A program made the position numbers and the translations under genes. A stretch of 64,000 nucleotides of DNA from Candidatus Eremiobacter antarcticus (GTDB lineage: Bacteria > Vulcanimicrobiota > Vulcanimicrobiia > Eremiobacterales > Eremiobacteraceae), in assembly GCA_003244105.1 (NCBI GenBank), contig QHBK01000019.1, positions 124,001 to 188,000 on the forward strand, read 5' to 3'. The notes under the pieces were generated by a model that ran no database searches, was not told the DNA's origin, and saw only the letters and a list, made by a program, of their open reading frames with translations. Below, piece after piece: positions 1 through 64,000 of the stretch. Position 1 is the stretch's first letter. Each line of letters starts with the position of its first letter.

Positions 1-1080
1 TCGAAGGAAGCTCTGCGCCGCAGCGGCGTCTCGCCTGAGAAGATCGACCACGTCATCTTCGGCAATGTCATGCAGACGAGCGCCGATGCCATTTACGGAG
101 CGCGGCATGTGGGCTTGAAAGTGGGCTGCCGCATCGAGACGCCCGCGCTCACGTTAAACCGCTTATGCGGCTCGGGGCTGCAAGCGATCATCTCGGGCGC
201 CGAGCAGATCCTGCTGGGCGAGGCAGAATACGTGCTTGCCGGCGGCATGGAGAACATGAGCCAGGCTCCGCACGTCATCCGCGGCGCGCGTTGGGGACTG
301 CCGCTGGGTCAGAGCAGGCTCGAGGACTCGCTGTGGGAAGGGCTCACCGACAGTTACAACGACATGCCGATGGCGATCACAGCGGAAAATCTGGCCCGGC
401 AATACGAGATCAGCCGCGAAGCTTCAGATGAATTCAGCTTGCGCTCCCAGCGCGCCGCGGTGCGTTCGGGCAGCGACGGCTTTTTCGCCGAGGAGATAGC
501 GCCGGTGCACGTGCGGGATCGCAAGGCCATGCTGACGGTCGACAAAGATGAGGGCCCGCGACCCAGCACGTCAACCGAGGCGCTGGCGAAACTGCCGGCG
601 CGCTTCAAAAAAGACGGCATCGTCACCGCCGGAAACGCGAGCGGCATCACCGACGGAGCTGCAGCGGTCGTGCTGACGAGCGCGGAGCAGGCCGAACGCG
701 ACGGGCTCAAGCCGCTCGGTCGCCTCGTCAGTTGGGGCATCGTCGGCGTGGACCCGGATGTGATGGGCATCGGCCCGGCCTTCGCTATCCCGCAAGCATT
801 AGAGCGGGCGGGACTGACGCTGGACCGCGTGGACGTCGTCGAGATCAATGAAGCCTTCGCGCCGCAAGTGCTTGCGTGCGCCGACGAACTTGGACTCGAG
901 GTCGAGCGGCTCAATCCGAACGGCGGGGCGATTTCGCTTGGCCATCCATTAGGAGCGAGCGGCGCGCGCCTGGCGTACACGCTGCTGCACGAGCTGCAGC
1001 GGCGCAAGAAGCGCTACGGCGTCGCAAGCGCCTGCATCGGCGGAGGCCAAGGCATCGCCGGAGTCGTCGAAGCCTTTTGA
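1..1080 (+). CDS. Acetyl-CoA acetyltransferase (thiolase), 5' end missing
   Basis: Thiolase, which condenses two acetyl-CoA or cleaves 3-ketoacyl-CoA. The reading frame is open from the first base, so the N-terminus lies outside the window; about 359 residues are visible of a usual 390-395. All three catalytic motifs are present: the nucleophilic cysteine in NRLCGSGLQ, the histidine in GHPLGASG and the C-terminal cysteine in CIGGGQG. The crotonase gene follows after about 20 bases with its own GAGGAG ribosome binding site, so the two are probably one operon for fatty acid oxidation or C4 acyl-CoA metabolism. The family is certain; the chain-length preference cannot be read from sequence. Confidence 0.95.
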   Translation, partial: SKEALRRSGVSPEKIDHVIFGNVMQTSADAIYGARHVGLKVGCRIETPALTLNRLCGSGLQAIISGAEQILLGEAEYVLAGGMENMSQAPHVIRGARWGLPLGQSRLEDSLWEGLTDSYNDMPMAITAENLARQYEISREASDEFSLRSQRAAVRSGSDGFFAEEIAPVHVRDRKAMLTVDKDEGPRPSTSTEALAKLPARFKKDGIVTAGNASGITDGAAAVVLTSAEQAERDGLKPLGRLVSWGIVGVDPDVMGIGPAFAIPQALERAGLTLDRVDVVEINEAFAPQVLACADELGLEVERLNPNGGAISLGHPLGASGARLAYTLLHELQRRKKRYGVASACIGGGQGIAGVVEAF

Positions 1081-1100
1081 TCGAGGAGAACTAAGACGTG

Positions 1101-1904
1101 ATGAAGTCAACCGAAACCATCGCCTACGAGACGTTGTTGTTGGCCCGCGAGGGACCGACCGCGATTGTGACCATCAACCGGCCGAAGTCCTTGAACGCGC
1201 TCAACGCCACGGTGCTGCGCGAGCTCGGAGAACTTTTCGAGGAGCTGGAGCATGACCGGTCGGTGCTGGCCGTGATCCTCACCGGCGCGGGAGAGAAGGC
1301 GTTCGTGGCGGGCGCAGATATTGCGGAGCTCAACGCCTTGGGCGACCAGCAAGCGGCCACCGAAAAGGCCAGGGCGGGCCACGTCGTCACGGAAAAATTG
1401 GAGCATTCGCGCCTGCCCATCATCGTTGCCATCAACGGCTTCGCGCTTGGCGGCGGCTTAGAGCTGGCCATGGCCGGCGACATCCGCATCGCGGCCGACA
1501 CAGCGAAGTTGGGTCAGCCGGAAGTCAATCTCGGCATCATCGGCGGATTCGGCGGCACGCAGCGCCTGCCGCGTCTGGTCGGCGAAGGCTTCGCGTCGTA
1601 CATGCTGTTGACGGGCGAGATGATCTCTGCACAAGAGGCCAAACAGGCGAATCTGGTCGAGAAAGTCGTGCCGGCCGAAGAGCTCATGACCGAATGCAAG
1701 CGTGTGGCAGCGCTCATCGCGAGCAAAGGTCCGCTCGCGATCGCTGCGACAAAGCGGGCGATCCACAAGGGCATGCAGACCGATCTCCATACCGCGCTGA
1801 ACATCGAGGCCGAGCATTTCGGCAAAGTCGCCGTGAGCGCAGACGCTCGCGAAGGCACGAAGGCCTTCCTCGAAAAACGACCGCCCCGCTTCACCGGTTC
1901 GTAG
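1101..1904 (+). CDS. Enoyl-CoA hydratase/isomerase family (crotonase)
   Basis: Crotonase-fold protein of about 267 residues, expected to hydrate 2-enoyl-CoA in beta-oxidation beside the thiolase. The oxyanion-hole segment GFALGGGLELAMAGD and the motif GGFGGTQRLPRLVG are clear. The first catalytic Glu (in QPEVNLG) is present. By eye alignment with rat mitochondrial crotonase, the second catalytic Glu falls on Tyr in ASYMLLTG, so a different reaction is possible. GAGGAG at 1083-1088 precedes both a GTG at 1098 (9-base spacing) and an ATG at 1101 (12-base spacing). I list the ATG, but the GTG is equally possible and adds one residue. Confidence 0.9.
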   Translation: MKSTETIAYETLLLAREGPTAIVTINRPKSLNALNATVLRELGELFEELEHDRSVLAVILTGAGEKAFVAGADIAELNALGDQQAATEKARAGHVVTEKLEHSRLPIIVAINGFALGGGLELAMAGDIRIAADTAKLGQPEVNLGIIGGFGGTQRLPRLVGEGFASYMLLTGEMISAQEAKQANLVEKVVPAEELMTECKRVAALIASKGPLAIAATKRAIHKGMQTDLHTALNIEAEHFGKVAVSADAREGTKAFLEKRPPRFTGS

Positions 1905-1913
1905 GTTCTAGGG

Positions 1914-1937
1914 CGCGGACGGCCGCGAACTTCTTTT
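1914..1937 (+). terminator. Possible rho-independent terminator after crotonase
   Basis: CGCGG (1914-1918), loop ACGG and CCGCG (1923-1927) form a five-pair GC stem followed by AACTTCTTTT. It lies between the convergent crotonase and zinc-ribbon genes, where a terminator is expected. The stem is short and the T tract interrupted, so this is tentative. Confidence 0.4.
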
Positions 1938-2133
1938 AGCGGCGGCCCTCTAAGCGCTCGCGCAACATCGTGATCGAAGCATGAGCGTTGCCGGTCACAT
2001 CGCTTCCGCATTTGGGGCATTTGAGAAGATCGCCGGATTGGAAGGCGTTGATCAGATTTCTCGCCTCCTCGTCTGAGAACTGCACGGCGGTGAACCCGCA
2101 GTGCGTGCAGCGAAGCGGCGCTGGGGTGCTCAG
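1936..2133 (-). CDS. Small zinc-ribbon protein, probable CTG start
   Basis: A 65-residue protein with two Cys-x2-Cys knuckles, CTHC at residues 9-12 and CPKC at 39-42, which should bind one zinc. It ends in a basic helix-like tail (MLRERLEGRR). No ATG, GTG or TTG lies upstream of the first knuckle in this frame. A CTG at 2133-2131 overlaps the TGA of the upstream dehydrogenase (CTGA) and follows a perfect GGAGG at a 7-base spacing inside that gene, so I take CTG as the start. It is the third gene of the acyl-CoA dehydrogenase/hydroxyacyl-CoA dehydrogenase operon. Its function is unknown; a regulatory or redox-accessory role is a guess. Confidence 0.7.
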   Translation of the reverse strand: MSTPAPLRCTHCGFTAVQFSDEEARNLINAFQSGDLLKCPKCGSDVTGNAHASITMLRERLEGRR

Positions 2134-2996
2134 CGCCGTGCCTCCGAGTAGTCGTAAAAGCCTTTGCCGCTTTTGCGGCCGTACTGGCCCGCCAGCACCA
2201 TACGCTTCAACAGCGTCGGCGGCGCCATCATCGGATCTTTGAATTCGTCGAACATGATCTCGGCGATGTAATAGGTCGTGTCGAGTCCGACGAAATCCAG
2301 CAGCGTGAGCGGGCCCATCGGATGGCCGCAGCCGAGCTTCATGCCCTCATCGATGTCCTCTTTGGATGCCAGCCCGGACTCGTACATGCGGATCGCGTAC
2401 AACAGATAGGGAACGAGAAGGCGGTTGACGATGAACCCGGGAGTGTCTTGCGCGAGCACCGCGCGCTTGCCGAGCCGCTTGGCGAACTCGAACAGCGTGT
2501 CGATGGTCGCTTGATTGGTCTGGATCGTTTTTACGACCTCGACGAGCTTCATGAGCGGCACGGGGTTGAAGAAGTGCAAGCCTGCGACGAACTGCGGGCG
2601 TTTGGTGGCCGCCGCCATCTCGATCACGCAGAGGCTCGACGTGTTCGAGCAGATGATGGCTTCCGGAGCGAGCAAAGCATCGAGCTGCGCGAAGAGGTCT
2701 TTCTTCGCCGCCATGTTCTCGATGATCGCCTCGATGACGAGGTCGCAGTCGCTGAGATCGCCGACGTGCGTGGTGGTTGTGAGGCGCTCGAGCGTCGCAT
2801 CGCGGTCAGAGGCGCTTATCGTTCCCTTCTCGGCGAACTTATCGAGGGACTTGCGGACGCCGGCCATGCCACGCTCGAGCGCTTTCTGGTCGGCTTCGAG
2901 CACGGTCACGTCGTAACCGGACATGGCGCAGACCTGAGCGATCCCCGAGCCCATCAGCCCGCATCCGCATACGCCGATCTTCTTCAACCCGGCCAT
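2130..2996 (-). CDS. 3-hydroxybutyryl-CoA (3-hydroxyacyl-CoA) dehydrogenase
   Basis: NAD(P)-dependent dehydrogenase of 288 residues that oxidises 3-hydroxyacyl-CoA in beta-oxidation or works in reverse in C4 synthesis. The Rossmann motif GCGLMGSG is near residue 11, followed by VLEAD at the end of strand two. The family motifs SNTSSL and HFFNPVPLMKLVE are intact, and the C-terminal 3HCDH domain carries PGFIVNRLLVPYL and GCGHPMGPLTLLD. The chosen ATG begins the Rossmann fold directly and has AGGCGG upstream; the frame stays open further upstream only by reading through intergenic sequence. The gene begins 16 bases after the acyl-CoA dehydrogenase gene ends. Confidence 0.95.
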   Translation of the reverse strand: MAGLKKIGVCGCGLMGSGIAQVCAMSGYDVTVLEADQKALERGMAGVRKSLDKFAEKGTISASDRDATLERLTTTTHVGDLSDCDLVIEAIIENMAAKKDLFAQLDALLAPEAIICSNTSSLCVIEMAAATKRPQFVAGLHFFNPVPLMKLVEVVKTIQTNQATIDTLFEFAKRLGKRAVLAQDTPGFIVNRLLVPYLLYAIRMYESGLASKEDIDEGMKLGCGHPMGPLTLLDFVGLDTTYYIAEIMFDEFKDPMMAPPTLLKRMVLAGQYGRKSGKGFYDYSEARR

Positions 2997-3012
2997 TCGT
3001 TCGTGCCGCCTT

Positions 3013-4251
3013 TCAATTCGCCGTCCCGCCTTTAGCCGGACCGGGCGCCTCTCCTTGTGAGGACCAGGCCGGCAGCGTGCAGCGCACCGGCTTGTCCTTG
3101 CGGTAGCCAAGGGCGTACTCCGCGTGCATCAACTTCTGGATTTCGCGCGAGCCCTCATAGATAACCGCCCCACGAGAGTTGCGCAAGAAGCGCGCGACCG
3201 GATATTCGTCGGAGAAACCATAGGCGCCGTGGATTTCGAGCGCGTCGTCCGCCGCGCGGTTCGAGGCGTCGCACGCGTACCACTTGGCCAGCGCCGTCTC
3301 TCGCGTGTTGCGCAGCCCTTGGTTCTTCATCCATCCCGCGCGCAAGTAGAGCAACCGGGAAGCTTCATAGCCTGCGACCATGTTCGCGATCATCTCTTGC
3401 ACGAGCTGGTGACGCCCGATGGGAACGCCGAAGGTCGTGCGCGCTTTCGCGTAGGCGACCGACGCGTCGAGACAGGCTCGCGTCAGCCCCGTCGCACCGG
3501 CTGCCACGGTGAAGCGGCCGTTCTCCAGGCACGTCATCGCGATGTGGAAGCCTTCCCCTTCCTCACCCAGCCGATTGCCCGCGGGGACCCGCAAGTCGCT
3601 GAAGGAGAGGCCTCCCGTATCGCCCGCGCGCACGCCATACTTGCCGTTGATCGAGAACGTGTGCAAAGCGTTGCCCGAAGCTTCGCGCTCGACGACGAAG
3701 GCGCTGATGCCCTTTTTGCCTGCGGCCGGGTCGGTCTTGGCGAAGATCAAAAACGTATCCGCCTGCGTCGCGCACGAGATCCAGATCTTGGATCCGTTGA
3801 GGACGTACGCGTCCCCGTCACGGCGCGCTGTTGACGTGAGCGCGCCGACATCGGAGCCTGCGTCTGGTTCGGTCAAGCCAAAAGCCGCGAGCTTATGGCC
3901 GGAAGCAAGCGGTATCAGAAAGCGCTGCTTTTGATCCTCGTCGCCCCATTGATAGATGCCGCAGCCGGTCAGGCCAATATGCACCGACATCATCGTGCGC
4001 AAGGACGTGTCGCAATATTCGAGCTCTTCGCACAGCAAGCCTAAGGTCACGTAGTCGAGCCCGGCGCCGCCGTACGCGGGTGGAAAGGGAAGACCGACGA
4101 CGCCTGCGGCCGCGAGTTTCGCAAAGGCGTTGGGAATGGGCACGCCTTCGCTGTCGCAGCGCGCGACGTCCGGCTGGATGGTGCGCGCTAAGTACGCGCG
4201 CAGCGTCTCGACGAGCATGCGCTGCTCGTCCGTCAAAGCGAACTCGATCAT
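3013..4251 (-). CDS. Acyl-CoA dehydrogenase (short/branched-chain type)
   Basis: FAD flavoenzyme of 412 residues that makes the 2,3 double bond in acyl-CoA. The FAD and substrate signature FGLTEPDAGSDVG, WISCATQ and the catalytic Glu in VIYEGSREIQKL are all present. The family is normally 375-395 residues; here a 20-25 residue hydrophilic tail follows the conserved end ALGYRKDKP. The start is ATG with CAGGAG seven bases upstream. It is the first gene of a minus-strand operon with the hydroxyacyl-CoA dehydrogenase and the zinc-ribbon protein. Together with the convergent thiolase and crotonase this gives a complete short-chain beta-oxidation set. Confidence 0.95.
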   Translation of the reverse strand: MIEFALTDEQRMLVETLRAYLARTIQPDVARCDSEGVPIPNAFAKLAAAGVVGLPFPPAYGGAGLDYVTLGLLCEELEYCDTSLRTMMSVHIGLTGCGIYQWGDEDQKQRFLIPLASGHKLAAFGLTEPDAGSDVGALTSTARRDGDAYVLNGSKIWISCATQADTFLIFAKTDPAAGKKGISAFVVEREASGNALHTFSINGKYGVRAGDTGGLSFSDLRVPAGNRLGEEGEGFHIAMTCLENGRFTVAAGATGLTRACLDASVAYAKARTTFGVPIGRHQLVQEMIANMVAGYEASRLLYLRAGWMKNQGLRNTRETALAKWYACDASNRAADDALEIHGAYGFSDEYPVARFLRNSRGAVIYEGSREIQKLMHAEYALGYRKDKPVRCTLPAWSSQGEAPGPAKGGTAN

Positions 4252-4360
4252 GAAGCAACTCCTGCGGTCGCGTTCCGCCTTTGTTGTGCCCGGATGCGCT
4301 CGCCTGCCGCAGGGGTCACGACGGCAAAGATTTTCTCGCCCGCTGCAGAACGAGCCGGCC

Positions 4361-6007
4361 ATGTCGCACAGGCTGAATGTGGCGGCTCTCCTGGCCGCTG
4401 TCGTGCTGGCTCAAGCGGCCTGCACGAAAGTGGCGACGTCGGTCGGCAACGGCACCGGCCAGGCGCATCCCTGGACCCGGCCGGGAGTCTTGCGGCTCTC
4501 CGACATCTCGGATCCCTCGACGCTCAATCCGATGCTGACCGGAGCGGATGTCGCCTACCAATTGGCCTCATACACGCTTGAGTACTTAGCGCAACTCGAC
4601 GATCAAGGCAATGTTGTGCCCGTGCTGTGCGAGCGGCTGCCGTCGCTCGAGAACGGCGATATCAGCAAAGACGGGCTGACGCTCACCTATCATCTGCGCC
4701 GCAACGTGGATTGGTCCGACGGAAAGCCGTTCACGGCAGACGACATCATCGCTTCCTGGAAGCAAGTCGTCAACCCGCTGAACAACGTGCAAGTGCGCGA
4801 AGGCTACGACGTCATCGCTCGCATAGACGCACGCGATCCGCACACGGCCGTCGTCCACCTCAAGCGCCCGTACGCGCCGCTGCCCACTCGCTTTTTCACG
4901 GCCATTCAAGAGGGGCCGATCGCCGTGATGCCGTCCCATATCATCGCGGGTCAGTCAGACATGAACCGCTCGCCGTTCAACACGCACCCCATCGGAACAG
5001 GCCCCTTCCTCATGCAATCATGGGAGCGCAACGGCCGCATGGTGTTCGTCGCCAACCCGCATTACTGGCGCGGCAAGCCCAAGATCAAAGAAATCGAATT
5101 TCAAGCACAACCGTCCACCGCGACGGAATTCGTCCGGTTCCAGACGCATGAGATCGACGCCGACCTCGATGCAGGCGCCGCACGTCTGCCGGAATACCGC
5201 ACGCTGAAAGGCATGAACGTCATGCCGAGCACGAGCCTGCGCCTGCTGGACGGCACCATGAACACACAGAGCTTCCCGTTCAACGACGTCCACGTCCGGC
5301 ATGCGTTCGCGTATGCGCTCGACCGTCCGGCGATACTGCACGAGCTGTATCACGATGCCGGAGTGGTGGCGGACGAGTTCTTGCCCCGATGGTCCTGGGC
5401 ATATACTCCCGATGTTCCGCAGTATCCCTACGACGTGACCAAAAGCCGGGCGGAACTGGATGCGGCCGGCTTTAAGGTCGGGCCAGACGGTTATCGGTAT
5501 CGCAACGGACGCAAGCTCAGCATCGTACTGGTGGCGATCAGCGGCAGCGGCTCATCAGCCCAAATGGCTGCGCTCACTCAGTCGTACTTGAAAGCGGTCG
5601 GTTTTCAAACGGAAATCAAGAATTACCCGTACGGAATCGTCTTCGATATCAGCGGGCCAATCCGCAACGCAAAGTTCAACGTAACCTTTTTCAGCTACAG
5701 CGTGAACTTCGATCCATCGTCGCTCGACGATGACGGCTGCGATCAGTTCTCACCCAAGGGCGCCAATGACGCGCGCTTTTGCGATGTCGCCGTTGACCGC
5801 TTGGAGCGCGAGGGGCTCGTCACCACCGCGGTGTCGGCGCGCAAGCGTATTTACGCGGAGATCCAAAAACGCCGCATGGCGCAGCTGCCCGAATTGCCCG
5901 TTCTTTTTCTGAATCGCGTCGGCGTGGCCAACGTGGACCTCCACGGCTACACCGCGTCGCGCGGCATCATCCCGCAATGGAATGCGTGGCGCTGGTCACT
6001 CCCCTAA
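4361..6007 (+). CDS. ABC transporter peptide-binding lipoprotein (SBP family 5)
   Basis: A 548-residue extracytoplasmic solute-binding protein of the DppA/OppA/NikA family. It starts with a lipoprotein signal: a basic N-terminus, hydrophobic core, and Cys in LAQAAC near residue 21, so it should be anchored to a membrane by a lipid. Family motifs include TLNPMLTG, YHLRRNVDWSDGKPFTADD and IGTGPF. No permease or ATPase of the peptide ABC class is adjacent, so it is either an orphan binding protein or works with components elsewhere. The frame extends upstream into the neighbouring antisense gene, but the ATG that starts the signal peptide is preferred. Confidence 0.88.
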   Translation: MSHRLNVAALLAAVVLAQAACTKVATSVGNGTGQAHPWTRPGVLRLSDISDPSTLNPMLTGADVAYQLASYTLEYLAQLDDQGNVVPVLCERLPSLENGDISKDGLTLTYHLRRNVDWSDGKPFTADDIIASWKQVVNPLNNVQVREGYDVIARIDARDPHTAVVHLKRPYAPLPTRFFTAIQEGPIAVMPSHIIAGQSDMNRSPFNTHPIGTGPFLMQSWERNGRMVFVANPHYWRGKPKIKEIEFQAQPSTATEFVRFQTHEIDADLDAGAARLPEYRTLKGMNVMPSTSLRLLDGTMNTQSFPFNDVHVRHAFAYALDRPAILHELYHDAGVVADEFLPRWSWAYTPDVPQYPYDVTKSRAELDAAGFKVGPDGYRYRNGRKLSIVLVAISGSGSSAQMAALTQSYLKAVGFQTEIKNYPYGIVFDISGPIRNAKFNVTFFSYSVNFDPSSLDDDGCDQFSPKGANDARFCDVAVDRLEREGLVTTAVSARKRIYAEIQKRRMAQLPELPVLFLNRVGVANVDLHGYTASRGIIPQWNAWRWSLP

Positions 6008-6146
6008 AAGTCATATGGAATGCGGCCGCGCGTTTCAGAGCGCACGGGAGCCAACTGTGGGAGCCATCACGTCATTTCTGAGGGCAATACCTGATACTAC
6101 TAATAGACGATTTGTCAACCTGATATCGCCCGAGGCCCGACAACAC

Positions 6147-6698
6147 ATGACCTTACTGTTCCTGAGCTTCCTCATGAGCGCCGCACTGATGGTGGCGAAT
6201 CTTTCGCCTGTCTCCCATCTCACCGGCGGCACGAGCGGCATAACGGCCCCGCAGGCGTCAAACAAGTATGCGCAGCCGATCGGCGATCGCCTCATCCAGC
6301 AGATCAACGCTCATCGCGCCAGCGCCGGCCTTCCGCCCCTCCAGCAAGACCCCATCGCGCAGCAAGCCGCACAGCTGCAAGCCCAAGACATGGAGATCAA
6401 CGGCGTGATGCAGCACCAAGATAGAGCGGGCCGCTCGCCCATGACGCGTTACGCCGCGCTCGGCGGCCACCCCAGCGTCTACGGAGAAAACGTCGCATCG
6501 TACACCGATGCCGTGACGCAGGCAGAAGCGCAATGGCATGTCATCGCCAAGCTCGACGGCATGATGATGGCTGAGAAGCCGCCCAGCGACGGCCATCGCG
6601 AGAACATCCTCTCACATGACTACACAGCGGTCGGAGTCGGCGTCGCCGTCGGTCCGCACGGATTGTTCGTCGCGGAAGACTTCGTCAGCTTCAACTAG
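6147..6698 (+). CDS. Secreted CAP/SCP-domain protein
   Basis: A 183-residue exported protein. A hydrophobic signal segment occupies residues 2-22, and a CAP (SCP/TAPS, PR-1-like) domain follows. Typical elements are INAHRASAGLPPLQQDP near the start of the domain, the GENVASY strand and the HRENILSHDYTAVGVG segment, with His residues that form the CAP cavity. The ATG chosen begins the signal peptide; in-frame codons upstream belong to a poorly coding stretch. The cellular role of bacterial CAP proteins is largely unknown. The 139 bases upstream are fairly AT-rich and may contain the promoter, but I cannot pin down its boxes. Confidence 0.85.
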   Translation: MTLLFLSFLMSAALMVANLSPVSHLTGGTSGITAPQASNKYAQPIGDRLIQQINAHRASAGLPPLQQDPIAQQAAQLQAQDMEINGVMQHQDRAGRSPMTRYAALGGHPSVYGENVASYTDAVTQAEAQWHVIAKLDGMMMAEKPPSDGHRENILSHDYTAVGVGVAVGPHGLFVAEDFVSFN

Positions 6699-6836
6699 CC
6701 GCAGCCGCCAAGCCGAGTTCAGCGCAACAAGCGCGCCGTCACAACCACAGCGGACAAGGATTTCCCGCCGCATTGTCGTCAAGCCCATGGCTATGTCGAC
6801 GCCATCCCTGCGCGCGCCAAAAATTCCGCACGCCTC

Positions 6837-7997
6837 ATGATCGCGGCGGGCCGCGCCGTTCCCTTGGCCGCCCCGGTGCTCGACCGCCGGTTCTTTCCCG
6901 TGACTGCCGGGTGGGCGTATTGCAACCACGCCGCCGTGGGGCCGTTGCCGGTTGGCACGCGCGACGCGGTGCTTTCGGTGCTCGACGCTCAGATGCGCGA
7001 CGGCAGCGCCGGCATCCTCGATGTCGAGGCCAACCTGGAATCCGTCCGAGCGCAGACCGCGCACGCCATCGGCGCGTCTTCGGAAGAAGTGGCTTTCCTA
7101 CGCTCGACGTCTGACGGCGCGCTCGTCGTCGCCAACGGCCTGGCGTGGCGGCCGGGCGATGAGATCGTCATGAGCGACGACGAATTCGGGGCAAATGCCT
7201 ATCCTTGGCTCAACCTGCGCGATCGTGGCGTACGCATTCGCCTCGTGCGCGCCCCGCAAACCCGGCTTACCGCCGAAATCCTCGAGCGCATGACGAGCGA
7301 ACGGACGCGGCTGGTCGCAGTGTCCTCCGTGGGTTTCCTCGACGGCTACCGTCACGATCTCAAAGCGCTGGGCGCTTTTTGCCGCGAGCGGAGAATTCTG
7401 TTCGCGGTCGACGCGATGCAGGCGTTCGGTTATCTTCCGCTCGACGTGCGCGCCTGCAACATCGACTTTTGTTACTTCGGAGTCGCGAAATGGCTGCTTT
7501 CGCCGCAAGGCCTGAGCGTGCTGTTCGTGCGCGCGGACCTCATTGACGCACTCCGGCCCTCTCACTGCTCCTGGCGCTCTGTGAAGCAGCCGATGGCCTT
7601 TCTGGATTACTCGCAAGAACTTGCCGCCGGCGCCCGCCGCTTCGAAGGCGGCACCATCAACTATCCGGCCCTGATGGGTTTTTCTGCGAGCCTGCGATTG
7701 CTGACGAGCGCGGGTCTCGACGCCATCGCCGCGCATGTGCTCGCGCTCAACGAGCGTCTGATCGAGCGCGTGCAGGCCGCCGGCGTCACAGTCGTCAGCG
7801 ATCGGTCGCCGTCCGCCCGCTCCGGCATTCTGCTGCTGCGACCGCCGCGCGCAAGCGTGCAAGTCTTGAGCGAGCGTGCGAGCCGCGCGAAAGTCGGCAT
7901 CACCGTGCGCGACAGCGGTGTACGCGTCTCTCCGCATGGCTACAACGACGCGTCGGATATGGACGCCGTGGCAGACGTGCTAACCGCGCAGACGTGA
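6837..7997 (+). CDS. Class V aminotransferase (PLP-dependent, cysteine desulfurase-like)
   Basis: PLP enzyme of 386 residues in the class V aminotransferase/NifS-like superfamily. The N-terminus has CNHAAVGPLP. The cofactor His/Asp region is seen in AVDAMQAFGYLPLDV, and the likely Schiff-base lysine is in CYFGVAKWLLSPQG. The conserved active-site cysteine loop of true cysteine desulfurases is not evident, so isopenicillin-N epimerase-like or kynureninase-like members are better comparisons. The substrate is unknown. The start has no clear ribosome binding site. The stop overlaps the next gene's GTG (GTGA), so the two are translationally coupled. Confidence 0.88.
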   Translation: MIAAGRAVPLAAPVLDRRFFPVTAGWAYCNHAAVGPLPVGTRDAVLSVLDAQMRDGSAGILDVEANLESVRAQTAHAIGASSEEVAFLRSTSDGALVVANGLAWRPGDEIVMSDDEFGANAYPWLNLRDRGVRIRLVRAPQTRLTAEILERMTSERTRLVAVSSVGFLDGYRHDLKALGAFCRERRILFAVDAMQAFGYLPLDVRACNIDFCYFGVAKWLLSPQGLSVLFVRADLIDALRPSHCSWRSVKQPMAFLDYSQELAAGARRFEGGTINYPALMGFSASLRLLTSAGLDAIAAHVLALNERLIERVQAAGVTVVSDRSPSARSGILLLRPPRASVQVLSERASRAKVGITVRDSGVRVSPHGYNDASDMDAVADVLTAQT

Positions 7998-8671
7998 AGT
8001 CGCCGAGCCGCACGAGCGCCGCATGGGGGAAGGCCGCGCGCGGAGAGCTGCGCTGGCCCGCCTCGATTGCGGTTGCCGTCGCGCTGTTCTTCCAAGCGAC
8101 GCTGCCGCCGCGGCTCGTGCTCGGTCCGCAGTGGTTCATCCCCGTCTTGGAGCTGGCGCTCCTGTTGCCGCTGTCGATCGTAGCCCCGCGCCGCGTCGCG
8201 GGAGAACACAACTGGCTGCGCCGTGGGGCACTCGCCCTGATCGCCATCATCAACGTCGCCAACGCCGGTTCGCTCGCCCTGCTCGTCCACTACTTGCTGC
8301 AGCCCGGCAGCAAGGCCACTGCCAGCCAATTGCTGTTCGCTTCTGCAGAGATCTGGCTGACGAACGTCATCGTGTTCGCGCTGTGGTACTGGGAGCTCGA
8401 TCGCGGCGGGCCCGACGAGCGCGCGAGCGACCGTCACCGCCAGCCCGACTTCTTGTTTCCGCAGATGGGCAATCCCGGGTGCGCGCCGACCGGATGGTCG
8501 CCGATGTTCGTCGACTATCTTTACGTCGCGTTCGTCAATGCCATGGCATTCAGTCCAGGCGACACGATGCCGCTGACGCGCTGGGCCAAGCTGCTGATGA
8601 TGGCGCAAGCGCTCACGTCACTGCTCACGGTTGCGCTGGTCGCCGCCCGCGCCGTCGGCCTGGCCCCCTAG
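7994..8671 (+). CDS. Conserved membrane protein with pore-loop-like segment
   Basis: A 225-residue polytopic protein with about five hydrophobic segments (about residues 21-40, 46-62, 75-100, 112-130 and 195-220). Between the last two lies a soluble loop with PTGWSPMFVDYLYVAF and FSPGDTMPLTRWAK. I recognise this as a widespread uncharacterised membrane family whose late segment resembles the selectivity region of two-TM channels, but I cannot assign an ion. It is translationally coupled to the aminotransferase through a GTGA overlap, so a joint role is likely but undefined. Confidence 0.75.
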   Translation: MKSPSRTSAAWGKAARGELRWPASIAVAVALFFQATLPPRLVLGPQWFIPVLELALLLPLSIVAPRRVAGEHNWLRRGALALIAIINVANAGSLALLVHYLLQPGSKATASQLLFASAEIWLTNVIVFALWYWELDRGGPDERASDRHRQPDFLFPQMGNPGCAPTGWSPMFVDYLYVAFVNAMAFSPGDTMPLTRWAKLLMMAQALTSLLTVALVAARAVGLAP

Positions 8672-8686
8672 CTCCAGCGGCGAAGG

Positions 8687-10138
8687 TCAGTAGCCTTGCG
8701 GCGACTCCATGCACGGCGCCATGATGGCGTCAGTCATCCCGTGGATAAGGCGCTTGTTCGCGGGCACCACCGTGGCTAATACGCCGGAGAGCATCGCCTC
8801 ATCGCCGGCCACGAAGTAATAGGGACACAAACGCACGCGGCCGTCGAGCTCCTTGACGTCGTTGGCGGCCACATCCAGATAGCGCACCTGCACGCGGCGC
8901 GCCTTGTGGTAGCGCTGCAGGATCTGCGGGGTCTTCTCGAACGTGTGCAATCCGCCGTCGATGACGGCCATCCATTCATCCTTGGTCAAATCGTTGGCGA
9001 CGTACACGCCCCGGCTTCCCCATGCAAGCGGTGAGAAGCCCGAGGGCTTCACGACGTACTGGCGCTCGGACTTGGATAATCCGTACAGCTGCTGCCAGGT
9101 TCTGACGGATTTTCTGTCGACCGTCAGGCCGGCGATGACCGCCTGCGGCGGCAGCGGCCGCGGGTCCAAAATCCACGTCTGAGGGAAGAGCTTGAGGAGG
9201 CGGTCGAATGTCTGCGCGCCCAGTTCCGCGAGCCACTGCGATTCCAGTGCTCCGTTGTGGAGCAGCGCGAAGATGAGCTTCTCTTCCAAAAACGACTTTG
9301 GCGGCGGCGTCATGGCGACGCGCTTGTGGCGCGCCGCGTAGAGCATCAGCTCCGCCTTGGGCACGTTGAGCAAGTCGAACAGTTCGAAGTTCCGATACAG
9401 CACGTCGACCGTGCGCCGGCCGCTGGGCGTATCCACCACCAGCGCTTCTTCCGTGAAGAAGACCTCGTCGGGGGCAAGCGCGACGGCCTGCGCGAGCCCT
9501 GAGCGCTGCAGCGCGCCCGCGAGCCAGGTCATCTCAGGGCGGTAATCTTCCGATTCAGCCGAGATGACGATGGCGATCGTCGGCAGCTCTTTGCCCGAAA
9601 GCGACTGGGCCATGCGCGCGAAGCCGCGCACCATACCGTCGAACTCGCCCACCTGGTCGAAGCCAAGCTCGCAATACGTCTCGCCCATGGCGCCGACGAA
9701 GCCCATGCCGCCTGGAACCGAATCGAGCTCCGATGCGATCATCGCGCCACCTTCGGTCAGAATGATGTCCGGACGTATCAGTGAGGGGACTTCGCTCTTG
9801 AAGCGGTTTTGGCGCTGCAGACGCACGATGGATTCGGGTTTGCCGAATTCCAAATACTGATGCACGAAATCCGGGGCGGTGCCTCGCACGCTCATGAAGT
9901 AAAGCCGGTTGGCCGCGCGGTACAGCTTGAGCAGGTCGCCCCCAAGCGATTGCAGAGCAGCGACGGTGGAGGGAGCGAGGGGAAACGGCTCGGGCGACAG
10001 CCGCCAGGCGACGGCGTTTGTATCTCCGGCGTCGGGGCCTGCGACGCTGCGGAAGAGATTGGGAGCGAGGTGCTCCCGCACGTAATGGGCGCGATCCAGT
10101 TCGGTATCTTGCGGACGCAGTTTGGCGCTACACGGCAT
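8687..10138 (-). CDS. ATP-grasp-like protein of unknown substrate
   Basis: A soluble 483-residue protein. The C-terminal half has RQYVVKPSGFSPLAWGSRGV, which looks like the ATP-grasp lysine/glycine-rich loop. The middle has IRPDIILTEGGAMIASELDS and the segment VVDTPSGRRTVDVLYRNFEL, as in circularly permuted ATP-grasp and glutathionylspermidine synthase-like proteins. If correct it would ligate a carboxylate to an amine, but no substrate can be inferred. It stands alone on its strand. The start codon lies inside a strong inverted repeat (see 10124-10170), which may control translation. Confidence 0.65.
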   Translation of the reverse strand: MPCSAKLRPQDTELDRAHYVREHLAPNLFRSVAGPDAGDTNAVAWRLSPEPFPLAPSTVAALQSLGGDLLKLYRAANRLYFMSVRGTAPDFVHQYLEFGKPESIVRLQRQNRFKSEVPSLIRPDIILTEGGAMIASELDSVPGGMGFVGAMGETYCELGFDQVGEFDGMVRGFARMAQSLSGKELPTIAIVISAESEDYRPEMTWLAGALQRSGLAQAVALAPDEVFFTEEALVVDTPSGRRTVDVLYRNFELFDLLNVPKAELMLYAARHKRVAMTPPPKSFLEEKLIFALLHNGALESQWLAELGAQTFDRLLKLFPQTWILDPRPLPPQAVIAGLTVDRKSVRTWQQLYGLSKSERQYVVKPSGFSPLAWGSRGVYVANDLTKDEWMAVIDGGLHTFEKTPQILQRYHKARRVQVRYLDVAANDVKELDGRVRLCPYYFVAGDEAMLSGVLATVVPANKRLIHGMTDAIMAPCMESPQGY

Positions 10139-10170
10139 GACTACGGACCTGTGCCGTGTAGGCGCCTACA
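10124..10170. promoter_or_regulatory. Nested inverted repeats over the start of the ATP-grasp-like gene
   Basis: GGCGCTACACGGCA at 10124-10137 is complementary, with one bulged base, to TGCCGTGTAGGCGCC at 10152-10166. The second arm overlaps a perfect 14-base palindrome, TGTAGGCGCCTACA, at 10157-10170. In the minus-strand transcript the first hairpin would bury the ATG at 10138-10136. The palindrome alone would suit a dimeric repressor. An RNA switch and a DNA operator are both possible. Confidence 0.5.
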
Positions 10171-10398
10171 GGGTGCACATGCGGGCGGTATCTTGGGCAT
10201 TCGAAGATAGCGGAACAAGTGGCGGATCGACAGATCGCCCATCGGGGTCAGGCCCTCACGTCTCTGGCACAGCGACGCGTCATGAGCTGATGGGGTTGCC
10301 TCGAGATGCAACCGTCTCCTTGTTCCCGCTAGTCGTTTCGCCGAGCCGCGGCGAACGTCCCAGGCAGCGCCCGGTCGAAGTGAGAATATCATCGAGTT
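10171..10398. other. Divergent intergenic region before the ABC exporter
   Basis: Non-coding spacer between two divergent genes. A TATCAT hexamer at 10387-10392 matches the -10 consensus at five of six positions and ends only six bases before the ATG of the ABC ATPase gene, which would give a leaderless or nearly leaderless mRNA. I see no good -35 box for it. Nothing else in the spacer is recognisable. Confidence 0.3.
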
Positions 10399-11379
10399 AT
10401 GCCCGAAATCGACGCTGCCGTCCTTGTGCTGCCTCCATCGCTGTCGAAGCCGCCGCAACCGGCAGTGGTCGTGAGGGCGCGCGGACTCAGCAAGCGCTAC
10501 GGCGCTCTGGAGGCGGTACGCGAAGTTGACTTCACGATCGAGGCGGGCGAATGTTTCGGCTTCCTGGGGGTCAACGGCGCGGGCAAGACGACCATCATGA
10601 AGATGATCTATTGCCGCATCGCGCGCAGCGCGGGGGAGCTGCGGGTTTTGGGATTGGATGCGGCCAGTCACGCGCAGGAGATCAAGCAGCGCATCGGCGT
10701 GGTCGCCCAAGAGAACGCGCTGGATCCGGAGCTCACCGCGTTGGAGAACTTGCTGCTGTATGCATCGTTCTTCGGGATCACGGGCGCCGCCGCGAAGCGA
10801 AAGGCTGCGCAGCTTCTTGAGTCCCTGAGTTTGACGGGCAAGGAGCAGTCGCGGCTGCAGGAGCTGTCCGGCGGCATGAAGCGGCGCCTCGTCATCGCGC
10901 GAGCGCTGGTGAACGATCCGGAGATGCTGGTGCTGGACGAGCCGACGACCGGCCTCGATCCTCAGGCGCGCCTCTTGGTCTGGGAAAAACTCTCGCGTTT
11001 CCGTGAGTCGGGGCTGACCCTTTTGCTGACCACACATTATATGGAAGAGGCCGCGCGGCTTTGCAACCGCATCGCCGTGATCGACGAGGGCAAGATCCTA
11101 GCGGAGGGTTCGCCGCTGGAACTGATCGACCGGTTCGCGGGTCAGGACGTGCTGGAAGTGATCGGCGGCGACGAGGAGCTGCCAGACGAGCGTACTGTGG
11201 CGGCACTGGTCCGGCGCCGCGAGCGTCACGGCGGTGTGCACTATCTGTACAACTCGGATAACCGCGTCTTGCTCCACCGCTTGGCAGAATTGGGTTTCGA
11301 GCCCAAACGGCACGTGGCGCGCGCTGCTACGCTCGAGGATGTGTTCTTGAACATGACCGGTCGCGAGCTGGTCGAGTGA
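10399..11379 (+). CDS. ABC transporter ATP-binding protein (DRA/NodI-like exporter)
   Basis: ATPase subunit of 326 residues for an ABC-2 type exporter. Walker A is GVNGAGKTT, the signature is ELSGGMKRRL, Walker B is MLVLDEPTTGLD, and the switch histidine is in TTHYMEEAARL. An extended C-terminal region after about residue 240 is typical of the drug-resistance/NodI ATPase class. The permease gene follows four bases after the stop codon, so the two form a heteromeric exporter for lipids, polysaccharide or drugs; the substrate is unknown. Confidence 0.93.
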   Translation: MPEIDAAVLVLPPSLSKPPQPAVVVRARGLSKRYGALEAVREVDFTIEAGECFGFLGVNGAGKTTIMKMIYCRIARSAGELRVLGLDAASHAQEIKQRIGVVAQENALDPELTALENLLLYASFFGITGAAAKRKAAQLLESLSLTGKEQSRLQELSGGMKRRLVIARALVNDPEMLVLDEPTTGLDPQARLLVWEKLSRFRESGLTLLLTTHYMEEAARLCNRIAVIDEGKILAEGSPLELIDRFAGQDVLEVIGGDEELPDERTVAALVRRRERHGGVHYLYNSDNRVLLHRLAELGFEPKRHVARAATLEDVFLNMTGRELVE

Positions 11380-11383
11380 CGAG

Positions 11384-12160
11384 GTGAGTCCGCTCGCAGC
11401 CTTCTTTCGCCCGAATGCTTGGCGCGTCTTCCGCCGCAATATGCTGGCGTGGCAGACCTATGCCTGGTCCTCGCTTGCGATCAACATCGTCGAGCCGTTT
11501 GCATACTTCGTCGCGTTGGGCTTTGGCCTGGGGGCGTACTTCACGGTGACGGGCTACGGGTCGCTCGTGCAGTTCATCGGCCCCGGACTGTTGGGATTCA
11601 CCGCGATGAACACCGCGACGTTCGACGCATCGTGGGGTTGTTTCGAGCGCCGCGTCTTCAACGGCGTCTACGAATCCATGGTCACCGCACCGGTTCATCC
11701 TTTGGAGATCGCGGCCGGCGAATACCTGTGGCAGGCGTGTCGAGCGGTCATGTATGGCCTCTTGTTCTTGGGCGTGCTGGCGGTCTTCGGGCTCGGCCAT
11801 ACTTTTTGGGTGCTGCTGTGCCCCATGATCCTAGCGTTGAGCGGCATCATGTTCGCCATCCCGGCGTTGTTCGTCTCGATGATCGTGAAGACGCAGGAGC
11901 ACTTGTTCTATTACTTCTCGTTCGTCGCCACACCGATGGCCATGATCGGCGGCGTCTTTTTTCCACTAGACAAGCTGCCGCACTGGGCACTCACCATAGC
12001 CTGGTTCACGCCTCTGTACCATGCGGTGAACATCTTCCGGGCTCTCGTGCTGGGCCGCGTGGGGCCGTCTCTGCTCATCGACGCCGCCTGGATCGTGGCC
12101 GCCATCATCCTCTTGTCATACTTGCCGACCCGTGCCATCCGCAACCGCCTCGGCAACTGA
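11384..12160 (+). CDS. ABC-2 type permease (NodJ-like)
   Basis: Membrane subunit of 258 residues, partner of the ATPase just upstream. About six hydrophobic segments are visible. The ABC-2 landmarks are the GPGLLGFTAMNTATFD stretch and the late segment GGVFFPLDKLPHWA followed by FTPLYHAVNIFRA, as in NodJ and daunorubicin exporters. It starts at GTG with GAGG immediately upstream. The gene ends 27 bases before the next reading frame, in the same direction. Confidence 0.9.
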   Translation: MSPLAAFFRPNAWRVFRRNMLAWQTYAWSSLAINIVEPFAYFVALGFGLGAYFTVTGYGSLVQFIGPGLLGFTAMNTATFDASWGCFERRVFNGVYESMVTAPVHPLEIAAGEYLWQACRAVMYGLLFLGVLAVFGLGHTFWVLLCPMILALSGIMFAIPALFVSMIVKTQEHLFYYFSFVATPMAMIGGVFFPLDKLPHWALTIAWFTPLYHAVNIFRALVLGRVGPSLLIDAAWIVAAIILLSYLPTRAIRNRLGN

Positions 12161-12187
12161 GGGAACGGCTACGCTTCCACACAAGCG

Positions 12188-13685
12188 ATGAAGAAGACCC
12201 CGGCACAGCCTGCACAGAGAACGGTGATGTGGCTGGCGGCAATCGCCGCAACCGTCGCAGGCGGTGGTCTGCTGATCGGTTTCATCGCGCGTCACCTGCC
12301 CTCAGTTGCCGATCCGCGCTACGGTTTCGCTTTTCAATACGGCTTGAGTCTCCCGGTCCTGGTCGTCCAAGACGCGCCCAACGGATGGCTCGTCGCTGCC
12401 GCTTTCTGGCTCATGATGGTCCTCGTGCTCGCCTTGTCCGCGCGCGATACGATCGCTTTCCGGCAAGCCCGATGTCACGTTGCGCTTCCTCGCCGGCGCG
12501 ATGATCGCAGTGGGCATCATCTATTCGCTGTTCCCAGCGGTCTTCGCGGGCGACCTTTACGCATACGTGTCCTACGGCCGTCTTTATGGGCTGTATCACG
12601 TGAACCCATACCACCTCACACACCCGCTCGGGGTGCAAAACGACGGAATACTATCGCAATGCTTTCATTTCTACGGCAATCCGCCCCCGAGCGATAACTA
12701 CGGGCCTCTATGGACGCTGCTCGCCGGATACGTTGGCGGGCTGGAGGCACACGTCGATCTTTTCTTCCAGCTATGGACGTACAGGCTGCTGGGATTGATG
12801 GGTGCGATCGCTTCAGCCGCGGGATTGTGGCGCATTCTCGCGGACGCCGAGCCGGCGCGCCGCGTCAAGTCGGTGAGCGCCTTCGCCTTTCATCCGCTCG
12901 TCCTTTACGAAGCTGCCGCCGGAGGTCACAACGACATCCTCATGGTGGCGCCGGTCATCTGGGCTTTTGCCATCGCTGAGTCGTCGCCGCTTCTTGCGGG
13001 GCTGCTGATGGGCGCTTCCGTCGCGATCAAGTACGTCTCGCTCATTGTCGTTCCGTTTCTCCTGATCCGGATCGCGAGGTGCAGCGGCGTCGGCACAGCG
13101 ATGGCGGCAGCCGTGTTGACCGCGGCCGTTCCTGCGATCAGCTTCCTTCCCTTTTGGATCGGCCCCGAGACGTTACACCCTCTTGCCAACCAACTCAACG
13201 ATTATCGCACGTCTCCGATGTGGCTCATCGTCATTGCGCTGTTTGCGCTTGGAAGAGGCGACGCAATGGTTACGGATCACATCTCCTGGATACGGCTCTT
13301 TCAATCCCTGGTTGGCTTGATAGGGTTGGCAGTCGTCGCGTCCTCGATTTTCCGTTACTATAGGTCGGGCAAGCCGGCAGAGATCTTCCGCGCGATTGCT
13401 GCCACGGTGTGGTCGTCGGCCAGCATCTATCCATGGTACTTGCTGTGGCTGAGCCCTGCGCTGGCGGCGCAGGGGCGCTGGTCACGATATGCCTTTTGGT
13501 TTTGCGCTCTCGTGTTCTTGCGCTACATACAGGACATCACGCGGCAGCCCAACACGACAGCCGCCTTCAACCTTATGCTGGTCGTGCTCGCCGTTATCAC
13601 CGCTGTTTTCCTGTTCGCCCCACTGTTCGTCTTTCGCCGTCGGGTCGACTCGCCGGCATCGCCGGCCGCAGTCATCGATCGATAA
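12188..13685 (+). pseudogene. GT-C (GT87-like) polyprenol-phosphate glycosyltransferase, frameshifted
   Basis: Two overlapping reading frames look like one polytopic mannosyltransferase of about 498 residues. Frame one (from ATG 12188) gives the first two membrane segments and stays sensible to about 12460. The +1 frame then continues from about 12453 with SGKPDVTLRFLAGAMIAV and runs to 13685 with GT-C landmarks AGDLYAYVSYGRLY, VNPYHL, YGPLW and GGHNDILM. Membrane topology and codon use are continuous across the switch. The junction at about 12440-12480 is therefore a one-base indel, natural or from assembly, or a programmed shift. The downstream frame alone could start at TTG 12480 but would lack the N-terminus. 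Its 3' end overlaps the convergent thioredoxin-like gene. Confidence 0.65.
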
Positions 13686-14157
13686 GCTGCATGTCCTTGA
13701 GAAAAGTTGCCGGCGGCAGATAGCCGCGCCAGATCGCTCGCACGATTCCGTTCTTATCGATGAAGACGCTCTGCGGGAGGGCGGCCACGCCGTAGGAGGC
13801 CGCCACTTGACCCTGGTCGATTCCGACGGTGTACCTGATGCCGTACTGCTTGAGAAAGGGCTTGACGAGATCCGGTGTTTCTTCCTGATCGAAGCCCAGG
13901 AACACCACGTCCTTCTTGTATTCGGCGTAGTGCTTCACGATGTTCGGCAGCTCGAGCTTGCACGGCGGACACCAGGTGGCGAAGAAGTTCATGAAGATGG
14001 GGCGGCCCGCGAACTGTCGCAACAGCACCTTTTTGCCGTCAACCGTCGTCACGACAAACTGGGGCGCGGGTTTTCCCACTTGTGCGCGCTCGCCCGCATA
14101 GGCTGGGGCGGCGAAAAGGGCGGCAGCGGCGAGCGCCACCCATACGAGACGTTTCAT
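13672..14157 (-). CDS. TlpA/ResA-like thiol:disulfide protein
   Basis: Exported thioredoxin-fold protein of 161 residues. A Sec signal peptide covers residues 1-21 (ending AYAGE), and the redox motif WCPPC lies near residue 60 in FFATWCPPCKLE. The family's central insert and the cis-Pro region (GVAALPQSVFID) are present. It probably reduces or reshuffles disulfides of cytochromes or envelope proteins; no cytochrome maturation gene is adjacent. The last 14 bases overlap the convergent glycosyltransferase gene. Confidence 0.9.
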   Translation of the reverse strand: MKRLVWVALAAAALFAAPAYAGERAQVGKPAPQFVVTTVDGKKVLLRQFAGRPIFMNFFATWCPPCKLELPNIVKHYAEYKKDVVFLGFDQEETPDLVKPFLKQYGIRYTVGIDQGQVAASYGVAALPQSVFIDKNGIVRAIWRGYLPPATFLKDMQLIDR

Positions 14158-14219
14158 GCAAGCTCCCTGAAGCTTAGTATACGTCTCCTAGAGCGATTTT
14201 GGTACGGGCACGCCGAATG

Positions 14220-14249
14220 TTGCGCAAGCGGGACGGAGCATGGTATAAT
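14220..14249 (+). promoter_or_regulatory. Promoter of the rpsB operon
   Basis: A perfect -10 box TATAAT lies at 14244-14249 with an upstream TGG (extended -10). TTGCGC at 14220-14225 is a weak -35 box at 18-base spacing. It is the best vegetative promoter seen in the window and sits about 90 bases before rpsB. Confidence 0.75.
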
Positions 14250-14256
14250 TTCCGTC

Positions 14257-14340
14257 GCGCAACTTTAGGGCCGCACGAGCGCACGCATTCAAGGCCCTAG
14301 TAATGTCGCGCCCCTGGGGCGCGGCTGAAAGGCACCGTAT
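14257..14340 (+). ncRNA. Structured rpsB mRNA leader (putative S2 autoregulation site)
   Basis: The leader contains TAGGGCC (14266-14272) pairing perfectly with GGCCCTA (14293-14299) across a 20-base loop. A second hairpin, CGCGCCCC/GGGGCGCG, lies at 14307-14323, just before the GAAAGG ribosome binding site (14327-14332). Ribosomal protein S2 is known to repress its own operon through rpsB leaders in several bacteria; assignment here rests on position and structure only. There is no T tract, so the second hairpin is not an ordinary terminator. Confidence 0.5.
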
Positions 14341-15120
14341 ATGGCAACTCCTGCCTCTGTCATTTCCATGAAGCAGCTCTTAGAAGCGGGCGTGCACTTC
14401 GGTCACCAGACCCGCCGCTGGAATCCCAAGATGGCCCGTTTCATCTTTCAAGAACGCAACGGCATCTACATCATCGACCTTCAGAAGACCGTGCTGAAAC
14501 TTCGGGAGGTATACGACGTCGTCAGCGACATGTCGCGGCGCGGCAAGATCTTCTTGTTTGTGGGCACGAAAAAGCAAGCCCAAGATGTCGTCAAGGAAGA
14601 GGCCGAGCGCGCCGGCATGTATTTCATCAACCAGCGCTGGCTGGGCGGAACGCTGACGAATTTCCAGACGATCCAGAAGCGAATCTCGCGGCTGCGGGAG
14701 CTTGAGAAGCAGCGTGATACCGGCATGTTCGAAGTGCTCACCAAAAAAGAGGTGAGCAAGTTAGAAGACGAGCTGAATCGCTTGGAGCGATTCTTGGGCG
14801 GCATCAAAGAGATGCCCCGGCTGCCTGATGCCGTCTTCATCGTTGACCCCCGCAAGGAACGCATCGCAGTGCTGGAAGCGCGGAAGCTCAAAATCCCGAT
14901 CATCGCCGTCATCGACACGAACTGCGATCCGGACGAAATCGATTATGCGATTCCGGGCAATGACGACGCCATACGAGCGGTCAAGTTGATGACCGCGAAA
15001 ATCGCAGATGCGATCATCGAAGGGCGGACCGAGACCGAGTCCGCAGCCGAGCCGGCCGCGCAACCTCCAGAGGAAGCAGGCGCTCCCGCGGCCGAGGAGA
15101 CGATAACAGCCGTTCGGTAG
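14341..15120 (+). CDS. rpsB: 30S ribosomal protein S2
   Basis: Ribosomal protein S2 of 259 residues, which joins the small subunit late and is needed to recruit S1. Family signatures include [20 protein letters not shown] at the N-terminus, [14 protein letters not shown] in the middle and [20 protein letters not shown] near the end. An acidic Ala/Pro/Glu-rich tail follows the conserved core. It is the first gene of a run tsf-pyrH-frr-cdsA-dxr, the usual bacterial order. Expression is probably driven by the promoter at 14220-14249 through a structured leader. Confidence 0.98.
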
Positions 15121-15191
15121 CGCTCGCGCGTCGCGGCCAGCTCCGCGGTGCCAGGGAATTGCACCGAAGCGCGGAAACGGGACAGTCGCAA

Positions 15192-15746
15192 ATGGACAAG
15201 AATTACACACCGAGCGCAGCCGATGTGAAGGCTCTGCGTGAGGCAACCAATGCCCCCGTCATGGATTGTAGGCGTGCTCTGGTCGAAAGCGGCGGCGACA
15301 GAGAGCACGCCAAGAAACTCTTGGCCGAGCGCGGGCAGGAGATCGCGCGCAAAAAGAGCCGGTTGGAAGCGTCCGAGGGATTCATCGGCCACTACATCCA
15401 CCAGGGCGGGAAGATGGGCGTTCTGGTCGAGCTCGCCTGCCAGACGGACTTCGTCGCCAAAAACGAGCAGTTCCAAAGACTGGCTCACGACCTTGCCTTG
15501 CACGTGTGCGCGGCCCGGCCGTTGTACGTCAGTCGCGACGACGTGCCCGAAGACGTCCGCAAAGCCGGCGAAGCCGATCGCAACGGCAAACTCGAGAAAT
15601 TTTACGAGGAGAGCGTGCTCTTGGACCAGCCGTACGTGCGCGATGAGACCAAGACGGTGAACGATCTCATCTCAAGCGCCGTCGGCGTGCTTGGGGAGAA
15701 CATCAAGGTCCGGCGCTTCGCGCGTTTCGACATCGGCGAAGGCTGA
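15192..15746 (+). CDS. tsf: Elongation factor Ts (short form)
   Basis: Nucleotide exchange factor for EF-Tu, 184 residues. The N-terminal UBA-like domain has [19 protein letters not shown], and the core has [19 protein letters not shown], which contains the TDFV motif that contacts EF-Tu. It is much shorter than the E. coli protein (283) because it lacks one core repeat, like the short EF-Ts of Thermus and cyanobacteria. The ATG at 15192 is chosen because it starts the conserved domain. The stop codon overlaps the pyrH start. Confidence 0.97.
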
Positions 15747-16507
15747 TGAGGGACAACGGTGCGGGCGCGCGGCCAGTCTACCGGCGCATACTGCTCAAGC
15801 TCAGCGGCGAGGCATTCGCGTCGCCAGGCAGCGCGTCGATCGATACCGAGGCTGTCTATCTCATCGCAAATCAGATCAAAGAAGTCGCGCACGCGGGCGT
15901 TCAAGTGGCGTGCGTCGTCGGCGGTGGCAATATTTGGCGCGGCAAATCCGCCGCGCATGCCAACATGGACCGCTCGACGGCGGATTACATGGGCATGCTC
16001 GCGACCGTCATCAACGCGCTGGCGCTGCAGGCAGCCTTGGAAGACATCGGCGCGGTGACGCGCGTGCAGACGGCCATCTCGATGAGTCAAGTGGCCGAAC
16101 CATACATCCGCAGGCGCGCCATCCGGCACTTGGAAAAGGGGCGCGTCGTGATCTTTGCTGCGGGCACCGGCAACCCGTACTTCACGACCGACACAACAGC
16201 AGCGCTGCGCGCGCTCGAGATCGGCGCCGAGGCGATTCTCAAGGCGACGCAGGTCGACGGCGTCTACAACGCCGACCCGAAGATCGATCCGGCTGCCGTG
16301 CGCTTCGACACGCTGGAATATCTCGAGGTCCTCAAGCTTGGGCTCGCGGTTTTGGACAACACGGCGCTCACGCTGTGCATGGACAACGGCTTGCCCATCC
16401 TCGTCTTCGAGCTGATGCGGGAAGGCAACATCAAGCGCGTCATCTGGGGCGAGGCGATCGGAACGTACGTGGGGAGGGTCGGGCGCCGTGTTGCCCCAGT
16501 TGTTTAA
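15746..16507 (+). CDS. pyrH: UMP kinase
   Basis: Amino-acid-kinase fold UMP kinase of 253 residues, making UDP from UMP with ATP. Motifs are [12 protein letters not shown] at the N-terminus, [10 protein letters not shown] (phosphate loop), the UMP-binding [18 protein letters not shown], and [17 protein letters not shown]. The start ATG shares one base with the tsf stop (TGATG). The C-terminus extends about ten basic residues past the usual end and overlaps the frr start by 20 bases, which may couple their translation. Confidence 0.97.
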
Positions 16508-17045
16508 AGACGCAGAAGAGCGCATGAAGAAGGCGGTGGAGGTGACGCGCGCGGAGTTCTCCGCCATCCGGACGGGCCGCGCCAATGCGTCACTGCTCGA
16601 TCACGTGTCGGTGGAAGCCTATGGCACCCAGATGCCGCTGCGCCACGTGGCCAACGTGAGCGTCCCCGACGCTCGCAGCATCATCGTGCAGCCGCACGAC
16701 AAGTCGCTCATCGGCGACATCCGCAAAGCCATCGAGAAATCGGACCTCGGCATTACGCCCAACGTCGACGCCAACGTCATTCGGTTGGGGCTGCCGCAGC
16801 TCAATGAGGAGCGCCGCAAAGAACTCGTCAAGTTGCTGCACAAGCGCGCGGAAGAGGGCCGGGTCGCCGTCCGCAACGTGCGCCGTGACGCTCACGATCA
16901 GCTCAAGCAGTCTTTGAAAGCAGCCGCCATCACCGAAGACGACAGTCGACGGGCGACCGAACAACTGCAAAAAGTCACCGATAAGCACATCGCCGATGTT
17001 GACGGGCTCGTGGCCAACAAAGAGAAGGAGATCATGGAGGTGTGA
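16488..17045 (+). CDS. frr: Ribosome recycling factor
   Basis: RRF of 185 residues, which with EF-G splits the post-termination ribosome. The fold is recognised by [20 protein letters not shown], the hinge with [19 protein letters not shown], and the C-terminal helix with [23 protein letters not shown]. The start is GTG inside the end of pyrH, preceded by a strong GGGGAGGG. Its stop overlaps the following small gene (GTGA). Confidence 0.97.
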
Positions 17046-17260
17046 GCCAGAGCGTGTCAGCGCCTCTGGAAGACTCCCTCTTGCTGCTTCCTTATACCCG
17101 CGCGCTCGAAATGATTGACGGCCGCGACGTCAGCGTCACCGTCGTGATGCCTCCGTATCCGTGCATCGGGGTCGGCCGGCTGCACGTCGTCCGCGTTTCC
17201 GAGGGCGACGCCGGCGTGGAGCTGGCCCTTTCCTACGACAGCTACGAGCGGCTGCCGTGA
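17042..17260 (+). CDS. Small protein of unknown function between frr and cdsA
   Basis: A 72-residue soluble, probably beta-rich protein with no signal peptide or membrane segment. Its GTG start overlaps the frr stop as GTGA and its stop lies just before the cdsA start, so its expression is tied to this essential operon and it is very likely real. Many bacteria carry uppS in this position; nothing in this sequence resembles an isoprenyl transferase. I recognise no family. The motif MPPYPCIGVGRLHVVRV could be used for searching. Confidence 0.65.
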   Translation: MSQSVSAPLEDSLLLLPYTRALEMIDGRDVSVTVVMPPYPCIGVGRLHVVRVSEGDAGVELALSYDSYERLP

Positions 17261-17266
17261 GGACGC

Positions 17267-18127
17267 GTGTATGAGTTGAGCACCGCCGCGACCGCCGGCA
17301 AACCGGAGGTGGCCGCGCGCCTTCGGCGAGGTTTGAGCCTCAAGCGCGTCATCATCGGCATCCTGGTGGCGGCTCTCGGCGTGGGATCGGTCTTCGTGGC
17401 GCCCGCTTTCACCGTGGTCGTGGTCCTGATCGCGGTCATCGGCGCGGTGGAGTTCACGAACCTGGCGCAGCGTGCCGGGGCGGATATCTCGCTGCCGGTG
17501 GCCGCCGCGGCCTGCGCGGCGTACCCGCTGCTAGCCTCCGCCGGCTTGCTGACTCGCTGGGAGCCCGCGCTCGTGTCGATCATCGTCATCGCGTCGTTTT
17601 TGGCGTCGTTGACTGCGGACCTCGAACGCTTCGCGGGGCGCTGCGCCATGACCGTATTGGCGTCGCTGTATCTGGGGAAGCTGCTCTCGTATTTCGTGTT
17701 GCTGCGCGGCGCTCACAACGGCCTGACGTTCACGGTTTGGCTGATCGTCGTGGTCGCCCTGACCGATATCGCGGCCATGGTGGCAGGCTTGCAATACGGC
17801 CGCCATCGGATGGCTCCGCGCCTGTCGCCGTCCAAGACTTGGGAAGGCGCGGCCGCAGCGCTCTTGGTCGCCACGCTCGTGGGAGCCGCCATGGGCCTGT
17901 CGCCGTTCATCGGCGTGCCCTGGTGGCTCGCGTTTCTGTTTCCTCTATGCGTGTCGGTGGCGGCGGCCATAGGCGATCTGGTTGAGTCCGCGCTCAAGCG
18001 AAACGCGCAGGTGAAAGACTCGGGTCACATCATCGCGGGCCACGGAGGGGTGCTGGACCGCTTCGACTCTTACATCTTCGCAGGCGTCGTCGGGTACGCG
18101 GTGCTGCTGCTCGCGGGCAGACTCTAA
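17267..18127 (+). CDS. cdsA: Phosphatidate cytidylyltransferase
   Basis: CDP-diacylglycerol synthase, 286 residues with about eight membrane segments. It makes the activated lipid for phospholipid synthesis. The CdsA signature is in the last third: SPSKTWEGA, then GDLVESALKRNAQVKDSG and GHGGVLDRFDSY, with the Asp residues that bind the metal pair. It starts at GTG six bases after the small upstream gene and is followed five bases later by dxr. Confidence 0.95.
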   Translation: MYELSTAATAGKPEVAARLRRGLSLKRVIIGILVAALGVGSVFVAPAFTVVVVLIAVIGAVEFTNLAQRAGADISLPVAAAACAAYPLLASAGLLTRWEPALVSIIVIASFLASLTADLERFAGRCAMTVLASLYLGKLLSYFVLLRGAHNGLTFTVWLIVVVALTDIAAMVAGLQYGRHRMAPRLSPSKTWEGAAAALLVATLVGAAMGLSPFIGVPWWLAFLFPLCVSVAAAIGDLVESALKRNAQVKDSGHIIAGHGGVLDRFDSYIFAGVVGYAVLLLAGRL

Positions 18128-18132
18128 CGGCA

Positions 18133-19332
18133 ATGCGCCGGGTCGCGGTGTTGGGTTCGACCGGTTCCATCGGCCGCCAAGCTCTCGACGTCATCGCCGC
18201 CAACTCGGCATCGTTTCAGGTCTGCGCTCTGGCGGCCAATCAGAGCATCGAGCTTTTGGCCGAGCAGGCGAACCGGTTGCGGCCACCGGTGCTGTCGTGC
18301 GGCGACCGGCGGCTGCGTGAAGAATTGCGCAAGCTCCTCAGCTACGATCCGGACGCATTACTTGAAGGCCCTGCCGGCTTGATGGCTGCCGCCGACGCTT
18401 CCGACGCCGATATCGTGCTGGCCGCAACGGACGGCATGGATGCATTGCGGCCGGTGTTCGAAAGTGCGTCGCACGGAAGAAGCGTGGCGCTGGCCAACAA
18501 GGAGCTGCTCGTCGCCGCCGGCCATCTGCTGTGTGCCCGCGCGCGTGAATCGGGAACTCGTATTGTGCCGGTCGATTCGGAACACAGCGCGATCTTCCAG
18601 TGTCTTCTGGGTGAACGGATGGAAGACGTGCGTTCCATCGTACTGACGGCCAGCGGGGGCCCGTTTCGCACGAGCTCGCACGAGCAGATGGAAAACGCCA
18701 CGCCGGAGCAAGCGCTGCGTCACCCCACGTGGTCTATGGGCGCGAAGAACAGCCTCGATTCCGCATCGCTCATGAACAAGGGGCTGGAGGTCATCGAGGC
18801 AAGCCGCTTGTTCGATGTGACCGCGGACCAGATCGACGTCGTCGTGCATCCTCAGAGCATCGTGCATGGATTTGTCGTGTTCGCCGACGGCAACGTGAAG
18901 GCTCAACTCGCGTCGCCTGACATGAAGCTGCCGATCGCGTTCGCGCTCTCGTTTCCCGAGCGTCTGCCCGTTGCATGGCAGGCCGCCCAAGAGCAATTGG
19001 ATGCGACCAAAGCCGCCATCGGGCTCACCAGCGCAACGTCGCTTTCGTTCGAACCTGTCGACCAGGGTCGCTTTCCTGCGCTGCGGCTGGCATATGAAGC
19101 GCTGCGCCTGGGGAAGACGTATCCTGCGGTGCTGTCAGCCGCCAACGAAGAGGCAGGACGGGCATTCTTGCAAAGGAAAATCAAGTTCACCGAGATGTGC
19201 CCGCTCATCGAACGAGCGCTGCAGGCACACGACGCCGAGGCCGATACGTTGGATGGGGTCGAACGAGCCGACCGCTGGGCGCGCGGCTTCACGCGCGATG
19301 CGGTGAACAGCCGCTTCGGAGCTCCCGCCTGA
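18133..19332 (+). CDS. dxr: 1-deoxy-D-xylulose 5-phosphate reductoisomerase
   Basis: Second enzyme of the MEP isoprenoid pathway, 399 residues, converting DXP to MEP with NADPH. The Rossmann motif GSTGSIGRQALDV opens the protein. Metal and substrate residues are in VPVDSEHSAIFQCL, and the flexible loop and fosmidomycin site are in ASGGPFR and HPTWSMGAKNSLDSASLMNK. The presence of dxr and ispG here shows that isoprenoids are made by the MEP route. Confidence 0.98.
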   Translation: MRRVAVLGSTGSIGRQALDVIAANSASFQVCALAANQSIELLAEQANRLRPPVLSCGDRRLREELRKLLSYDPDALLEGPAGLMAAADASDADIVLAATDGMDALRPVFESASHGRSVALANKELLVAAGHLLCARARESGTRIVPVDSEHSAIFQCLLGERMEDVRSIVLTASGGPFRTSSHEQMENATPEQALRHPTWSMGAKNSLDSASLMNKGLEVIEASRLFDVTADQIDVVVHPQSIVHGFVVFADGNVKAQLASPDMKLPIAFALSFPERLPVAWQAAQEQLDATKAAIGLTSATSLSFEPVDQGRFPALRLAYEALRLGKTYPAVLSAANEEAGRAFLQRKIKFTEMCPLIERALQAHDAEADTLDGVERADRWARGFTRDAVNSRFGAPA

Positions 19333-19367
19333 AAGAAGAGTAGCGTGCCGCACGAGCTGCCATCCTG

Positions 19368-20471
19368 ATGACCGAGGCCACCGTTCTTTTCCAGTTATCA
19401 TTTCCTCTCGCCATCTCGACGTTGGCGCAAGTGGCCATCTTCCTCGCGCTGCTGAGCGTGCTCGTCATCTTCCACGAGTTCGGCCACTTCGTCATGGCGA
19501 AGCGCGCCGGCGTGACGGTGACCGATTTCGCCGTCGGATTCGGCCCCTCGCTTCTGTCAGTGCGGCGCGGCGATACCACATACCGAGTCAACGTGCTGCC
19601 GCTGGGCGGCTATTGCAAGATGGTCGGCGAGGATATGGCCGACAGCGGGCCGAGCGACCCGGGCAACTTCCAAAGGAAAAGTTTGGGAGCGCGCTTCGGC
19701 ATCATCGCCTCAGGGCCGATCTTCAATCTTATTTTAGCCGCCGGCATCTTCGCGTTCTTGGGCACGGTGATCGGCATCCCGACGGGCATCACGACGATCG
19801 TCAAGAACGTGAACCCGAAGACGCCTGCGGCGGCCGCAGGTCTGACGCCGGGCGACGTGATCGTCGCGCTGGACGGCAAGCCGGTGCAGGGCGGTGACGA
19901 TATGATCCGCTACATCCACGGCCATCCCGGCAAGCTGATCGCGGTGGACGTCCAACACGACGGCGTCGCCCGCCATTTGCAAATCCAGGCGCAGCGCAAG
20001 AAGCAGGGCGATCAGGTCGTTGGCCAATTCGGCTTCGTGCCGCGCGAGGTGGTCGAGCACAAGCCGGTCTTCGAGGCAATCGTGTGGGGCTTCGGACAAG
20101 TCGGCGCCACCGCCGCATTGCAGTTCGTGGGCATCACTCAAGCGATCCGCAATCACGATTCGTCAGTCATCAGCGGCCCGGTCGGGATCGCGCATGTGGT
20201 CATCAGCGCCGAGCGGTTCGGCGTGTACCCCGTGCTCGAGCTTATGGCGCGCATCTCGGTGGTGCTCGGTCTGTTCAACCTCTTGCCGCTGCCCGCGCTG
20301 GACGGCGGACGGCTGGCGTTCCTGGCGGCCGAGCTTTTGCGCGGGCGGCCTGTCGATCCTGAGAAAGAAGGCTTGGTGCATCTCACCGGCTTCGCGCTGC
20401 TCATGGTTTTCGTGGTCTTCGTGACGTATCACGACATCGTGCAGTGGGTGAATGGCAAGGGCGGATTGTGA
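19368..20471 (+). CDS. rseP: RIP metalloprotease RseP (site-2 protease)
   Basis: Intramembrane zinc protease, 367 residues. HEFGH at residues 36-40 in the first membrane helix binds zinc, with the third ligand in NLLPLPALDGGRL near residue 305. One PDZ domain lies at about residues 145-210 (TPAAAAGLTPGDVIVALDG). It cleaves anti-sigma factors and signal peptide remnants. It has a single PDZ, as in Gram-positive and Thermus-type proteins, rather than the two of E. coli RseP. Its stop overlaps the ispG start (GTGA). Confidence 0.95.
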   Translation: MTEATVLFQLSFPLAISTLAQVAIFLALLSVLVIFHEFGHFVMAKRAGVTVTDFAVGFGPSLLSVRRGDTTYRVNVLPLGGYCKMVGEDMADSGPSDPGNFQRKSLGARFGIIASGPIFNLILAAGIFAFLGTVIGIPTGITTIVKNVNPKTPAAAAGLTPGDVIVALDGKPVQGGDDMIRYIHGHPGKLIAVDVQHDGVARHLQIQAQRKKQGDQVVGQFGFVPREVVEHKPVFEAIVWGFGQVGATAALQFVGITQAIRNHDSSVISGPVGIAHVVISAERFGVYPVLELMARISVVLGLFNLLPLPALDGGRLAFLAAELLRGRPVDPEKEGLVHLTGFALLMVFVVFVTYHDIVQWVNGKGGL

Positions 20472-21637
20472 TCGACCGCGAGCAACAGCAGCTGCTGGAG
20501 CAGCACTTGCCGCCCGTGCCGGAATGGTCGGGCGTGCAAGAGCGCAGCCCAGCCCCGCCGTTGACAGCGCGCAGAAAGACAAGGCCCGTGAAAGCCGGCA
20601 GCGTCACGATCGGCGGCGGCGCGCCTATCTCAGTCCAATCGATGACGACGACGAAAACGGACGACTGGGCCGCGACGCTCGAACAGGTCAACCAGCTGGC
20701 GGACGCCGGTTGCGAGATCGTGCGCATCTCCGTGCCCGACCCCAAAGCTGCGGCCGCCTGCAAACGGATCAAGGAAGGCTCGCCGGTGCCGCTCGTCGCG
20801 GACATCCATTTCGATCATCGCTTCGCGCTCGCTGCCATCGAGGCCGGCTGGGACAAGCTGCGCCTCAACCCCGGCAACATCCGGGATGCCAACAAAGTTC
20901 GCGAAGTCGTGCGCGCGGCCGCCAACCGCGGCATACCCATCCGTATCGGCGTGAACAATGGATCGCTGGCGCCTGATATCGTACAGCGTTACGGCCACAC
21001 GCCGGAGGGCATGGTGGAGTCGGCGCTGCGCCATATCCGCATCCTCGAAGAGCTGGATTTTTTCGACATCGTCGTCTCGCTCAAAGCGCACGACGTGCGC
21101 ACGACCGTGGCTGCCTACCGCCTCATGGCAGGCAAGGTCGACTATCCGTTTCATCTCGGCGTCACCGAAGCAGGCACGCTGCGCAGCGGCACCGTCAAGA
21201 GCAGTGTCGGGTTAGGCATCCTGCTGGCCGAGGGACTCGGCGACACCATCCGCGTCTCCCTCACGGCCGATCCGGTAGAAGAAGTTCCCGTCTGCTGGGA
21301 GCTGCTCAAATCGCTGGGCTTGAGAGAGCGCGGCGTCGAGATCACGTCGTGCCCTTCGTGCGGGCGAGTGCAGATCGACATCGTCAAACTTGCAGAACAA
21401 GTCGAGCGCATCACCGCCGAGTATCGCGCCCCGGTGAAGGTCGCGGTGATGGGCTGCGCCGTCAACGGCCCGGGAGAGGCCTCCATGGCCGACGTCGGCA
21501 TCGCCGGCGGCAAGGGCATGGGGCTGATCTATCGCGACGGCGTCAAAGTTCGATCGCTGCCCGAGTCCGAGCTGCTCGCCGGTCTGCGAGAAGAGATCGA
21601 ACGCGTCATCCAGGAGCGGTACCCGGACTACGTCTGA
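20468..21637 (+). CDS. ispG: 4-hydroxy-3-methylbut-2-en-1-yl diphosphate synthase
   Basis: MEP-pathway enzyme with a [4Fe-4S] cluster, 389 residues from the coupled GTG. The TIM-barrel half contains ISVQSMTTTKTDD and LVADIHFDHRFAL. The cluster ligands are Cys295 and Cys298 in SCPSCGR and Cys330 in MGCAVNGPGEA. About 40 extra N-terminal residues precede the conserved core, so a later start cannot be excluded, but the GTGA overlap with rseP supports this one. Confidence 0.95.
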   Translation: MIDREQQQLLEQHLPPVPEWSGVQERSPAPPLTARRKTRPVKAGSVTIGGGAPISVQSMTTTKTDDWAATLEQVNQLADAGCEIVRISVPDPKAAAACKRIKEGSPVPLVADIHFDHRFALAAIEAGWDKLRLNPGNIRDANKVREVVRAAANRGIPIRIGVNNGSLAPDIVQRYGHTPEGMVESALRHIRILEELDFFDIVVSLKAHDVRTTVAAYRLMAGKVDYPFHLGVTEAGTLRSGTVKSSVGLGILLAEGLGDTIRVSLTADPVEEVPVCWELLKSLGLRERGVEITSCPSCGRVQIDIVKLAEQVERITAEYRAPVKVAVMGCAVNGPGEASMADVGIAGGKGMGLIYRDGVKVRSLPESELLAGLREEIERVIQERYPDYV

Positions 21638-21692
21638 TCCCGCACACAGCGCTCGAACGAAAGCGGAAGGTCGCGCGCGCGAAGGCGCGCCC

Positions 21693-23138
21693 ATGGTGAA
21701 ACAAGCGCAAAAAAAAGAGGTCTCGCGCATCCCGCGCAAGTCCGACGACGTCTCCGAGTGGTACACACAGGTCTGCCTGCAGGCGCAACTGGCGGATTAT
21801 GCGCCCGTGCGCGGCTGCATCGTCATGCGCCCGTACGGCTACGCGATCTGGAGCCTGATCCAAGCCGAGTTCGACCGGCGCTTCGCGGCCACCGGTCATC
21901 AAAACGCGTACTTCCCTCTGCTCATTCCCGAGAGCCTCTTCATGCGCGAAGCCAAGCACGTCGAGGGCTTCACGCCGGAGGTCGCGTGGGTCACCGAGGG
22001 GGGCGACGAAAAGCTGAGCGAGCGCCTGGCGATCCGCCCCACGTCCGAAGTCATGTTCGGCATGATGTACGCCAAGTGGATTCAGTCGCACCGCGATCTC
22101 CCTGTGCTCATCAACCAGTGGGCCAACGTCATGCGCTGGGAGAAATCCACGCGCCCGTTCTTGCGCACGCTCGAGTTCTTGTGGCAAGAAGGGCATACGG
22201 CCCACGCGACCCGTGAAGAGGCCGCCGCAGAAGTGCAGCAGATGCTGGGCATCTATCGCGAGGTGGCCGAAGACGTCCTCGGCCTGCCGGTTATCAGCGG
22301 CCGCAAGAGCGACAACGAGAAATTCGCGGGCGCCATCGCGACGTACGCGATCGAGGCGCTCATGCCGGATGGAAAGGCGCTGCAGGCCGGCACATCGCAT
22401 GAGCTCGGGCAGAATTTCGCAAAGGCGTACGACATCACGTTCACAGACGCCGACGAGCAAGTGAAGCACGTCTGGACGACCTCGTGGGGCGTCTCATGGC
22501 GCATCCTTGGCGGCCTCATCATGGCGCACGGCGATGACAACGGCCTCGTGTTGCCTCCGTCCGTGGCGCCGCACCAAGTCGTGATCGTGCCGATCCTGCG
22601 CAAGGGGGGAGAAGAGGTGTTGCCTGCAGCGCGCCGCTTGCGCGACGACTTGTCCGCCGTCTGTCGCGTCCACCTCGACGACCGTACGGAGCAAAGCGCC
22701 CCGTGGAAATTCAACGAGTGGGAATTGCGCGGCGTGCCGTTGCGCATCGAGCTCGGCATGCGCGACATCGAAGCGGGCACGGTGATGCTCGCGCGCCGCG
22801 ACACGCTCACGAAGTCGCCCATGCGCCGCGAGGACGCGGTGACCCAGGTGCCTCAACTGCTCGCGCAGCTGCAAACCGGCCTTTTCGAGAAGGCGCGTGC
22901 GGACCGCGACGAGCGCACGAGCACCGCTTCCGACAAAGACGCGTTTGTCTCGCAGCTAAAGGCTCAAAGAGGGTTCGTGCTGGCGCCGTGGTGCGAACGG
23001 CCGGAGTGCGAGCTTGCGATCAAAGCGGAGACGAGCGCGGTCACTCGCGTCATCACCGGCGCCGCAGCGCCGGGCGAGACGTGCGCCTTTTGCGGACTGC
23101 CGGCGAAGGTGCGAGCGTATTTCGCCCGCAGTTACTGA
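21693..23138 (+). CDS. proS: Prolyl-tRNA synthetase, archaeal/eukaryotic-like type
   Basis: Class II synthetase of 481 residues without the bacterial editing insert, so it is the short ProS type 3. Motif-2 region WANVMRWEKSTRPFLRT, the His-containing EGHTAHATREEA and the catalytic HELGQNFAKAYDI region are clear. The C-terminal domain has a Cys cluster (WCERPEC and CAFCG) for zinc and ends in the conserved terminal Tyr. A separate trans-editing protein would be expected elsewhere. The ATG lies after a GC-rich inverted repeat and GAAGG. Confidence 0.97.
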   Translation: MVKQAQKKEVSRIPRKSDDVSEWYTQVCLQAQLADYAPVRGCIVMRPYGYAIWSLIQAEFDRRFAATGHQNAYFPLLIPESLFMREAKHVEGFTPEVAWVTEGGDEKLSERLAIRPTSEVMFGMMYAKWIQSHRDLPVLINQWANVMRWEKSTRPFLRTLEFLWQEGHTAHATREEAAAEVQQMLGIYREVAEDVLGLPVISGRKSDNEKFAGAIATYAIEALMPDGKALQAGTSHELGQNFAKAYDITFTDADEQVKHVWTTSWGVSWRILGGLIMAHGDDNGLVLPPSVAPHQVVIVPILRKGGEEVLPAARRLRDDLSAVCRVHLDDRTEQSAPWKFNEWELRGVPLRIELGMRDIEAGTVMLARRDTLTKSPMRREDAVTQVPQLLAQLQTGLFEKARADRDERTSTASDKDAFVSQLKAQRGFVLAPWCERPECELAIKAETSAVTRVITGAAAPGETCAFCGLPAKVRAYFARSY

Positions 23139-23177
23139 CCGGTTGCGCCGCTCGCCGGTTCGCACAGCCCAGCCCGG

Positions 23178-24500
23178 ATGAGGTTCGGCCCACAAATGGC
23201 GCTCGCGGTCATCGCTGTGGCGGTCGTCGCCGGAAGCGGCGCACGCGCGCAGGCGCGTGCGGCTCGACCCGACCGTTTGTCCGCCATCTACATGTACCAT
23301 CACGTCTCCCCGCTGGTGCTGCCGGGCCGGTACCAGCGCGCCCTCACGATGACGCCTGACGAGTTCGACGCGCAGCTTGCGTGGCTAAAGCGCCGGCATT
23401 GCCGCCTGCTCACGGTGGACGGCATGTTGAGCGACGTCCGGCGGCTTGCTGCCCGCGCACCCGCCTGCGAGGTGGCGCTGACGTTCGACGACGGCTATGA
23501 AGACGCTGCGACGTTCGCCTTTCCGGCGCTGCGCCGCTACCACGATGTCGCCAGCTTTTACATCATCACGGGCAAGGTCGGCGCGCAGGGCCATGTCACG
23601 GCTGCGCAGATCCGGGCGTTGCGCGCAGCCGGGATGGAGATCGGCGCGCACACGGTCCATCATTACGATCTGACGAGGTTGACGAGCGCCAAGGGCGCCC
23701 GTGAGATCGGAAGTTCGCGCACGGCTCTGGAGCACTGGATTGGCGCGCCGGTGCTCTCCTTCGCGTATCCGAGCGGACGTTTCAACGCCGCCGTCGTTGC
23801 TGAAGCGCGCGCGGCGCACGTGCGCGACGCGGTGACGACCGTGCCGGGGTTTGTCGGCTCAAGCACTGATCCGCTGCTGCTGCCGCGTTACCGCATGCTG
23901 CACGGCAAAGGGCTCGCATTGTTTCGCGCGACCTTAGGACCCCCCCAAGGCGAGCACGCCAAGGGCTGGCACTTGCTGCAGTCGCTCGCGCCGCTCGATC
24001 GCCGCACGCTCGCCGGCATCGCACGCAAGCGCATTGCGGGGAACGCCCCGCAGCGCGCAGAAGCGATTTGCATCGCACTTTTGGAGCGCCGGTTTCCGGA
24101 GCAGATCCTGAAAGTGCACCTGCTCGCCATGCAGCCCGCTGCCGTGGCGGGGATTCTTCTTTCGGGCGTAAAGTTTCACGAAGCGATGAATGCTCGCCGT
24201 TTTCGGGCTGACGTGCGCTCTATGGTGCGAACCGCCTTCTTGTCGGATAAGGCGCTCGACGAAGTAGACGTATGGGCGACGGTGCCGATTGCGGTCGGCG
24301 CCGGCCTTCCGGTCTCCGGCGACTTTGCCGTTCCAGCGTCGAGAACGGTCTTTTCCACAGCCGTAACCGCCACTGGCCATGCCAGTGCTGCGCGGCAGCT
24401 CACGTGGGGTGCGGAGTATTGGGATGCCGATTGGACGCGTGACTTGACGCCTGCAAAAGCGGTGTCGGGTGGGCGCCTCCGCCGTGCGGAGTCCAGATGA
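23178..24500 (+). CDS. Exported polysaccharide deacetylase with extra C-terminal domain
   Basis: NodB-type carbohydrate esterase (CE4) of 440 residues. A signal peptide ends near residue 24. The CE4 motifs are LTFDDGYEDA (catalytic and metal Asp) near residue 106 and HTVHHYDLTRL (two metal histidines). SFAYPSGRFN is the third motif. After residue 260 a second, unrecognised domain of about 170 residues follows; it has no membrane segment. It probably deacetylates cell-wall or exopolysaccharide. The stop codon overlaps the M16 peptidase start (ATGA). Confidence 0.9.
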   Translation: MRFGPQMALAVIAVAVVAGSGARAQARAARPDRLSAIYMYHHVSPLVLPGRYQRALTMTPDEFDAQLAWLKRRHCRLLTVDGMLSDVRRLAARAPACEVALTFDDGYEDAATFAFPALRRYHDVASFYIITGKVGAQGHVTAAQIRALRAAGMEIGAHTVHHYDLTRLTSAKGAREIGSSRTALEHWIGAPVLSFAYPSGRFNAAVVAEARAAHVRDAVTTVPGFVGSSTDPLLLPRYRMLHGKGLALFRATLGPPQGEHAKGWHLLQSLAPLDRRTLAGIARKRIAGNAPQRAEAICIALLERRFPEQILKVHLLAMQPAAVAGILLSGVKFHEAMNARRFRADVRSMVRTAFLSDKALDEVDVWATVPIAVGAGLPVSGDFAVPASRTVFSTAVTATGHASAARQLTWGAEYWDADWTRDLTPAKAVSGGRLRRAESR

Positions 24501-25801
24501 CGACGGACGACGCAGCCATAACGGGCGAAAACACATACGCCAAAACGGTTTTGGACAACGGCGTGCGCGTCATCAGCGAACGACTGCCCTACGTCCGCAG
24601 CGCCAGCATCGGCCTGTGGGTCGGAGTCGGATCCTCGCACGAAGAGGCAGCGCTGCGCGGCATCAGCCACGTGATCGAGCACATGCTCTTCAAGGGGACG
24701 CCGAAACGCAGCGCGCGCCAGATCGCAGAGCTGATGGACTCTGTCGGCGGCCACCTCAACGCGTTCACCGACAAAGAGATCACGTGTTACCACGGACGCG
24801 TCGTCGATGCGCACGTGGCGCTCGCCTTCGACGTGCTCGCGGACATGTTCAAGCACGCCAAGTTCGATCCGGACGACCTGCACAACGAGCAGCAGGTGAT
24901 CCTCGAAGAGATCCGCATGTACGACGATTCTCCCGACGAGCTGAGCCAAGATCTGTTCTTGCGGTCCGTTTGGGGCGGCAGTTCGTTGGGCGAGCCCACG
25001 ATCGGATACGCTGCTACCGTTTCGGCGGTGACGCGCGACGCCATCACGGCGTACATGCGCTCGAAATACACGCCCGATCGCGTGGTCGTGACAGCGGCGG
25101 GCAACATCGAGCATTCGCAATTCGTCGCGCTGGTAGCCGAGCAGCTGGGCTCCATGGCCGGCGCAGACGGCAATGCCCCCCTGCCGGCGCCGGCATTCCG
25201 CCCGGCAGTGACGGCGCGGTATAAGGACTGCGAGCAAGTGTACATCCTGATCGGAGCGGAGGGCACGCGTGCCGACGACGATCGGCGTTACCCGCTTTCC
25301 GTCTTGGACACGATTCTCGGCGGCGGAATGGCGTCGCGCCTGTTCCAAGAGATCCGGGAGCAGCGCGGCTTGGTGTACAGCGTGTACTCATCGCACAACA
25401 CCTACCGCAACGCCGGTCTCTTCAGCATGTCGGCATCGACGAGTCCGAAAAACGCTGCCGAGGTCGTGTCGCTCATCCGCGAGGAGTTGTCTCGCCTTGC
25501 CGCCGACGGCGTGTCCGAAGCCGAGGTGGCGCGCGCGAAGGAGCACATCAAGGGCAACATGCTCTTGTCGCTGGAAAGCACGAGCACGCGCATGATCCGT
25601 CTGGGGCGTTCCGAGCTGAACATCGGCCGGCACATCTCGACCGCTGAAGTGACCGAGCGCATCGAGGCGGTCAGCAAAGAGCAGGTCGACGCGCTGGCGC
25701 GCCAGCTCTTCGTTGGCGAACGGCTCGCGTTGACCGTTCTCGGGCCGGTGGACAGCCAAGCAGTCACAGGCCCGTTCGAATCGTTGGCACAATCAGCCTG
25801 A
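24497..25801 (+). CDS. M16 family zinc metallopeptidase
   Basis: Cytosolic or periplasmic peptidase of 434 residues related to mitochondrial processing peptidase beta. The inverted zinc motif HVIEH is at residues 58-62, with the distal Glu in QQVILEEIRMYDD. The C-terminal half repeats the fold without the motif and has GGGMASRLFQEIREQRGLVYSV, which includes the conserved RGLVY substrate-binding segment. No signal peptide is visible. It is coupled to the deacetylase by ATGA; the natural substrate is unknown. Confidence 0.93.
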   Translation: MTTDDAAITGENTYAKTVLDNGVRVISERLPYVRSASIGLWVGVGSSHEEAALRGISHVIEHMLFKGTPKRSARQIAELMDSVGGHLNAFTDKEITCYHGRVVDAHVALAFDVLADMFKHAKFDPDDLHNEQQVILEEIRMYDDSPDELSQDLFLRSVWGGSSLGEPTIGYAATVSAVTRDAITAYMRSKYTPDRVVVTAAGNIEHSQFVALVAEQLGSMAGADGNAPLPAPAFRPAVTARYKDCEQVYILIGAEGTRADDDRRYPLSVLDTILGGGMASRLFQEIREQRGLVYSVYSSHNTYRNAGLFSMSASTSPKNAAEVVSLIREELSRLAADGVSEAEVARAKEHIKGNMLLSLESTSTRMIRLGRSELNIGRHISTAEVTERIEAVSKEQVDALARQLFVGERLALTVLGPVDSQAVTGPFESLAQSA

Positions 25802-25833
25802 GCAGCGCTTCGCCGGCGATCAGTTCGGCGACC

Positions 25834-26649
25834 GTGTACCTCGCCATCGCCGCCGTGGTCTACTGTTTCGCTCAAGCCCTCCAGATGGGCACGGGCGCGG
25901 CGCGACTGGCCGGCGTGCGCGCCAAGCGGGTGGCCACCGGCCTCACGCTCTTCAATCTGTTCGCCACCAGCTCTCGCATGTTGAACCTGGTGTACGCGCC
26001 GCTGATGGGCGCGCTGATCGACATCTCGCGCCGGCTGGGTGACGTGGCAGGGTTCGAACGCGATCTGCGCGTCATCATCGCGGCAGCATCCGTAGGGACC
26101 GTGCTCGGCGGCGTGCTGACGCCTACGTTCGCGGTCTTGCTGCAGCGAGGCATCGGTTCGTTCGAGCGCCGAGGCTCGCTCGTGTGGGCGATGAGCCGCT
26201 TGGTGGTGCCCGCCACCTTCCGCTCGGCAGTCATGCAATTCCGCAGGCCCGCGGTGCGCATGCTGCGTTACAGCCCGGCATCCATACCGAAGGGCTTTCT
26301 GTATTGGAACGTCGTCGTGATGGCATTTTGGATCGCAGGCCCGCTCTCGGCGTTCTACGCCGGCGTCATCGATTCCAAGGTGACCGGCACTGCGTTGCTC
26401 TTGTCCGGCCTCATCACCGGCGTGGCGACGATCACCCTGACGCTCGTTGTGGACCCGACCGCCGCGGTCATCACCGATCAAACGGCGTTAGGCATCCGGC
26501 CGGAGAGCGATATCAAGGCGATGCTGCTCTACCTCGTGCTCAGCGCCGTGGTCGGCACGCTGCTCGCGCAAGCGGTCTTGCGTCCGGCCGCTGAGCTCAT
26601 CGTCGCTGTCGCGCGGTTCCTCGTCGATCATGGTCTGCAACATGGCTGA
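25834..26649 (+). CDS. amj: Amj/DUF2837-type lipid II flippase
   Basis: Polytopic protein of 271 residues with about six hydrophobic segments. The stretch GVRAKRVATGLTLFNLFATS followed by SRMLNLVYAPLMG matches my memory of the Amj (YdaH) family, the alternative lipid II flippase of Bacillus subtilis that can replace MurJ. It starts at GTG; no other start is available after the preceding stop. The position beside a deacetylase and glycosyltransferases fits envelope biogenesis. Whether MurJ also exists cannot be seen from this window. Confidence 0.7.
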   Translation: MYLAIAAVVYCFAQALQMGTGAARLAGVRAKRVATGLTLFNLFATSSRMLNLVYAPLMGALIDISRRLGDVAGFERDLRVIIAAASVGTVLGGVLTPTFAVLLQRGIGSFERRGSLVWAMSRLVVPATFRSAVMQFRRPAVRMLRYSPASIPKGFLYWNVVVMAFWIAGPLSAFYAGVIDSKVTGTALLLSGLITGVATITLTLVVDPTAAVITDQTALGIRPESDIKAMLLYLVLSAVVGTLLAQAVLRPAAELIVAVARFLVDHGLQHG

Positions 26650-26656
26650 TATCGGC

Positions 26657-27328
26657 ATGCGCGTCCGAGCCCGCACGCTGCGCACCGCCGCCGCCATCAC
26701 CATAGGCCTTGCGTCGATGACGGCGTGGGGGTGCGCGCAACCCATCACGCGCTGGATGGTCGAGCTGCGAACATCGCAAGGCGATCAAGCGATGAAGAGA
26801 CCGAATTTGGCCGACGCAGAAAAAGAATACAAGTTGGCGCTGGCGTTGGACCCGCACAACGCTCACGCTCGGGCCGGCCTGGCCAAGGTGCTGTACTTGA
26901 AGGCGAACGAGTACTTCCGAGCGAGCAAGTTGGACGAAGCTGACATCGAGATCAAGCGGTCGTTGCGGCTCGTGCCGAGCGACGCCGGCACGCAGGCGCT
27001 CGCCGGCAGAATCGAGCAAGCCAAGATCCGCAGAGAGATCGTGATCTCAAACTATCCCCTGTACGGATCCCTGCGTGCTTCCTTGAACCCGGCGTTTAAG
27101 GTCATCACGGCCACCAATCTGGAAATCGAAAAGCAGATCAAGCTGTTCGCGAGCGACTACGATACCGCGCACCTCACGCGCGCCATCCTCGAATCGTACG
27201 ATTTGCAGGACGAGGCGCATCGCATGGCGCTGCGGCTCATCGCCTACCGCAGCCTCGTGCAGTCAGGCGGCTCGAAGGCGCGGGCGCCGATCCAAAGCCA
27301 GACGCCCAGTCTTTTGCCCGTTCCTTAG
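26657..27328 (+). CDS. TPR-containing putative lipoprotein
   Basis: About 223 residues. The N-terminus RVRARTLRTAAAITIGLASM followed by TAWGC looks like a signal with a lipobox-like Cys, though TAWGC is not classical. A TPR unit follows (DAEKEYKLALALDPHNAHARAGLAKV) and a second one after it. The C-terminal third is helical with no known family. Two upstream in-frame ATGs (26630, 26642) are possible; I choose the one that begins the signal sequence. It overlaps nothing functionally decisive. Its stop codon overlaps the stop of the convergent glycosyltransferase gene by four bases. Confidence 0.7.
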   Translation: MRVRARTLRTAAAITIGLASMTAWGCAQPITRWMVELRTSQGDQAMKRPNLADAEKEYKLALALDPHNAHARAGLAKVLYLKANEYFRASKLDEADIEIKRSLRLVPSDAGTQALAGRIEQAKIRREIVISNYPLYGSLRASLNPAFKVITATNLEIEKQIKLFASDYDTAHLTRAILESYDLQDEAHRMALRLIAYRSLVQSGGSKARAPIQSQTPSLLPVP

Positions 27329-28893
27329 CGAGGCGCGGAAGCGTTCGCTCCCGTCGCCGCGTTCGCCGGCTCTTTGTGTGCGAAATGCCGGAAGTCGTAG
27401 ACCTGCCAGCCCGAGCGCACCGGCACGCGCCGATAGCGCTGCATGAACGCGTAGAGCTGCTTGTTCGCCCGGAAGCGTGGCACTTCGAGCGCCACAAAGT
27501 AGCGGGCGCCTTTGTTGATCGCGCTCGTCATGTCGTGGACGTTCCACAGGAGCGGGTCTTCCTCCCAACCGCGGCGTCCGATCGTGTACAGCACGGACGG
27601 ATCGTAGTGTCCCATCACGATGAGCGAGCCCGGGGCGAGCCTGCTGCGCAGTTCCGTCGCGGCCGAGTAGACCGGCCGGCTCCACGTGTAATACGGATGC
27701 ACGGCGAGCATGCCGGCGTAGCAGGTGAGGAAGAGTGCCGCCGCCATCGCGGCGTACCCGCCGAAGGAACGGCTCGTGCGCGGCGCGAGCAGGGACAGCA
27801 GATGATCCAATGCGCCCGAGGCGTACAGCGCGGCGAAGGGCACGAACGGCATCAGGTAATAGTCGACGCGCTCAACGTTGACGACGACGAACGCGTACAA
27901 GCACAGTGCGGCGAACCAGGCGCCGAAAAAGCACGCTCGAAAGCGGCCATGCTCGGCCTCGCGTGCGGTGCCATCCGCGTTGACCGTCGACGAGAATAGC
28001 GGCGGTTGCGTGAACGATGCCAGCAGCGTGAGTCCAAACAGCACCGGCCCCAAGATGGTGGTCGACAGCATTTTCGCAAGCGCGAGCGTCGCCTGCAACC
28101 CTACAAGCAGCGCTGCGGGCCGCGCGAGCTCGAGCCGCAGGGTGGGAAGGACGTGCTTGAGCGTGATGCCGGAAGCCCAATGCCATTCGGCGATCGCGCT
28201 CACGTGATGCAAGTACGCTGCGAGCGGCAGCAGCGAGGCGGCCAGCAAGACGTAGGGCGACCAGTCGCTGAACACGCGAGCGCGCGAACGCGCGACGGAC
28301 ACAGCCAGCATAGGGGCGAGCAGCAACAGCGCTGGCGGCTTGGCAAGCCATGCCAGCGCCGCGAACAGCGTCGCCAACGCGAAATCGCCCGCCCGGCGGC
28401 GAGCGCACCATCTCCACCAGAACAGCAGCGCGCCGAAGCCGAAGAAGATCATGTCGCTCTCCGGGAGGATGGCGCGCCCGTAATACACCGCGCCCGGCGT
28501 AATGGCGAACAGCAAGGCGGCGATGAGCCCGGCGCGCCGGGAATACAGTTCGGCTCCAAGCGCGAACAGCAAGGGAATCGTCGCCAGGCTGAACGCGATG
28601 ACGATGAGCCGCAAGAAGATCTCGTGCACGCCGAAGATGCGATAGAGCTGCGCCGCCAGATACGGCACGATCTGCAGCTCGAGCTCGACGTAGTTCGGCG
28701 GCGGACCGTCGTAGTCGGTCTGGGGATAGAAGATGTTGTTCTGAAGCGTGGCAAAATTGCGCGCGATGGCGGACTCGTCGCCTTGGCGCCATCCGGGGTG
28801 GTCGAGGATCGGACTGCGCACGTGGTAGAGGCGCAAAGTAAGGCCCAAGACGATGATGAGGATGAGCGCTGCGCCGAGGCGGGCGCGCGTCAC
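27325..28893 (-). CDS. ArnT/PMT-like GT-C glycosyltransferase (GT39/GT83)
   Basis: A 522-residue membrane glycosyltransferase with about ten helices. The first periplasmic loop has the catalytic region HPGWRQGDESAIARNF with the Asp-Glu pair, and later YYGRAILPESDM and VDYYLMPFVPF as in ArnT-like proteins. Such enzymes move a sugar from a polyprenyl-phosphate donor to lipid or protein on the outer face of the membrane. The GTG at 28893 overlaps the stop of the GtrA gene (GTGA), so I use it instead of the longer frame. It is the last gene of a three-gene glycosylation operon. Confidence 0.9.
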   Translation of the reverse strand: MTRARLGAALILIIVLGLTLRLYHVRSPILDHPGWRQGDESAIARNFATLQNNIFYPQTDYDGPPPNYVELELQIVPYLAAQLYRIFGVHEIFLRLIVIAFSLATIPLLFALGAELYSRRAGLIAALLFAITPGAVYYGRAILPESDMIFFGFGALLFWWRWCARRRAGDFALATLFAALAWLAKPPALLLLAPMLAVSVARSRARVFSDWSPYVLLAASLLPLAAYLHHVSAIAEWHWASGITLKHVLPTLRLELARPAALLVGLQATLALAKMLSTTILGPVLFGLTLLASFTQPPLFSSTVNADGTAREAEHGRFRACFFGAWFAALCLYAFVVVNVERVDYYLMPFVPFAALYASGALDHLLSLLAPRTSRSFGGYAAMAAALFLTCYAGMLAVHPYYTWSRPVYSAATELRSRLAPGSLIVMGHYDPSVLYTIGRRGWEEDPLLWNVHDMTSAINKGARYFVALEVPRFRANKQLYAFMQRYRRVPVRSGWQVYDFRHFAHKEPANAATGANASAPR

Positions 28894-29312
28894 GTAGGCT
28901 TGTGCGTCAGCGGTTGATGGGTGTGGCGAAACGTCCAGAACTTGTTCCCGAAGAAATTCCAGCCCATGCCGACGCTCGTCGCGATCAGCCACGCTGCCGA
29001 GTTACGCAGCGGCATCGGGGGCAAGTGACGCTCGGCGAAGACGATGACGACCTCGCTGATGCACAGCGCGACCGCGGAAACGGTGATGAATTGGCCCAGT
29101 TCTTTCCAGGGGTGGCCACGCGAGCGAAACGTCCAGTGGCGGTTCCACCAGTAGTTGTTGACGCCGCCCAAGATAAATCCGATGGCATAGGCGATCCAAA
29201 CGGCGAACTGCAGGTGCAAGAAGAGATGGTAGACGGCGAAGTTGACAATCGTTCCTGACGTACCGACCACGCCGAACTTCAGGAACTGCCTGACTCCGCG
29301 GCGCGCCATCAT
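28890..29312 (-). CDS. GtrA family membrane protein
   Basis: A 140-residue protein with four membrane segments of the GtrA family, thought to flip or help flip polyprenyl-phosphate-linked sugars. FLKFGVVGTSGTIVNFAVYH at the N-terminus and WNRHWTFRS and WNFFGNKFWTFR in the two halves are typical. It sits between a PIG-V-like and an ArnT-like glycosyltransferase in one operon. The GtrB-type synthase that normally accompanies GtrA is not adjacent. Confidence 0.93.
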   Translation of the reverse strand: MMARRGVRQFLKFGVVGTSGTIVNFAVYHLFLHLQFAVWIAYAIGFILGGVNNYWWNRHWTFRSRGHPWKELGQFITVSAVALCISEVVIVFAERHLPPMPLRNSAAWLIATSVGMGWNFFGNKFWTFRHTHQPLTHKPT

Positions 29313-29326
29313 CTACGGCGCGACGC

Positions 29327-30871
29327 TCAAGCGAGCCAATACCAGTCTGCGAACAAGACCGTGAACAAACCCAGCAGCGGCAGTGAGAGCGACACGATCG
29401 CCGAGTTGATCAACGGGTTGCGCCCCCAGATGGCCATCAGCATGAACGCGGGAAAGATGACCAGCACGAAGCGCGGCATGCTCATCAGGCTGGCGGTGGA
29501 CATCGGCACCAAGAGCGAGGCAGCGAAATACCACGCGTATGACGGCCGAAGCGTCCGGAATGCCACTACCATCAACGCCAAAAAGGCGAAGGTGAAGGCC
29601 AGTTCGATGAGGTGGTTGATGCTGCCGCTCGACGCCAACGGATAGCCTACGAACTCTTTGAAGGTGTTGTAGATGCTCACCCAGGGTGCGGCCAGATGGC
29701 GATTCCAGTGGTGCTGGATCTTCAAGAAGAACAGGGGGTCGCCGACGATCGCGTACAGGTACGCCATGTAGCCGAAAAGCCCCATGGGAACGACAGCGAG
29801 CCCGATGACGCCGCGCGCCAGGGATGTGTCGTGGCGTTCCTTCCAACCGCGCCACATCTCATAGGCAAGCGGTATGGCCGTCAAAACGCCTTCAACGCGC
29901 GTCAGCGAAGCAAGCGCTCCGAATACGCCGCTCGTGATGTAGTTGCCGCGCCGCGCGTAATACACCGATGCGACGGTGAGCGCGAAAAACAGCGACTCGG
30001 TATAGACGGCCGAGAAGAAGATGGCCGTTGGGAAGATGGCGGTGTAGAAGATCGCGTGGTAGGCGATCGTGTCGTCGCCGAACTCCAGCTTGACGAGCGA
30101 GTACAGGTACGCGAGGGCGGCGAAGAAGGCGAGGTTTGAGATCACAAGCCCGGCCGTCAGATGATCGCCGATGAGACCGCCAAGGACGTGCACCAAGTAC
30201 GGGTAGAGCGGGAAGAAGGCCATATCTTTGCCCTGATATCCGTCCGTCGCGATCGTGAGATAATGTTGCGCGTCCCAGCGTCCCCACACGTCGAGCAATC
30301 CGTGAGCCGCGCTCCAATGCTGGCCCTGGCGCTGGCCGATGACGATGGATGCCAAGGGCGCGATGATGATCAGCGGCAAGCGAGTGGCGACGAACACCGT
30401 CGCGACGTGGTGCATCATCGCCTGGTGTCGCGCGAGCAATCCGATCTTCGCGGCGAGGCACAACAACAGCAAGCCGCCGGCGAGCTCCGACGCGGACGTC
30501 AACGACGGCGGCATGTTGAAGAGGTACAGCCACAGGCCGATCAGTGGTGCATAGCTCCATGCATCGCCGCGCAGCATCTCTTCCAACGGCAGGTCGAAGC
30601 GCGAACTGAGAAGCCGCGAATACCCGTACCAAAGGCCGAAGGACGCCACGGTCAACCCGATGACGAGCAGCGCGAGCGCAAGGTCGGAGCGAGCAGCGTC
30701 TAGGTGCCGGTGGGTCGCGACCACATACCAGGCAAAAACGCCGGCGCTGATCCCCGACGCGAGAATGACCGCCCCGCTGAGCCACGTGCTGCGGAGAAGC
30801 GAGAGATGCGTCCTTGGGGGCTCGGCGGCCGTTCCTTCGGTGAAGCGGGGCGTCGTTACAGCGGCGTCCAC
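29327..30871 (-). CDS. PIG-V-like mannosyltransferase family membrane protein
   Basis: GT-C membrane glycosyltransferase of 514 residues, with more than ten hydrophobic segments. The signature WGRWDAQHYLTIATDGY and AFFPLYPYLVHVLGG matches the PIG-V/GPI mannosyltransferase II-like family found in bacteria, in which the Asp of WDAQ is the catalytic candidate. It starts at GTG, and the adjacent upstream gene is divergent with only 86 bases between starts, so the promoters must overlap. It is the first gene of the GtrA operon. Confidence 0.88.
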   Translation of the reverse strand: MDAAVTTPRFTEGTAAEPPRTHLSLLRSTWLSGAVILASGISAGVFAWYVVATHRHLDAARSDLALALLVIGLTVASFGLWYGYSRLLSSRFDLPLEEMLRGDAWSYAPLIGLWLYLFNMPPSLTSASELAGGLLLLCLAAKIGLLARHQAMMHHVATVFVATRLPLIIIAPLASIVIGQRQGQHWSAAHGLLDVWGRWDAQHYLTIATDGYQGKDMAFFPLYPYLVHVLGGLIGDHLTAGLVISNLAFFAALAYLYSLVKLEFGDDTIAYHAIFYTAIFPTAIFFSAVYTESLFFALTVASVYYARRGNYITSGVFGALASLTRVEGVLTAIPLAYEMWRGWKERHDTSLARGVIGLAVVPMGLFGYMAYLYAIVGDPLFFLKIQHHWNRHLAAPWVSIYNTFKEFVGYPLASSGSINHLIELAFTFAFLALMVVAFRTLRPSYAWYFAASLLVPMSTASLMSMPRFVLVIFPAFMLMAIWGRNPLINSAIVSLSLPLLGLFTVLFADWYWLA

Positions 30872-30957
30872 GGGCTGTCGGGTTCGCCGTTGCGCTAGTG
30901 CGCCCTTTCCTCGCGTCGTTCCGAGGGATTGCGCACAGGTTGGAAAAGTTGCGCGCT

Positions 30958-31836
30958 ATGATTACAGCCGCGACGGCAGCGCTCTTCGCAGCGAGCATCA
31001 CGCTGCTGACGAGCGATCCGACCATCGCTGACAGTTCCGCCACAGCGCCGCCAGCGCCGGCCACCCCGGCTGCTGGAGTGCAAAGCGGCGTCTTCCTTTC
31101 CTACAATGTGGACAAATCGGGGACGTCCGTGACCATCGAGCACGCCGGCCACCCGACGGCTATCGCGCTGGCCCGCGATGCCGTGACGCGCGAACGGGCC
31201 GCGGGCGATCAATGGCATGTGACCTCGCTTGCGTCGTTGCAGCCCGGTGAGCCGGTCTCGTTGCAGCTGACGCCGGACGGCGTCGCCCACGGCATCGATG
31301 CGGAATATCAGATCGTCAGCACCCGCCTCATCGTCCATAAGAACGACTCGATCATCACGTCGTCGGGCGACGTCTACACCCTCACGGGCAAAGCGGCGCA
31401 ATCGCAAACGCCTCTCGACCTCGGCACGTACCTCCTTTTGCGAGTGGATCCTCAGACTAACCGAGCATTCGATCTGGCCGCGTCCACGCAGCCGTTCGCC
31501 GCGGCTGGCAACGCAAACAAGATCACGGTCACCTTCGTCGTCAGCGTGCCCGTCAACACGCCGCCATCCGACGTCATCTACCTGTCGAGCAACACGACCA
31601 ACTGGAGTCCCAACGGCGTGCGCATGTCACCGCTGACCGGCAATCGCTGGACAGCGGCGCTTGCGCTGCCTGCCGGATCATCGCTGCAATACAAATACAC
31701 GCGTGGTTCTTGGTCGACCGACGAACGAAATGCGGCCGGCATAGAAATCGCCAATCGCAGCTTATCGGTGGTGAAGAGCGGGGCCGCTCAAGCGATCAAA
31801 GACACGGTCGCGCGCTGGGCCGACCTGCCGTCCTGA
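30958..31836 (+). CDS. Exported protein with CBM20-like starch-binding domain
   Basis: A 292-residue secreted protein. A hydrophobic signal starts at the chosen ATG (residues 2-24). A GTG at 30898 would add 20 residues and spoil the signal, so I prefer the ATG. Residues about 40-195 are an unrecognised domain. Residues about 205-275 resemble a CBM20/starch-binding beta-sandwich: YLSSNTTNWSPNG, then LPAGSSLQYKYTRGSW and the NAAGIEIANRSL strand. No catalytic domain is present. It may bind storage or surface glucans. It is followed closely by glpX, which has its own strong ribosome binding site. Confidence 0.75.
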   Translation: MITAATAALFAASITLLTSDPTIADSSATAPPAPATPAAGVQSGVFLSYNVDKSGTSVTIEHAGHPTAIALARDAVTRERAAGDQWHVTSLASLQPGEPVSLQLTPDGVAHGIDAEYQIVSTRLIVHKNDSIITSSGDVYTLTGKAAQSQTPLDLGTYLLLRVDPQTNRAFDLAASTQPFAAAGNANKITVTFVVSVPVNTPPSDVIYLSSNTTNWSPNGVRMSPLTGNRWTAALALPAGSSLQYKYTRGSWSTDERNAAGIEIANRSLSVVKSGAAQAIKDTVARWADLPS

Positions 31837-31881
31837 CAAGGGCGCAAGGCCGCACCACCAACGAACAAAGGAGATCATCGA

Positions 31882-32838
31882 ATGGATACGCTCGATTTCG
31901 TCAAGGTCACGGAAGCGGCCGCGCTGGCAGCGTCACGCTGGATGGGCAAAGGCGAGCGCGATAAAGCCGACGGCGCGGCGGTGGAAAAGATGCGCGCCAC
32001 GCTGAACGACATGGACATTCGCGGCCGCGTCGTTATCGGCGAAGGCGAGCGCGATGAAGCGCCCATGCTGTTCATCGGCGAGGAGCTGGGCAAAGGCGGC
32101 GTCGAGGTGGACATCGCCGTCGATCCCGTCGAGGGCACGAATCTCGTCGCCAATGGCTTGCCGAACTCCATCGCAGTGTTGGCGGTGACGTCCAAAGGCG
32201 GCTTGCTCAACGCGCCGGACACGTACATGGAGAAGCTGGCCGTGGGTCCCAAGGCGGCAGAGGTCGTGCACATCGACGCGAGCGTCTCGGAAAATCTGGA
32301 GCTGGTGGCAAACGCGCTGGAGCGCTCGGTGGGTGACATCACGGTCGTGATCCTTGACCGGCCGCGTCACAAGAGGCTGATCGAAGACGTGCGCGCGGCC
32401 GGCGCCAAGATACGTCTGATCTCGGACGGCGATGTCGACGCGGCCATCGCGACCGCGATCGACGGCACCGGCATCCACGTCGCGATGGGCACGGGCGGCG
32501 CGCCTGAGGGCGTGCTCGCGGCGGCCGCCCTGCGATGCTTGGGCGGCGGTTTCATGGGCCGTCTCAAGCCCCGCAATGAAGAAGAAGCCAAGCGCGCGTT
32601 GGACATGGGCTTCGACGACGTCAACAAGGTGCTCAAGATGGAAGATCTCGTGAAGAAAGACGACATCACGTTCGTCGCGACTGGAATCACCGACGGCGAC
32701 TTGGTGCGCGGCGTGCGCTTCTTCGGCAACGGCGCGCGCACGCACTCGATCATCATGAACAGCCGCTCGAGCACCGTGCGCTTCGTGGAGACCGTCCATC
32801 GCTTCCGGGCCGGGGCGTTCCGGGTCAGGCAGCACTGA
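31882..32838 (+). CDS. glpX: Fructose-1,6-bisphosphatase class II
   Basis: GlpX-type phosphatase of 318 residues, which removes the 1-phosphate of fructose-1,6-bisphosphate in gluconeogenesis (some also hydrolyse sedoheptulose bisphosphate). The metal and phosphate motifs VVIGEGERDEAPML and DIAVDPVEGTN are present, and GDVDAAIATA and GTGGAPEGVLAAAALRC complete the core. The ribosome binding site AAAGGAG precedes the ATG. The TGA stop overlaps a CTG that appears to start the next gene. Confidence 0.97.
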   Translation: MDTLDFVKVTEAAALAASRWMGKGERDKADGAAVEKMRATLNDMDIRGRVVIGEGERDEAPMLFIGEELGKGGVEVDIAVDPVEGTNLVANGLPNSIAVLAVTSKGGLLNAPDTYMEKLAVGPKAAEVVHIDASVSENLELVANALERSVGDITVVILDRPRHKRLIEDVRAAGAKIRLISDGDVDAAIATAIDGTGIHVAMGTGGAPEGVLAAAALRCLGGGFMGRLKPRNEEEAKRALDMGFDDVNKVLKMEDLVKKDDITFVATGITDGDLVRGVRFFGNGARTHSIIMNSRSSTVRFVETVHRFRAGAFRVRQH

Positions 32839-33350
32839 AGCTACCGGCCTGCATCACGCCTGACGCGATCTTCGACCGCGTCGAAGATATCGATCTCGCG
32901 CTCTTGCGCGCCTGGGATATCCGCGGGCTTGTGCTGGATCTGGACAACACGATCGTGCCCTGGCATACGAGCGATCTGCGCCCTTCCATATCCGCATGGT
33001 TTGCCGGCCTGGTTCAGGGTGGCGTCCGCGGCTGTCTGCTGACGAACAATTACGGCAAACAGGCCTCTGTGGTCGCGCGCGCCTTAGGGACGCCCATCGT
33101 GCTTGGAGCGTTGAAGCCTGTACCGTTTGGCTATCGCCGCTCGCTGGAGCACTTGCAGATCGAAGCACGGCACGCGCTCGGCGTAGGCGATCAGCTGTAC
33201 ACGGACGTGTTGGGAGCTAAGCTCGCCGGCATGCGAGCTGCTCTGGTGCAACCGATCGGCCGCCGCGAGTTTCCCACGACCAGGCTGATGCGCGTGTTCG
33301 AGCGCCCGGTGCTGGAGCATCTGCGCCGCGGCGGCATGCCCGGAGCATAA
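32835..33350 (+). CDS. YqeG-type HAD phosphatase, probable CTG start
   Basis: HAD-superfamily phosphatase of 171 residues. The nucleophile motif LVLDLDNTIVPW is near residue 32, LTNNYGK is motif II, KPVPFGYRR contains the motif III Lys, and GVGDQLYTDVLGA is motif IV. The YqeG N-terminal stretch ITPDAIFDRVEDIDLALL is encoded upstream of the only TTG (32904), which would truncate the protein directly before the catalytic motif. The frame has no ATG or GTG; CTG at 32835 overlaps the glpX TGA as CTGA and is the likely start, with AGG five bases upstream. A yqeG gene beside aroE is also seen in Firmicutes. Confidence 0.85.
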   Translation: MKLPACITPDAIFDRVEDIDLALLRAWDIRGLVLDLDNTIVPWHTSDLRPSISAWFAGLVQGGVRGCLLTNNYGKQASVVARALGTPIVLGALKPVPFGYRRSLEHLQIEARHALGVGDQLYTDVLGAKLAGMRAALVQPIGRREFPTTRLMRVFERPVLEHLRRGGMPGA

Positions 33351-33364
33351 CGGCACCGCCGGAA

Positions 33365-34168
33365 GTGCGTTACGCTCTGATCGGCTCGCCTGTCGCGCAT
33401 TCGCGTTCTCCCGCGCTTCAACTCGCGGCATTCAGCGCGTGCGGCCCCCCGGCCGTCTATGAAGCGATCGACGTTCCGGTCGCAGGTCTGGGCGACGCAA
33501 TAGCCCGTCTTCGCCGCGACACATATAAAGGATGGAACGTGACCACGCCTCTGAAGGAAGCGGTGATCGCGCATCTGGACCGGCTGACCCAGGTCGCAGC
33601 GTCGGATCGTGCCGTCAACGTCGTGCGCCGTGAACCCGACGGCAGCCTTACGGGGCACAACACGGACGGCGCCGGACTCGTACAAGCGCTCGCGGATGTG
33701 TGGTCTTGGGAGCCGCGGCATAAGAGCGCGCTCGTGCTGGGAAGCGGCCCCGCCGCGCGAGCGATCGCAAGCGCGCTGCGGATGCACGGTATCGGCTTCC
33801 TGTACTGCTGGTCTCGCAACGCGGCCGCTGCGGCGCTCATCGGTCCGCTGCCGCTGAGCAAAGACACGGCACCCATGGCCACGGATCTCGAGTCAGTCGA
33901 TGCGGCCCGTGTGGTCAAAGTCGATCTTATCGTGTCCGCTCTGCCCGCCGACGCATCCTTGCCCGCCTGGATCGCCGCCGTCGCGGACGAGCATTCGTCG
34001 GTCTTCGATTTGAACTATGACGCCGACCGATCGCCTGTGGGGGGTCTGCGGGCCGCACGCCGGTCGGACGGCGTGCCGCTGCTGCTGCATCAAGGCGCGC
34101 TTTCCTTTGCGTGGTGGACAGGCTTGCCGCAGCCGCTGGACGTCATGAGGTCAGCGCTCGGACTGTAG
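33365..34168 (+). CDS. aroE: Shikimate dehydrogenase
   Basis: Reduces 3-dehydroshikimate with NADPH in aromatic amino acid synthesis; 267 residues. Substrate-binding SPVAHSRSPALQ, the catalytic Lys in NVTTPLKEAV, and NTDGAGLVQAL are present. The nucleotide-binding loop is GSGPAARAIASAL. It starts at GTG just after the yqeG-like gene. aroC, aroK and aroB lie 20 kb away in the same window, so the pathway is only partly clustered. Confidence 0.95.
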   Translation: MRYALIGSPVAHSRSPALQLAAFSACGPPAVYEAIDVPVAGLGDAIARLRRDTYKGWNVTTPLKEAVIAHLDRLTQVAASDRAVNVVRREPDGSLTGHNTDGAGLVQALADVWSWEPRHKSALVLGSGPAARAIASALRMHGIGFLYCWSRNAAAAALIGPLPLSKDTAPMATDLESVDAARVVKVDLIVSALPADASLPAWIAAVADEHSSVFDLNYDADRSPVGGLRAARRSDGVPLLLHQGALSFAWWTGLPQPLDVMRSALGL

Positions 34169-34217
34169 CGTCGGCTGTTTCAGCCGATAATCAACAGATG
34201 CTTGGGCTCACGAGCCG

Positions 34218-35411
34218 ATGAAGACCCGAATCGGCTACATCGATGGGCTGCGCGCCATTGCGGTGCTCACCGTGATCGCCCATCACGCCGCTAAATATAA
34301 CCTGAAGCTCAACGTCGGCCCCTTGCAGCACACCTTGTATGAAGGTGCCCACGGCGTCGACCTGTTCTTCGTCATCTCCGGTTTCTGTTTGTCCTACCCG
34401 ACGCTTTTGCGGATCCGCAACGAAGGCAAAGCGCCATTCGATGTGGCTCGTTACTTCGCGCATCGGCTCCTGCGGATTTTGCCGCCCTATTACTTCGCGA
34501 TCGCGTTCTGCTGGCTCTTGTTGCTGCTGACGCTTCATTACCAATGGGTTATGCCGTTCGGAATCGTTGGCCCCCATATGAACGCCTTCGAGGTTTTCAA
34601 GCAGATGGTCTTCGCCGATCAGCAGCAGCTGTTGAACGGATCGTTTTGGTCGTTGGCGGTCGAGTTCCGTTGGTACTTCCTGTTTCCGCTGATGCTCATG
34701 CTGTGGGTGAGGTCGCCGCGCGCCTTCGGCTTGGTCGCGATCGGATGCTTCCTCGCCGCGACCCAGACTCGAGCGGCCAGCATCGACCTCGCGATCCTGC
34801 CCGCGTTCTTGCTCGGCATCGTGGCTGCGGATGTCGAAATCCAATGCCTGCCTTTGCGCCGTTTAGCGCCGCTGTTGTTCGTCCTGGCGCTGCTCGTCGC
34901 GCTGCTGCTGGAACCAAACGATCCGTGGCACTTCTACGACACAGCCCAGATCGGTTGGCAAGCTGCGGCATTCTTCTTCGTGGTCGCGGCAGGGCACAAT
35001 GCTTGGCTTCGCGCCGCGCTCAGCTGGCGTCCGTTGGTCGCCACCGGTTTGGCGTCGTACAGCCTGTACCTCATCCACGAACCGGTCATAGGATTGCTCG
35101 AGCGCAACACCGTTCTCGGTGCGCTCTCAGCGGCGGCGATCGCAACAGCGCTGGGCATTGCGTTCTGGGCGATCTTCGAGCGCCCATTGACCCAGACAGC
35201 GCTGAAACGAGTACTGACCGGTATGCTCGGCACGGCGCTGGCACGCGGCTTAAGACTGAGCGGCGTTCCCGCCCAGATCGCGCTCGAACCGGCTGGCGCG
35301 AATACCCACCTTTCCGGCGGCTCGCTGGAACTCGAAGTCATGGAAAACAGCCTGCCACGGTCGGCGCCTTCGCGCTCAGGGCAGATCGATAGGCCTGCCG
35401 CGCCGGTGTGA
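34218..35411 (+). CDS. Acyltransferase 3 family membrane protein
   Basis: Polytopic acyltransferase of 397 residues (OatA/NodX/ExoZ family), which transfers acetyl or other acyl groups to extracytoplasmic sugars. The motif RIGYIDGLRAIAVLTVIAHH carries the catalytic His pair region and GVDLFFVISGFC follows. A FWSLAVEFRWYF segment is also typical. About ten membrane segments fill the rest, and a hydrophilic tail of 45 residues ends the protein. It probably acetylates a surface glycan made by the neighbouring glycosyltransferases, but the target is not shown. Confidence 0.9.
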   Translation: MKTRIGYIDGLRAIAVLTVIAHHAAKYNLKLNVGPLQHTLYEGAHGVDLFFVISGFCLSYPTLLRIRNEGKAPFDVARYFAHRLLRILPPYYFAIAFCWLLLLLTLHYQWVMPFGIVGPHMNAFEVFKQMVFADQQQLLNGSFWSLAVEFRWYFLFPLMLMLWVRSPRAFGLVAIGCFLAATQTRAASIDLAILPAFLLGIVAADVEIQCLPLRRLAPLLFVLALLVALLLEPNDPWHFYDTAQIGWQAAAFFFVVAAGHNAWLRAALSWRPLVATGLASYSLYLIHEPVIGLLERNTVLGALSAAAIATALGIAFWAIFERPLTQTALKRVLTGMLGTALARGLRLSGVPAQIALEPAGANTHLSGGSLELEVMENSLPRSAPSRSGQIDRPAAPV

Positions 35412-35603
35412 GAGCCGTCACTGCGCTACGCTCGACATCCAGCGCTGTCGTCGGTCGCACCCGCAACGTGATGGAATCATCGCCGCCTATTGACGGTTGC
35501 CGCCTTGCCGATGACTAGGAAAGAGTCCGCGTGGGAGTCTGCGCCGGGGATAGAGGCGCCGTCTTATCGGCTTTGTCCCGCCCCTTTACGAATTGAGCGA
35601 ATT

Positions 35604-36692
35604 ATGGCAGCAAACGTCAGCGATCTACTCGGCCTCCGCATGGACGAGCTCATGCGCGTCACCATCGAGCGAGGCGCATCCGACCTGCACATGAGCGTGG
35701 GCCTGCCCCCCATGTTGCGGATTGACGGGCGGCTGACGCCGACCGAATTTTCAAAGCTGGCCCCGGACGACACCAAGCGCCTCGTCTACAGCATTCTCAC
35801 CGACGCGCAAAAAGAGAAATTTGAGAAAAACCTCGAGCTCGACTTCTCGCACGGCCTCAAAGGTTTCGGCCGCTTCCGCATCAACGCGTTCCGGCAGCGC
35901 GGCGTCATCGGCGCCGTCTTGCGCGCCATCCCCTCGTCCGTCCCCGCGCTTGGCAGCCTGAATTTGCCGCCGGTGATGGCGGACTTGACGTTGCGGCCGC
36001 ACGGCTTGGTGCTGGTCACGGGACCAACCGGCTCCGGCAAATCGACGGCGCTGGCCTCCATGATCGACGTCATCAACTCGACGATGTCTCGCCACATCCT
36101 CTCGATGGAAGACCCCATCGAGTATCTGCACTTCCATAAGATGTCCATCGTGAACCAGCGCGAGATCGGGCATGACTCGTACAGCTTCTCGAACGCCCTG
36201 CGCGCCGCGTTGCGCGAGGACCCGGACGTGGTCCTGGTCGGCGAGATGCGCGACATGGACACGATCGCCACCACGCTGACCATCGCGGAAACGGGCCATC
36301 TCGTCTTCGCCACGCTGCACACCTCCGATGCAGCGCAGACCATCGACCGCATCATCGACGTCTTTCCGTCGCACCAGCAACAGCAGATCCGCGTGCAAGT
36401 CGGATCGGTGATCGAAGCGATCGTGTGCCTGCGGCTGCTGCCGCACGCGTCCGGCGTGGGCCGCGTGCCTGCATCCGAAGTGATGATCGCCACCCCCGCC
36501 ATCCGCAATTTGATCCGCGAGAACAAGACCCACCAGATCAACAACTCGATCGTGACCAGCCGCGGCATGCACATGCAGACGTTCGACATGTCGTTGCGCG
36601 ATCTCGTGCGCAAGCACATGATCACGGAAGAAGAAGCGCTCGCCGCGTCGACACACCCCGAGGAGTTGCGTAAACTCATCGAAGGCTCATAA
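35604..36692 (+). CDS. pilT: Type IV pilus retraction ATPase PilT
   Basis: Hexameric AAA-like ATPase of 362 residues that powers pilus retraction and twitching. Walker A is GPTGSGKST, the Asp box is SMEDPIEY, Walker B is DPDVVLVGEMRD, and the His box is FATLHTSDA. AIRNLIREN is the PilT-specific motif that separates it from PilB and PilU. The ATG at 35604 is used since the preceding in-frame codons are poorly conserved in character. The 192 bases upstream hold TTGACG at 35490-35495 but no convincing -10 partner. PilB is not in the window. Confidence 0.96.
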   Translation: MAANVSDLLGLRMDELMRVTIERGASDLHMSVGLPPMLRIDGRLTPTEFSKLAPDDTKRLVYSILTDAQKEKFEKNLELDFSHGLKGFGRFRINAFRQRGVIGAVLRAIPSSVPALGSLNLPPVMADLTLRPHGLVLVTGPTGSGKSTALASMIDVINSTMSRHILSMEDPIEYLHFHKMSIVNQREIGHDSYSFSNALRAALREDPDVVLVGEMRDMDTIATTLTIAETGHLVFATLHTSDAAQTIDRIIDVFPSHQQQQIRVQVGSVIEAIVCLRLLPHASGVGRVPASEVMIATPAIRNLIRENKTHQINNSIVTSRGMHMQTFDMSLRDLVRKHMITEEEALAASTHPEELRKLIEGS

Positions 36693-36707
36693 GGAGAGTT
36701 CAACTAC

Positions 36708-36779
36708 ATGCAGATGTCATTATGGTGGCTGCTCATCTTGCTCGTCATCCTTCTGGTTGGCGAAAACACCAAGCTCTAG
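36708..36779 (+). CDS. 23-residue single-span membrane microprotein
   Basis: A tiny reading frame between pilT and pilC. Its ATG follows AAGGAGAG (36691-36698) at a normal spacing and it ends at TAG. The product starts MQMSLWWLLILLVILLVG and ends in a short polar tail (ENTKL), so it is one hydrophobic helix with a charged C-terminus. A strong ribosome binding site, a clean stop and operonic position argue that it is translated. Short hydrophobic peptides often tune larger membrane complexes; here the neighbours PilT and PilC are obvious partners, but that is inference. Confidence 0.6.
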   Translation: MQMSLWWLLILLVILLVGENTKL

Positions 36780-36834
36780 AGCGCGTCGAGCGCGCCGCTG
36801 CCGGCCCGCGAGAACGCACTAAAGGAATCTATTG

Positions 36835-38073
36835 ATGCCGAGTTTTGCTTATCAAGCAAAGGATGCCAGCGGAAAATCCGTCAATGGCGTGATTGAGGCT
36901 GAGAACGAGCGGGTCTTGCGCGCCAAGCTCCGCGAGATGAATTACTACGTCACGGGCATCACCCAAAAGCAGACGGCCGGCCTGAACGCCGACGTCAGCC
37001 AGATGTTCGGCGGCGTGCTCGGCAAGCTGCGGGGCGTCAAGGAACAGTCGCTCGTGGTCTTCTCGCGCCAGTTCGCCACCATGATCAACGCCGGCCTGGC
37101 GATGGTCCGTTGCTTGGACGTGCTCGGCATCCAGACTGAGGACGCTCAGCTCAAGCCCGTCATCATCCAGGTGCGACGCGAGGTCGAAGGCGGCTCCACG
37201 CTGGCCAATGCGCTCGGCAAATACCCGAAAGTCTTCTCACCGCTCTTCATCAACATGGTGCGCGCCGGCGAGCTGGGCGGTATTCTCGACGAAGTGCTCA
37301 ACCGGCTGGCCGGATTCTTGGAAAAAGATTTCAACCTCAAGAAGAAGGTCAAAGCCGCGATGACCTACCCGATGGTCATCCTGGTCATGGCCGTCGTCAT
37401 CGTCATCTTCTTGGTCACCTTCATCTTGCCGACGTTCGTCAGCTTGTTCAGCGGCATGAGCATGAAGCTGCCGCTGCCGACCAAGATCCTGATCACGTTC
37501 ACGAACGGCGCTCGCAATCCGGTCCTCGACATCGGGGCGGCCGTCGTGTTAGCGATCCTGTTCGTCATCTTCAAGCGCTGGACGGCCACTCAGTCCGGCC
37601 GCTTCCAGTTCGACAAATTCAAGCTGAAGCTCCCGGTCTTCGGCCTGCTCATCCGCAAAGTCGCCATTTCGCGCTTTTGCCGCACGCTGGGAGCGTTGCT
37701 GCAGTCAGGCGTTCCGATCATGCAAGCGCTCGAGATCGTGGGCAAGGCCTCGGGCAACGAAGTGGTGGCCGACTGCGTCATCAAGGTGCGCGAATCGGTG
37801 CGGGAAGGCGAATCCATCGCGGTGCCGCTCAACCTTTCTGGCCTTTTCCCGCCCCTGGTCACGCAGATGGTCGCCGTGGGAGAAGAAACCGGTAACCTCG
37901 ACGGCATGCTGACCAAGATCGCCGACTTCTACGATGTTGAAGTCGAATATATGTTGGCGTCGCTCACGTCGCTGCTCGAACCGCTGCTCATCTTAGCCAT
38001 GGGCTTTGTAGTCGGGTTTATCGTCATCTCGGTCTTCCTGCCGCTGTACCAGATCATCGGCAACATCAAGTAG
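36835..38073 (+). CDS. pilC: Type IV pilus platform protein PilC (GspF family)
   Basis: Inner-membrane platform protein of 412 residues that couples the motor ATPases to pilin assembly. It has two GspF/PilC domains (about residues 70-195 and 270-395). FSRQFATMINAGLAMVRCL and FCRTLGALLQSGVPIMQAL are the paired repeats, and three hydrophobic segments are present. The ATG at 36835 with AAGGAA upstream is chosen over a TTG three bases earlier. The sigma factor gene follows three bases after the stop. Confidence 0.95.
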   Translation: MPSFAYQAKDASGKSVNGVIEAENERVLRAKLREMNYYVTGITQKQTAGLNADVSQMFGGVLGKLRGVKEQSLVVFSRQFATMINAGLAMVRCLDVLGIQTEDAQLKPVIIQVRREVEGGSTLANALGKYPKVFSPLFINMVRAGELGGILDEVLNRLAGFLEKDFNLKKKVKAAMTYPMVILVMAVVIVIFLVTFILPTFVSLFSGMSMKLPLPTKILITFTNGARNPVLDIGAAVVLAILFVIFKRWTATQSGRFQFDKFKLKLPVFGLLIRKVAISRFCRTLGALLQSGVPIMQALEIVGKASGNEVVADCVIKVRESVREGESIAVPLNLSGLFPPLVTQMVAVGEETGNLDGMLTKIADFYDVEVEYMLASLTSLLEPLLILAMGFVVGFIVISVFLPLYQIIGNIK

Positions 38074-38076
38074 ACC

Positions 38077-38835
38077 ATGGCGACGCCGGCGCGGCCGCTA
38101 AAGCCCGCACCGGCGCGCGGAGCGGAGTTCACGCAGTACGCGGTCGCCCCGACGCTGCTGCTCCGCGACGAACTCGTGCTCGCCCACAAGGGGCTGGTGA
38201 CGTCCATCGCGCGTCACTGCGCTCAGAACACGGGTCAACGTGACGATCTCGAGCAAGTGGGTTATGTCGGGCTGATCAAAGCGGTCGAGCGCTATGATGC
38301 AAGCTTAGGCGTTCCGTTCGAGGCGTACGCCCGCACGGCGATCACGGGCGAGATCTTCCACTATCTTCGCGACCTTGCACCCGTCATGCGCGTGCCGCGC
38401 TGGTATCGCACGCTCAACCGCCGGCTGCACGAAGCTCACGACCGGCTCACGGTGCAGCTCGGCTACGAACCCACGCCGGAAGCCTTGGCCGCCGACATGC
38501 TGATCACGGTAGAGGGCGTGCAGGAGATCCTGCGCCTGCGGGAATCGTACAACCTCATGTGGCTGGCGGACAAAGGCGAGCGCTCGGACGACCCGCCACA
38601 TCCAGAGGCCATCAGGAGCACGCGGCATCACACGTTTCGTCTCCCGGTCGAGGACCGCATGGTGCTGGACAACGCCATCGAGCGGTTGGCCGAGTTCGAA
38701 CGCCACGTCATAGAGCTGTTCTTCTTCAAAGACCTCACCCAGACGGAGATCGCGCGGCGCCTGGGGTTCTCGCAAAAACATATCTCGCGGACGATCGCCA
38801 CGACGTTACGGAAGCTTAAAGAAGACCTGCATTGA
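38077..38835 (+). CDS. Sigma-70 family group 3 sigma factor (SigB/SigF/FliA-like)
   Basis: RNA polymerase sigma factor of 252 residues with regions 2, 3 and 4 and no region 1. Region 2 is RDDLEQVGYVGLIKAVERYD followed by PFEAYARTAITGEIFHYLRD. Region 3 lies around GYEPTPEALAADM. Region 4 has LTQTEIARRLGFSQKHISRT, the helix-turn-helix. This layout matches the SigB/SigF/SigG and FliA group. It begins three bases after pilC, and its stop overlaps the first glycosyltransferase (TTGA), so it is built into the pilus operon. No anti-sigma factor is adjacent. Confidence 0.93.
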   Translation: MATPARPLKPAPARGAEFTQYAVAPTLLLRDELVLAHKGLVTSIARHCAQNTGQRDDLEQVGYVGLIKAVERYDASLGVPFEAYARTAITGEIFHYLRDLAPVMRVPRWYRTLNRRLHEAHDRLTVQLGYEPTPEALAADMLITVEGVQEILRLRESYNLMWLADKGERSDDPPHPEAIRSTRHHTFRLPVEDRMVLDNAIERLAEFERHVIELFFFKDLTQTEIARRLGFSQKHISRTIATTLRKLKEDLH

Positions 38836-40307
38836 TCCGAGCCGGTCAGCCACGCCCGTTGCCCGACGCGTCGAGCGGCGTTTGGCTCGCGCTCGCGTTG
38901 GCATGCGGAGCAGCGGCACGCTTTTGGAACCTCTCTGGCTCTAGCCTCTTCACTGACGAAGCCTACACATTCTCGCTGAGCGCACTGCGGGTCCCAGCGC
39001 TTTTGCACGCGCTGGCGAGCCACGACTTCCACCCGCCGCTTTTCTATCTGGCAACGCATTACGCCATGGCATGGCTGCGATGGCCGCTCTGGGATTATCG
39101 CTATCTGACCGCCGCCTTCGGGTTGCTGACGATCGCGGCCACCTGGGGGAGCGCGAGGCGGATGTTCGGCGCACCGACGGCAGCGATCGCGGCCTTTGTG
39201 GTGGCGCTCCAGCCGGTGCTCGTGCAGCACGACCGGCTCTACCGCATGTACGCCGTCACCGTCGCTTTGAGCGCTCTATCGTGGTGGCTGCTGCTGGAGA
39301 TCGAACAAGCGGCAGAGCGCAAGAAAGCCGTCTTGCTCGCATGCTACGCGCTCGCGGCCATAGCACTGCCCTTCATAGACTATCTCGGCGCAGTGATGCT
39401 CGTCTGTCAGCTCGCGTATGCGGTCACACGCTCGGCGCTGCGCCCTGCGCTGCTCGCCTTGGGCGCGTCGGCAGCCGCATTTGCGCTGTGGCTGCCCCAG
39501 CTGCTCCAACAAGTGCCGCTGGGCGGCATCGCATTGAGCCCGCCCGCGCTGGACCGAGGCCTGCTCGCAAGCCTCCGCGGCGCGTTCGCCGGCGGGCTGC
39601 CCGTGGAACTCGTCCACATCCGCGGATTTGACGCCGTCTGCGCCTTAGCGCTCGCGGCGACGCTGGTCGCCGGCGCGCTGCTCGCAAAACGCAGCGCATT
39701 GCCCTTTTGGCTTGCGGCGATCGTCGTGCAGATCGTCGCCTCGATCCTGCTCGCTAAAAACTTGGCGTATTTCCCCCGCTACTTGTTGATCGATGTGCCG
39801 CCTGTCGCCATCGCATTCGGACTGATTGTTGCGACCGCGGCGGCAACGCGCCTCAAACCGCTGTGCGTAGGCGCCATGGCGGGCGCCACGGTGCTGTTGG
39901 GCCTGGCGTTGTCGAACACGCTGTTCAATCCGTACTACCAGTTCCCGGATTGGTACGCCGTGAATGCGCTGCTGCTCAAATACGAGCAGCCGGGCGACGC
40001 GATCGTCCTGGACGCCGGTTACGAGTTCTTAGTGGTGCGGGACTACACGGCGTTTCGCCGGCACGACATCGTCAGCTTCATGAACCCCGCGGATTTTGCG
40101 GCGGTGGACCGCTGGATTGCAGCGCGGGGGCATAAGCGCGTCTGGTATGTCGAGCACCAGAACTTCTACTGGGATCCGCACAAAGCCATTGCTTCGGGCT
40201 TGTCGGCAAGCCGGCCCGAACTCGTCCGCTGGCGGCAGGAGAAGGCATCGCCGGTCGATGCCGTGGCAGTGTCGCTGTTCGGCGAGCCGAGCACAGCACA
40301 ACGATGA
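38832..40307 (+). CDS. GT-C membrane glycosyltransferase, paralog 1
   Basis: ArnT/PMT-like protein of 491 residues with about ten helices. The first external loop has LFTDEAYTF with the Asp-Glu pair expected to be catalytic, then HDFHPPLFYLATHYAMAWL and RLYRMYAVTVALS. The C-terminal soluble part starts at NPYYQFPDWYAVNALLLK and ends with KRVWYVEHQ. It starts at TTG overlapping the sigma factor stop (TTGA). It is the first of three tandem paralogs sharing every one of these landmarks. The donor is probably a polyprenyl-phosphate sugar; the acceptor is unknown. Confidence 0.88.
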   Translation: MIRAGQPRPLPDASSGVWLALALACGAAARFWNLSGSSLFTDEAYTFSLSALRVPALLHALASHDFHPPLFYLATHYAMAWLRWPLWDYRYLTAAFGLLTIAATWGSARRMFGAPTAAIAAFVVALQPVLVQHDRLYRMYAVTVALSALSWWLLLEIEQAAERKKAVLLACYALAAIALPFIDYLGAVMLVCQLAYAVTRSALRPALLALGASAAAFALWLPQLLQQVPLGGIALSPPALDRGLLASLRGAFAGGLPVELVHIRGFDAVCALALAATLVAGALLAKRSALPFWLAAIVVQIVASILLAKNLAYFPRYLLIDVPPVAIAFGLIVATAAATRLKPLCVGAMAGATVLLGLALSNTLFNPYYQFPDWYAVNALLLKYEQPGDAIVLDAGYEFLVVRDYTAFRRHDIVSFMNPADFAAVDRWIAARGHKRVWYVEHQNFYWDPHKAIASGLSASRPELVRWRQEKASPVDAVAVSLFGEPSTAQR

Positions 40308-41779
40308 TCCGTGCAGACGCAGCCAGGCCGCTCGGCGGGTCATCGACCGCCTACTGGTGGCTCCCGGTGGCGCTGCTGGTGGGCGCTTTGTGCCGCTTTT
40401 GGAATCTGTCCGCCGGCAGTCTCTTCATCGACGAAGGCTTCACGTTTCATGTGGCGGCGCTGGCTCCCAAAGCCTTGATTTCGGCGGTGGCATACGGCGA
40501 TTATCACCCGCCGCTGTTCTATCTCGTCACGCACTACCTGATGCAGTGGCTGCACTGGCCTCTGACGCAGTATCGCTATCTGACGGCGCTCGCGGGCCTC
40601 GTTACCATCGCAGCTTCCTGGGCGATCGCGCGTGCGCGTTTTGGAGCCGTCGCTGCTGCCCTCACCGCTATGACCGTCGCTCTAGCGCCTGCCCTTGTCC
40701 AATCCGACCGTCTCTACCGCATGTACGCGCCTCTGGTCGCTCTCGCATCGCTGTCCTGGTGGCTGCTCATCCGAATCGAAGACACGACCGTACAAAGACG
40801 CCGGCTGTTGTGGATCGCCTACGGGCTCTGTGCGGTGCTGCTGCCTTACCTGCAGTACTTGGGGGCGCTGATCGTCTTCAGTCAGGCGCTATATGCGCTG
40901 AGTCGACTACGGCACCTGTGGCCGGCGCTGGCCATGAGCGGCGTGGCCACATTCGCCTTCATCCCATGGCTATGGGCGTTTCACGCTCAGTACCAAAACG
41001 GGGGGCTTGTCGGGGATCTGCATTCGGCCGCCTTTTCGTGGGCGGTGATCGCACGGTCGGTGCTCGCGTACGGCTTGTCCGCGAACATCGTCTCGCAGCC
41101 GCACTTCGACGCGCTGTTCAGCGCAGCTGCGCTCGCCGTGTGCGCGGCGGGGCTGTACGCGGGCCGACGCAGCCTCATGCCTTATTGGTGTTTGCCGATA
41201 GCCATGCAGCTGATCCTTTCAATGACCGCCGGCAAGAATCTGATGGTCGCGCGCTATCTGTACGCGTACCTGCCGGCGCTGTGCATCGGCGTGAGCATCC
41301 TGGCGGCACAGCTCTTGCGCACCCGGTATCGGCTTGCCGCGGTCTTCCTGTGTGCGGCGTGGCTTGCGGTGGGCGTCATCGCGGTGCCGAATCTGCTGTT
41401 CGATCCGTATTACCAATGGCCCGACTGGAAAGGCGTCAACACGCTGTTGCTTCAGAACGAACGCCAAGGCGACATCGTGGTGATGGTGCAAGGCGCGGAA
41501 TACTGGATCGTCCGTGACTTGAGCGCATTTCGCGATCGCGACCTTGAGGCACCCATGCGACCGGCCGATGTCACGACGTCCCTGCTGTGGCTGCACCGTC
41601 ATCCCGACAGGCGCGTTTGGTACATCGAGAATCAGGCGGATTCCGTCGACAAGGACCGCCGCATTTTGCGGGCGCTGGATCAAACGCGACATCGCATGGG
41701 CGGCTGGCGACAGCGGCGCTTGTACCGCGAAGATATGGTGCACATCGCTCTTTACGACGTCCCGGCGCCCCGCCGATGA
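40304..41779 (+). CDS. GT-C membrane glycosyltransferase, paralog 2
   Basis: Another 491-residue ArnT/PMT-like protein, the same length as paralog 1. It has LFIDEGFTFHVAALAPKA, YHPPLFYLVTHYLMQWLHW, RLYRMYAPLVALAS, and the C-terminal DPYYQWPDWKGVNTLLL, AEYWIVRDL and RRVWYIENQ. The ATG overlaps the paralog 1 stop (ATGA). The conserved C-terminal region looks like an extracytoplasmic domain that would bind acceptor or lipid. It arose by tandem duplication with paralogs 1 and 3 and is closer to 3. Confidence 0.88.
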   Translation: MIRADAARPLGGSSTAYWWLPVALLVGALCRFWNLSAGSLFIDEGFTFHVAALAPKALISAVAYGDYHPPLFYLVTHYLMQWLHWPLTQYRYLTALAGLVTIAASWAIARARFGAVAAALTAMTVALAPALVQSDRLYRMYAPLVALASLSWWLLIRIEDTTVQRRRLLWIAYGLCAVLLPYLQYLGALIVFSQALYALSRLRHLWPALAMSGVATFAFIPWLWAFHAQYQNGGLVGDLHSAAFSWAVIARSVLAYGLSANIVSQPHFDALFSAAALAVCAAGLYAGRRSLMPYWCLPIAMQLILSMTAGKNLMVARYLYAYLPALCIGVSILAAQLLRTRYRLAAVFLCAAWLAVGVIAVPNLLFDPYYQWPDWKGVNTLLLQNERQGDIVVMVQGAEYWIVRDLSAFRDRDLEAPMRPADVTTSLLWLHRHPDRRVWYIENQADSVDKDRRILRALDQTRHRMGGWRQRRLYREDMVHIALYDVPAPRR

Positions 41780-41786
41780 CTGTAAC

Positions 41787-43295
41787 GTGAGAGACAGCTC
41801 GCGCCTCAAGGGCGCTGTGGATGCGCTCCGCCCGTATGTGCCGCTGATCGTTGCGATGGCGGCGGGCGGCGTCTGCCGGCTATGGGATTTGACCGGTCCC
41901 AGTCTCTTCATCGATGAAGGCTGGGTGTTCCACATCAGTGCGGCCGCGCCCAAAGAGCTGCTGAAACTCGTTGCCTTCACCGACTTTCACCCGCCGCTGT
42001 TCTATCTCATCACGCACTACCTGGTGAGCTGGCTGCATTGGCCCCAGTGGGACTACCGGTATTTGACCGCGCTGTTCAGCCTCACCGGCATCGCCGCCAC
42101 ATGGGCGATCGCGCGGCGTTTGTTCGGAGATGTTGCGGCTGCCATCGCCGCATTCGCGTTGGCGTTTCAACCGGCGCTGATCGAATGGGACCGGCTCTAC
42201 CGCATGTACGCCGTCCTGGTCTCGCTCGGCGCGATCTCGTGGTGGCTGTTGCTGGTCGCGGCGGACGAGAAGACCCGGCGACGCTGGCTCTGGTGGCTGC
42301 TGTACGCGTTGTGCGCGGTGGCGCTGCCCTACGTGCAGTATTTCGGCGCGCTCATCGTCTTGAGCCAAGGGTTGTACGCCGTGACGCGCTGGCGGCAATC
42401 ATGGCCGGCGCTCGTCGCTGGGTCGGCAGCTGCTCTCGCGCTCTTGCCCTGGCTGTGGGCCATCAAGGTCCAATATCCGCACGGGGGCATGGTGATCGCG
42501 CTCAGCTCTGCCGGTTTCAGCTGGCCGACCGTGATACGCTCCACTGTCGCCTATGGTCTGCCCGCCAGCTGGATGCTCAACGCGCACTTCGATCTGGCCT
42601 TCAGCATCACGGCCGTCGCAGTGCTGCTCGGCGGCGTTTTTCTCGCGCGCAAGACGGTGCTGCCATTCTACCTGTTGCCGATTGCCATCCAGGTCGGCGC
42701 GTCGCTGCTCACGGGCAAAGATCTCGTCATTCCTCGATACCTCTATGCCTACGTGCCCGCGTTTTGTCTGTGCATCGCGGTGTTGGCGGGGAGCTGGCTC
42801 AAGACGAGATATCGGATCGCCGGAGTGGCGCTGCTCCTCGTGTATGGGAGCTTGGCTGCGGTGGGCATTCCAAACCAGCTGTTCGTTCCCTACTACCAGT
42901 TCCCGGATTGGTATGAGGTGAACACGCTGTTGCTCGCCCACGAACAGAAGAACGATCTGATCGTGATGGATCAGGGCGCGGAATACTGGGTCGTCCACAA
43001 CTTCAGTGGCTTCCGAACTCATCAGATGGATGCGCCGGCCATCCCACCGGACATCACGAGATCCATCCGCTGGCTGCGCGGATACCCCGGGCGCCGGGTC
43101 TGGTACATCGAGAACCAACCGGCCTTCACGGACGTGGGGCACAGGCTGCAAAGAGATCTCGAAAAGAGCCGTCCTCGCGCAGGCGCCTGGATCCAGCGGC
43201 GTGTCTTCGCTGAAGACATCGTGCGGATCATCTTGTACGGCCGAAGCTACGGCAAGGCCCGCTCGAAAAGCGTCGTCAACACCGCGTCGCCGTAG
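41787..43295 (+). CDS. GT-C membrane glycosyltransferase, paralog 3
   Basis: A 502-residue ArnT/PMT-like protein. It repeats SLFIDEGWVFHISAAAPKE, FHPPLFYLITHYLVSWLHW, RLYRMYAVLVSLGAISWW, VPYYQFPDWYEVNTLLL, AEYWVVHNF and RRVWYIENQ. The frame is open far upstream, but the GTG at 41787, eight bases after the paralog 2 stop, gives an N-terminus that matches the others. Its last 49 bases overlap the convergent fourth paralog, so the ends of the two transcripts are antisense. Confidence 0.88.
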   Translation: MRDSSRLKGAVDALRPYVPLIVAMAAGGVCRLWDLTGPSLFIDEGWVFHISAAAPKELLKLVAFTDFHPPLFYLITHYLVSWLHWPQWDYRYLTALFSLTGIAATWAIARRLFGDVAAAIAAFALAFQPALIEWDRLYRMYAVLVSLGAISWWLLLVAADEKTRRRWLWWLLYALCAVALPYVQYFGALIVLSQGLYAVTRWRQSWPALVAGSAAALALLPWLWAIKVQYPHGGMVIALSSAGFSWPTVIRSTVAYGLPASWMLNAHFDLAFSITAVAVLLGGVFLARKTVLPFYLLPIAIQVGASLLTGKDLVIPRYLYAYVPAFCLCIAVLAGSWLKTRYRIAGVALLLVYGSLAAVGIPNQLFVPYYQFPDWYEVNTLLLAHEQKNDLIVMDQGAEYWVVHNFSGFRTHQMDAPAIPPDITRSIRWLRGYPGRRVWYIENQPAFTDVGHRLQRDLEKSRPRAGAWIQRRVFAEDIVRIILYGRSYGKARSKSVVNTASP

Positions 43296-44695
43296 CCCGC
43301 GTCTGTCGTGCGCCAGGAGGTGCGCTTGAGGTGCGTCCGCTTCAACGTTTGAAAGACGACGTGCTGAGGGTCCGGCAATGAGGATTGGTAATCGATGTAC
43401 CAAACCCGCGCATAACGGGCTGCCTGCACGCTCAGGGCGGCCGCATCGCTTCGGTTTGCGATCAAAAACATCGGGCGCGCCGCTGCTGCTTTTGAGCCTA
43501 CCAAGACGAAGTACGTCATGGAACCGTCGAGGACGACCGCATCCCCGGTTCGCACCTTCGAGTCGATGAACGCCCGGTATTGAGTCCAATCGACTTGCAT
43601 GTACTGAGGAAGAAAAAGCTTATCAACGGTGCCTGCCAGCATGCTGATGCTCAACGCTGCGGTCAAGGGAACCGCCATGAACCGAGCGCGTGTGTGCCCC
43701 AGCCGTTCCAAGGCGACGAAGACCAGCAGCACCAAGACCGGTATCGCCTGCAGCAGGTAGCGCTGGCCGACCAACAGCTTCCCTGAGACCAGCGAGTAGC
43801 CGAGTTGAAGGAAGAGCGGAGCAGTCAGCCAGGCGACGATCCTCCGCGAATGCGTGAGTGCGATGCACAATCCGCTGATCAACAGCGCCCATAAGAGCAC
43901 GGCCGTGATGGGGCTGTATTCGATCGCCCGTGGGAGGCCGTCCACCAGCATGATCGCCGGCGTCATGAACAGCTCCCAAGAGTTCCCATGCAGAGCGTTA
44001 TAGGCGGTGCCGCCGAGCGGATACTGAACGAAAAAGACGGGCAGCCAGACGCAAAAGGCGGCCCATGAGACGGCGGTCGCGACCCAAAAACCGGCCGCCT
44101 TGCGATGACGGAGAGCGACAAACGCGACCTGTGTCGCCATGGTGAAAAAAGCGATGTACTGCGAATACAAGAGCGCGCACGCGGCCAGGCCGTAGGCCAC
44201 CCAACGCCACGCTCGTTTCGGTTCGTCAAGGGCCCACAGCAGCACGGCCCAGGTGACAGCGCATAACGACCATAGCAACGCATACATGCGAAAAAACCGG
44301 TCGTAGAAGACCAACACGGGGCAGATGGCGACGAGCAGCGCCGCAGCGCCCGCAAAGCGTGGTATCGTCCTGTTGGCCAGAGCGAAGGTCGCCGCGCCGC
44401 CCGCGCATCCGAACGCAGCGGTCACGATCCGGAACACGTACGCGTGCGACGTGAAGCCGAACAGAACGTGGCCTATCGCATAGATGAGCGGCGGGTGGAA
44501 ATCTCCCGTTTTCAGCAACGCGACCAGTGACGCCCATGGATGCGCCGATATATAAAAGGTGAATGCTTCGTCCGGCATGGTGGCGTGGCGAAACAGGCCG
44601 AAGAAGCGCACGGCCGCCGCGATCGCGAGGATGGGCAGCAAGAATGCAACGTTTCGCTGACGCGCGCTGTCGTATTCGCGGATAGGGCTGCCCAT
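43247..44695 (-). CDS. GT-C membrane glycosyltransferase, divergent paralog 4
   Basis: A 482-residue protein on the opposite strand, more diverged than the tandem three. It keeps MPDEAFTFYISAHP, GDFHPPLIYAIGHVLFGF, DRFFRMYALLWSL, LPQYMQVDWTQY and ARVWYIDYQ at the same relative places. It starts near a pilin gene that is transcribed away from it, with 113 bases between. The shared C-terminal RVWYI motif suggests a common acceptor or donor in this family. It may be separately regulated from the tandem array. Confidence 0.85.
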   Translation of the reverse strand: MGSPIREYDSARQRNVAFLLPILAIAAAVRFFGLFRHATMPDEAFTFYISAHPWASLVALLKTGDFHPPLIYAIGHVLFGFTSHAYVFRIVTAAFGCAGGAATFALANRTIPRFAGAAALLVAICPVLVFYDRFFRMYALLWSLCAVTWAVLLWALDEPKRAWRWVAYGLAACALLYSQYIAFFTMATQVAFVALRHRKAAGFWVATAVSWAAFCVWLPVFFVQYPLGGTAYNALHGNSWELFMTPAIMLVDGLPRAIEYSPITAVLLWALLISGLCIALTHSRRIVAWLTAPLFLQLGYSLVSGKLLVGQRYLLQAIPVLVLLVFVALERLGHTRARFMAVPLTAALSISMLAGTVDKLFLPQYMQVDWTQYRAFIDSKVRTGDAVVLDGSMTYFVLVGSKAAAARPMFLIANRSDAAALSVQAARYARVWYIDYQSSLPDPQHVVFQTLKRTHLKRTSWRTTDAGYGDAVLTTLFERALP

Positions 44696-44808
44696 ATATG
44701 TTCAATCGGCCGCCGAAAGCGTGAGCGCGGTCACGACCCACTGAAAAGCAACGCCTCGGCGACGGTTTCGACCGTCATTTGGGTAGTAAATTCTGAGGAG
44801 CAACAGAC
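44696..44808. promoter_or_regulatory. Divergent region upstream of pilin 1 with tetraloop hairpin
   Basis: Contains GACGGT-TTCG-ACCGTC at 44761-44776, a perfect six-pair stem with a TTCG loop, then GGGTAGTAAATT and the pilin ribosome binding site TGAGGAG (44794-44800). The hairpin could be a 5' UTR stability element or an operator. I cannot identify firm -35 and -10 boxes. Confidence 0.4.
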
Positions 44809-45261
44809 TTGATCACATACACAAACGCGATGCGCTCAGCCCGAGGCTTCACGCTCATCGAATTGATGATCGTCATCGCCATCATCGCGATCCTTGCGGC
44901 GATCTTGATACCGAACTTCTTGCACGCGCGCGCAGAGGCGGTGACGTCGGCTTGCGAAGGCAACGAGAAGCAGATCGCGACGGCCGAGGAGATGTACGCG
45001 GTCGACAACTCCGGCACGTACACGACGTCCCTGACGACGCCGTACCTGAGCGTGATCGTCACCGACCCGGTGAAGAAGGGCAACGCATACACCGTGACCA
45101 TACCTGCCGCCCGCGCTGCCGACGGCTCGTACCAGATCAGCGACGCGGGGCAACACGACACGAGCACCACGACCAGCCTGACGCAATCAGCCGGAGCAGC
45201 CTGCGCCACATGCGGAAGCATCGTCTACTATCAGGCCTCCGGCATCCACGCGAAGCCCTGA
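44809..45261 (+). CDS. Type IV pilin-like protein 1
   Basis: Prepilin of 150 residues. The class III signal is a 13-residue leader ending in Gly before FTLIELMIVIAIIAILAAIL, with the essential Glu at mature position 5. Cleavage by PilD is expected after Gly13. AGGAG at 44796-44800 fits a TTG start at 44809 (8 bases) better than the ATG at 44830, which would leave a shorter leader. The C-terminus has DTSTTTSLTQS followed by CATC, a Cys pair that could form a small disulfide loop. It is very similar to pilin 2, including nucleotide identity near the 3' end. Confidence 0.92.
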   Translation: MITYTNAMRSARGFTLIELMIVIAIIAILAAILIPNFLHARAEAVTSACEGNEKQIATAEEMYAVDNSGTYTTSLTTPYLSVIVTDPVKKGNAYTVTIPAARAADGSYQISDAGQHDTSTTTSLTQSAGAACATCGSIVYYQASGIHAKP

Positions 45262-45583
45262 GTGCGCAGGCGCACACAGTCTGCTGGCGGTCATATCGTT
45301 TCATATGAGCTGGTGATCTCACAGCGGTTGCATGTCACAAACGATGGCGAACGTCAGTCATATCAATGAAGCTAGTACGAGAGTAGCCCATATCACACTA
45401 GTTTCTTGTCTAATCATCAATGGCTTGGGCATTACCATTTGGGAGAGGCCACGCGTTTTCTCGACATCGCTGCAGATCCGGTTTTTCTGCAACGGCGCGA
45501 CGCCGGCGACGGCGTTGCCCTGAACGGGCAACTCATCCGCACACTTAAGTGAATTCACAACGAATCGAAAGGGTTTACTCTTC
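45262..45583 (+). promoter_or_regulatory. 322-base AT-rich spacer upstream of pilin 2 with dyad sites
   Basis: This region lacks convincing coding sequence and is clearly less GC-rich than its surroundings. It contains TCATAT-N6-ATATGA at 45291-45308, an exact dyad, followed directly by a near palindrome GCTGGTGATCTCACAGC at 45309-45325. Two further half-site-like copies are TCATATC at 45358-45364 and CATATCA at 45389-45395. This looks like a cluster of regulator binding sites for pilin 2. A short hairpin GTGCG/CGCAC at 45262-45275 follows pilin 1. Confidence 0.45.
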
Positions 45584-46021
45584 ATGAAGAAACTGCAAAA
45601 GGGGTTTACGCTCATCGAGCTGATGATCGTGATCGCCATTATCGCCATTTTGGCGGCGATTTTGATCCCCAACTTCCTGCACGCGCGTGCAGAATCCGTG
45701 ACCGCGGCCTGCGAAGGCAATGAGAAGCAGCTCGCCACAGCGGAAGAGGAATACGCCGTTGACAACGCCGGCGCATACGCCAGCGCCAGCTCGCTGACCA
45801 CACCGTACCTGAGCGTCATCGTCACCGACCCGGTGAAGGCCGGCAACGCCTACACCGTCACGATCCCGGCGACACGCGCTGCGGACGGTTCCTACCAGAT
45901 CAGCGACGCGGGGCAACACGACACAAGCACGACGACCAGCTTGACCCAGTCAGCCGGTGCTGCGTGCACCACCTGCGCCAGCGTGATGTACTACCAAGCC
46001 TCGGGAATCCACGGCAAGTAA
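45584..46021 (+). CDS. Type IV pilin-like protein 2
   Basis: Prepilin of 145 residues with a short basic leader MKKLQKG, then FTLIELMIVIAIIAILAAIL. Mature length is about 138. The head domain repeats that of pilin 1: ACEGNEKQLATAEEEYAVD, TTPYLSVIVTDPVKAG, SYQISDAGQHDTSTTT, and the final CTTC. A GAAAGGG ribosome binding site (45567-45573) supports the ATG. It has the most canonical leader of the three, and a strong terminator lies downstream, so it may be the major pilin. Confidence 0.94.
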   Translation: MKKLQKGFTLIELMIVIAIIAILAAILIPNFLHARAESVTAACEGNEKQLATAEEEYAVDNAGAYASASSLTTPYLSVIVTDPVKAGNAYTVTIPATRAADGSYQISDAGQHDTSTTTSLTQSAGAACTTCASVMYYQASGIHGK

Positions 46022-46040
46022 CGGTTCTCGCTCCATACGA

Positions 46041-46071
46041 GGCCGGTCGCTCGCGACCGGCCTTTCTTTTT
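46041..46071 (+). terminator. Strong rho-independent terminator after pilin 2
   Basis: GGCCGGTCGC (46041-46050) pairs perfectly with GCGACCGGCC (46053-46062), followed by TTTCTTTTT. This ten-pair stem with a U tract is unambiguous. It separates pilin 3, about 120 bases downstream, from the pilin 2 transcript. Confidence 0.92.
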
Positions 46072-46193
46072 CCGATATCAGGTAGGGAAACCTTAGCACC
46101 AGTCGCGTGGAACGATAGTACTAAACAAGCGCAACCGCTACTAAAGCCTTGCACGGTTGGGCATTGCATGGTTGAAGGATACCACCGCCACAC

Positions 46194-46637
46194 ATGAAGC
46201 GCACATCGACCATGGGATTCACGCTGATCGAGCTGATGATCGTCATCGCGATCATCGCCATTTTAGCCGCGATCCTGATCCCCAACTTTTTGCACGCACG
46301 CGCCCAATCCGTGACCGCCGCCTGCGAGGGGAACGAAAAGCAACTAGCGATTTCCGAGGAAGAATACTCGGTCGATCATAGCGGAACGTACGTGGTGCTC
46401 ACGGGGCTGACGACGCCTTACATCCAGAGCCTTCCGACCGATCCGGTCGGCGGGGGCAGCGCCTACACCATCAACATTGCCAACAGCCCCTCGACATACG
46501 GATCGTATCAAATTTCCGATGCTGGGCAGCACGACTCGACCTCCATGGTCAGCATCATCCGAGACGGCGCAGCGGCCAATTGCACCGCCTGCACGTCTGT
46601 CGTCTTCAACCAGAATTCAGGCATTCGAGGCAAGTAA
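46194..46637 (+). CDS. Type IV pilin-like protein 3
   Basis: Prepilin of 147 residues, the most diverged of the trio. Leader MKRTSTMG, then FTLIELMIVIAIIAILAAIL identical to the others; the helix-to-head region (ACEGNEKQLAISEEEYSVD) is also close. The middle differs (TTPYIQSLPTDPVGGGSAY) and the Ser/Thr run of pilins 1 and 2 is lost, though the Cys pair CTAC near the C-terminus is kept. A GAAGGA lies 14 bases before the ATG. It needs its own promoter because a terminator precedes it. Confidence 0.93.
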   Translation: MKRTSTMGFTLIELMIVIAIIAILAAILIPNFLHARAQSVTAACEGNEKQLAISEEEYSVDHSGTYVVLTGLTTPYIQSLPTDPVGGGSAYTINIANSPSTYGSYQISDAGQHDSTSMVSIIRDGAAANCTACTSVVFNQNSGIRGK

Positions 46638-46674
46638 GCGGCCGGGCGAGAGGCGAACGCCGCCTCCCTAGACC

Positions 46675-47460
46675 ATGAGCCTTGAAACTCTGCTGCTGAC
46701 GAGTTGTGCCGCCATTTTGGGCGCCGCCATCGGTTCGTTCCTGAACGTTGTGATCCACCGCACGCCGAGGAGCGAGTCGATCGCCTATCCCGGCTCCCGC
46801 TGCACCGCGTGCGGTCACAGCCTTTCGTGGTCGGACAACATCCCTGTACTGTCGTGGCTGGCCTTGCGCGGCCGTTGCCGTTACTGCAAGGCGCCCATTT
46901 CCGCGCGCTACATGGTCGTCGAGCTTATGACTGCAGCGGTCTTCGCGCTCGCGGTGCTCGAGTTCGGCGCCGGCCTCGCCGGCGTGCGCGCCGCGTTGCT
47001 TGGGACGTTCCTCATCGCCACCATGTTCATCGACATCGACCACCTGCTGATACTGGATAGCATCACCATCCCGGTGGCTGCGGCCGGCCTGCTGTTGTCG
47101 ATCGCGCTGCATCAGGCTCTCTCAGCGCTGGAAGGCGCGTTCCTCGGAGCCGCTCTCTTCGGAGCTGTCTATCTGATCAGCCGAGGACGAGGCCTAGGAC
47201 TGGGCGATGTGAAGCTGGCGGCCTGCCTCGGGATCTTCCTCGGGCTGGCAAACGGCATCACGGCGTTTGCCGCCTCCTTCGTCATCGGGGCGCTGCTCGC
47301 GCTGCCCGTCTTGGCGTTAAGCAGTCGTGGGCGCAAGGATGTGCTGCCGTTCGGTCCGTTCCTCGTGCTCGCGGCCTTGATCGTCACGTTCTCGCCCGTG
47401 CTCGTTTTTGGGCCGTACCAGGCGTACCAGAGCTTCGTGTCCCGCCATCTCGGCATGTAG
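46675..47460 (+). CDS. pilD: Prepilin peptidase/N-methyltransferase
   Basis: PilD-type membrane Asp protease of 261 residues, which cleaves the pilin leaders after Gly and N-methylates the new Phe. The cytoplasmic zinc-binding tetrad is CTACGHS and CRYCKAP near the N-terminus, needed for methylation. Catalytic Asp residues are in MFIDIDHLLILD and in the GLGLGDVKL motif. Eight hydrophobic segments are present. The gene follows pilin 3 by 37 bases and probably shares its transcript. Confidence 0.95.
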   Translation: MSLETLLLTSCAAILGAAIGSFLNVVIHRTPRSESIAYPGSRCTACGHSLSWSDNIPVLSWLALRGRCRYCKAPISARYMVVELMTAAVFALAVLEFGAGLAGVRAALLGTFLIATMFIDIDHLLILDSITIPVAAAGLLLSIALHQALSALEGAFLGAALFGAVYLISRGRGLGLGDVKLAACLGIFLGLANGITAFAASFVIGALLALPVLALSSRGRKDVLPFGPFLVLAALIVTFSPVLVFGPYQAYQSFVSRHLGM

Positions 47461-47599
47461 CACTACCTACTACACGTTCCCGCTAAAAGCGATGGGCGCG
47501 CGATTTGCCGATAGTCAATATAAAGGGATCGGATGATCTGCGCGCTTCGTGGGCGCCGCCTACCGCCAACCCGCCTCAGCCGCCTGGAGTCCACCACCC

Positions 47600-48301
47600 G
47601 TGCAAAAAGCTTCCGACCGACCAGTGGATGCCGCCCTTCTCAAGAGAGTTCCGCTCTTCTCAGAGTTCGGCGAGGATGACATCACGGCCGTCGCAGGCGT
47701 CATTCAATCGCGCCGCTTCGCAAAGCATGCCGTGCTCGTGCACGAGGGCGATGCGGGCGACGCGCTTTTCGTCGTGGTCAAGGGCAACGTCGCGGTCACG
47801 CGGCTGAGCAACGAAGGCAAGGAGAGCATCCTCTCCATTCTTAAAGAAGGCGACTTTTTCGGCGAGATGGGCGTGCTTGATTCTTCGCCGCGATCCGCCA
47901 CCATCAAAGCGCTGGGCGACGTCGAAGTGGCGCTGCTGTGGCGCAAAGATTTCCTCGATCTATTGGGCCGCAGCGCGCAGATGAGCCTGCGTCTGGTGCT
48001 CACGCTTTCCACCCGCCTGCGCGCGACCAACCAAGCGATACAGGCCGCTTCCTATCAAGACATCCGCACCCGCCTCGCATCGCTGCTGATGAACCTGGAG
48101 AAAAACTTCGGCGAACCGGTAGACGGCGGCACCCGTCTGACGCTGCGGCTCACCAACCAAGAAATGGCGAACATGATCGGCACGACGCGCGAGACCGTCA
48201 ACCGCATGCTGAATCGTTTTTGGGATGAGAAGCTGATCGACATGCGCACTGCGAACGTCGTCATCACCGACCACGATAAGTTGCACGCAATCCTGCGCTA
48301 A
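47600..48301 (+). CDS. Crp/Fnr family transcriptional regulator
   Basis: A 233-residue regulator. The cyclic-nucleotide-binding-like jelly roll occupies about residues 15-130 and contains the phosphate-binding cassette-like GEMGVLDSSPRSATIKA, which keeps Gly-Glu and Arg-Ser and so could bind cAMP or a related nucleotide. The Crp-type winged helix has LTNQEMANMIGTTRETVNRM. I choose GTG at 47600, preceded by GGAG, rather than a GTG 51 bases upstream. There are no Fnr-type Cys clusters. Its place between pilD and pilM suggests control of pilus genes. Confidence 0.9.
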   Translation: MQKASDRPVDAALLKRVPLFSEFGEDDITAVAGVIQSRRFAKHAVLVHEGDAGDALFVVVKGNVAVTRLSNEGKESILSILKEGDFFGEMGVLDSSPRSATIKALGDVEVALLWRKDFLDLLGRSAQMSLRLVLTLSTRLRATNQAIQAASYQDIRTRLASLLMNLEKNFGEPVDGGTRLTLRLTNQEMANMIGTTRETVNRMLNRFWDEKLIDMRTANVVITDHDKLHAILR

Positions 48302-48359
48302 CGCCACCCCCGCGTTTGTCCCGTTTCAAGGGATTTGCCGACTCTCGGCAACCGCCGTC

Positions 48360-48387
48360 TTGTCGCCGCCGCCGCAGCCATGATAAT
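48360..48387 (+). promoter_or_regulatory. Candidate promoter of the pilM operon
   Basis: TTGTCG (48360-48365) and GATAAT (48382-48387) are spaced by 16 bases, giving four of six and five of six consensus matches. This would start transcription near 48394, just ahead of the large inverted repeat at 48413-48448. Only the sequence pattern supports it. Confidence 0.4.
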
Positions 48388-48412
48388 CGCTCTAAATTCC
48401 ATTTCACGCATA

Positions 48413-48448
48413 CCGATGAAAAAAGATGAGGTCATCTTCTCTCATCGG
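48413..48448 (+). promoter_or_regulatory. Long inverted repeat in the pilM leader
   Basis: CCGATGA (48413-48419), three bases, and AAGATGA (48423-48429) are mirrored by TCATCTT (48432-48438), three bases, and TCATCGG (48442-48448), around a two-base centre. Both arm pairs are perfect, with a small internal loop. As RNA it would be a long hairpin with a very small loop; as DNA it would be a 36-base operator for a dimeric or tetrameric regulator. Confidence 0.6.
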
Positions 48449-48498
48449 CCCCGTCCTCGCGCATTCTCCGGGGATGGTTATTGAGAGGCTAGGCGTCT

Positions 48499-49617
48499 AT
48501 GTCATTCCTCAATAAGTTCTTCTCGCGCGGCAACGGCAAGCTTGTCGGCATCGACTTCGGCTCTCACGAACTCAAAGCGGTTCAGTACGGCGGCAGCTCG
48601 CGCGGCCCCGTGTTGGAGCATGTCTATCGCATTGCCACACCGGCCGGCGCCATCAAAGACGGCGTCGTCGCCGACGCGCAAGTCATCGGTGAGGCGCTGC
48701 GCCAGCTCATGAGCGAAGGATCGTTCAGCGCCCGTCGCACGATCAGCGCGGTGTCGGGACCGACCGTCGTCGTCCGTCAGATCACAATGCCGGTGATGAA
48801 CGAACGCGAACTGCGCGACTCCACCAAGTACGAAGCCGAGCGATTCCTGCCATACTCGGTCGACGAAGCGCAGATCGACTCCAAGATCTTAGGCAAAAGC
48901 GAAGACGGCCAGAACATGGACGTCCTCATCGTAGCGGCGCAACGGGATCTGATCACGTCACAGATGGCCGCCTTGCAACTGGCCGGCTTGACCCCTGCCG
49001 TCGTCGAGGTCGAACCCTTTTCCATGGTGCGCGCCATGATCGCGCCCGATGACGCGCTGTTCGAACAGAACGTGGCCATCATCAACGTGGGCGGGTCGTC
49101 GACCAGCATCAACGTCACGAAGGCCGGCTTTGTGCCCTTCACGCGCAACGTGCCCATCGGGGGCAACGCCATCACCAAGGCCATCGCCAACGGCTTGAAC
49201 GTCTCCAACGAAGACGCCGAAAAGATGAAGCGCGAGAAGGCCCGCATCCTCTCGCAACAAGACACGGGCCCCGTTCCGCCGACGGTGACGCGGATCTTCA
49301 ACGTCATCACGCCGCCGCTGACCGAGCTTGTGACAGAAATACACAAATCGTTGGACTACTTCCGGACGCGCTTCCGGGGTGAGACGATTCAATCGGTGAT
49401 GCTCGGCGGGGGATCCTCGCGCCTTGAAAATTTGGACGCGTTCCTCAGCCACGAGCTTGGGCTGCCGGTCTCATTGGCCAATCCGCTCGAGCGGTCCACG
49501 CACAACGCGGCAGATTTCCCCGCAGACTTCCTGCGCGACGCCGGTCCCTCGATGATCGTCGCCGCCGGCTTGGGCAAACGTGACCTCGGCGCCGAGACTC
49601 GCTCGGCTGCGGCATAG
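48499..49617 (+). CDS. pilM: Type IV pilus actin-like protein PilM
   Basis: Cytoplasmic actin-fold protein of 372 residues that binds the N-terminus of PilN. Phosphate-binding loops are LVGIDFGSHELKAVQ at the start and AIINVGGSSTSINVT in the middle, and VMLGGGSSRLENLD is the adenosine motif. It begins the pilM-N-O-P-Q alignment cluster. The upstream leader holds a large inverted repeat. Confidence 0.95.
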   Translation: MSFLNKFFSRGNGKLVGIDFGSHELKAVQYGGSSRGPVLEHVYRIATPAGAIKDGVVADAQVIGEALRQLMSEGSFSARRTISAVSGPTVVVRQITMPVMNERELRDSTKYEAERFLPYSVDEAQIDSKILGKSEDGQNMDVLIVAAQRDLITSQMAALQLAGLTPAVVEVEPFSMVRAMIAPDDALFEQNVAIINVGGSSTSINVTKAGFVPFTRNVPIGGNAITKAIANGLNVSNEDAEKMKREKARILSQQDTGPVPPTVTRIFNVITPPLTELVTEIHKSLDYFRTRFRGETIQSVMLGGGSSRLENLDAFLSHELGLPVSLANPLERSTHNAADFPADFLRDAGPSMIVAAGLGKRDLGAETRSAAA

Positions 49618-49649
49618 ATGCGTTCTCCACGGAATTTAGGAGCACTCGC

Positions 49650-50225
49650 GTGATCGATATCAATTTACTTCCATCCTCGCAAAGCAAGTCGTTCTTCGCC
49701 CTCGATAAGGTCTTTCGCGTCGGGTTGATCCTGCTTGCGATCGAGCTTGTGGGCATCATCGCGTTCGACATCGCGGAGAACTCGCGCATCAACCGGCTCA
49801 ACACCCAGATCGCCGATTGGACGCAGCGTGTGGCCGTGGTGCAAGAGCAGGTCAAAGAGGTCGATGATCTGCGCGACAAGGTCGCGGACCTGCGCGCCAA
49901 GGCAGACCTCCTCGAGCGCATCAAGCAGAGTCCTATCCAGGTGGCGGAGATCATCTCTGACATCGGTCACAACACGCCGCACGGCGTCTGGTATTCGACC
50001 GTCACGCTCGTGCACGTCACGGACGGCGGCACGGTCACCCTGGCCGGCGACACCAGCTCGTATCGGGAGGTCGCTGATCTCATGCTCAACTTGGACGGCT
50101 CGCCCGTGTTCGGCGACGCTGTGCTGACGACGAGCACGCAACAAACGTCGGTCGCTTCACCCGCCGGCGGAGACGTACAGTTCTCCGTCATCGGCACCCT
50201 TAGCCCAGCGGTGGTAGGCCAATGA
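49650..50225 (+). CDS. pilN: Type IV pilus assembly protein PilN
   Basis: Bitopic inner-membrane protein of 191 residues. The conserved INLLP motif (MIDINLLPSS) that binds PilM is at the very start, one membrane helix spans about residues 24-45, a coiled coil follows (about 47-92), and a ferredoxin-like periplasmic domain ends it. It starts at GTG with TTAGGAG six bases upstream. Its stop overlaps the pilO start (ATGA). Confidence 0.92.
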   Translation: MIDINLLPSSQSKSFFALDKVFRVGLILLAIELVGIIAFDIAENSRINRLNTQIADWTQRVAVVQEQVKEVDDLRDKVADLRAKADLLERIKQSPIQVAEIISDIGHNTPHGVWYSTVTLVHVTDGGTVTLAGDTSSYREVADLMLNLDGSPVFGDAVLTTSTQQTSVASPAGGDVQFSVIGTLSPAVVGQ

Positions 50226-51091
50226 ATCCGAAGTCAAATCAAACCAGCCGTATCCTGATGATCGCGGGCGCCTTGGCGCTCGTGATGATCGCGGCATATT
50301 TCACCGTCATCCAGCAGAAGCTGAACCAAGTGGCGGCGTCACAAGCGCAGCTGGACGCTTTGCAAACGCAATACGCAAGCCTCAAGCGCGTCGCCGACCA
50401 GAAGCCCATGTATCTGGCGCTCATCCATCAGGTGCAGACGCGTCTGAACGGCGTCGAGCTGACGGCGGATTCGCGCACCTACGTGCCGTCGTATCTCAAA
50501 CAGATCGAAGCGCTGGCAAAGCGCGACGGCTTGACCGTGACGGCGATCGTGCCTCAACCGCTCGTCTCACCAACGCCTGCGCCGTCAGGTGCCGGGGGCC
50601 CGAACGCCAAGACCGTCCAGGATATACCAGTCGTCGGAGCGCCGCTCAAGAGCGCGGGCCGCGCGCTGAACGCCTCGAACACGGTGACGGCGCAGACCAA
50701 CTCAGTGGCTGCCGCCACGGGGGCCACACCGGTCGCCGCCGGAGCTCCCTTGCCCGCGACAGCGGAAGGCGCAGCACCGGACACACTGCCCAATAAGAAC
50801 GTGCGCCCAGGCTCGGCACGCTCGAGCGCCATCGCCTATCTGAACCAGTCGTTCTCGCAAGTGCCGATAAACATGGAGATGGCCGGCACCTACGTGCAAC
50901 TGCAGAAGTTCTTGCGCGATCTCAACAAGTTCCCCAAACTCATCGGCGTCGGCAGCCTGACGCTGAGCGCCACGCGTGGCCTCGTCGGCGAGACGCCCAA
51001 GCTGCACGTCGTCCTTCCTATCGTAGCTTACCGCCTCAGCCCAAGCGCGCCGCCGCCGGCCGTGGTGCCGGCCCCTGCGAGCGGAGACTAA
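50222..51091 (+). CDS. pilO: Type IV pilus assembly protein PilO
   Basis: PilO-like protein of 289 residues. One membrane helix near residues 11-30 is followed by a coiled coil and a periplasmic domain. It is longer than the usual 200 residues owing to an Ala/Pro/Thr-rich insert at about residues 115-195 that splits the periplasmic domain. The end segment VPINMEMAGTYVQLQKFLRD is the typical PilO fold. It is coupled to pilN by ATGA and partners PilN in the alignment complex. Confidence 0.88.
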   Translation: MNPKSNQTSRILMIAGALALVMIAAYFTVIQQKLNQVAASQAQLDALQTQYASLKRVADQKPMYLALIHQVQTRLNGVELTADSRTYVPSYLKQIEALAKRDGLTVTAIVPQPLVSPTPAPSGAGGPNAKTVQDIPVVGAPLKSAGRALNASNTVTAQTNSVAAATGATPVAAGAPLPATAEGAAPDTLPNKNVRPGSARSSAIAYLNQSFSQVPINMEMAGTYVQLQKFLRDLNKFPKLIGVGSLTLSATRGLVGETPKLHVVLPIVAYRLSPSAPPPAVVPAPASGD

Positions 51092-51092
51092 C

Positions 51093-51623
51093 ATGATGAA
51101 GGCATCTGTCAACGCTACGCTCATCGCTCTCACGCTAGCACTCGTCGCCTGCGGCGGCCAACCGCCTCCTGCGGCGGGCCCCGTCAACGCCGTGGCTGAA
51201 GTCACGCCGCCGCCGGCCGCTACCACACCGGTTCCAATCGTGCGCTCGCGCGCCATCGCAGGCGCCGGCAGGACTGACCCCATGGTCGTGCTCTTCGGGA
51301 GCAACACCGGTGGAGCGAATTCCGCGCCCGCCGCACCACCCGACAGCACGCGCGTTGCCGTGTCGAGCTTCCCCAACATTCCGACTCTGCCCGGCTTTGA
51401 GAACGCGCCCACGAGCATGCTCAAAGACGCTTGGACGGGCGTGCGCCTCACAGGCGTCGTCCAAAACGGCGGCTACGTCGCGATCCTCGAGGCGGACGGG
51501 AAATCATTCTTCGTGCGCCGGGGTGACCGCGTCGATAACACCTATACAGTCGTAGCCATAGGACCAGACTTCATTACGCTCGCCAAACACAACGAAGAGC
51601 GGCACTTCTCGCTAGGGGGTTGA
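51093..51623 (+). CDS. PilP-like pilus lipoprotein
   Basis: A lipoprotein of 176 residues at the place where pilP normally lies. The signal ends in a lipobox LALVAC, followed by a flexible Pro/Ala-rich region of about 80 residues. The C-terminal domain (about residues 110-176: VRLTGVVQNGGYVAILEADG, then FFVRRGD) resembles the PilP/GspC homology-region fold that links PilN/PilO to the secretin. Overall identity to PilP would be low, so I leave the symbol blank. Confidence 0.75.
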   Translation: MMKASVNATLIALTLALVACGGQPPPAAGPVNAVAEVTPPPAATTPVPIVRSRAIAGAGRTDPMVVLFGSNTGGANSAPAAPPDSTRVAVSSFPNIPTLPGFENAPTSMLKDAWTGVRLTGVVQNGGYVAILEADGKSFFVRRGDRVDNTYTVVAIGPDFITLAKHNEERHFSLGG

Positions 51624-51630
51624 ATACATA

Positions 51631-53826
51631 ATGCATCGGCAACTTCGGTTGACGTCGGCCTGGCTGGGTGGGTGCGTTCTCGCGCTCGCCGGCTTGGCTT
51701 CTCCGCAGGCCGGCCGAGGCGCCGACAACACCGTCAACGACATTTCGTATGCCACGCACGGCGACGCATTCCAACTGTCGGTGGCGGCTTCCGGACCGGT
51801 CTCCACGCGCATCCGCCGCTACGCGGTGGATGAAAAGCATCACGTCGTCGATCTCGTCGTCGACGTATCGCCGGCATATTATGACGGCCACACCAAGGTC
51901 ATTGGGTTCTCCAAAGGACCGTTGCAACAGGTTCGCGTCGGCCAGCTCTCAGTGTCGCCGGCCGTCATGCGGATCGTCGTGGAATCTTCCGGCACCCCCA
52001 AGTATGACGTGAAGTCGACGGACGCTCGCAAGGTCGTTCTCAACGTACGCACGCCGCAAGTAGCGTTCGCCTTACCGGCGAGCGAGGCCATTTCTGCGGC
52101 ACACATGGCGACGAAGCGCAACGATGTGGCGCTCGACGAAACACCGACGCAATCCAGCCAGAGCAGTGCCGCAACACCGGCGAAGGCGGCGCCAATCATC
52201 AAGACGGCGCCGGCCGCGCCGGCGCCGGCAGTGAAGACCGCAGCAATTGCTCCAGAAGCCAAGGCCCCGGCACCGGCGCCTGCCGCGAAGAGCACAACGC
52301 CGAAGGCAACGACCATCGCCACGGTTGCGAGCACAAAGATCGCAGCGCAGCCTGCTGCGCCCGCGAAGACCGCAACACAGCCTGCTGCGGCTCCGAAGGC
52401 GGCGGTCGTACCCAAGCCGGCTGTGGTTCATGCACAACCCACGGTCGTCGCGCACGTTGACGCAGCTCCCAAGGCGGCTCCGGCTGCTGCTCCGGTGCAT
52501 GTGGCAGCGGCGATGCGTCCGCGCGTCATAGCGATGTCCACGCCGAACCCATGGTTGCCGGGCGGCAAGTACTATTGCAAGGTTCCAAATCACCACACCT
52601 CATCCGGTTCCATGAGCCAGATGAACGCAGGCAACGCGATGGCGCCCCCGCCGCCGCCGTCGAGCATGAACAGCATGTCGAGCAATCGCAATGTCACGCT
52701 CGACGTGAAGAACGCGGACATCCTGGACGTCCTCAAACTGCTGGCGAACGAAAGCGGTCAGAACATCGTCGCGACACAAAACGTGAAGGGTGTCGTGACC
52801 GTCTCCCTGCATGACGTGCCCCTGCGGACGGCATTGGATCTCATCGTCCGGACGAACGGTCTGGACTATCGCCGCATGCGCAACATCTACATCGTCGGGC
52901 CCGCCGCTGACCTCAACGCACAGTTCGGTTCGATCGGGCAAGTCGCCACGCAGACCGTCGCGTTTCCCATCAAGTACGCGCTGCCGGCCGACCTCGCCAA
53001 GCAGCTCGCGGGAATCCTGCCGGCAAGCTCCTTCACTGTCGATGCTCGCACCAATACGGTGCTTGTGAGCGGCAGCGCGGACATCATCCAATCGGCTAGA
53101 AACTTCATGGCGTTGTCTGACGTGCCGGCCCCGCAAGTCGTGTTCGAGGTCAAGGTCATCGATATCACGCGGAACAACGACACGTCGAACACCGGCATTC
53201 AGTACAGCGGCGTTTCGGACTTCGACCTCTTCGAAAATAGCATCACGGGTGGTTCCCTCGCGGCGCCGCCCGCGGTGACCTCCGGCAATTCGTTCGCGCC
53301 GCAACCGTTCACGCGCAACGCCCTGTTCATCCAGGCCAAAGTGAACTACTTGCTCACGCATAACGAAGCTCAGCTGCTGGCGAACCCGCGCGTGACGGCT
53401 CTGCACAACCAGCAGGCGAGCCTGCTGATAGGTCAGACCTATCCGCTGGTGTACTACGATCCGCGTTCGGGTCAGTTCCAGGCGCAATACATCGACATCG
53501 GCGTCAAGCTCATCATCACACCGGTGATCAACACCGATGGATATATCACGACGACCATGCACGTCGAACGCAGCGTCATCACGGGACTCGTGCAGCAGTT
53601 CCCCATTCTGAGCAACCGCAAGGCGGACGATATCCTGCGCGTCAAGGACGGTGAGACGATCGTGCTCGGCGGCCTGCTCGACGACGAGACGACGCGAAGC
53701 ATGTCGAAGATACCGCTGCTGGGCGACCTGCCGGTTTTCGGCGCGCTTTTCCGGAATATCCAGACGACCAAGATCCATAACGAAGTGGTGTTCCTGATAA
53801 CGCCACATATCGTCAGCGAACGCTAA
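51631..53826 (+). CDS. pilQ: Type IV pilus secretin PilQ
   Basis: Outer-membrane secretin of 731 residues forming the pilus exit pore. A signal peptide ends near residue 30. One AMIN domain, which binds peptidoglycan, covers about residues 38-135. A long Ala/Lys/Pro-rich linker follows (about 155-300). The N0/STN domain is at about 350-425 (VTLDVKNADILDVLKLLANE), an N1 domain at 440-495, and the secretin barrel at 505-731, with ANPRVTALHNQQASLLIGQ and the terminal GETIVLGGLLDDE, LLGDLPVFGALF. It ends before a perfect terminator. Confidence 0.95.
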   Translation: MHRQLRLTSAWLGGCVLALAGLASPQAGRGADNTVNDISYATHGDAFQLSVAASGPVSTRIRRYAVDEKHHVVDLVVDVSPAYYDGHTKVIGFSKGPLQQVRVGQLSVSPAVMRIVVESSGTPKYDVKSTDARKVVLNVRTPQVAFALPASEAISAAHMATKRNDVALDETPTQSSQSSAATPAKAAPIIKTAPAAPAPAVKTAAIAPEAKAPAPAPAAKSTTPKATTIATVASTKIAAQPAAPAKTATQPAAAPKAAVVPKPAVVHAQPTVVAHVDAAPKAAPAAAPVHVAAAMRPRVIAMSTPNPWLPGGKYYCKVPNHHTSSGSMSQMNAGNAMAPPPPPSSMNSMSSNRNVTLDVKNADILDVLKLLANESGQNIVATQNVKGVVTVSLHDVPLRTALDLIVRTNGLDYRRMRNIYIVGPAADLNAQFGSIGQVATQTVAFPIKYALPADLAKQLAGILPASSFTVDARTNTVLVSGSADIIQSARNFMALSDVPAPQVVFEVKVIDITRNNDTSNTGIQYSGVSDFDLFENSITGGSLAAPPAVTSGNSFAPQPFTRNALFIQAKVNYLLTHNEAQLLANPRVTALHNQQASLLIGQTYPLVYYDPRSGQFQAQYIDIGVKLIITPVINTDGYITTTMHVERSVITGLVQQFPILSNRKADDILRVKDGETIVLGGLLDDETTRSMSKIPLLGDLPVFGALFRNIQTTKIHNEVVFLITPHIVSER
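52150..52520 (+). repeat. Ala/Lys/Pro-rich low-complexity linker in pilQ
   Basis: Degenerate repeats of the kind KTATQPAAAP, KIAAQPAAPA and PKAAVVPKPA fill about 120 codons between the AMIN domain and the secretin domains. The basic character suggests a flexible, periplasmic tether, possibly contacting peptidoglycan. At DNA level the units are imperfect and not tandem-exact. Confidence 0.7.
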
Positions 53827-53848
53827 GACACTCGGTCTCTCCTCATCA

Positions 53849-53880
53849 GGCCGCGGGCGCAAAACCCGCGGCCTCTTTTT
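53849..53880 (+). terminator. Rho-independent terminator after pilQ
   Basis: GGCCGCGGG (53849-53857) pairs perfectly with CCCGCGGCC (53865-53873) across loop CGCAAAA, followed by TCTTTTT. This ends the pilM-Q operon, so aroC downstream has its own promoter. Confidence 0.95.
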
Positions 53881-53983
53881 GTCCGACGCGAGCCGACAAG
53901 AGTTCTGCCCCTGGCACGGCACGTATGTGCGGCCGAGTAAAGAGCAATCACCACATTGAATCCAATGGCCGGAGGAGAACTTG

Positions 53984-55168
53984 ATGCTGAGATACATGAC
54001 GGCCGGGGAGTCGCACGGGCCAGCGCTCGTGGGGATTCTCGACGGGATGCCGGCCGGCTTGCGCGTCGACGTTGACAGCATGAACCGTCAGCTGACAGCC
54101 CGCCAAGGCGGTCACGGGCGTGGCGGACGCATGAAGATCGAGTCCGACGCCGTGGAGATATTGGCGGGCATCCGCGGCGGCAGCACGCTCGGCTCCCCCA
54201 TCGCGATCGCCATCCGCAACCGCGACTACGAGAACGTGCGCGCGCTGATGGATCCCCTCACGGGCTCCGGGCCGGCCATCACCAAACCGCGCCCCGGTCA
54301 CGCCGACTACGCAGGCGCGCTCAAGTACCGTCATCGCGATCTGCGCAACGTGTTGGAACGGGCGAGCGCCCGCGAGACGGCGATGCGCGTCGCATTGGGC
54401 GAACTGAGCCGCCAGTACCTAGGCGTGTTCGGTGTCACAGTCGTCTCGTACGTCATCCAAATCGGCGACGTCGCGGCCGGAGCCGTCCGCCAAATGCCCG
54501 ATAGTACAGTTATCAGCAGATCACCGGTGCGTTGCCTCGATCCTGATGCCGAGAGCGAAATGGTTCGCGCCATCGATGCGGCCAAGGCCGCAGGCGATAC
54601 ACTTGGCGGCGTGTTCGAAATACTCGTGTCCGGAATGCCGGTCGGCGTGGGAGGGAATCGTCAGCCGTATGAACGCCTCGACGCCCGCCTGGCGGCTGCC
54701 TTGATGAGCATTCAAACCGCCAAAGCGGTCGAAGTCGGAGAGGGCATCGCATCCGGTGACTATACCGGCAGCCGCTGGCACGACGCGTTTGAAAAGCGCG
54801 GCACGCACATCGCCCGCACGAGCAATCGGGCAGGCGGCATCGAGGGCGGCATGTCAAACGGCGAGGACCTCTTGCTGCGGGCGCGATTGAAGCCGCTCGC
54901 GACGCTGATGAAGCCGCTGCAGTCGGTCGACCTCTCCTCCGGAGAAGCCGCGCCGGCCGCCATCGTGCGCAGCGACGTGTGCTCGGTCCCGGCGGCTGCC
55001 GTCATTGGAGAAGCGATGGTCTGTCTCGAGCTTGCTCAAGCGTTTTCCGAGAAGTACGGCGGAGATTCCGTCGAGGAACTTCTGGAGCACTTCCACGCCT
55101 CGCAAGCCGGCGCAGCTCAAGTCTTTCCGGCCCCCTCGAACACATCGCCGGACGCGAGCCCCACGTGA
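53984..55168 (+). CDS. aroC: Chorismate synthase
   Basis: Last enzyme of the shikimate pathway, 394 residues, needing reduced FMN. AroC signatures are RYMTAGESHGPALVGILDGM at the start, KPRPGHADYAGALKYRHRD, ERASARETAMRVALGE and SNRAGGIEGGMSNGEDL. The ATG at 53984 is chosen because it lies six bases after GGAGGAG; a TTG at 53981 is too close. The stop overlaps the GTG of the next gene (GTGA). Confidence 0.97.
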   Translation: MLRYMTAGESHGPALVGILDGMPAGLRVDVDSMNRQLTARQGGHGRGGRMKIESDAVEILAGIRGGSTLGSPIAIAIRNRDYENVRALMDPLTGSGPAITKPRPGHADYAGALKYRHRDLRNVLERASARETAMRVALGELSRQYLGVFGVTVVSYVIQIGDVAAGAVRQMPDSTVISRSPVRCLDPDAESEMVRAIDAAKAAGDTLGGVFEILVSGMPVGVGGNRQPYERLDARLAAALMSIQTAKAVEVGEGIASGDYTGSRWHDAFEKRGTHIARTSNRAGGIEGGMSNGEDLLLRARLKPLATLMKPLQSVDLSSGEAAPAAIVRSDVCSVPAAAVIGEAMVCLELAQAFSEKYGGDSVEELLEHFHASQAGAAQVFPAPSNTSPDASPT

Positions 55169-58100
55169 TTTCAGACCCCACCAACCCCACCAACGCCCAA
55201 GGCGAGTCCAGTGCGGAAGGCGATGCGCCGGCCCATGTGAGCGCCATGCTCAAGCAAGCCCGCCAGCACTTGATCAGAAACAACGCGCCGGCTGCCATGA
55301 CGCTGTTGAAAGAGATCGCCGTCTTGGCGGATGCCAACGCCGACCTGCGCCTTCAGGCCGCCAAGATGTTGGCCACCGCCGGCGCCTCCGCAGACGCGGC
55401 TGTTTGCTATTTGAATGCAGGCCTGGGCTATCTCTACGATCAGGGCGATATGGAAAAGGCGCGCGACGCTTTTACCACCGCCAATACGCTTGACCCGCAA
55501 AACCTGGACGTAATCTTCCATCTGGGCCAAGCCGACGTCGTCGACGGGCGACCGCAAGACGGGCTCGCCAAGTTCGTCGACGTACTGCGCCGGTCGAACC
55601 TGAAATACACGCCCGCCTTATTCGAAGCCGGCTGCATCTATCAGGCAAGCGGACAATACGATCAGGCGATCCTGGCGTATAAGAAAGTGTTGGATCGCGA
55701 CAAGGGCCACGTGCAGGCGATCATCCACATGGGCCAGCTGCACCAGATCAAAGGCGTGCTGCCGGAAGCCATGAACTACTACTTGCGCGCAGCCGTCCTG
55801 ACACAGGAATCAAAACAGCTGGGCACCACCAGGCAGATCCTGAGCATGGTGCTCGCGACCGATCCCGGCAACACGCGCGCACGCGGCATGCTCGCCGACT
55901 TGGACGCGGCTGCGGATGAAGAAGAGCTCAGCGCTCCCAGCGTCCCTATTCGGGCAACTGCCGCACCGGCCGTGCCGTTGCAACAGCCGCTCTCGGCTCC
56001 CTATCTGCAGGAAGAGCACAGCGCAGCCGTTGTGGCCGCAGAGGTTGCGAAACTTGCAGCCATTGCGGAGAAGAGCCATGCCGACAGCGAGCTAGCCCAA
56101 ATCCTGTCGTCGATCGAACAGGGCAAGCGCCCGGGCGAAAGCGTAGCCGCAGAGCCTGCGCTGGACGAGCAGACCGTTCCGCACATCGCAGAGGCATCAA
56201 TGCATCTGCAAGACGACAAGGCCGCGGCCGAGACGAAGCTGCACGAAGTCGAAGACTCACTCATCACGACCGCGCTCGGTCAGCGGCGCGTCGACGGCGA
56301 GGCAGGCGTCAAAGACGCCGAAGCCTTGCGCATGCGGCGCGAGATCGAAGCTGAAACACTGCTGAAGAAGATCGCTGCCCTGGAAGATTCGCTGCGCGAC
56401 AGCCAGGCAAGGCTCAGCGAGCAGCTGACCGGCCGTCAGCCGGCCTCCGCGGGTGCAGCAGCGGCCGGTTCTCCAGCCGAGATCTTTGCTGTCACCTTGC
56501 GCACCATCGAGTCGCTCGCATCCGAGGGAGACTTGTCTCTTGAGATCGCCGCCGAGCTCGAAAGCTCAATCCACGATGGGCGCGCGCGTGAAGCGCTCTT
56601 GGACGTGCGGCGGCTTGCGAGCGCGCAAGCTCTGCCCGGGCCATCCCTCCTCGTGCTCGGCGACCTCTGCCGGGATTTGGGCGATTTTTCGGCCGCACGC
56701 ACATCGTATCAGGCGTTTGCGATCGCAGACGCCCGCAACGCTCAACTGGCCAATAGCCGTCTGGCCGGCCTCATGGAGGCGTTTGCCAAGGCCGCCGCAG
56801 CCGGGGCCGAGCAGCGCAGCGACATGCGGGCTGACGCGAACGATTCTTCCAAAGCACTCAGAGGCTACGCCGACTTGGCCGCTCATTTCCCGGACGATCC
56901 CTTCTATCACGAAGAGATCGGATCGCTGCACGAACGGCTGGGCAATCCAGTCGCAGCCGCGCTCGCATACCACCAGGCGATGGTCGCATATCTGCGCGAC
57001 GATGAGGTCGCGCACGCGCTCGCGCTTGCGCCTCGGATGATCGCCTCCCGCCCCGACGATGCAGTCGTGCGTGAGTTGGCCGCGAGCGCGTACGAGCGCG
57101 CCGGCCGTCGAGACGAGTCAGTCAAGGCGCTTGAGCAAGCGCTCAGCATGTATGAACAGCGCGGAGCGGCAGCGGATGTTGAGCGCGTCACTCGAACGCT
57201 CGCTGAACGTTCGACCGACCCAATCCCCTACCGCCGGAAGCTTTCAGAGCTCTTGCTGCACGCAGGCGATCCCCGCGGAGCCGCTGACCAGCTGCTCGTC
57301 GCAGCGGAGAAGCTCATCTCGTGGTCGCGCGGCACGGATGCGCTTTCCCTGATCGCGCACGCCGGCTCGCTCTGCGACGCGGACGCGCAGTTGAACGAAC
57401 GGGTCGCGTCACTCACTGACAAAGCCGCCAAAGCGGAGCGTTCCGTCGAAGATTTCGTCCGCGGAAAGCTCTTGCTGGCCGAAGGAAGTTTCGATCGCGC
57501 GGTGGTCGCCTTCCGGCTCGCCCTCGAAGACAACCCGCAAAACGGCGGCGCAGCATACCAGCTCGCGTGCCTGCTCATGGACCATTCGCAAGACTACGCT
57601 CAAGCGGAAGATTTGCTGCAGCTGGTCGCGGGTCTGCAGCCGGATGATGCCGCGCCGCGCTTCCGTCTGGCCCTCGCAAAGGCCAGCCGCGGAAGCGTCG
57701 TGGAAGCTGTGAAGCAGCTGATCGATCTCGCGCGCTTCGACGAAGCGAATGCCAACTTCGTCGAACAGTTCATCGGGCGCCTCGAAAAAGATACTGAAGG
57801 GGGCGGCGTCGCAGCGAAATATCGCTACGGCATAGCACTGCGCGAATTGCGGCGCGTCGATGAGGCGCTCGTCGTCTTGCAGTCCATCCAACGGGAGACC
57901 GATTACGTCGTGCTCTGCCACAACGCGATCGGGCAGTGTTTGCGCAACCAAGGTCTGGACACCGCAGCCGCAAAGCGATTCAACAAGGCCATCGAAACGC
58001 CGGGATATCCTGACGTTCAATATCACGAAGCGCTGTACAATCTGGGCGATCTATACGAAGCGAAAGACACGCCTGAGAACCTTTCGCTGGCGCTTGCATC

Positions 58101-58233
58101 GTTCGAGGAGTTGTACGCCAGCGACACGACATTCAAGGACGTGGCCGATCGCTTGCGCAACCTGCGTGGCCGCGCGGGATCGGTGGACCGCTCCAAGATC
58201 AAGCTGCTGCCGCGCGCGCTCGACCAGGCCTAA
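55165..58233 (+). CDS. Large TPR-repeat protein of unknown function
   Basis: A 1022-residue protein with no signal peptide or membrane segment. TPR-like helices fill about residues 25-260 (for example VCYLNAGLGYLYDQGDMEKA and AGCIYQASGQYDQAILAYKK). A charged Ala/Glu-rich, probably coiled-coil stretch spans about 285-455, and further TPR units run from about 480 to the end. The GTG start overlaps aroC (GTGA). It should be a cytoplasmic protein-interaction scaffold. It could serve the adjacent pilus system or be unrelated; nothing decides this. Confidence 0.85.
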   Translation: MISDPTNPTNAQGESSAEGDAPAHVSAMLKQARQHLIRNNAPAAMTLLKEIAVLADANADLRLQAAKMLATAGASADAAVCYLNAGLGYLYDQGDMEKARDAFTTANTLDPQNLDVIFHLGQADVVDGRPQDGLAKFVDVLRRSNLKYTPALFEAGCIYQASGQYDQAILAYKKVLDRDKGHVQAIIHMGQLHQIKGVLPEAMNYYLRAAVLTQESKQLGTTRQILSMVLATDPGNTRARGMLADLDAAADEEELSAPSVPIRATAAPAVPLQQPLSAPYLQEEHSAAVVAAEVAKLAAIAEKSHADSELAQILSSIEQGKRPGESVAAEPALDEQTVPHIAEASMHLQDDKAAAETKLHEVEDSLITTALGQRRVDGEAGVKDAEALRMRREIEAETLLKKIAALEDSLRDSQARLSEQLTGRQPASAGAAAAGSPAEIFAVTLRTIESLASEGDLSLEIAAELESSIHDGRAREALLDVRRLASAQALPGPSLLVLGDLCRDLGDFSAARTSYQAFAIADARNAQLANSRLAGLMEAFAKAAAAGAEQRSDMRADANDSSKALRGYADLAAHFPDDPFYHEEIGSLHERLGNPVAAALAYHQAMVAYLRDDEVAHALALAPRMIASRPDDAVVRELAASAYERAGRRDESVKALEQALSMYEQRGAAADVERVTRTLAERSTDPIPYRRKLSELLLHAGDPRGAADQLLVAAEKLISWSRGTDALSLIAHAGSLCDADAQLNERVASLTDKAAKAERSVEDFVRGKLLLAEGSFDRAVVAFRLALEDNPQNGGAAYQLACLLMDHSQDYAQAEDLLQLVAGLQPDDAAPRFRLALAKASRGSVVEAVKQLIDLARFDEANANFVEQFIGRLEKDTEGGGVAAKYRYGIALRELRRVDEALVVLQSIQRETDYVVLCHNAIGQCLRNQGLDTAAAKRFNKAIETPGYPDVQYHEALYNLGDLYEAKDTPENLSLALASFEELYASDTTFKDVADRLRNLRGRAGSVDRSKIKLLPRALDQA

Positions 58234-58364
58234 ACGACCCGTTCCAGCACCGGGAACGCTCCGCCGCCGGTTACGGAACCATTCACGGCCGGCCGAATAC
58301 TAAGACAGGGAGCCCTGAGCTGCCCTTATCATAGCTTTCCTCAAGTAGGGGCGCACTGCCATTT

Positions 58365-59009
58365 GTGAGCTTGCTCTCGTCACCCGGTAGCTACCGGTCA
58401 TCGCGTTTGCCGCCTCGCCCGGGGACGTCGCAATATCCCACGCGACGCCGCTCCCGTTTACAATTCACGCTTGCCGCCATAATCATGGCCAGCATGCTCT
58501 TGCTGTCGTTGGCCGGCATCACGCGATACGCCGTGGCTCAACCCCTGTTGCCCGCCTGGCTAGCTCACATGCTGCATCAGCGCGTTCCGGCACTCCCGCC
58601 GGGAATGACCTATGACTTCGAAGTCATCGACCCGGTGACAAGACACCCGCTCGAGGCGCTGCCGGAGATCGGAAGCGTCGAGCTTCGGCTTGCGGTCACC
58701 AACGACTCGGCCTTGCCCATGAAGTTGCACTTCAAGACCGCCAAACAAAACGAGTTCGTCGTGCGCCGCGTGTACACGTTCGTCAACGGATTGTTCGCCT
58801 TGCCGTTGGAGGTGTGGCGCTCTTCCTACTTCCACAATTATGCGAAACACCGGACCGTCGTCGTGCTCATGCCGGGGCAGACCAAGGTCTACCAAGCCCT
58901 CTTCCAAATCAACGCTCTGCGCTCGCGCGAATTGCCGCCGGGCGCTTACCGCGTGGTCGCGGACTTCTATGGCTGGCAGACGTCGATGAGCATGACCAAG
59001 CCGCAATAA
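58365..59009 (+). CDS. Membrane-anchored BsuPI-domain protein
   Basis: A 214-residue protein. A basic N-terminus leads into one hydrophobic helix at about residues 33-54, then an extracytoplasmic domain of about 130 residues. The motif VELRLAVTNDSALPMKLHFK, the later VYQALFQ and a LPPGAYRVVADFYGW strand match the BsuPI (intracellular proteinase inhibitor) beta-sandwich. The role is unknown. The start is GTG; an ATG at 58485 would remove the basic part and is less likely. The 131 bases before it contain TATCAT at 58327-58332 but no good -35. Confidence 0.7.
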   Translation: MSLLSSPGSYRSSRLPPRPGTSQYPTRRRSRLQFTLAAIIMASMLLLSLAGITRYAVAQPLLPAWLAHMLHQRVPALPPGMTYDFEVIDPVTRHPLEALPEIGSVELRLAVTNDSALPMKLHFKTAKQNEFVVRRVYTFVNGLFALPLEVWRSSYFHNYAKHRTVVVLMPGQTKVYQALFQINALRSRELPPGAYRVVADFYGWQTSMSMTKPQ

Positions 59010-59066
59010 GTCAGATACCCGGCGTCTCAAAGTGATGGAGCACCCGAGAACCGAAATTCTGGTGCG

Positions 59067-59594
59067 ATGACTCTTGCCCTCACAGGCTTCATGGGCACTG
59101 GAAAAAGCACGACCGGCAAGCGGGTAGCGCGCATCTTGCGACTGCCCTTCCTGGACACGGACGACGAGGTTGCTCGGCGTCACGGACCCATCCAAACGAT
59201 CTTCCAAACCGAGGGCGAGCCCGCGTTTCGCCTCTATGAAGCAGCCGTCATCGAGGAGCTGACCGCGGATCCGAAGCCTTGCGTGCTGGCAGTGGGCGGC
59301 GGCGCCGTGCTCGAGGCTCGCAACCGCGCCCGTTTGCGGGGTGCGGGACTAGTCGTGCACCTAGCGGCATCGCCTGGGACGATCCTGAGGCGCGTGGCGC
59401 ACCGCAGCCACCGCCCGCTGCTGGGCGCGCGGCCCGACATCGCCGTGATCGCGCAGTTATTAGAGGCCAGAGCCTTTGCCTACGCCGACTGCGATTTAAG
59501 CGTTCCCGTCGACCGCAAGCCGCCATCGGCGGTCGCCGAGATCATCGCGCGCTGGTACACTGATATTCAGGCGAGAGGCAATGTCCGAAGCTGA
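59067..59594 (+). CDS. aroK: Shikimate kinase
   Basis: Phosphorylates shikimate with ATP; 175 residues. The P-loop is GFMGTGKSTTGK, the shikimate-binding Asp is in FLDTDDEVARRHG, the GGGAVLEARNR segment binds shikimate, and the lid and adenine segments follow (RSHRPLLGARPD). Its last 14 bases overlap the aroB start, so the two are coupled. The pilQ-aroK-aroB order is classical in other diderms; here aroC and two extra genes are inserted. Confidence 0.95.
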   Translation: MTLALTGFMGTGKSTTGKRVARILRLPFLDTDDEVARRHGPIQTIFQTEGEPAFRLYEAAVIEELTADPKPCVLAVGGGAVLEARNRARLRGAGLVVHLAASPGTILRRVAHRSHRPLLGARPDIAVIAQLLEARAFAYADCDLSVPVDRKPPSAVAEIIARWYTDIQARGNVRS

Positions 59595-60774
59595 AGACTA
59601 TCCCGCCGTCATCTGCGATGACTTTGTGCGCGGCCCGACCCATATGTACAACGATGGCCCGAGTGTATTCTGGGACATGAAGAGCAACAGACAGATCATC
59701 GACGGGTTGCCGTACTCGATCGTTGTCTCCGCCGATGCGGCGGCGGACATCTTCTCGGTCCTCCCTGAGGACGCAGCGACCGCCGGAGCCGCGATTGCAT
59801 ACGATGCTAATGTCGCGGAGCGCGCCCTCGCCGTCGCCGCTGCGTTGCGGGGCCGGCAGTTTCGCTGCTTGGGCGAAATCGAAATCGACGCATCCGAACG
59901 CCGCAAAAAGCCGGAAAGCGTCACCGCATTGCAGCGCCGCCTGCTCGCACTTGGGGCGGACCGCGCCACGATTCTCGTGGCCGTCGGGGGAGGCGCTCTG
60001 ACGGACCTCGCCGGCTTTGCGGCCGCCGCCTACATGCGCGGCATCCGGTGGCTGCCGGTGGCCACGACGGTGCTTGGTATGGTTGACGCGACGATCGGTT
60101 CCAAGACCGGCGTCAACTTGCCCGAAGGCAAGAACTTGGTGGGCGCGTTTTGGGATCCGGTCGGCGTGCTCGCCGACTTGAAAGCGCTCCAGACGCTCCC
60201 ACTGAGTGAGCGCAAGAACGGGATGGCAGAGATCATCAAGGCAGGCGTCATCGCCTCGCCGATGCTCGTCGAGTCCGCCCGCCGCCACGATCTGACGAGC
60301 GGTGCCGACCGGTGGGAGCATCTCATCGTTCAGGCCGCTCGGATCAAAACCGGCATCGTTCGATCGGATCCGCGCGAGCGGGGCGCGCGCGCATCGCTCA
60401 ATCTGGGCCACACCTTCGGCCATGCGCTCGAGCGAGCGTCCAACTACCGAGTCTCTCACGGCGCGGCGGTCGCCATGGGATTGCGCGCGGCCGGCGTTTT
60501 GGCGCGCGATCGCACCGGCTGGAGCCTCGACGATCACCGAGCGGTACTGCGTGCGTTGCGGCACGCGAAGCTGCCGCTGCGCTTCCCGCCCACGGTTGCC
60601 CACGATGCCATTCTCCAAGCCATGGCTTCAGACAAGAAGCGCAGCGGCGGGGAGCTGACGTTCGTGTTGCCGGTGCGTCTGGGAGAAGTGCGAGTCGGCC
60701 TGAGCGCGCCCGAGGACGCCGTGCGTGCCGCGATTGCTGAGTGCGCAGCCAATCCTGGGAAGAACGATTGGTGA
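59581..60774 (+). CDS. aroB: 3-dehydroquinate synthase
   Basis: Makes dehydroquinate from DAHP, NAD-dependent with zinc; 397 residues. The nucleotide motif is VAVGGGALTDLAGFAAAAYM. Zinc ligands appear in RKNGMAEIIKAGVI, LNLGHTFGHALE and SHGAAVAMGL. About 35 additional residues precede the normal N-terminus, so a start within the first 35 codons is possible, but the ATG overlapping aroK is used. Its stop overlaps the priA GTG (GTGA). Confidence 0.95.
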   Translation: MSEAEDYPAVICDDFVRGPTHMYNDGPSVFWDMKSNRQIIDGLPYSIVVSADAAADIFSVLPEDAATAGAAIAYDANVAERALAVAAALRGRQFRCLGEIEIDASERRKKPESVTALQRRLLALGADRATILVAVGGGALTDLAGFAAAAYMRGIRWLPVATTVLGMVDATIGSKTGVNLPEGKNLVGAFWDPVGVLADLKALQTLPLSERKNGMAEIIKAGVIASPMLVESARRHDLTSGADRWEHLIVQAARIKTGIVRSDPRERGARASLNLGHTFGHALERASNYRVSHGAAVAMGLRAAGVLARDRTGWSLDDHRAVLRALRHAKLPLRFPPTVAHDAILQAMASDKKRSGGELTFVLPVRLGEVRVGLSAPEDAVRAAIAECAANPGKNDW

Positions 60775-63197
60775 ACCAGCAGTTATTGGCCCCAGCCCCG
60801 CCGGCGCAGACGGTTGAAGTCGTGATCGACGTGTCGACCTCGCACATCGATGCGCCCTTCACCTATGGCGTGCGAGACGAGATGCCGCCGTTGGGCGCGA
60901 AAGTCCGCGTGCCGTTCAACGGGCGCAGTGTCTCCGGTTGGGTGGTCGGTACTTCATCAGGAGCGGACTCGCGCACCGAGCTGAAATTCGTGGAGTCGCT
61001 CGCAGATGAAGCGCCTTTGGACGCCGCGGCCGTCGCGGTTGCCGCCTGGATGCGGCGTCGCTATGCATGCACGTTTCGCGAAGCGCTGAGCGCAGTATCG
61101 CCGCGCATCTCGGCGCCCAACGACCGCTTCGCGTTCACTCGGCCGCCCGAACCGGCGGACTCAGTTGGGATCGCGCTGCACGGGCGTTTTAAAGAAAAGC
61201 CCTTCTCCATGCTGGCCGCCCGGCGAGCCTTGAGCAGCCCTCAAGCCAAGACCCCTATCGCCACGGTGCGTTCCGCGCTGCTGCGCTTCGTGCGATCCGG
61301 TACGCTGCGCAGGGTAAGCGCAGTCCAAAAGAGCCGTCCACCGACCACCGTCATCGATATCGCCGTGCTGTCGGACGCTGCTGCGGTGAAGGGCGCGGCG
61401 CAGCGCCGCCTCGCTGAAGCGCTGGCCGATGCCGGCGGCTCTATGACGGCGGCCGATGCCAAGCGCCGCGCTGGCGTCTCGGCTGCGCTCATCCGACGCG
61501 CCCAGGCGTCAGGCATGATCCGCATCGAGCAGCACGACTTGCGTCACAGCCAAGCAGCAACTGTCTCGCCCGCAGGGCGCGCGCTTGCGAACGCGGCCCC
61601 GGCGTTGACGCCCACCGTCGAGCAGCGCGAAGCGATCGAACGTCTCGACGCAGGCATGCGCTCGGGGGGCGTCACCGCGTTGCTGCAAGGGATCACGGGA
61701 TCCGGCAAGACGCTCGTCTACTCCCGGCTCATCGACCGCGTGCGGGCGCGCGGCGGCCGCAGCATCGTGCTCGTTCCGGAGATCGCGCTCACGCCGCAGA
61801 CCGCCGGGCGTTTCGTCGCCGAGTTCGGCAGTGCGGTCGGCGTGTTGCACAGTGGCCTCTCCAGCGCCGGCCGCGCCAAAGTATGGGAAAACGCCGCCTC
61901 GGGCGCTCTCGACGTCGTCGTCGGCGCTCGCTCCGCCGTGTTCGCGCCGCTTCCGGACGTGCAGCTGATCGTGATCGACGAAGAGCACGAAGCGTCGTAC
62001 AAGCAAGACATCGCTCCACGCTACGATGCCGCCGCTGTGGCGCGAGAGCGCATGAGGGCCCAAGGAGGGTCCGTGCTGCTGGGCAGCGCTACGCCGAGCT
62101 TAGAGACCTATCAGGAAGCGCTGCTCGGGAAGATCGCGCACGTGCGGCTGCAGAGCCGCGCCACCAACGCCCCGCTGCCGGCGGTCGAGATCGTCGATAT
62201 GTCAGAACAGCGTGGGTTGCACGGCAGCAGGGCGCTGAGCCCGGCGCTGACCGCCGCCATTGAAGAATGCGTCAAGCGCGGCGACAAAGCGCTGCTCTTC
62301 GTCAATCGCCGCGGGTATGCAGGGCTCTTGCTGTGCCGCGAGTGCGGTTTTGCGCCGCGCTGCAGGCGCTGCGCGGTCTCCCTCGTCGTTCATGCAGCTG
62401 ATCGCTCCTTGCGCTGCCATATCTGCGGCGACGCTTTCCGCATTCCGCAGAAATGCGCCAAATGCGGTTCGCTCGACCTCAAGCCGTTCGGTTTAGGCAC
62501 TCAGCGCCTCGAAGAAGAAGTGCGCAACCTCTTCCCGGCAGCACGCGCGGTGCGCATGGACTCGGACACGACGTCGGCGCAAGGAGCGCACGAGCGGCTG
62601 CTGGATTCGTTCGCCGCGGAAGGCGATATCCTCATCGGCACGCAGATGATCGCAAAAGGGCTCGACTATCCGACGGTGACGCTGGTCGGCGTGGTGGCTG
62701 CCGACTTGGATCTCAACCGGCCGGATTTCCGTGCTGCCGAACGGACCTTCGGTTTGCTCACGCAGGTCGCGGGCCGCGCCGGCCGCGTCGCACCCGGCAG
62801 CCGCGTCCTGGTCCAGACCTATTCGCCTGAGCATTACGCGGTGGCCTTGGCCGCGCGCCACGACTACGAGACGTTCGCGCGCAAGGAGCTCGAGCTGCGG
62901 CGGGAGTTGCTCTATCCTCCATTCGGACGCCTTGCCTACCTTTTGGTTTCGGGCGTCGCGCTGGCAGAGGTGGAAAGCCATGCAAAAACGCTGGCGCAGA
63001 CGTTGCGCGCACAGGCGCCAGCGGTCGAGGTGCTCGGCCCCGCGCCGGACATCTTGGCGAAGGCTCGCGGCGAGCATCGCATGCGCATCGCCTTGAAGTC
63101 ACCCGAGGAAGAGCCGTTGTTGGACGCAAGCGAGCTGGCCCGCGCGTTGCGCCGCTCCAAAGACCTGCGCCTCACCGTCATCGTCGATCCGCGCTAG
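60771..63197 (+). CDS. priA: Primosomal protein N' (replication restart helicase)
   Basis: DEAH-type helicase of 808 residues that reloads the replisome at stalled forks. The N-terminal 3'-DNA-binding domain (FTYGVRDEMPPLGAKVRVPF) is followed by a winged-helix region, then the helicase core with GITGSGKTL (Walker A), LIVIDEEHEASYKQD (Walker B) and GSATPSLE. The zinc domain has CRECGFAPRCRRC and CHICGDAF then CAKCGS, eight Cys for two zincs. GTG overlaps the aroB stop. Confidence 0.96.
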   Translation: MNQQLLAPAPPAQTVEVVIDVSTSHIDAPFTYGVRDEMPPLGAKVRVPFNGRSVSGWVVGTSSGADSRTELKFVESLADEAPLDAAAVAVAAWMRRRYACTFREALSAVSPRISAPNDRFAFTRPPEPADSVGIALHGRFKEKPFSMLAARRALSSPQAKTPIATVRSALLRFVRSGTLRRVSAVQKSRPPTTVIDIAVLSDAAAVKGAAQRRLAEALADAGGSMTAADAKRRAGVSAALIRRAQASGMIRIEQHDLRHSQAATVSPAGRALANAAPALTPTVEQREAIERLDAGMRSGGVTALLQGITGSGKTLVYSRLIDRVRARGGRSIVLVPEIALTPQTAGRFVAEFGSAVGVLHSGLSSAGRAKVWENAASGALDVVVGARSAVFAPLPDVQLIVIDEEHEASYKQDIAPRYDAAAVARERMRAQGGSVLLGSATPSLETYQEALLGKIAHVRLQSRATNAPLPAVEIVDMSEQRGLHGSRALSPALTAAIEECVKRGDKALLFVNRRGYAGLLLCRECGFAPRCRRCAVSLVVHAADRSLRCHICGDAFRIPQKCAKCGSLDLKPFGLGTQRLEEEVRNLFPAARAVRMDSDTTSAQGAHERLLDSFAAEGDILIGTQMIAKGLDYPTVTLVGVVAADLDLNRPDFRAAERTFGLLTQVAGRAGRVAPGSRVLVQTYSPEHYAVALAARHDYETFARKELELRRELLYPPFGRLAYLLVSGVALAEVESHAKTLAQTLRAQAPAVEVLGPAPDILAKARGEHRMRIALKSPEEEPLLDASELARALRRSKDLRLTVIVDPR

Positions 63198-63204
63198 CGG
63201 TTTC

Positions 63205-63918
63205 TCAGAACGCGGCGCCCACGCCGACGTTCACGCCCGAGATGGAGTTGGGAGAGAACGACGCACCGCCGCCCGACCTCGTGAACAATCCGGCGCGCAA
63301 GAAGAGCCCGCCGCGGCCTGACGGCACGAACACCACGCCGGCGTCTGCGGAAAACAGTGAGAAGCCGATGTCGCCAGTGCGCAGTCGCGGATAGATAAAC
63401 GCGGAGCCGTACAAGCCGGGACCAGGCTTGAAAGTGGGCAGATACTCGGCGCCCACCCCCACGCCATTCGCGTTGACGTTCGCGCTCGAGCGCTGTGCGG
63501 AGATGAAGCCCAATCCGAACGCGGCGTTGCCGCCGCGCGGGTCGTAAAGAACGAGTCCCTGCGCGAACGTCACGACGGGATTATCGGCGCCGTGCACGGA
63601 CAAGTCGTCGAATTTCAGGCCCGCCAAAAAGAGCGGCGACAAGCGGCCGAGCAGGTCGAGGTTGAATCCGCCGGCGTGCGCTGATCCAAAAGCCGCGGGC
63701 GCTCTCGTGCTTCCCGCGAGCGGCGCAATCGTTCCGCCGTCAGCACTGCCTCCCATGAAACCGAGGAAGCCAAAGCCGTTGCCGCCGTGGGAGCTTACCG
63801 GCGTCGGGCTGGGAAACGGGTTGGGCGGCTCCTCAGCGTCGCTTGGCGCGCTCGTCTGCAGCCAGAGCGCGAGCGCAGAGGCGAACAGCCAGAAGAGCAA
63901 CGCGCCGGAAGGGCGCAC
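63205..63918 (-). CDS. Putative outer-membrane beta-barrel protein
   Basis: A 237-residue exported protein of unknown function. A signal peptide covers about residues 1-28. A Gly/Ser-rich region follows, then alternating hydrophobic strands (FLAGLKFDDLSV, GLGFISAQR, GSAFIYPRL, GLFLRAGLF) typical of a small beta-barrel, and the chain ends in Phe (NVGVGAAF), as in many outer-membrane proteins. It starts at GTG sharing its first base with the rpsT stop (TAGTG), so it is co-transcribed with rpsT. Confidence 0.7.
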   Translation of the reverse strand: MRPSGALLFWLFASALALWLQTSAPSDAEEPPNPFPSPTPVSSHGGNGFGFLGFMGGSADGGTIAPLAGSTRAPAAFGSAHAGGFNLDLLGRLSPLFLAGLKFDDLSVHGADNPVVTFAQGLVLYDPRGGNAAFGLGFISAQRSSANVNANGVGVGAEYLPTFKPGPGLYGSAFIYPRLRTGDIGFSLFSADAGVVFVPSGRGGLFLRAGLFTRSGGGASFSPNSISGVNVGVGAAF

Positions 63919-64000
63919 TAAGCCTTTGCGGCTGTCCGCTTCGCCAGTCGCGACTTCTTGCGGCCGGCCTTGTTCTTATGGATGATGCCGCGCGCCGCGG
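63918..64000 (-). CDS. rpsT: 30S ribosomal protein S20, 3' end only
   Basis: The last 26 codons of rpsT, running off the right edge. The tail GIIHKNKAGRKKSRLAKRTA is the recognisable C-terminal helix of S20, ending AKA then TAG. The rest of the gene lies outside the window. It is too short to be found by length-limited gene prediction. Confidence 0.9.
   Translation of the reverse strand, partial: AARGIIHKNKAGRKKSRLAKRTAAKA

Follow-up and report, generated by a model that had tools for sequence, protein, structure and literature searches.

A conserved, probably single-helix microprotein encoded upstream of one PilC type in Eremiobacterota

The 64,000-nucleotide stretch of Candidatus Eremiobacter antarcticus DNA analysed here (the window) carries, between pilT and pilC, a 23-codon frame that is, on its pattern of conservation, almost certainly a genuine protein-coding gene. 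We lean towards regarding its product, from sequence and by analogy with CydX, as a small membrane protein of one helix that serves the PilC platform of type IV pili as a subunit or assembly factor. The microprotein gene occupies positions 36708 to 36779 of the forward strand, with an ATG at 36708 and a TAG stop ending at 36779, and encodes MQMSLWWLLILLVILLVGENTKL; the frame, its AAGGAG ribosome site and its stop codon were thus as the original prediction had described them. The AAGGAG site (36691 to 36696, forward strand) overlaps the pilT stop codon, and its spacing of 11 nt to the ATG is slightly long yet workable. In the product, a predicted hydrophobic helix of approximately L5 to G18 is followed by the polar C-terminal tail ENTKL.

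The predicted location between the genes for the retraction ATPase and the platform protein was confirmed by Pfam and NCBIfam searches. The upstream gene, at 35604 to 36692 (forward strand, stop TAA at 36690 to 36692), matched TIGR01420 pilT_fam with an E value of 7e-143 and 476 bits; its start was inferred from homology, as the mechanical open reading frame begins at 35490. The downstream gene, at 36835 to 38073 (forward strand), matched Pfam T2SSF and the NCBIfam PilC/GspF models and belongs to the type designated here PilC1. It has its own ribosome site (AAAGGA, 36821 to 36826, forward strand), so pilC is independent of read-through from the upstream frame. The window also encodes PilM, PilO and a secretin (48499 to 53826), and PilB-type ATPases are encoded elsewhere in the host genome; from its gene content, the type IV pilus machine of the host looks complete.

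Further genes follow pilC on the forward strand. A sigma-70 family factor with regions 2, 3 and 4, sigma-28-like, lies at 38077 to 38835 and begins 3 nt past pilC. Most Eremiobacterota loci, and some from Armatimonadota (L086, L095, L103), have a relative of this factor downstream of pilC, and because of this recurrence the gene may encode a sigma factor dedicated to the pilus cluster. Two membrane proteins of 491 residues are encoded in tandem at 38832 to 40307 and 40304 to 41779, with a 4-nt overlap. They are visibly alike (ARFWNLS..GSLFTDEAYTF and CRFWNLS..GSLFIDEGFTF) and look like duplicated membrane glycosyltransferases.

The original prediction called for the frame to be looked for in relatives, and it was found in every assembled locus of the same family and across 14 families; the lack of conservation of frame or ribosome site that would have refuted the prediction was clearly not seen. 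In same-family genomes the gap between pilT and pilC measured 102 to 208 nt, and the frame was present inside every readable gap, encoding for example MQMSLLWLLILLVILVVGQATKL. Loci whose PilC was 62-69% identical encoded MWWWLIPLAIFIVGNLSKI, MSVLWWLLPMAIIIVGTLSKI and MGIFWWVVPVAVIIVGHLTTL, among others. Across the phylum the microprotein had 19 to 26 residues, and among 33 aligned sequences the distance from the tryptophan to the stop was fixed at 17 residues, with no insertions or deletions between them. Counting from the stop, W was found at -17 in 33/33, G at -6 in 29/33 and V at -7 in 28/33; K or R stood at -2 in 24 sequences and I, L or V at -1 in 32, while the hydrophobic positions freely exchanged I, L, V and M. 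The stop codon lay at the same place in relatives, with TAA, TAG and TGA interchanging. Shine-Dalgarno sites of the microgenes were usually strong, up to AAGGAGGTG, and distant families had also kept the start region. One same-family genome (G001, locus L012) carried two microgene copies in tandem (1312-1386 and 1399-1473), both intact and with their own starts.

Synonymous and nonsynonymous changes, whose comparison the prediction had called for, indicated purifying selection. Over the last 17 codons, the pooled pN/pS was 0.31 for the family of the window and 0.40 for other families, in comparison to 0.67-5.2 for shifted frames; these figures are approximate, since synonymous sites were near saturation. 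The within-family amino-acid identity of 0.71 was greater than in all 2,000 simulations run at equal nucleotide divergence (mean 0.46, maximum 0.63). The frame is very short, and hydrophobic NTN-rich codons may look open by chance, but a chance open frame has a virtually negligible probability, as it is refuted by the conservation over 14 families, by the selection and by the controls for the profile described below.

The microprotein family profile and PilC were both run over the same 149 genomes from Candidatus Eremiobacterota, the phylum of the host. PilC1, defined here by a PilC identity of 57% or above, was present in 41 of them, and the microprotein accompanied it in all but one, always on the same strand and directly upstream. 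The match was at E < 1e-5 in 38 of the PilC1 genomes, and a diverged form (..WWWLLYLAITLVGLAYRV) in G067 and G068 is included in the count. The micro-bearing genomes are spread over the 14 families and are therefore not merely a few close relatives. The sole PilC1 genome lacking the microprotein was G131 (locus L059), the assembly of which is 61% complete. The remaining genomes, without PilC1, gave no microprotein match at E < 0.05; in G134, G142, G145 and G066, microprotein and PilC1 were absent together. The match counts are partly circular, the profile having been built from some of the matches, and two controls were run. When a profile of the window's family only was searched against 15,151 six-frame fragments from loci L038-L111, the microframes of other families made up the top 15 hits after two same-family copies. 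A reversed-sequence profile of equal composition, run over the same 149 genomes, gave nothing below 1e-3 (best 0.007). The microprotein thus has two of the traits expected of a protein of the CydX-like kind, a short coding frame that is conserved by purifying selection and a presence that tracks one clade of a large protein, here PilC (40/41 versus 0/108, and the PilC tree).

The gene orders point to the platform protein rather than the ATPase as the partner. In L038, L039, L043 and L141 (families f6 and f7/f8) the order was pilT, a second pilC (41-48% identical), the microgene and PilC1; in these loci two platform genes stand in tandem, the more divergent one lying between pilT and the microgene. 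Because the microgene stays with PilC1 when a second pilC intervenes, its partner is probably PilC, and PilT was disfavoured as a candidate on the same arrangements. The setting between pilT and pilC described originally is thereby refined, the constant neighbour being one PilC type rather than PilT. Other loci (L041, L042, G071) had the order pilB, pilT, microgene, PilC1. Where a genome encoded twelve or more PilC/GspF paralogues, it had a single microgene, at PilC1. In the PilC tree, the PilC1 proteins with a microprotein formed one clade, in which L059 was the only member lacking it; PilC2 was sister to this clade, the PilC of the Calescibacterium phylum came next and that of families f2/f3 lay far off, support in the PilC1/PilC2 part being moderate to low (several values of 0.66-0.91, some lower). 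Neither PilC2 nor the f2/f3 proteins were accompanied by a microgene. The f2/f3 loci (L013-L030) belong to the window's own class; their PilC was 33-40% identical, and their pilT-pilC gap was mostly 2-30 nt. More distant classes have the window-type PilC although f2/f3 do not, a distribution suggesting that the pil cluster has been replaced or transferred within the window's class.

The distance from the microgene stop to PilC1 ranged from 13 to 239 nt in the loci measured. Since some gaps were only 13-19 nt, the W-to-stop distance was fixed and the last residues were conserved, the frame might act as a regulatory leader or arrest peptide, its translation or stalling near its C-terminus controlling the translation of pilC. 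We consider this improbable. The exchanges among I, L, V and M are in the style of a membrane helix, pilC is preceded by a ribosome site of its own, and many of the gaps, whose length varies as given above, leave too little room for a switch hairpin. There was also no Rfam match and no forward terminator between the microgene and pilC. The tandem second copy in L012 and the relatives in the Calescibacterium phylum, which lie far upstream of, or unlinked to, a similar gene, likewise argue against it. An attenuator of the trp-leader type, prompted by the Trp codons, was rejected: several members contain just one Trp, these residues come early in the frame, and neither a terminator nor a switch was found.

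Outside Eremiobacterota, all seven genomes of the Calescibacterium phylum encoded a stand-alone relative that was not beside pilC. These relatives (MGWWWLVALAIILVGLSYPDEF; pattern MGWWWL[VL]xLAI[IL]LVGLSYPD[EQT]F) had a good Shine-Dalgarno site and in six of the seven adjoined a Zn_ribbon_TFIIB gene, lying about 15-620 nt upstream of it (L147:2410-2478, L148:2367, L149:2365, L154:1501 and, on the reverse strand, L150:2467 and L156:1501). The seventh, MWWWLLALVFFLVLENEKII in G185 (L157:1504, reverse strand), had a GGGGGTG ribosome site and was followed by a GC-rich hairpin and a T-run; its tail resembles the ENTKL tail of the window protein. Homology of these copies rather than convergence is favoured, by the common WWWL-x2-LAI-I-L-V-G core and the common PilC lineage, even though 20 residues cannot prove it. 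Searches with the short profile, by which absence is not proven, found the microprotein in 0/291 Armatimonadota genomes and in none of the further genomes tested, actinobacterial ones included; of the genomes from the phylum of G153, 2/43 gave weak matches, both inside long frames. Together with its absence from the other-phylum loci among L061-L111, this led us to reject the microprotein as a general feature of pilT-pilC operons. The suggestion that such a micropeptide had been missed generally is accordingly true of Eremiobacterota and of the unlinked copy in the Calescibacterium phylum, but does not extend to the Armatimonadota, actinobacterial and other genomes that were searched.

The unlinked relatives are also the main support for a general membrane microprotein that is not specific to pili, for example one modulating the membrane or another membrane complex, and that is co-transcribed with pilC by happenstance in Eremiobacterota. 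All of them lie away from pilC, most beside Zn_ribbon_TFIIB and the G185 copy elsewhere again, and we regard this explanation as a serious although distinctly less probable one. Within Eremiobacterota, the microgene follows PilC1 through rearrangement and the two are absent together, which speaks against happenstance. Moreover, the PilC most closely related to PilC1 and PilC2 of Eremiobacterota is that of Calescibacterium, which leaves room for a common pilus role there.

Pfam, NCBIfam and PDB sequence searches returned no significant match to the microprotein, with nothing in Pfam at E ≤ 1, and no paper on a microprotein at pilT/pilC was found in the literature searched. The microprotein lacks the mark of a pilin or minor pilin: inspection of the 33 aligned sequences by eye showed no class III prepilin signal (G-F/E with helix). 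A shortened TatA-like protein-export helix was considered. The microprotein has a short hydrophobic helix in common with TatA/TatE, and NCBIfam TatA models aligned to residues 1-17 of the window protein (E ~0.22, 11.7 bits). However, the curated cut-offs of 54-104 bits (83 for the compared model) are far above this score, the FG-KK hinge is missing, and so is the amphipathic helix, the protein ending 5 residues past the membrane helix; the single form from another family that was tested, MVSMSVLWWLLPMAIIIVGTLSKI, had no TatA match. A TatA-like identity is thus extremely unlikely.

The closest analogy was found in CydX, a small subunit of cytochrome bd oxidase of 37 aa with the motif YxxWxxG..E/D and a cytosolic N-terminus (PMC4325964). 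Like the microprotein, CydX is a short single helix whose gene shares an operon with that of a large membrane protein, tracks one partner clade (PMC4325964), is highly conserved at only a few residues, Trp and Gly among them, and is often unannotated. The two differ in that no sequence match was obtained (no Pfam family matched at E ≤ 1; NCBIfam lists no CydX model) and in the orientation predicted from the tail charges, which is opposite; CydX is also a true subunit, whereas the association of the microprotein with PilC is deduced from linkage. AcrZ, the small partner of AcrB (PMC7267776), KdpF and DltX are likewise single-helix membrane microproteins that act on a larger membrane machine, although the machines are different and the microprotein has no family match. 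The presumed partner belongs to the GspF/PilC platform family, the member of which PulF has been modelled as a trimer (PMC10790770); a search of that paper for such a component turned up no small integral subunit, and the microprotein would be an addition to this platform.

As a subunit or assembly factor of the platform, the microprotein would be made from a pilT-micro-pilC transcript just ahead of PilC and would enter the inner membrane as a single short helix, its N-terminus out and its K/R-bearing C-terminal tail in the cytoplasm. This orientation is predicted from the charge bias of the family (+2/-7 on the N-side versus +27/-4 on the C-side). The helix would then pack against the transmembrane helices of PilC, acting as a small subunit or as an assembly or stability factor, and a platform of the modelled PulF type, being a trimer, would leave outer surfaces for it. 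Contacts might involve three elements: the cluster of Trp residues at the outer interface, the V-G step towards the inner end, and the tail with its x-L-[TS]-K-[IL] pattern. Several observations weigh against a PilC subunit. At ~14 residues, the hydrophobic stretch is on the short side for crossing the whole membrane, the unlinked Calescibacterium relative implies that the microprotein need not be encoded beside PilC, and L059 has a PilC1-type gene without it, albeit in the incomplete assembly noted above. Only a handful of residues separate PilC1 from the PilCs lacking a microprotein, with no clear docking site. PilC1-specific docking residues were rejected as too few: they came to five columns, two of which are Met (M90, M185) that is Leu in L059. 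A bolder version appears rather unlikely: here the microprotein would be an integral platform subunit, stoichiometric and not seen before, that lines or gates the PilC oligomer and goes back to an ancestor shared by Eremiobacterota and the Calescibacterium phylum.

The microprotein illustrates that a protein conserved throughout a phylum can go without a family model owing to its length, and its motif can be used for finding further members. Of all parts of the type IV pilus motor, the platform protein is understood least, and a dedicated helix of ~20 residues tied to it would, if true, be a new component of a very widely studied machine.
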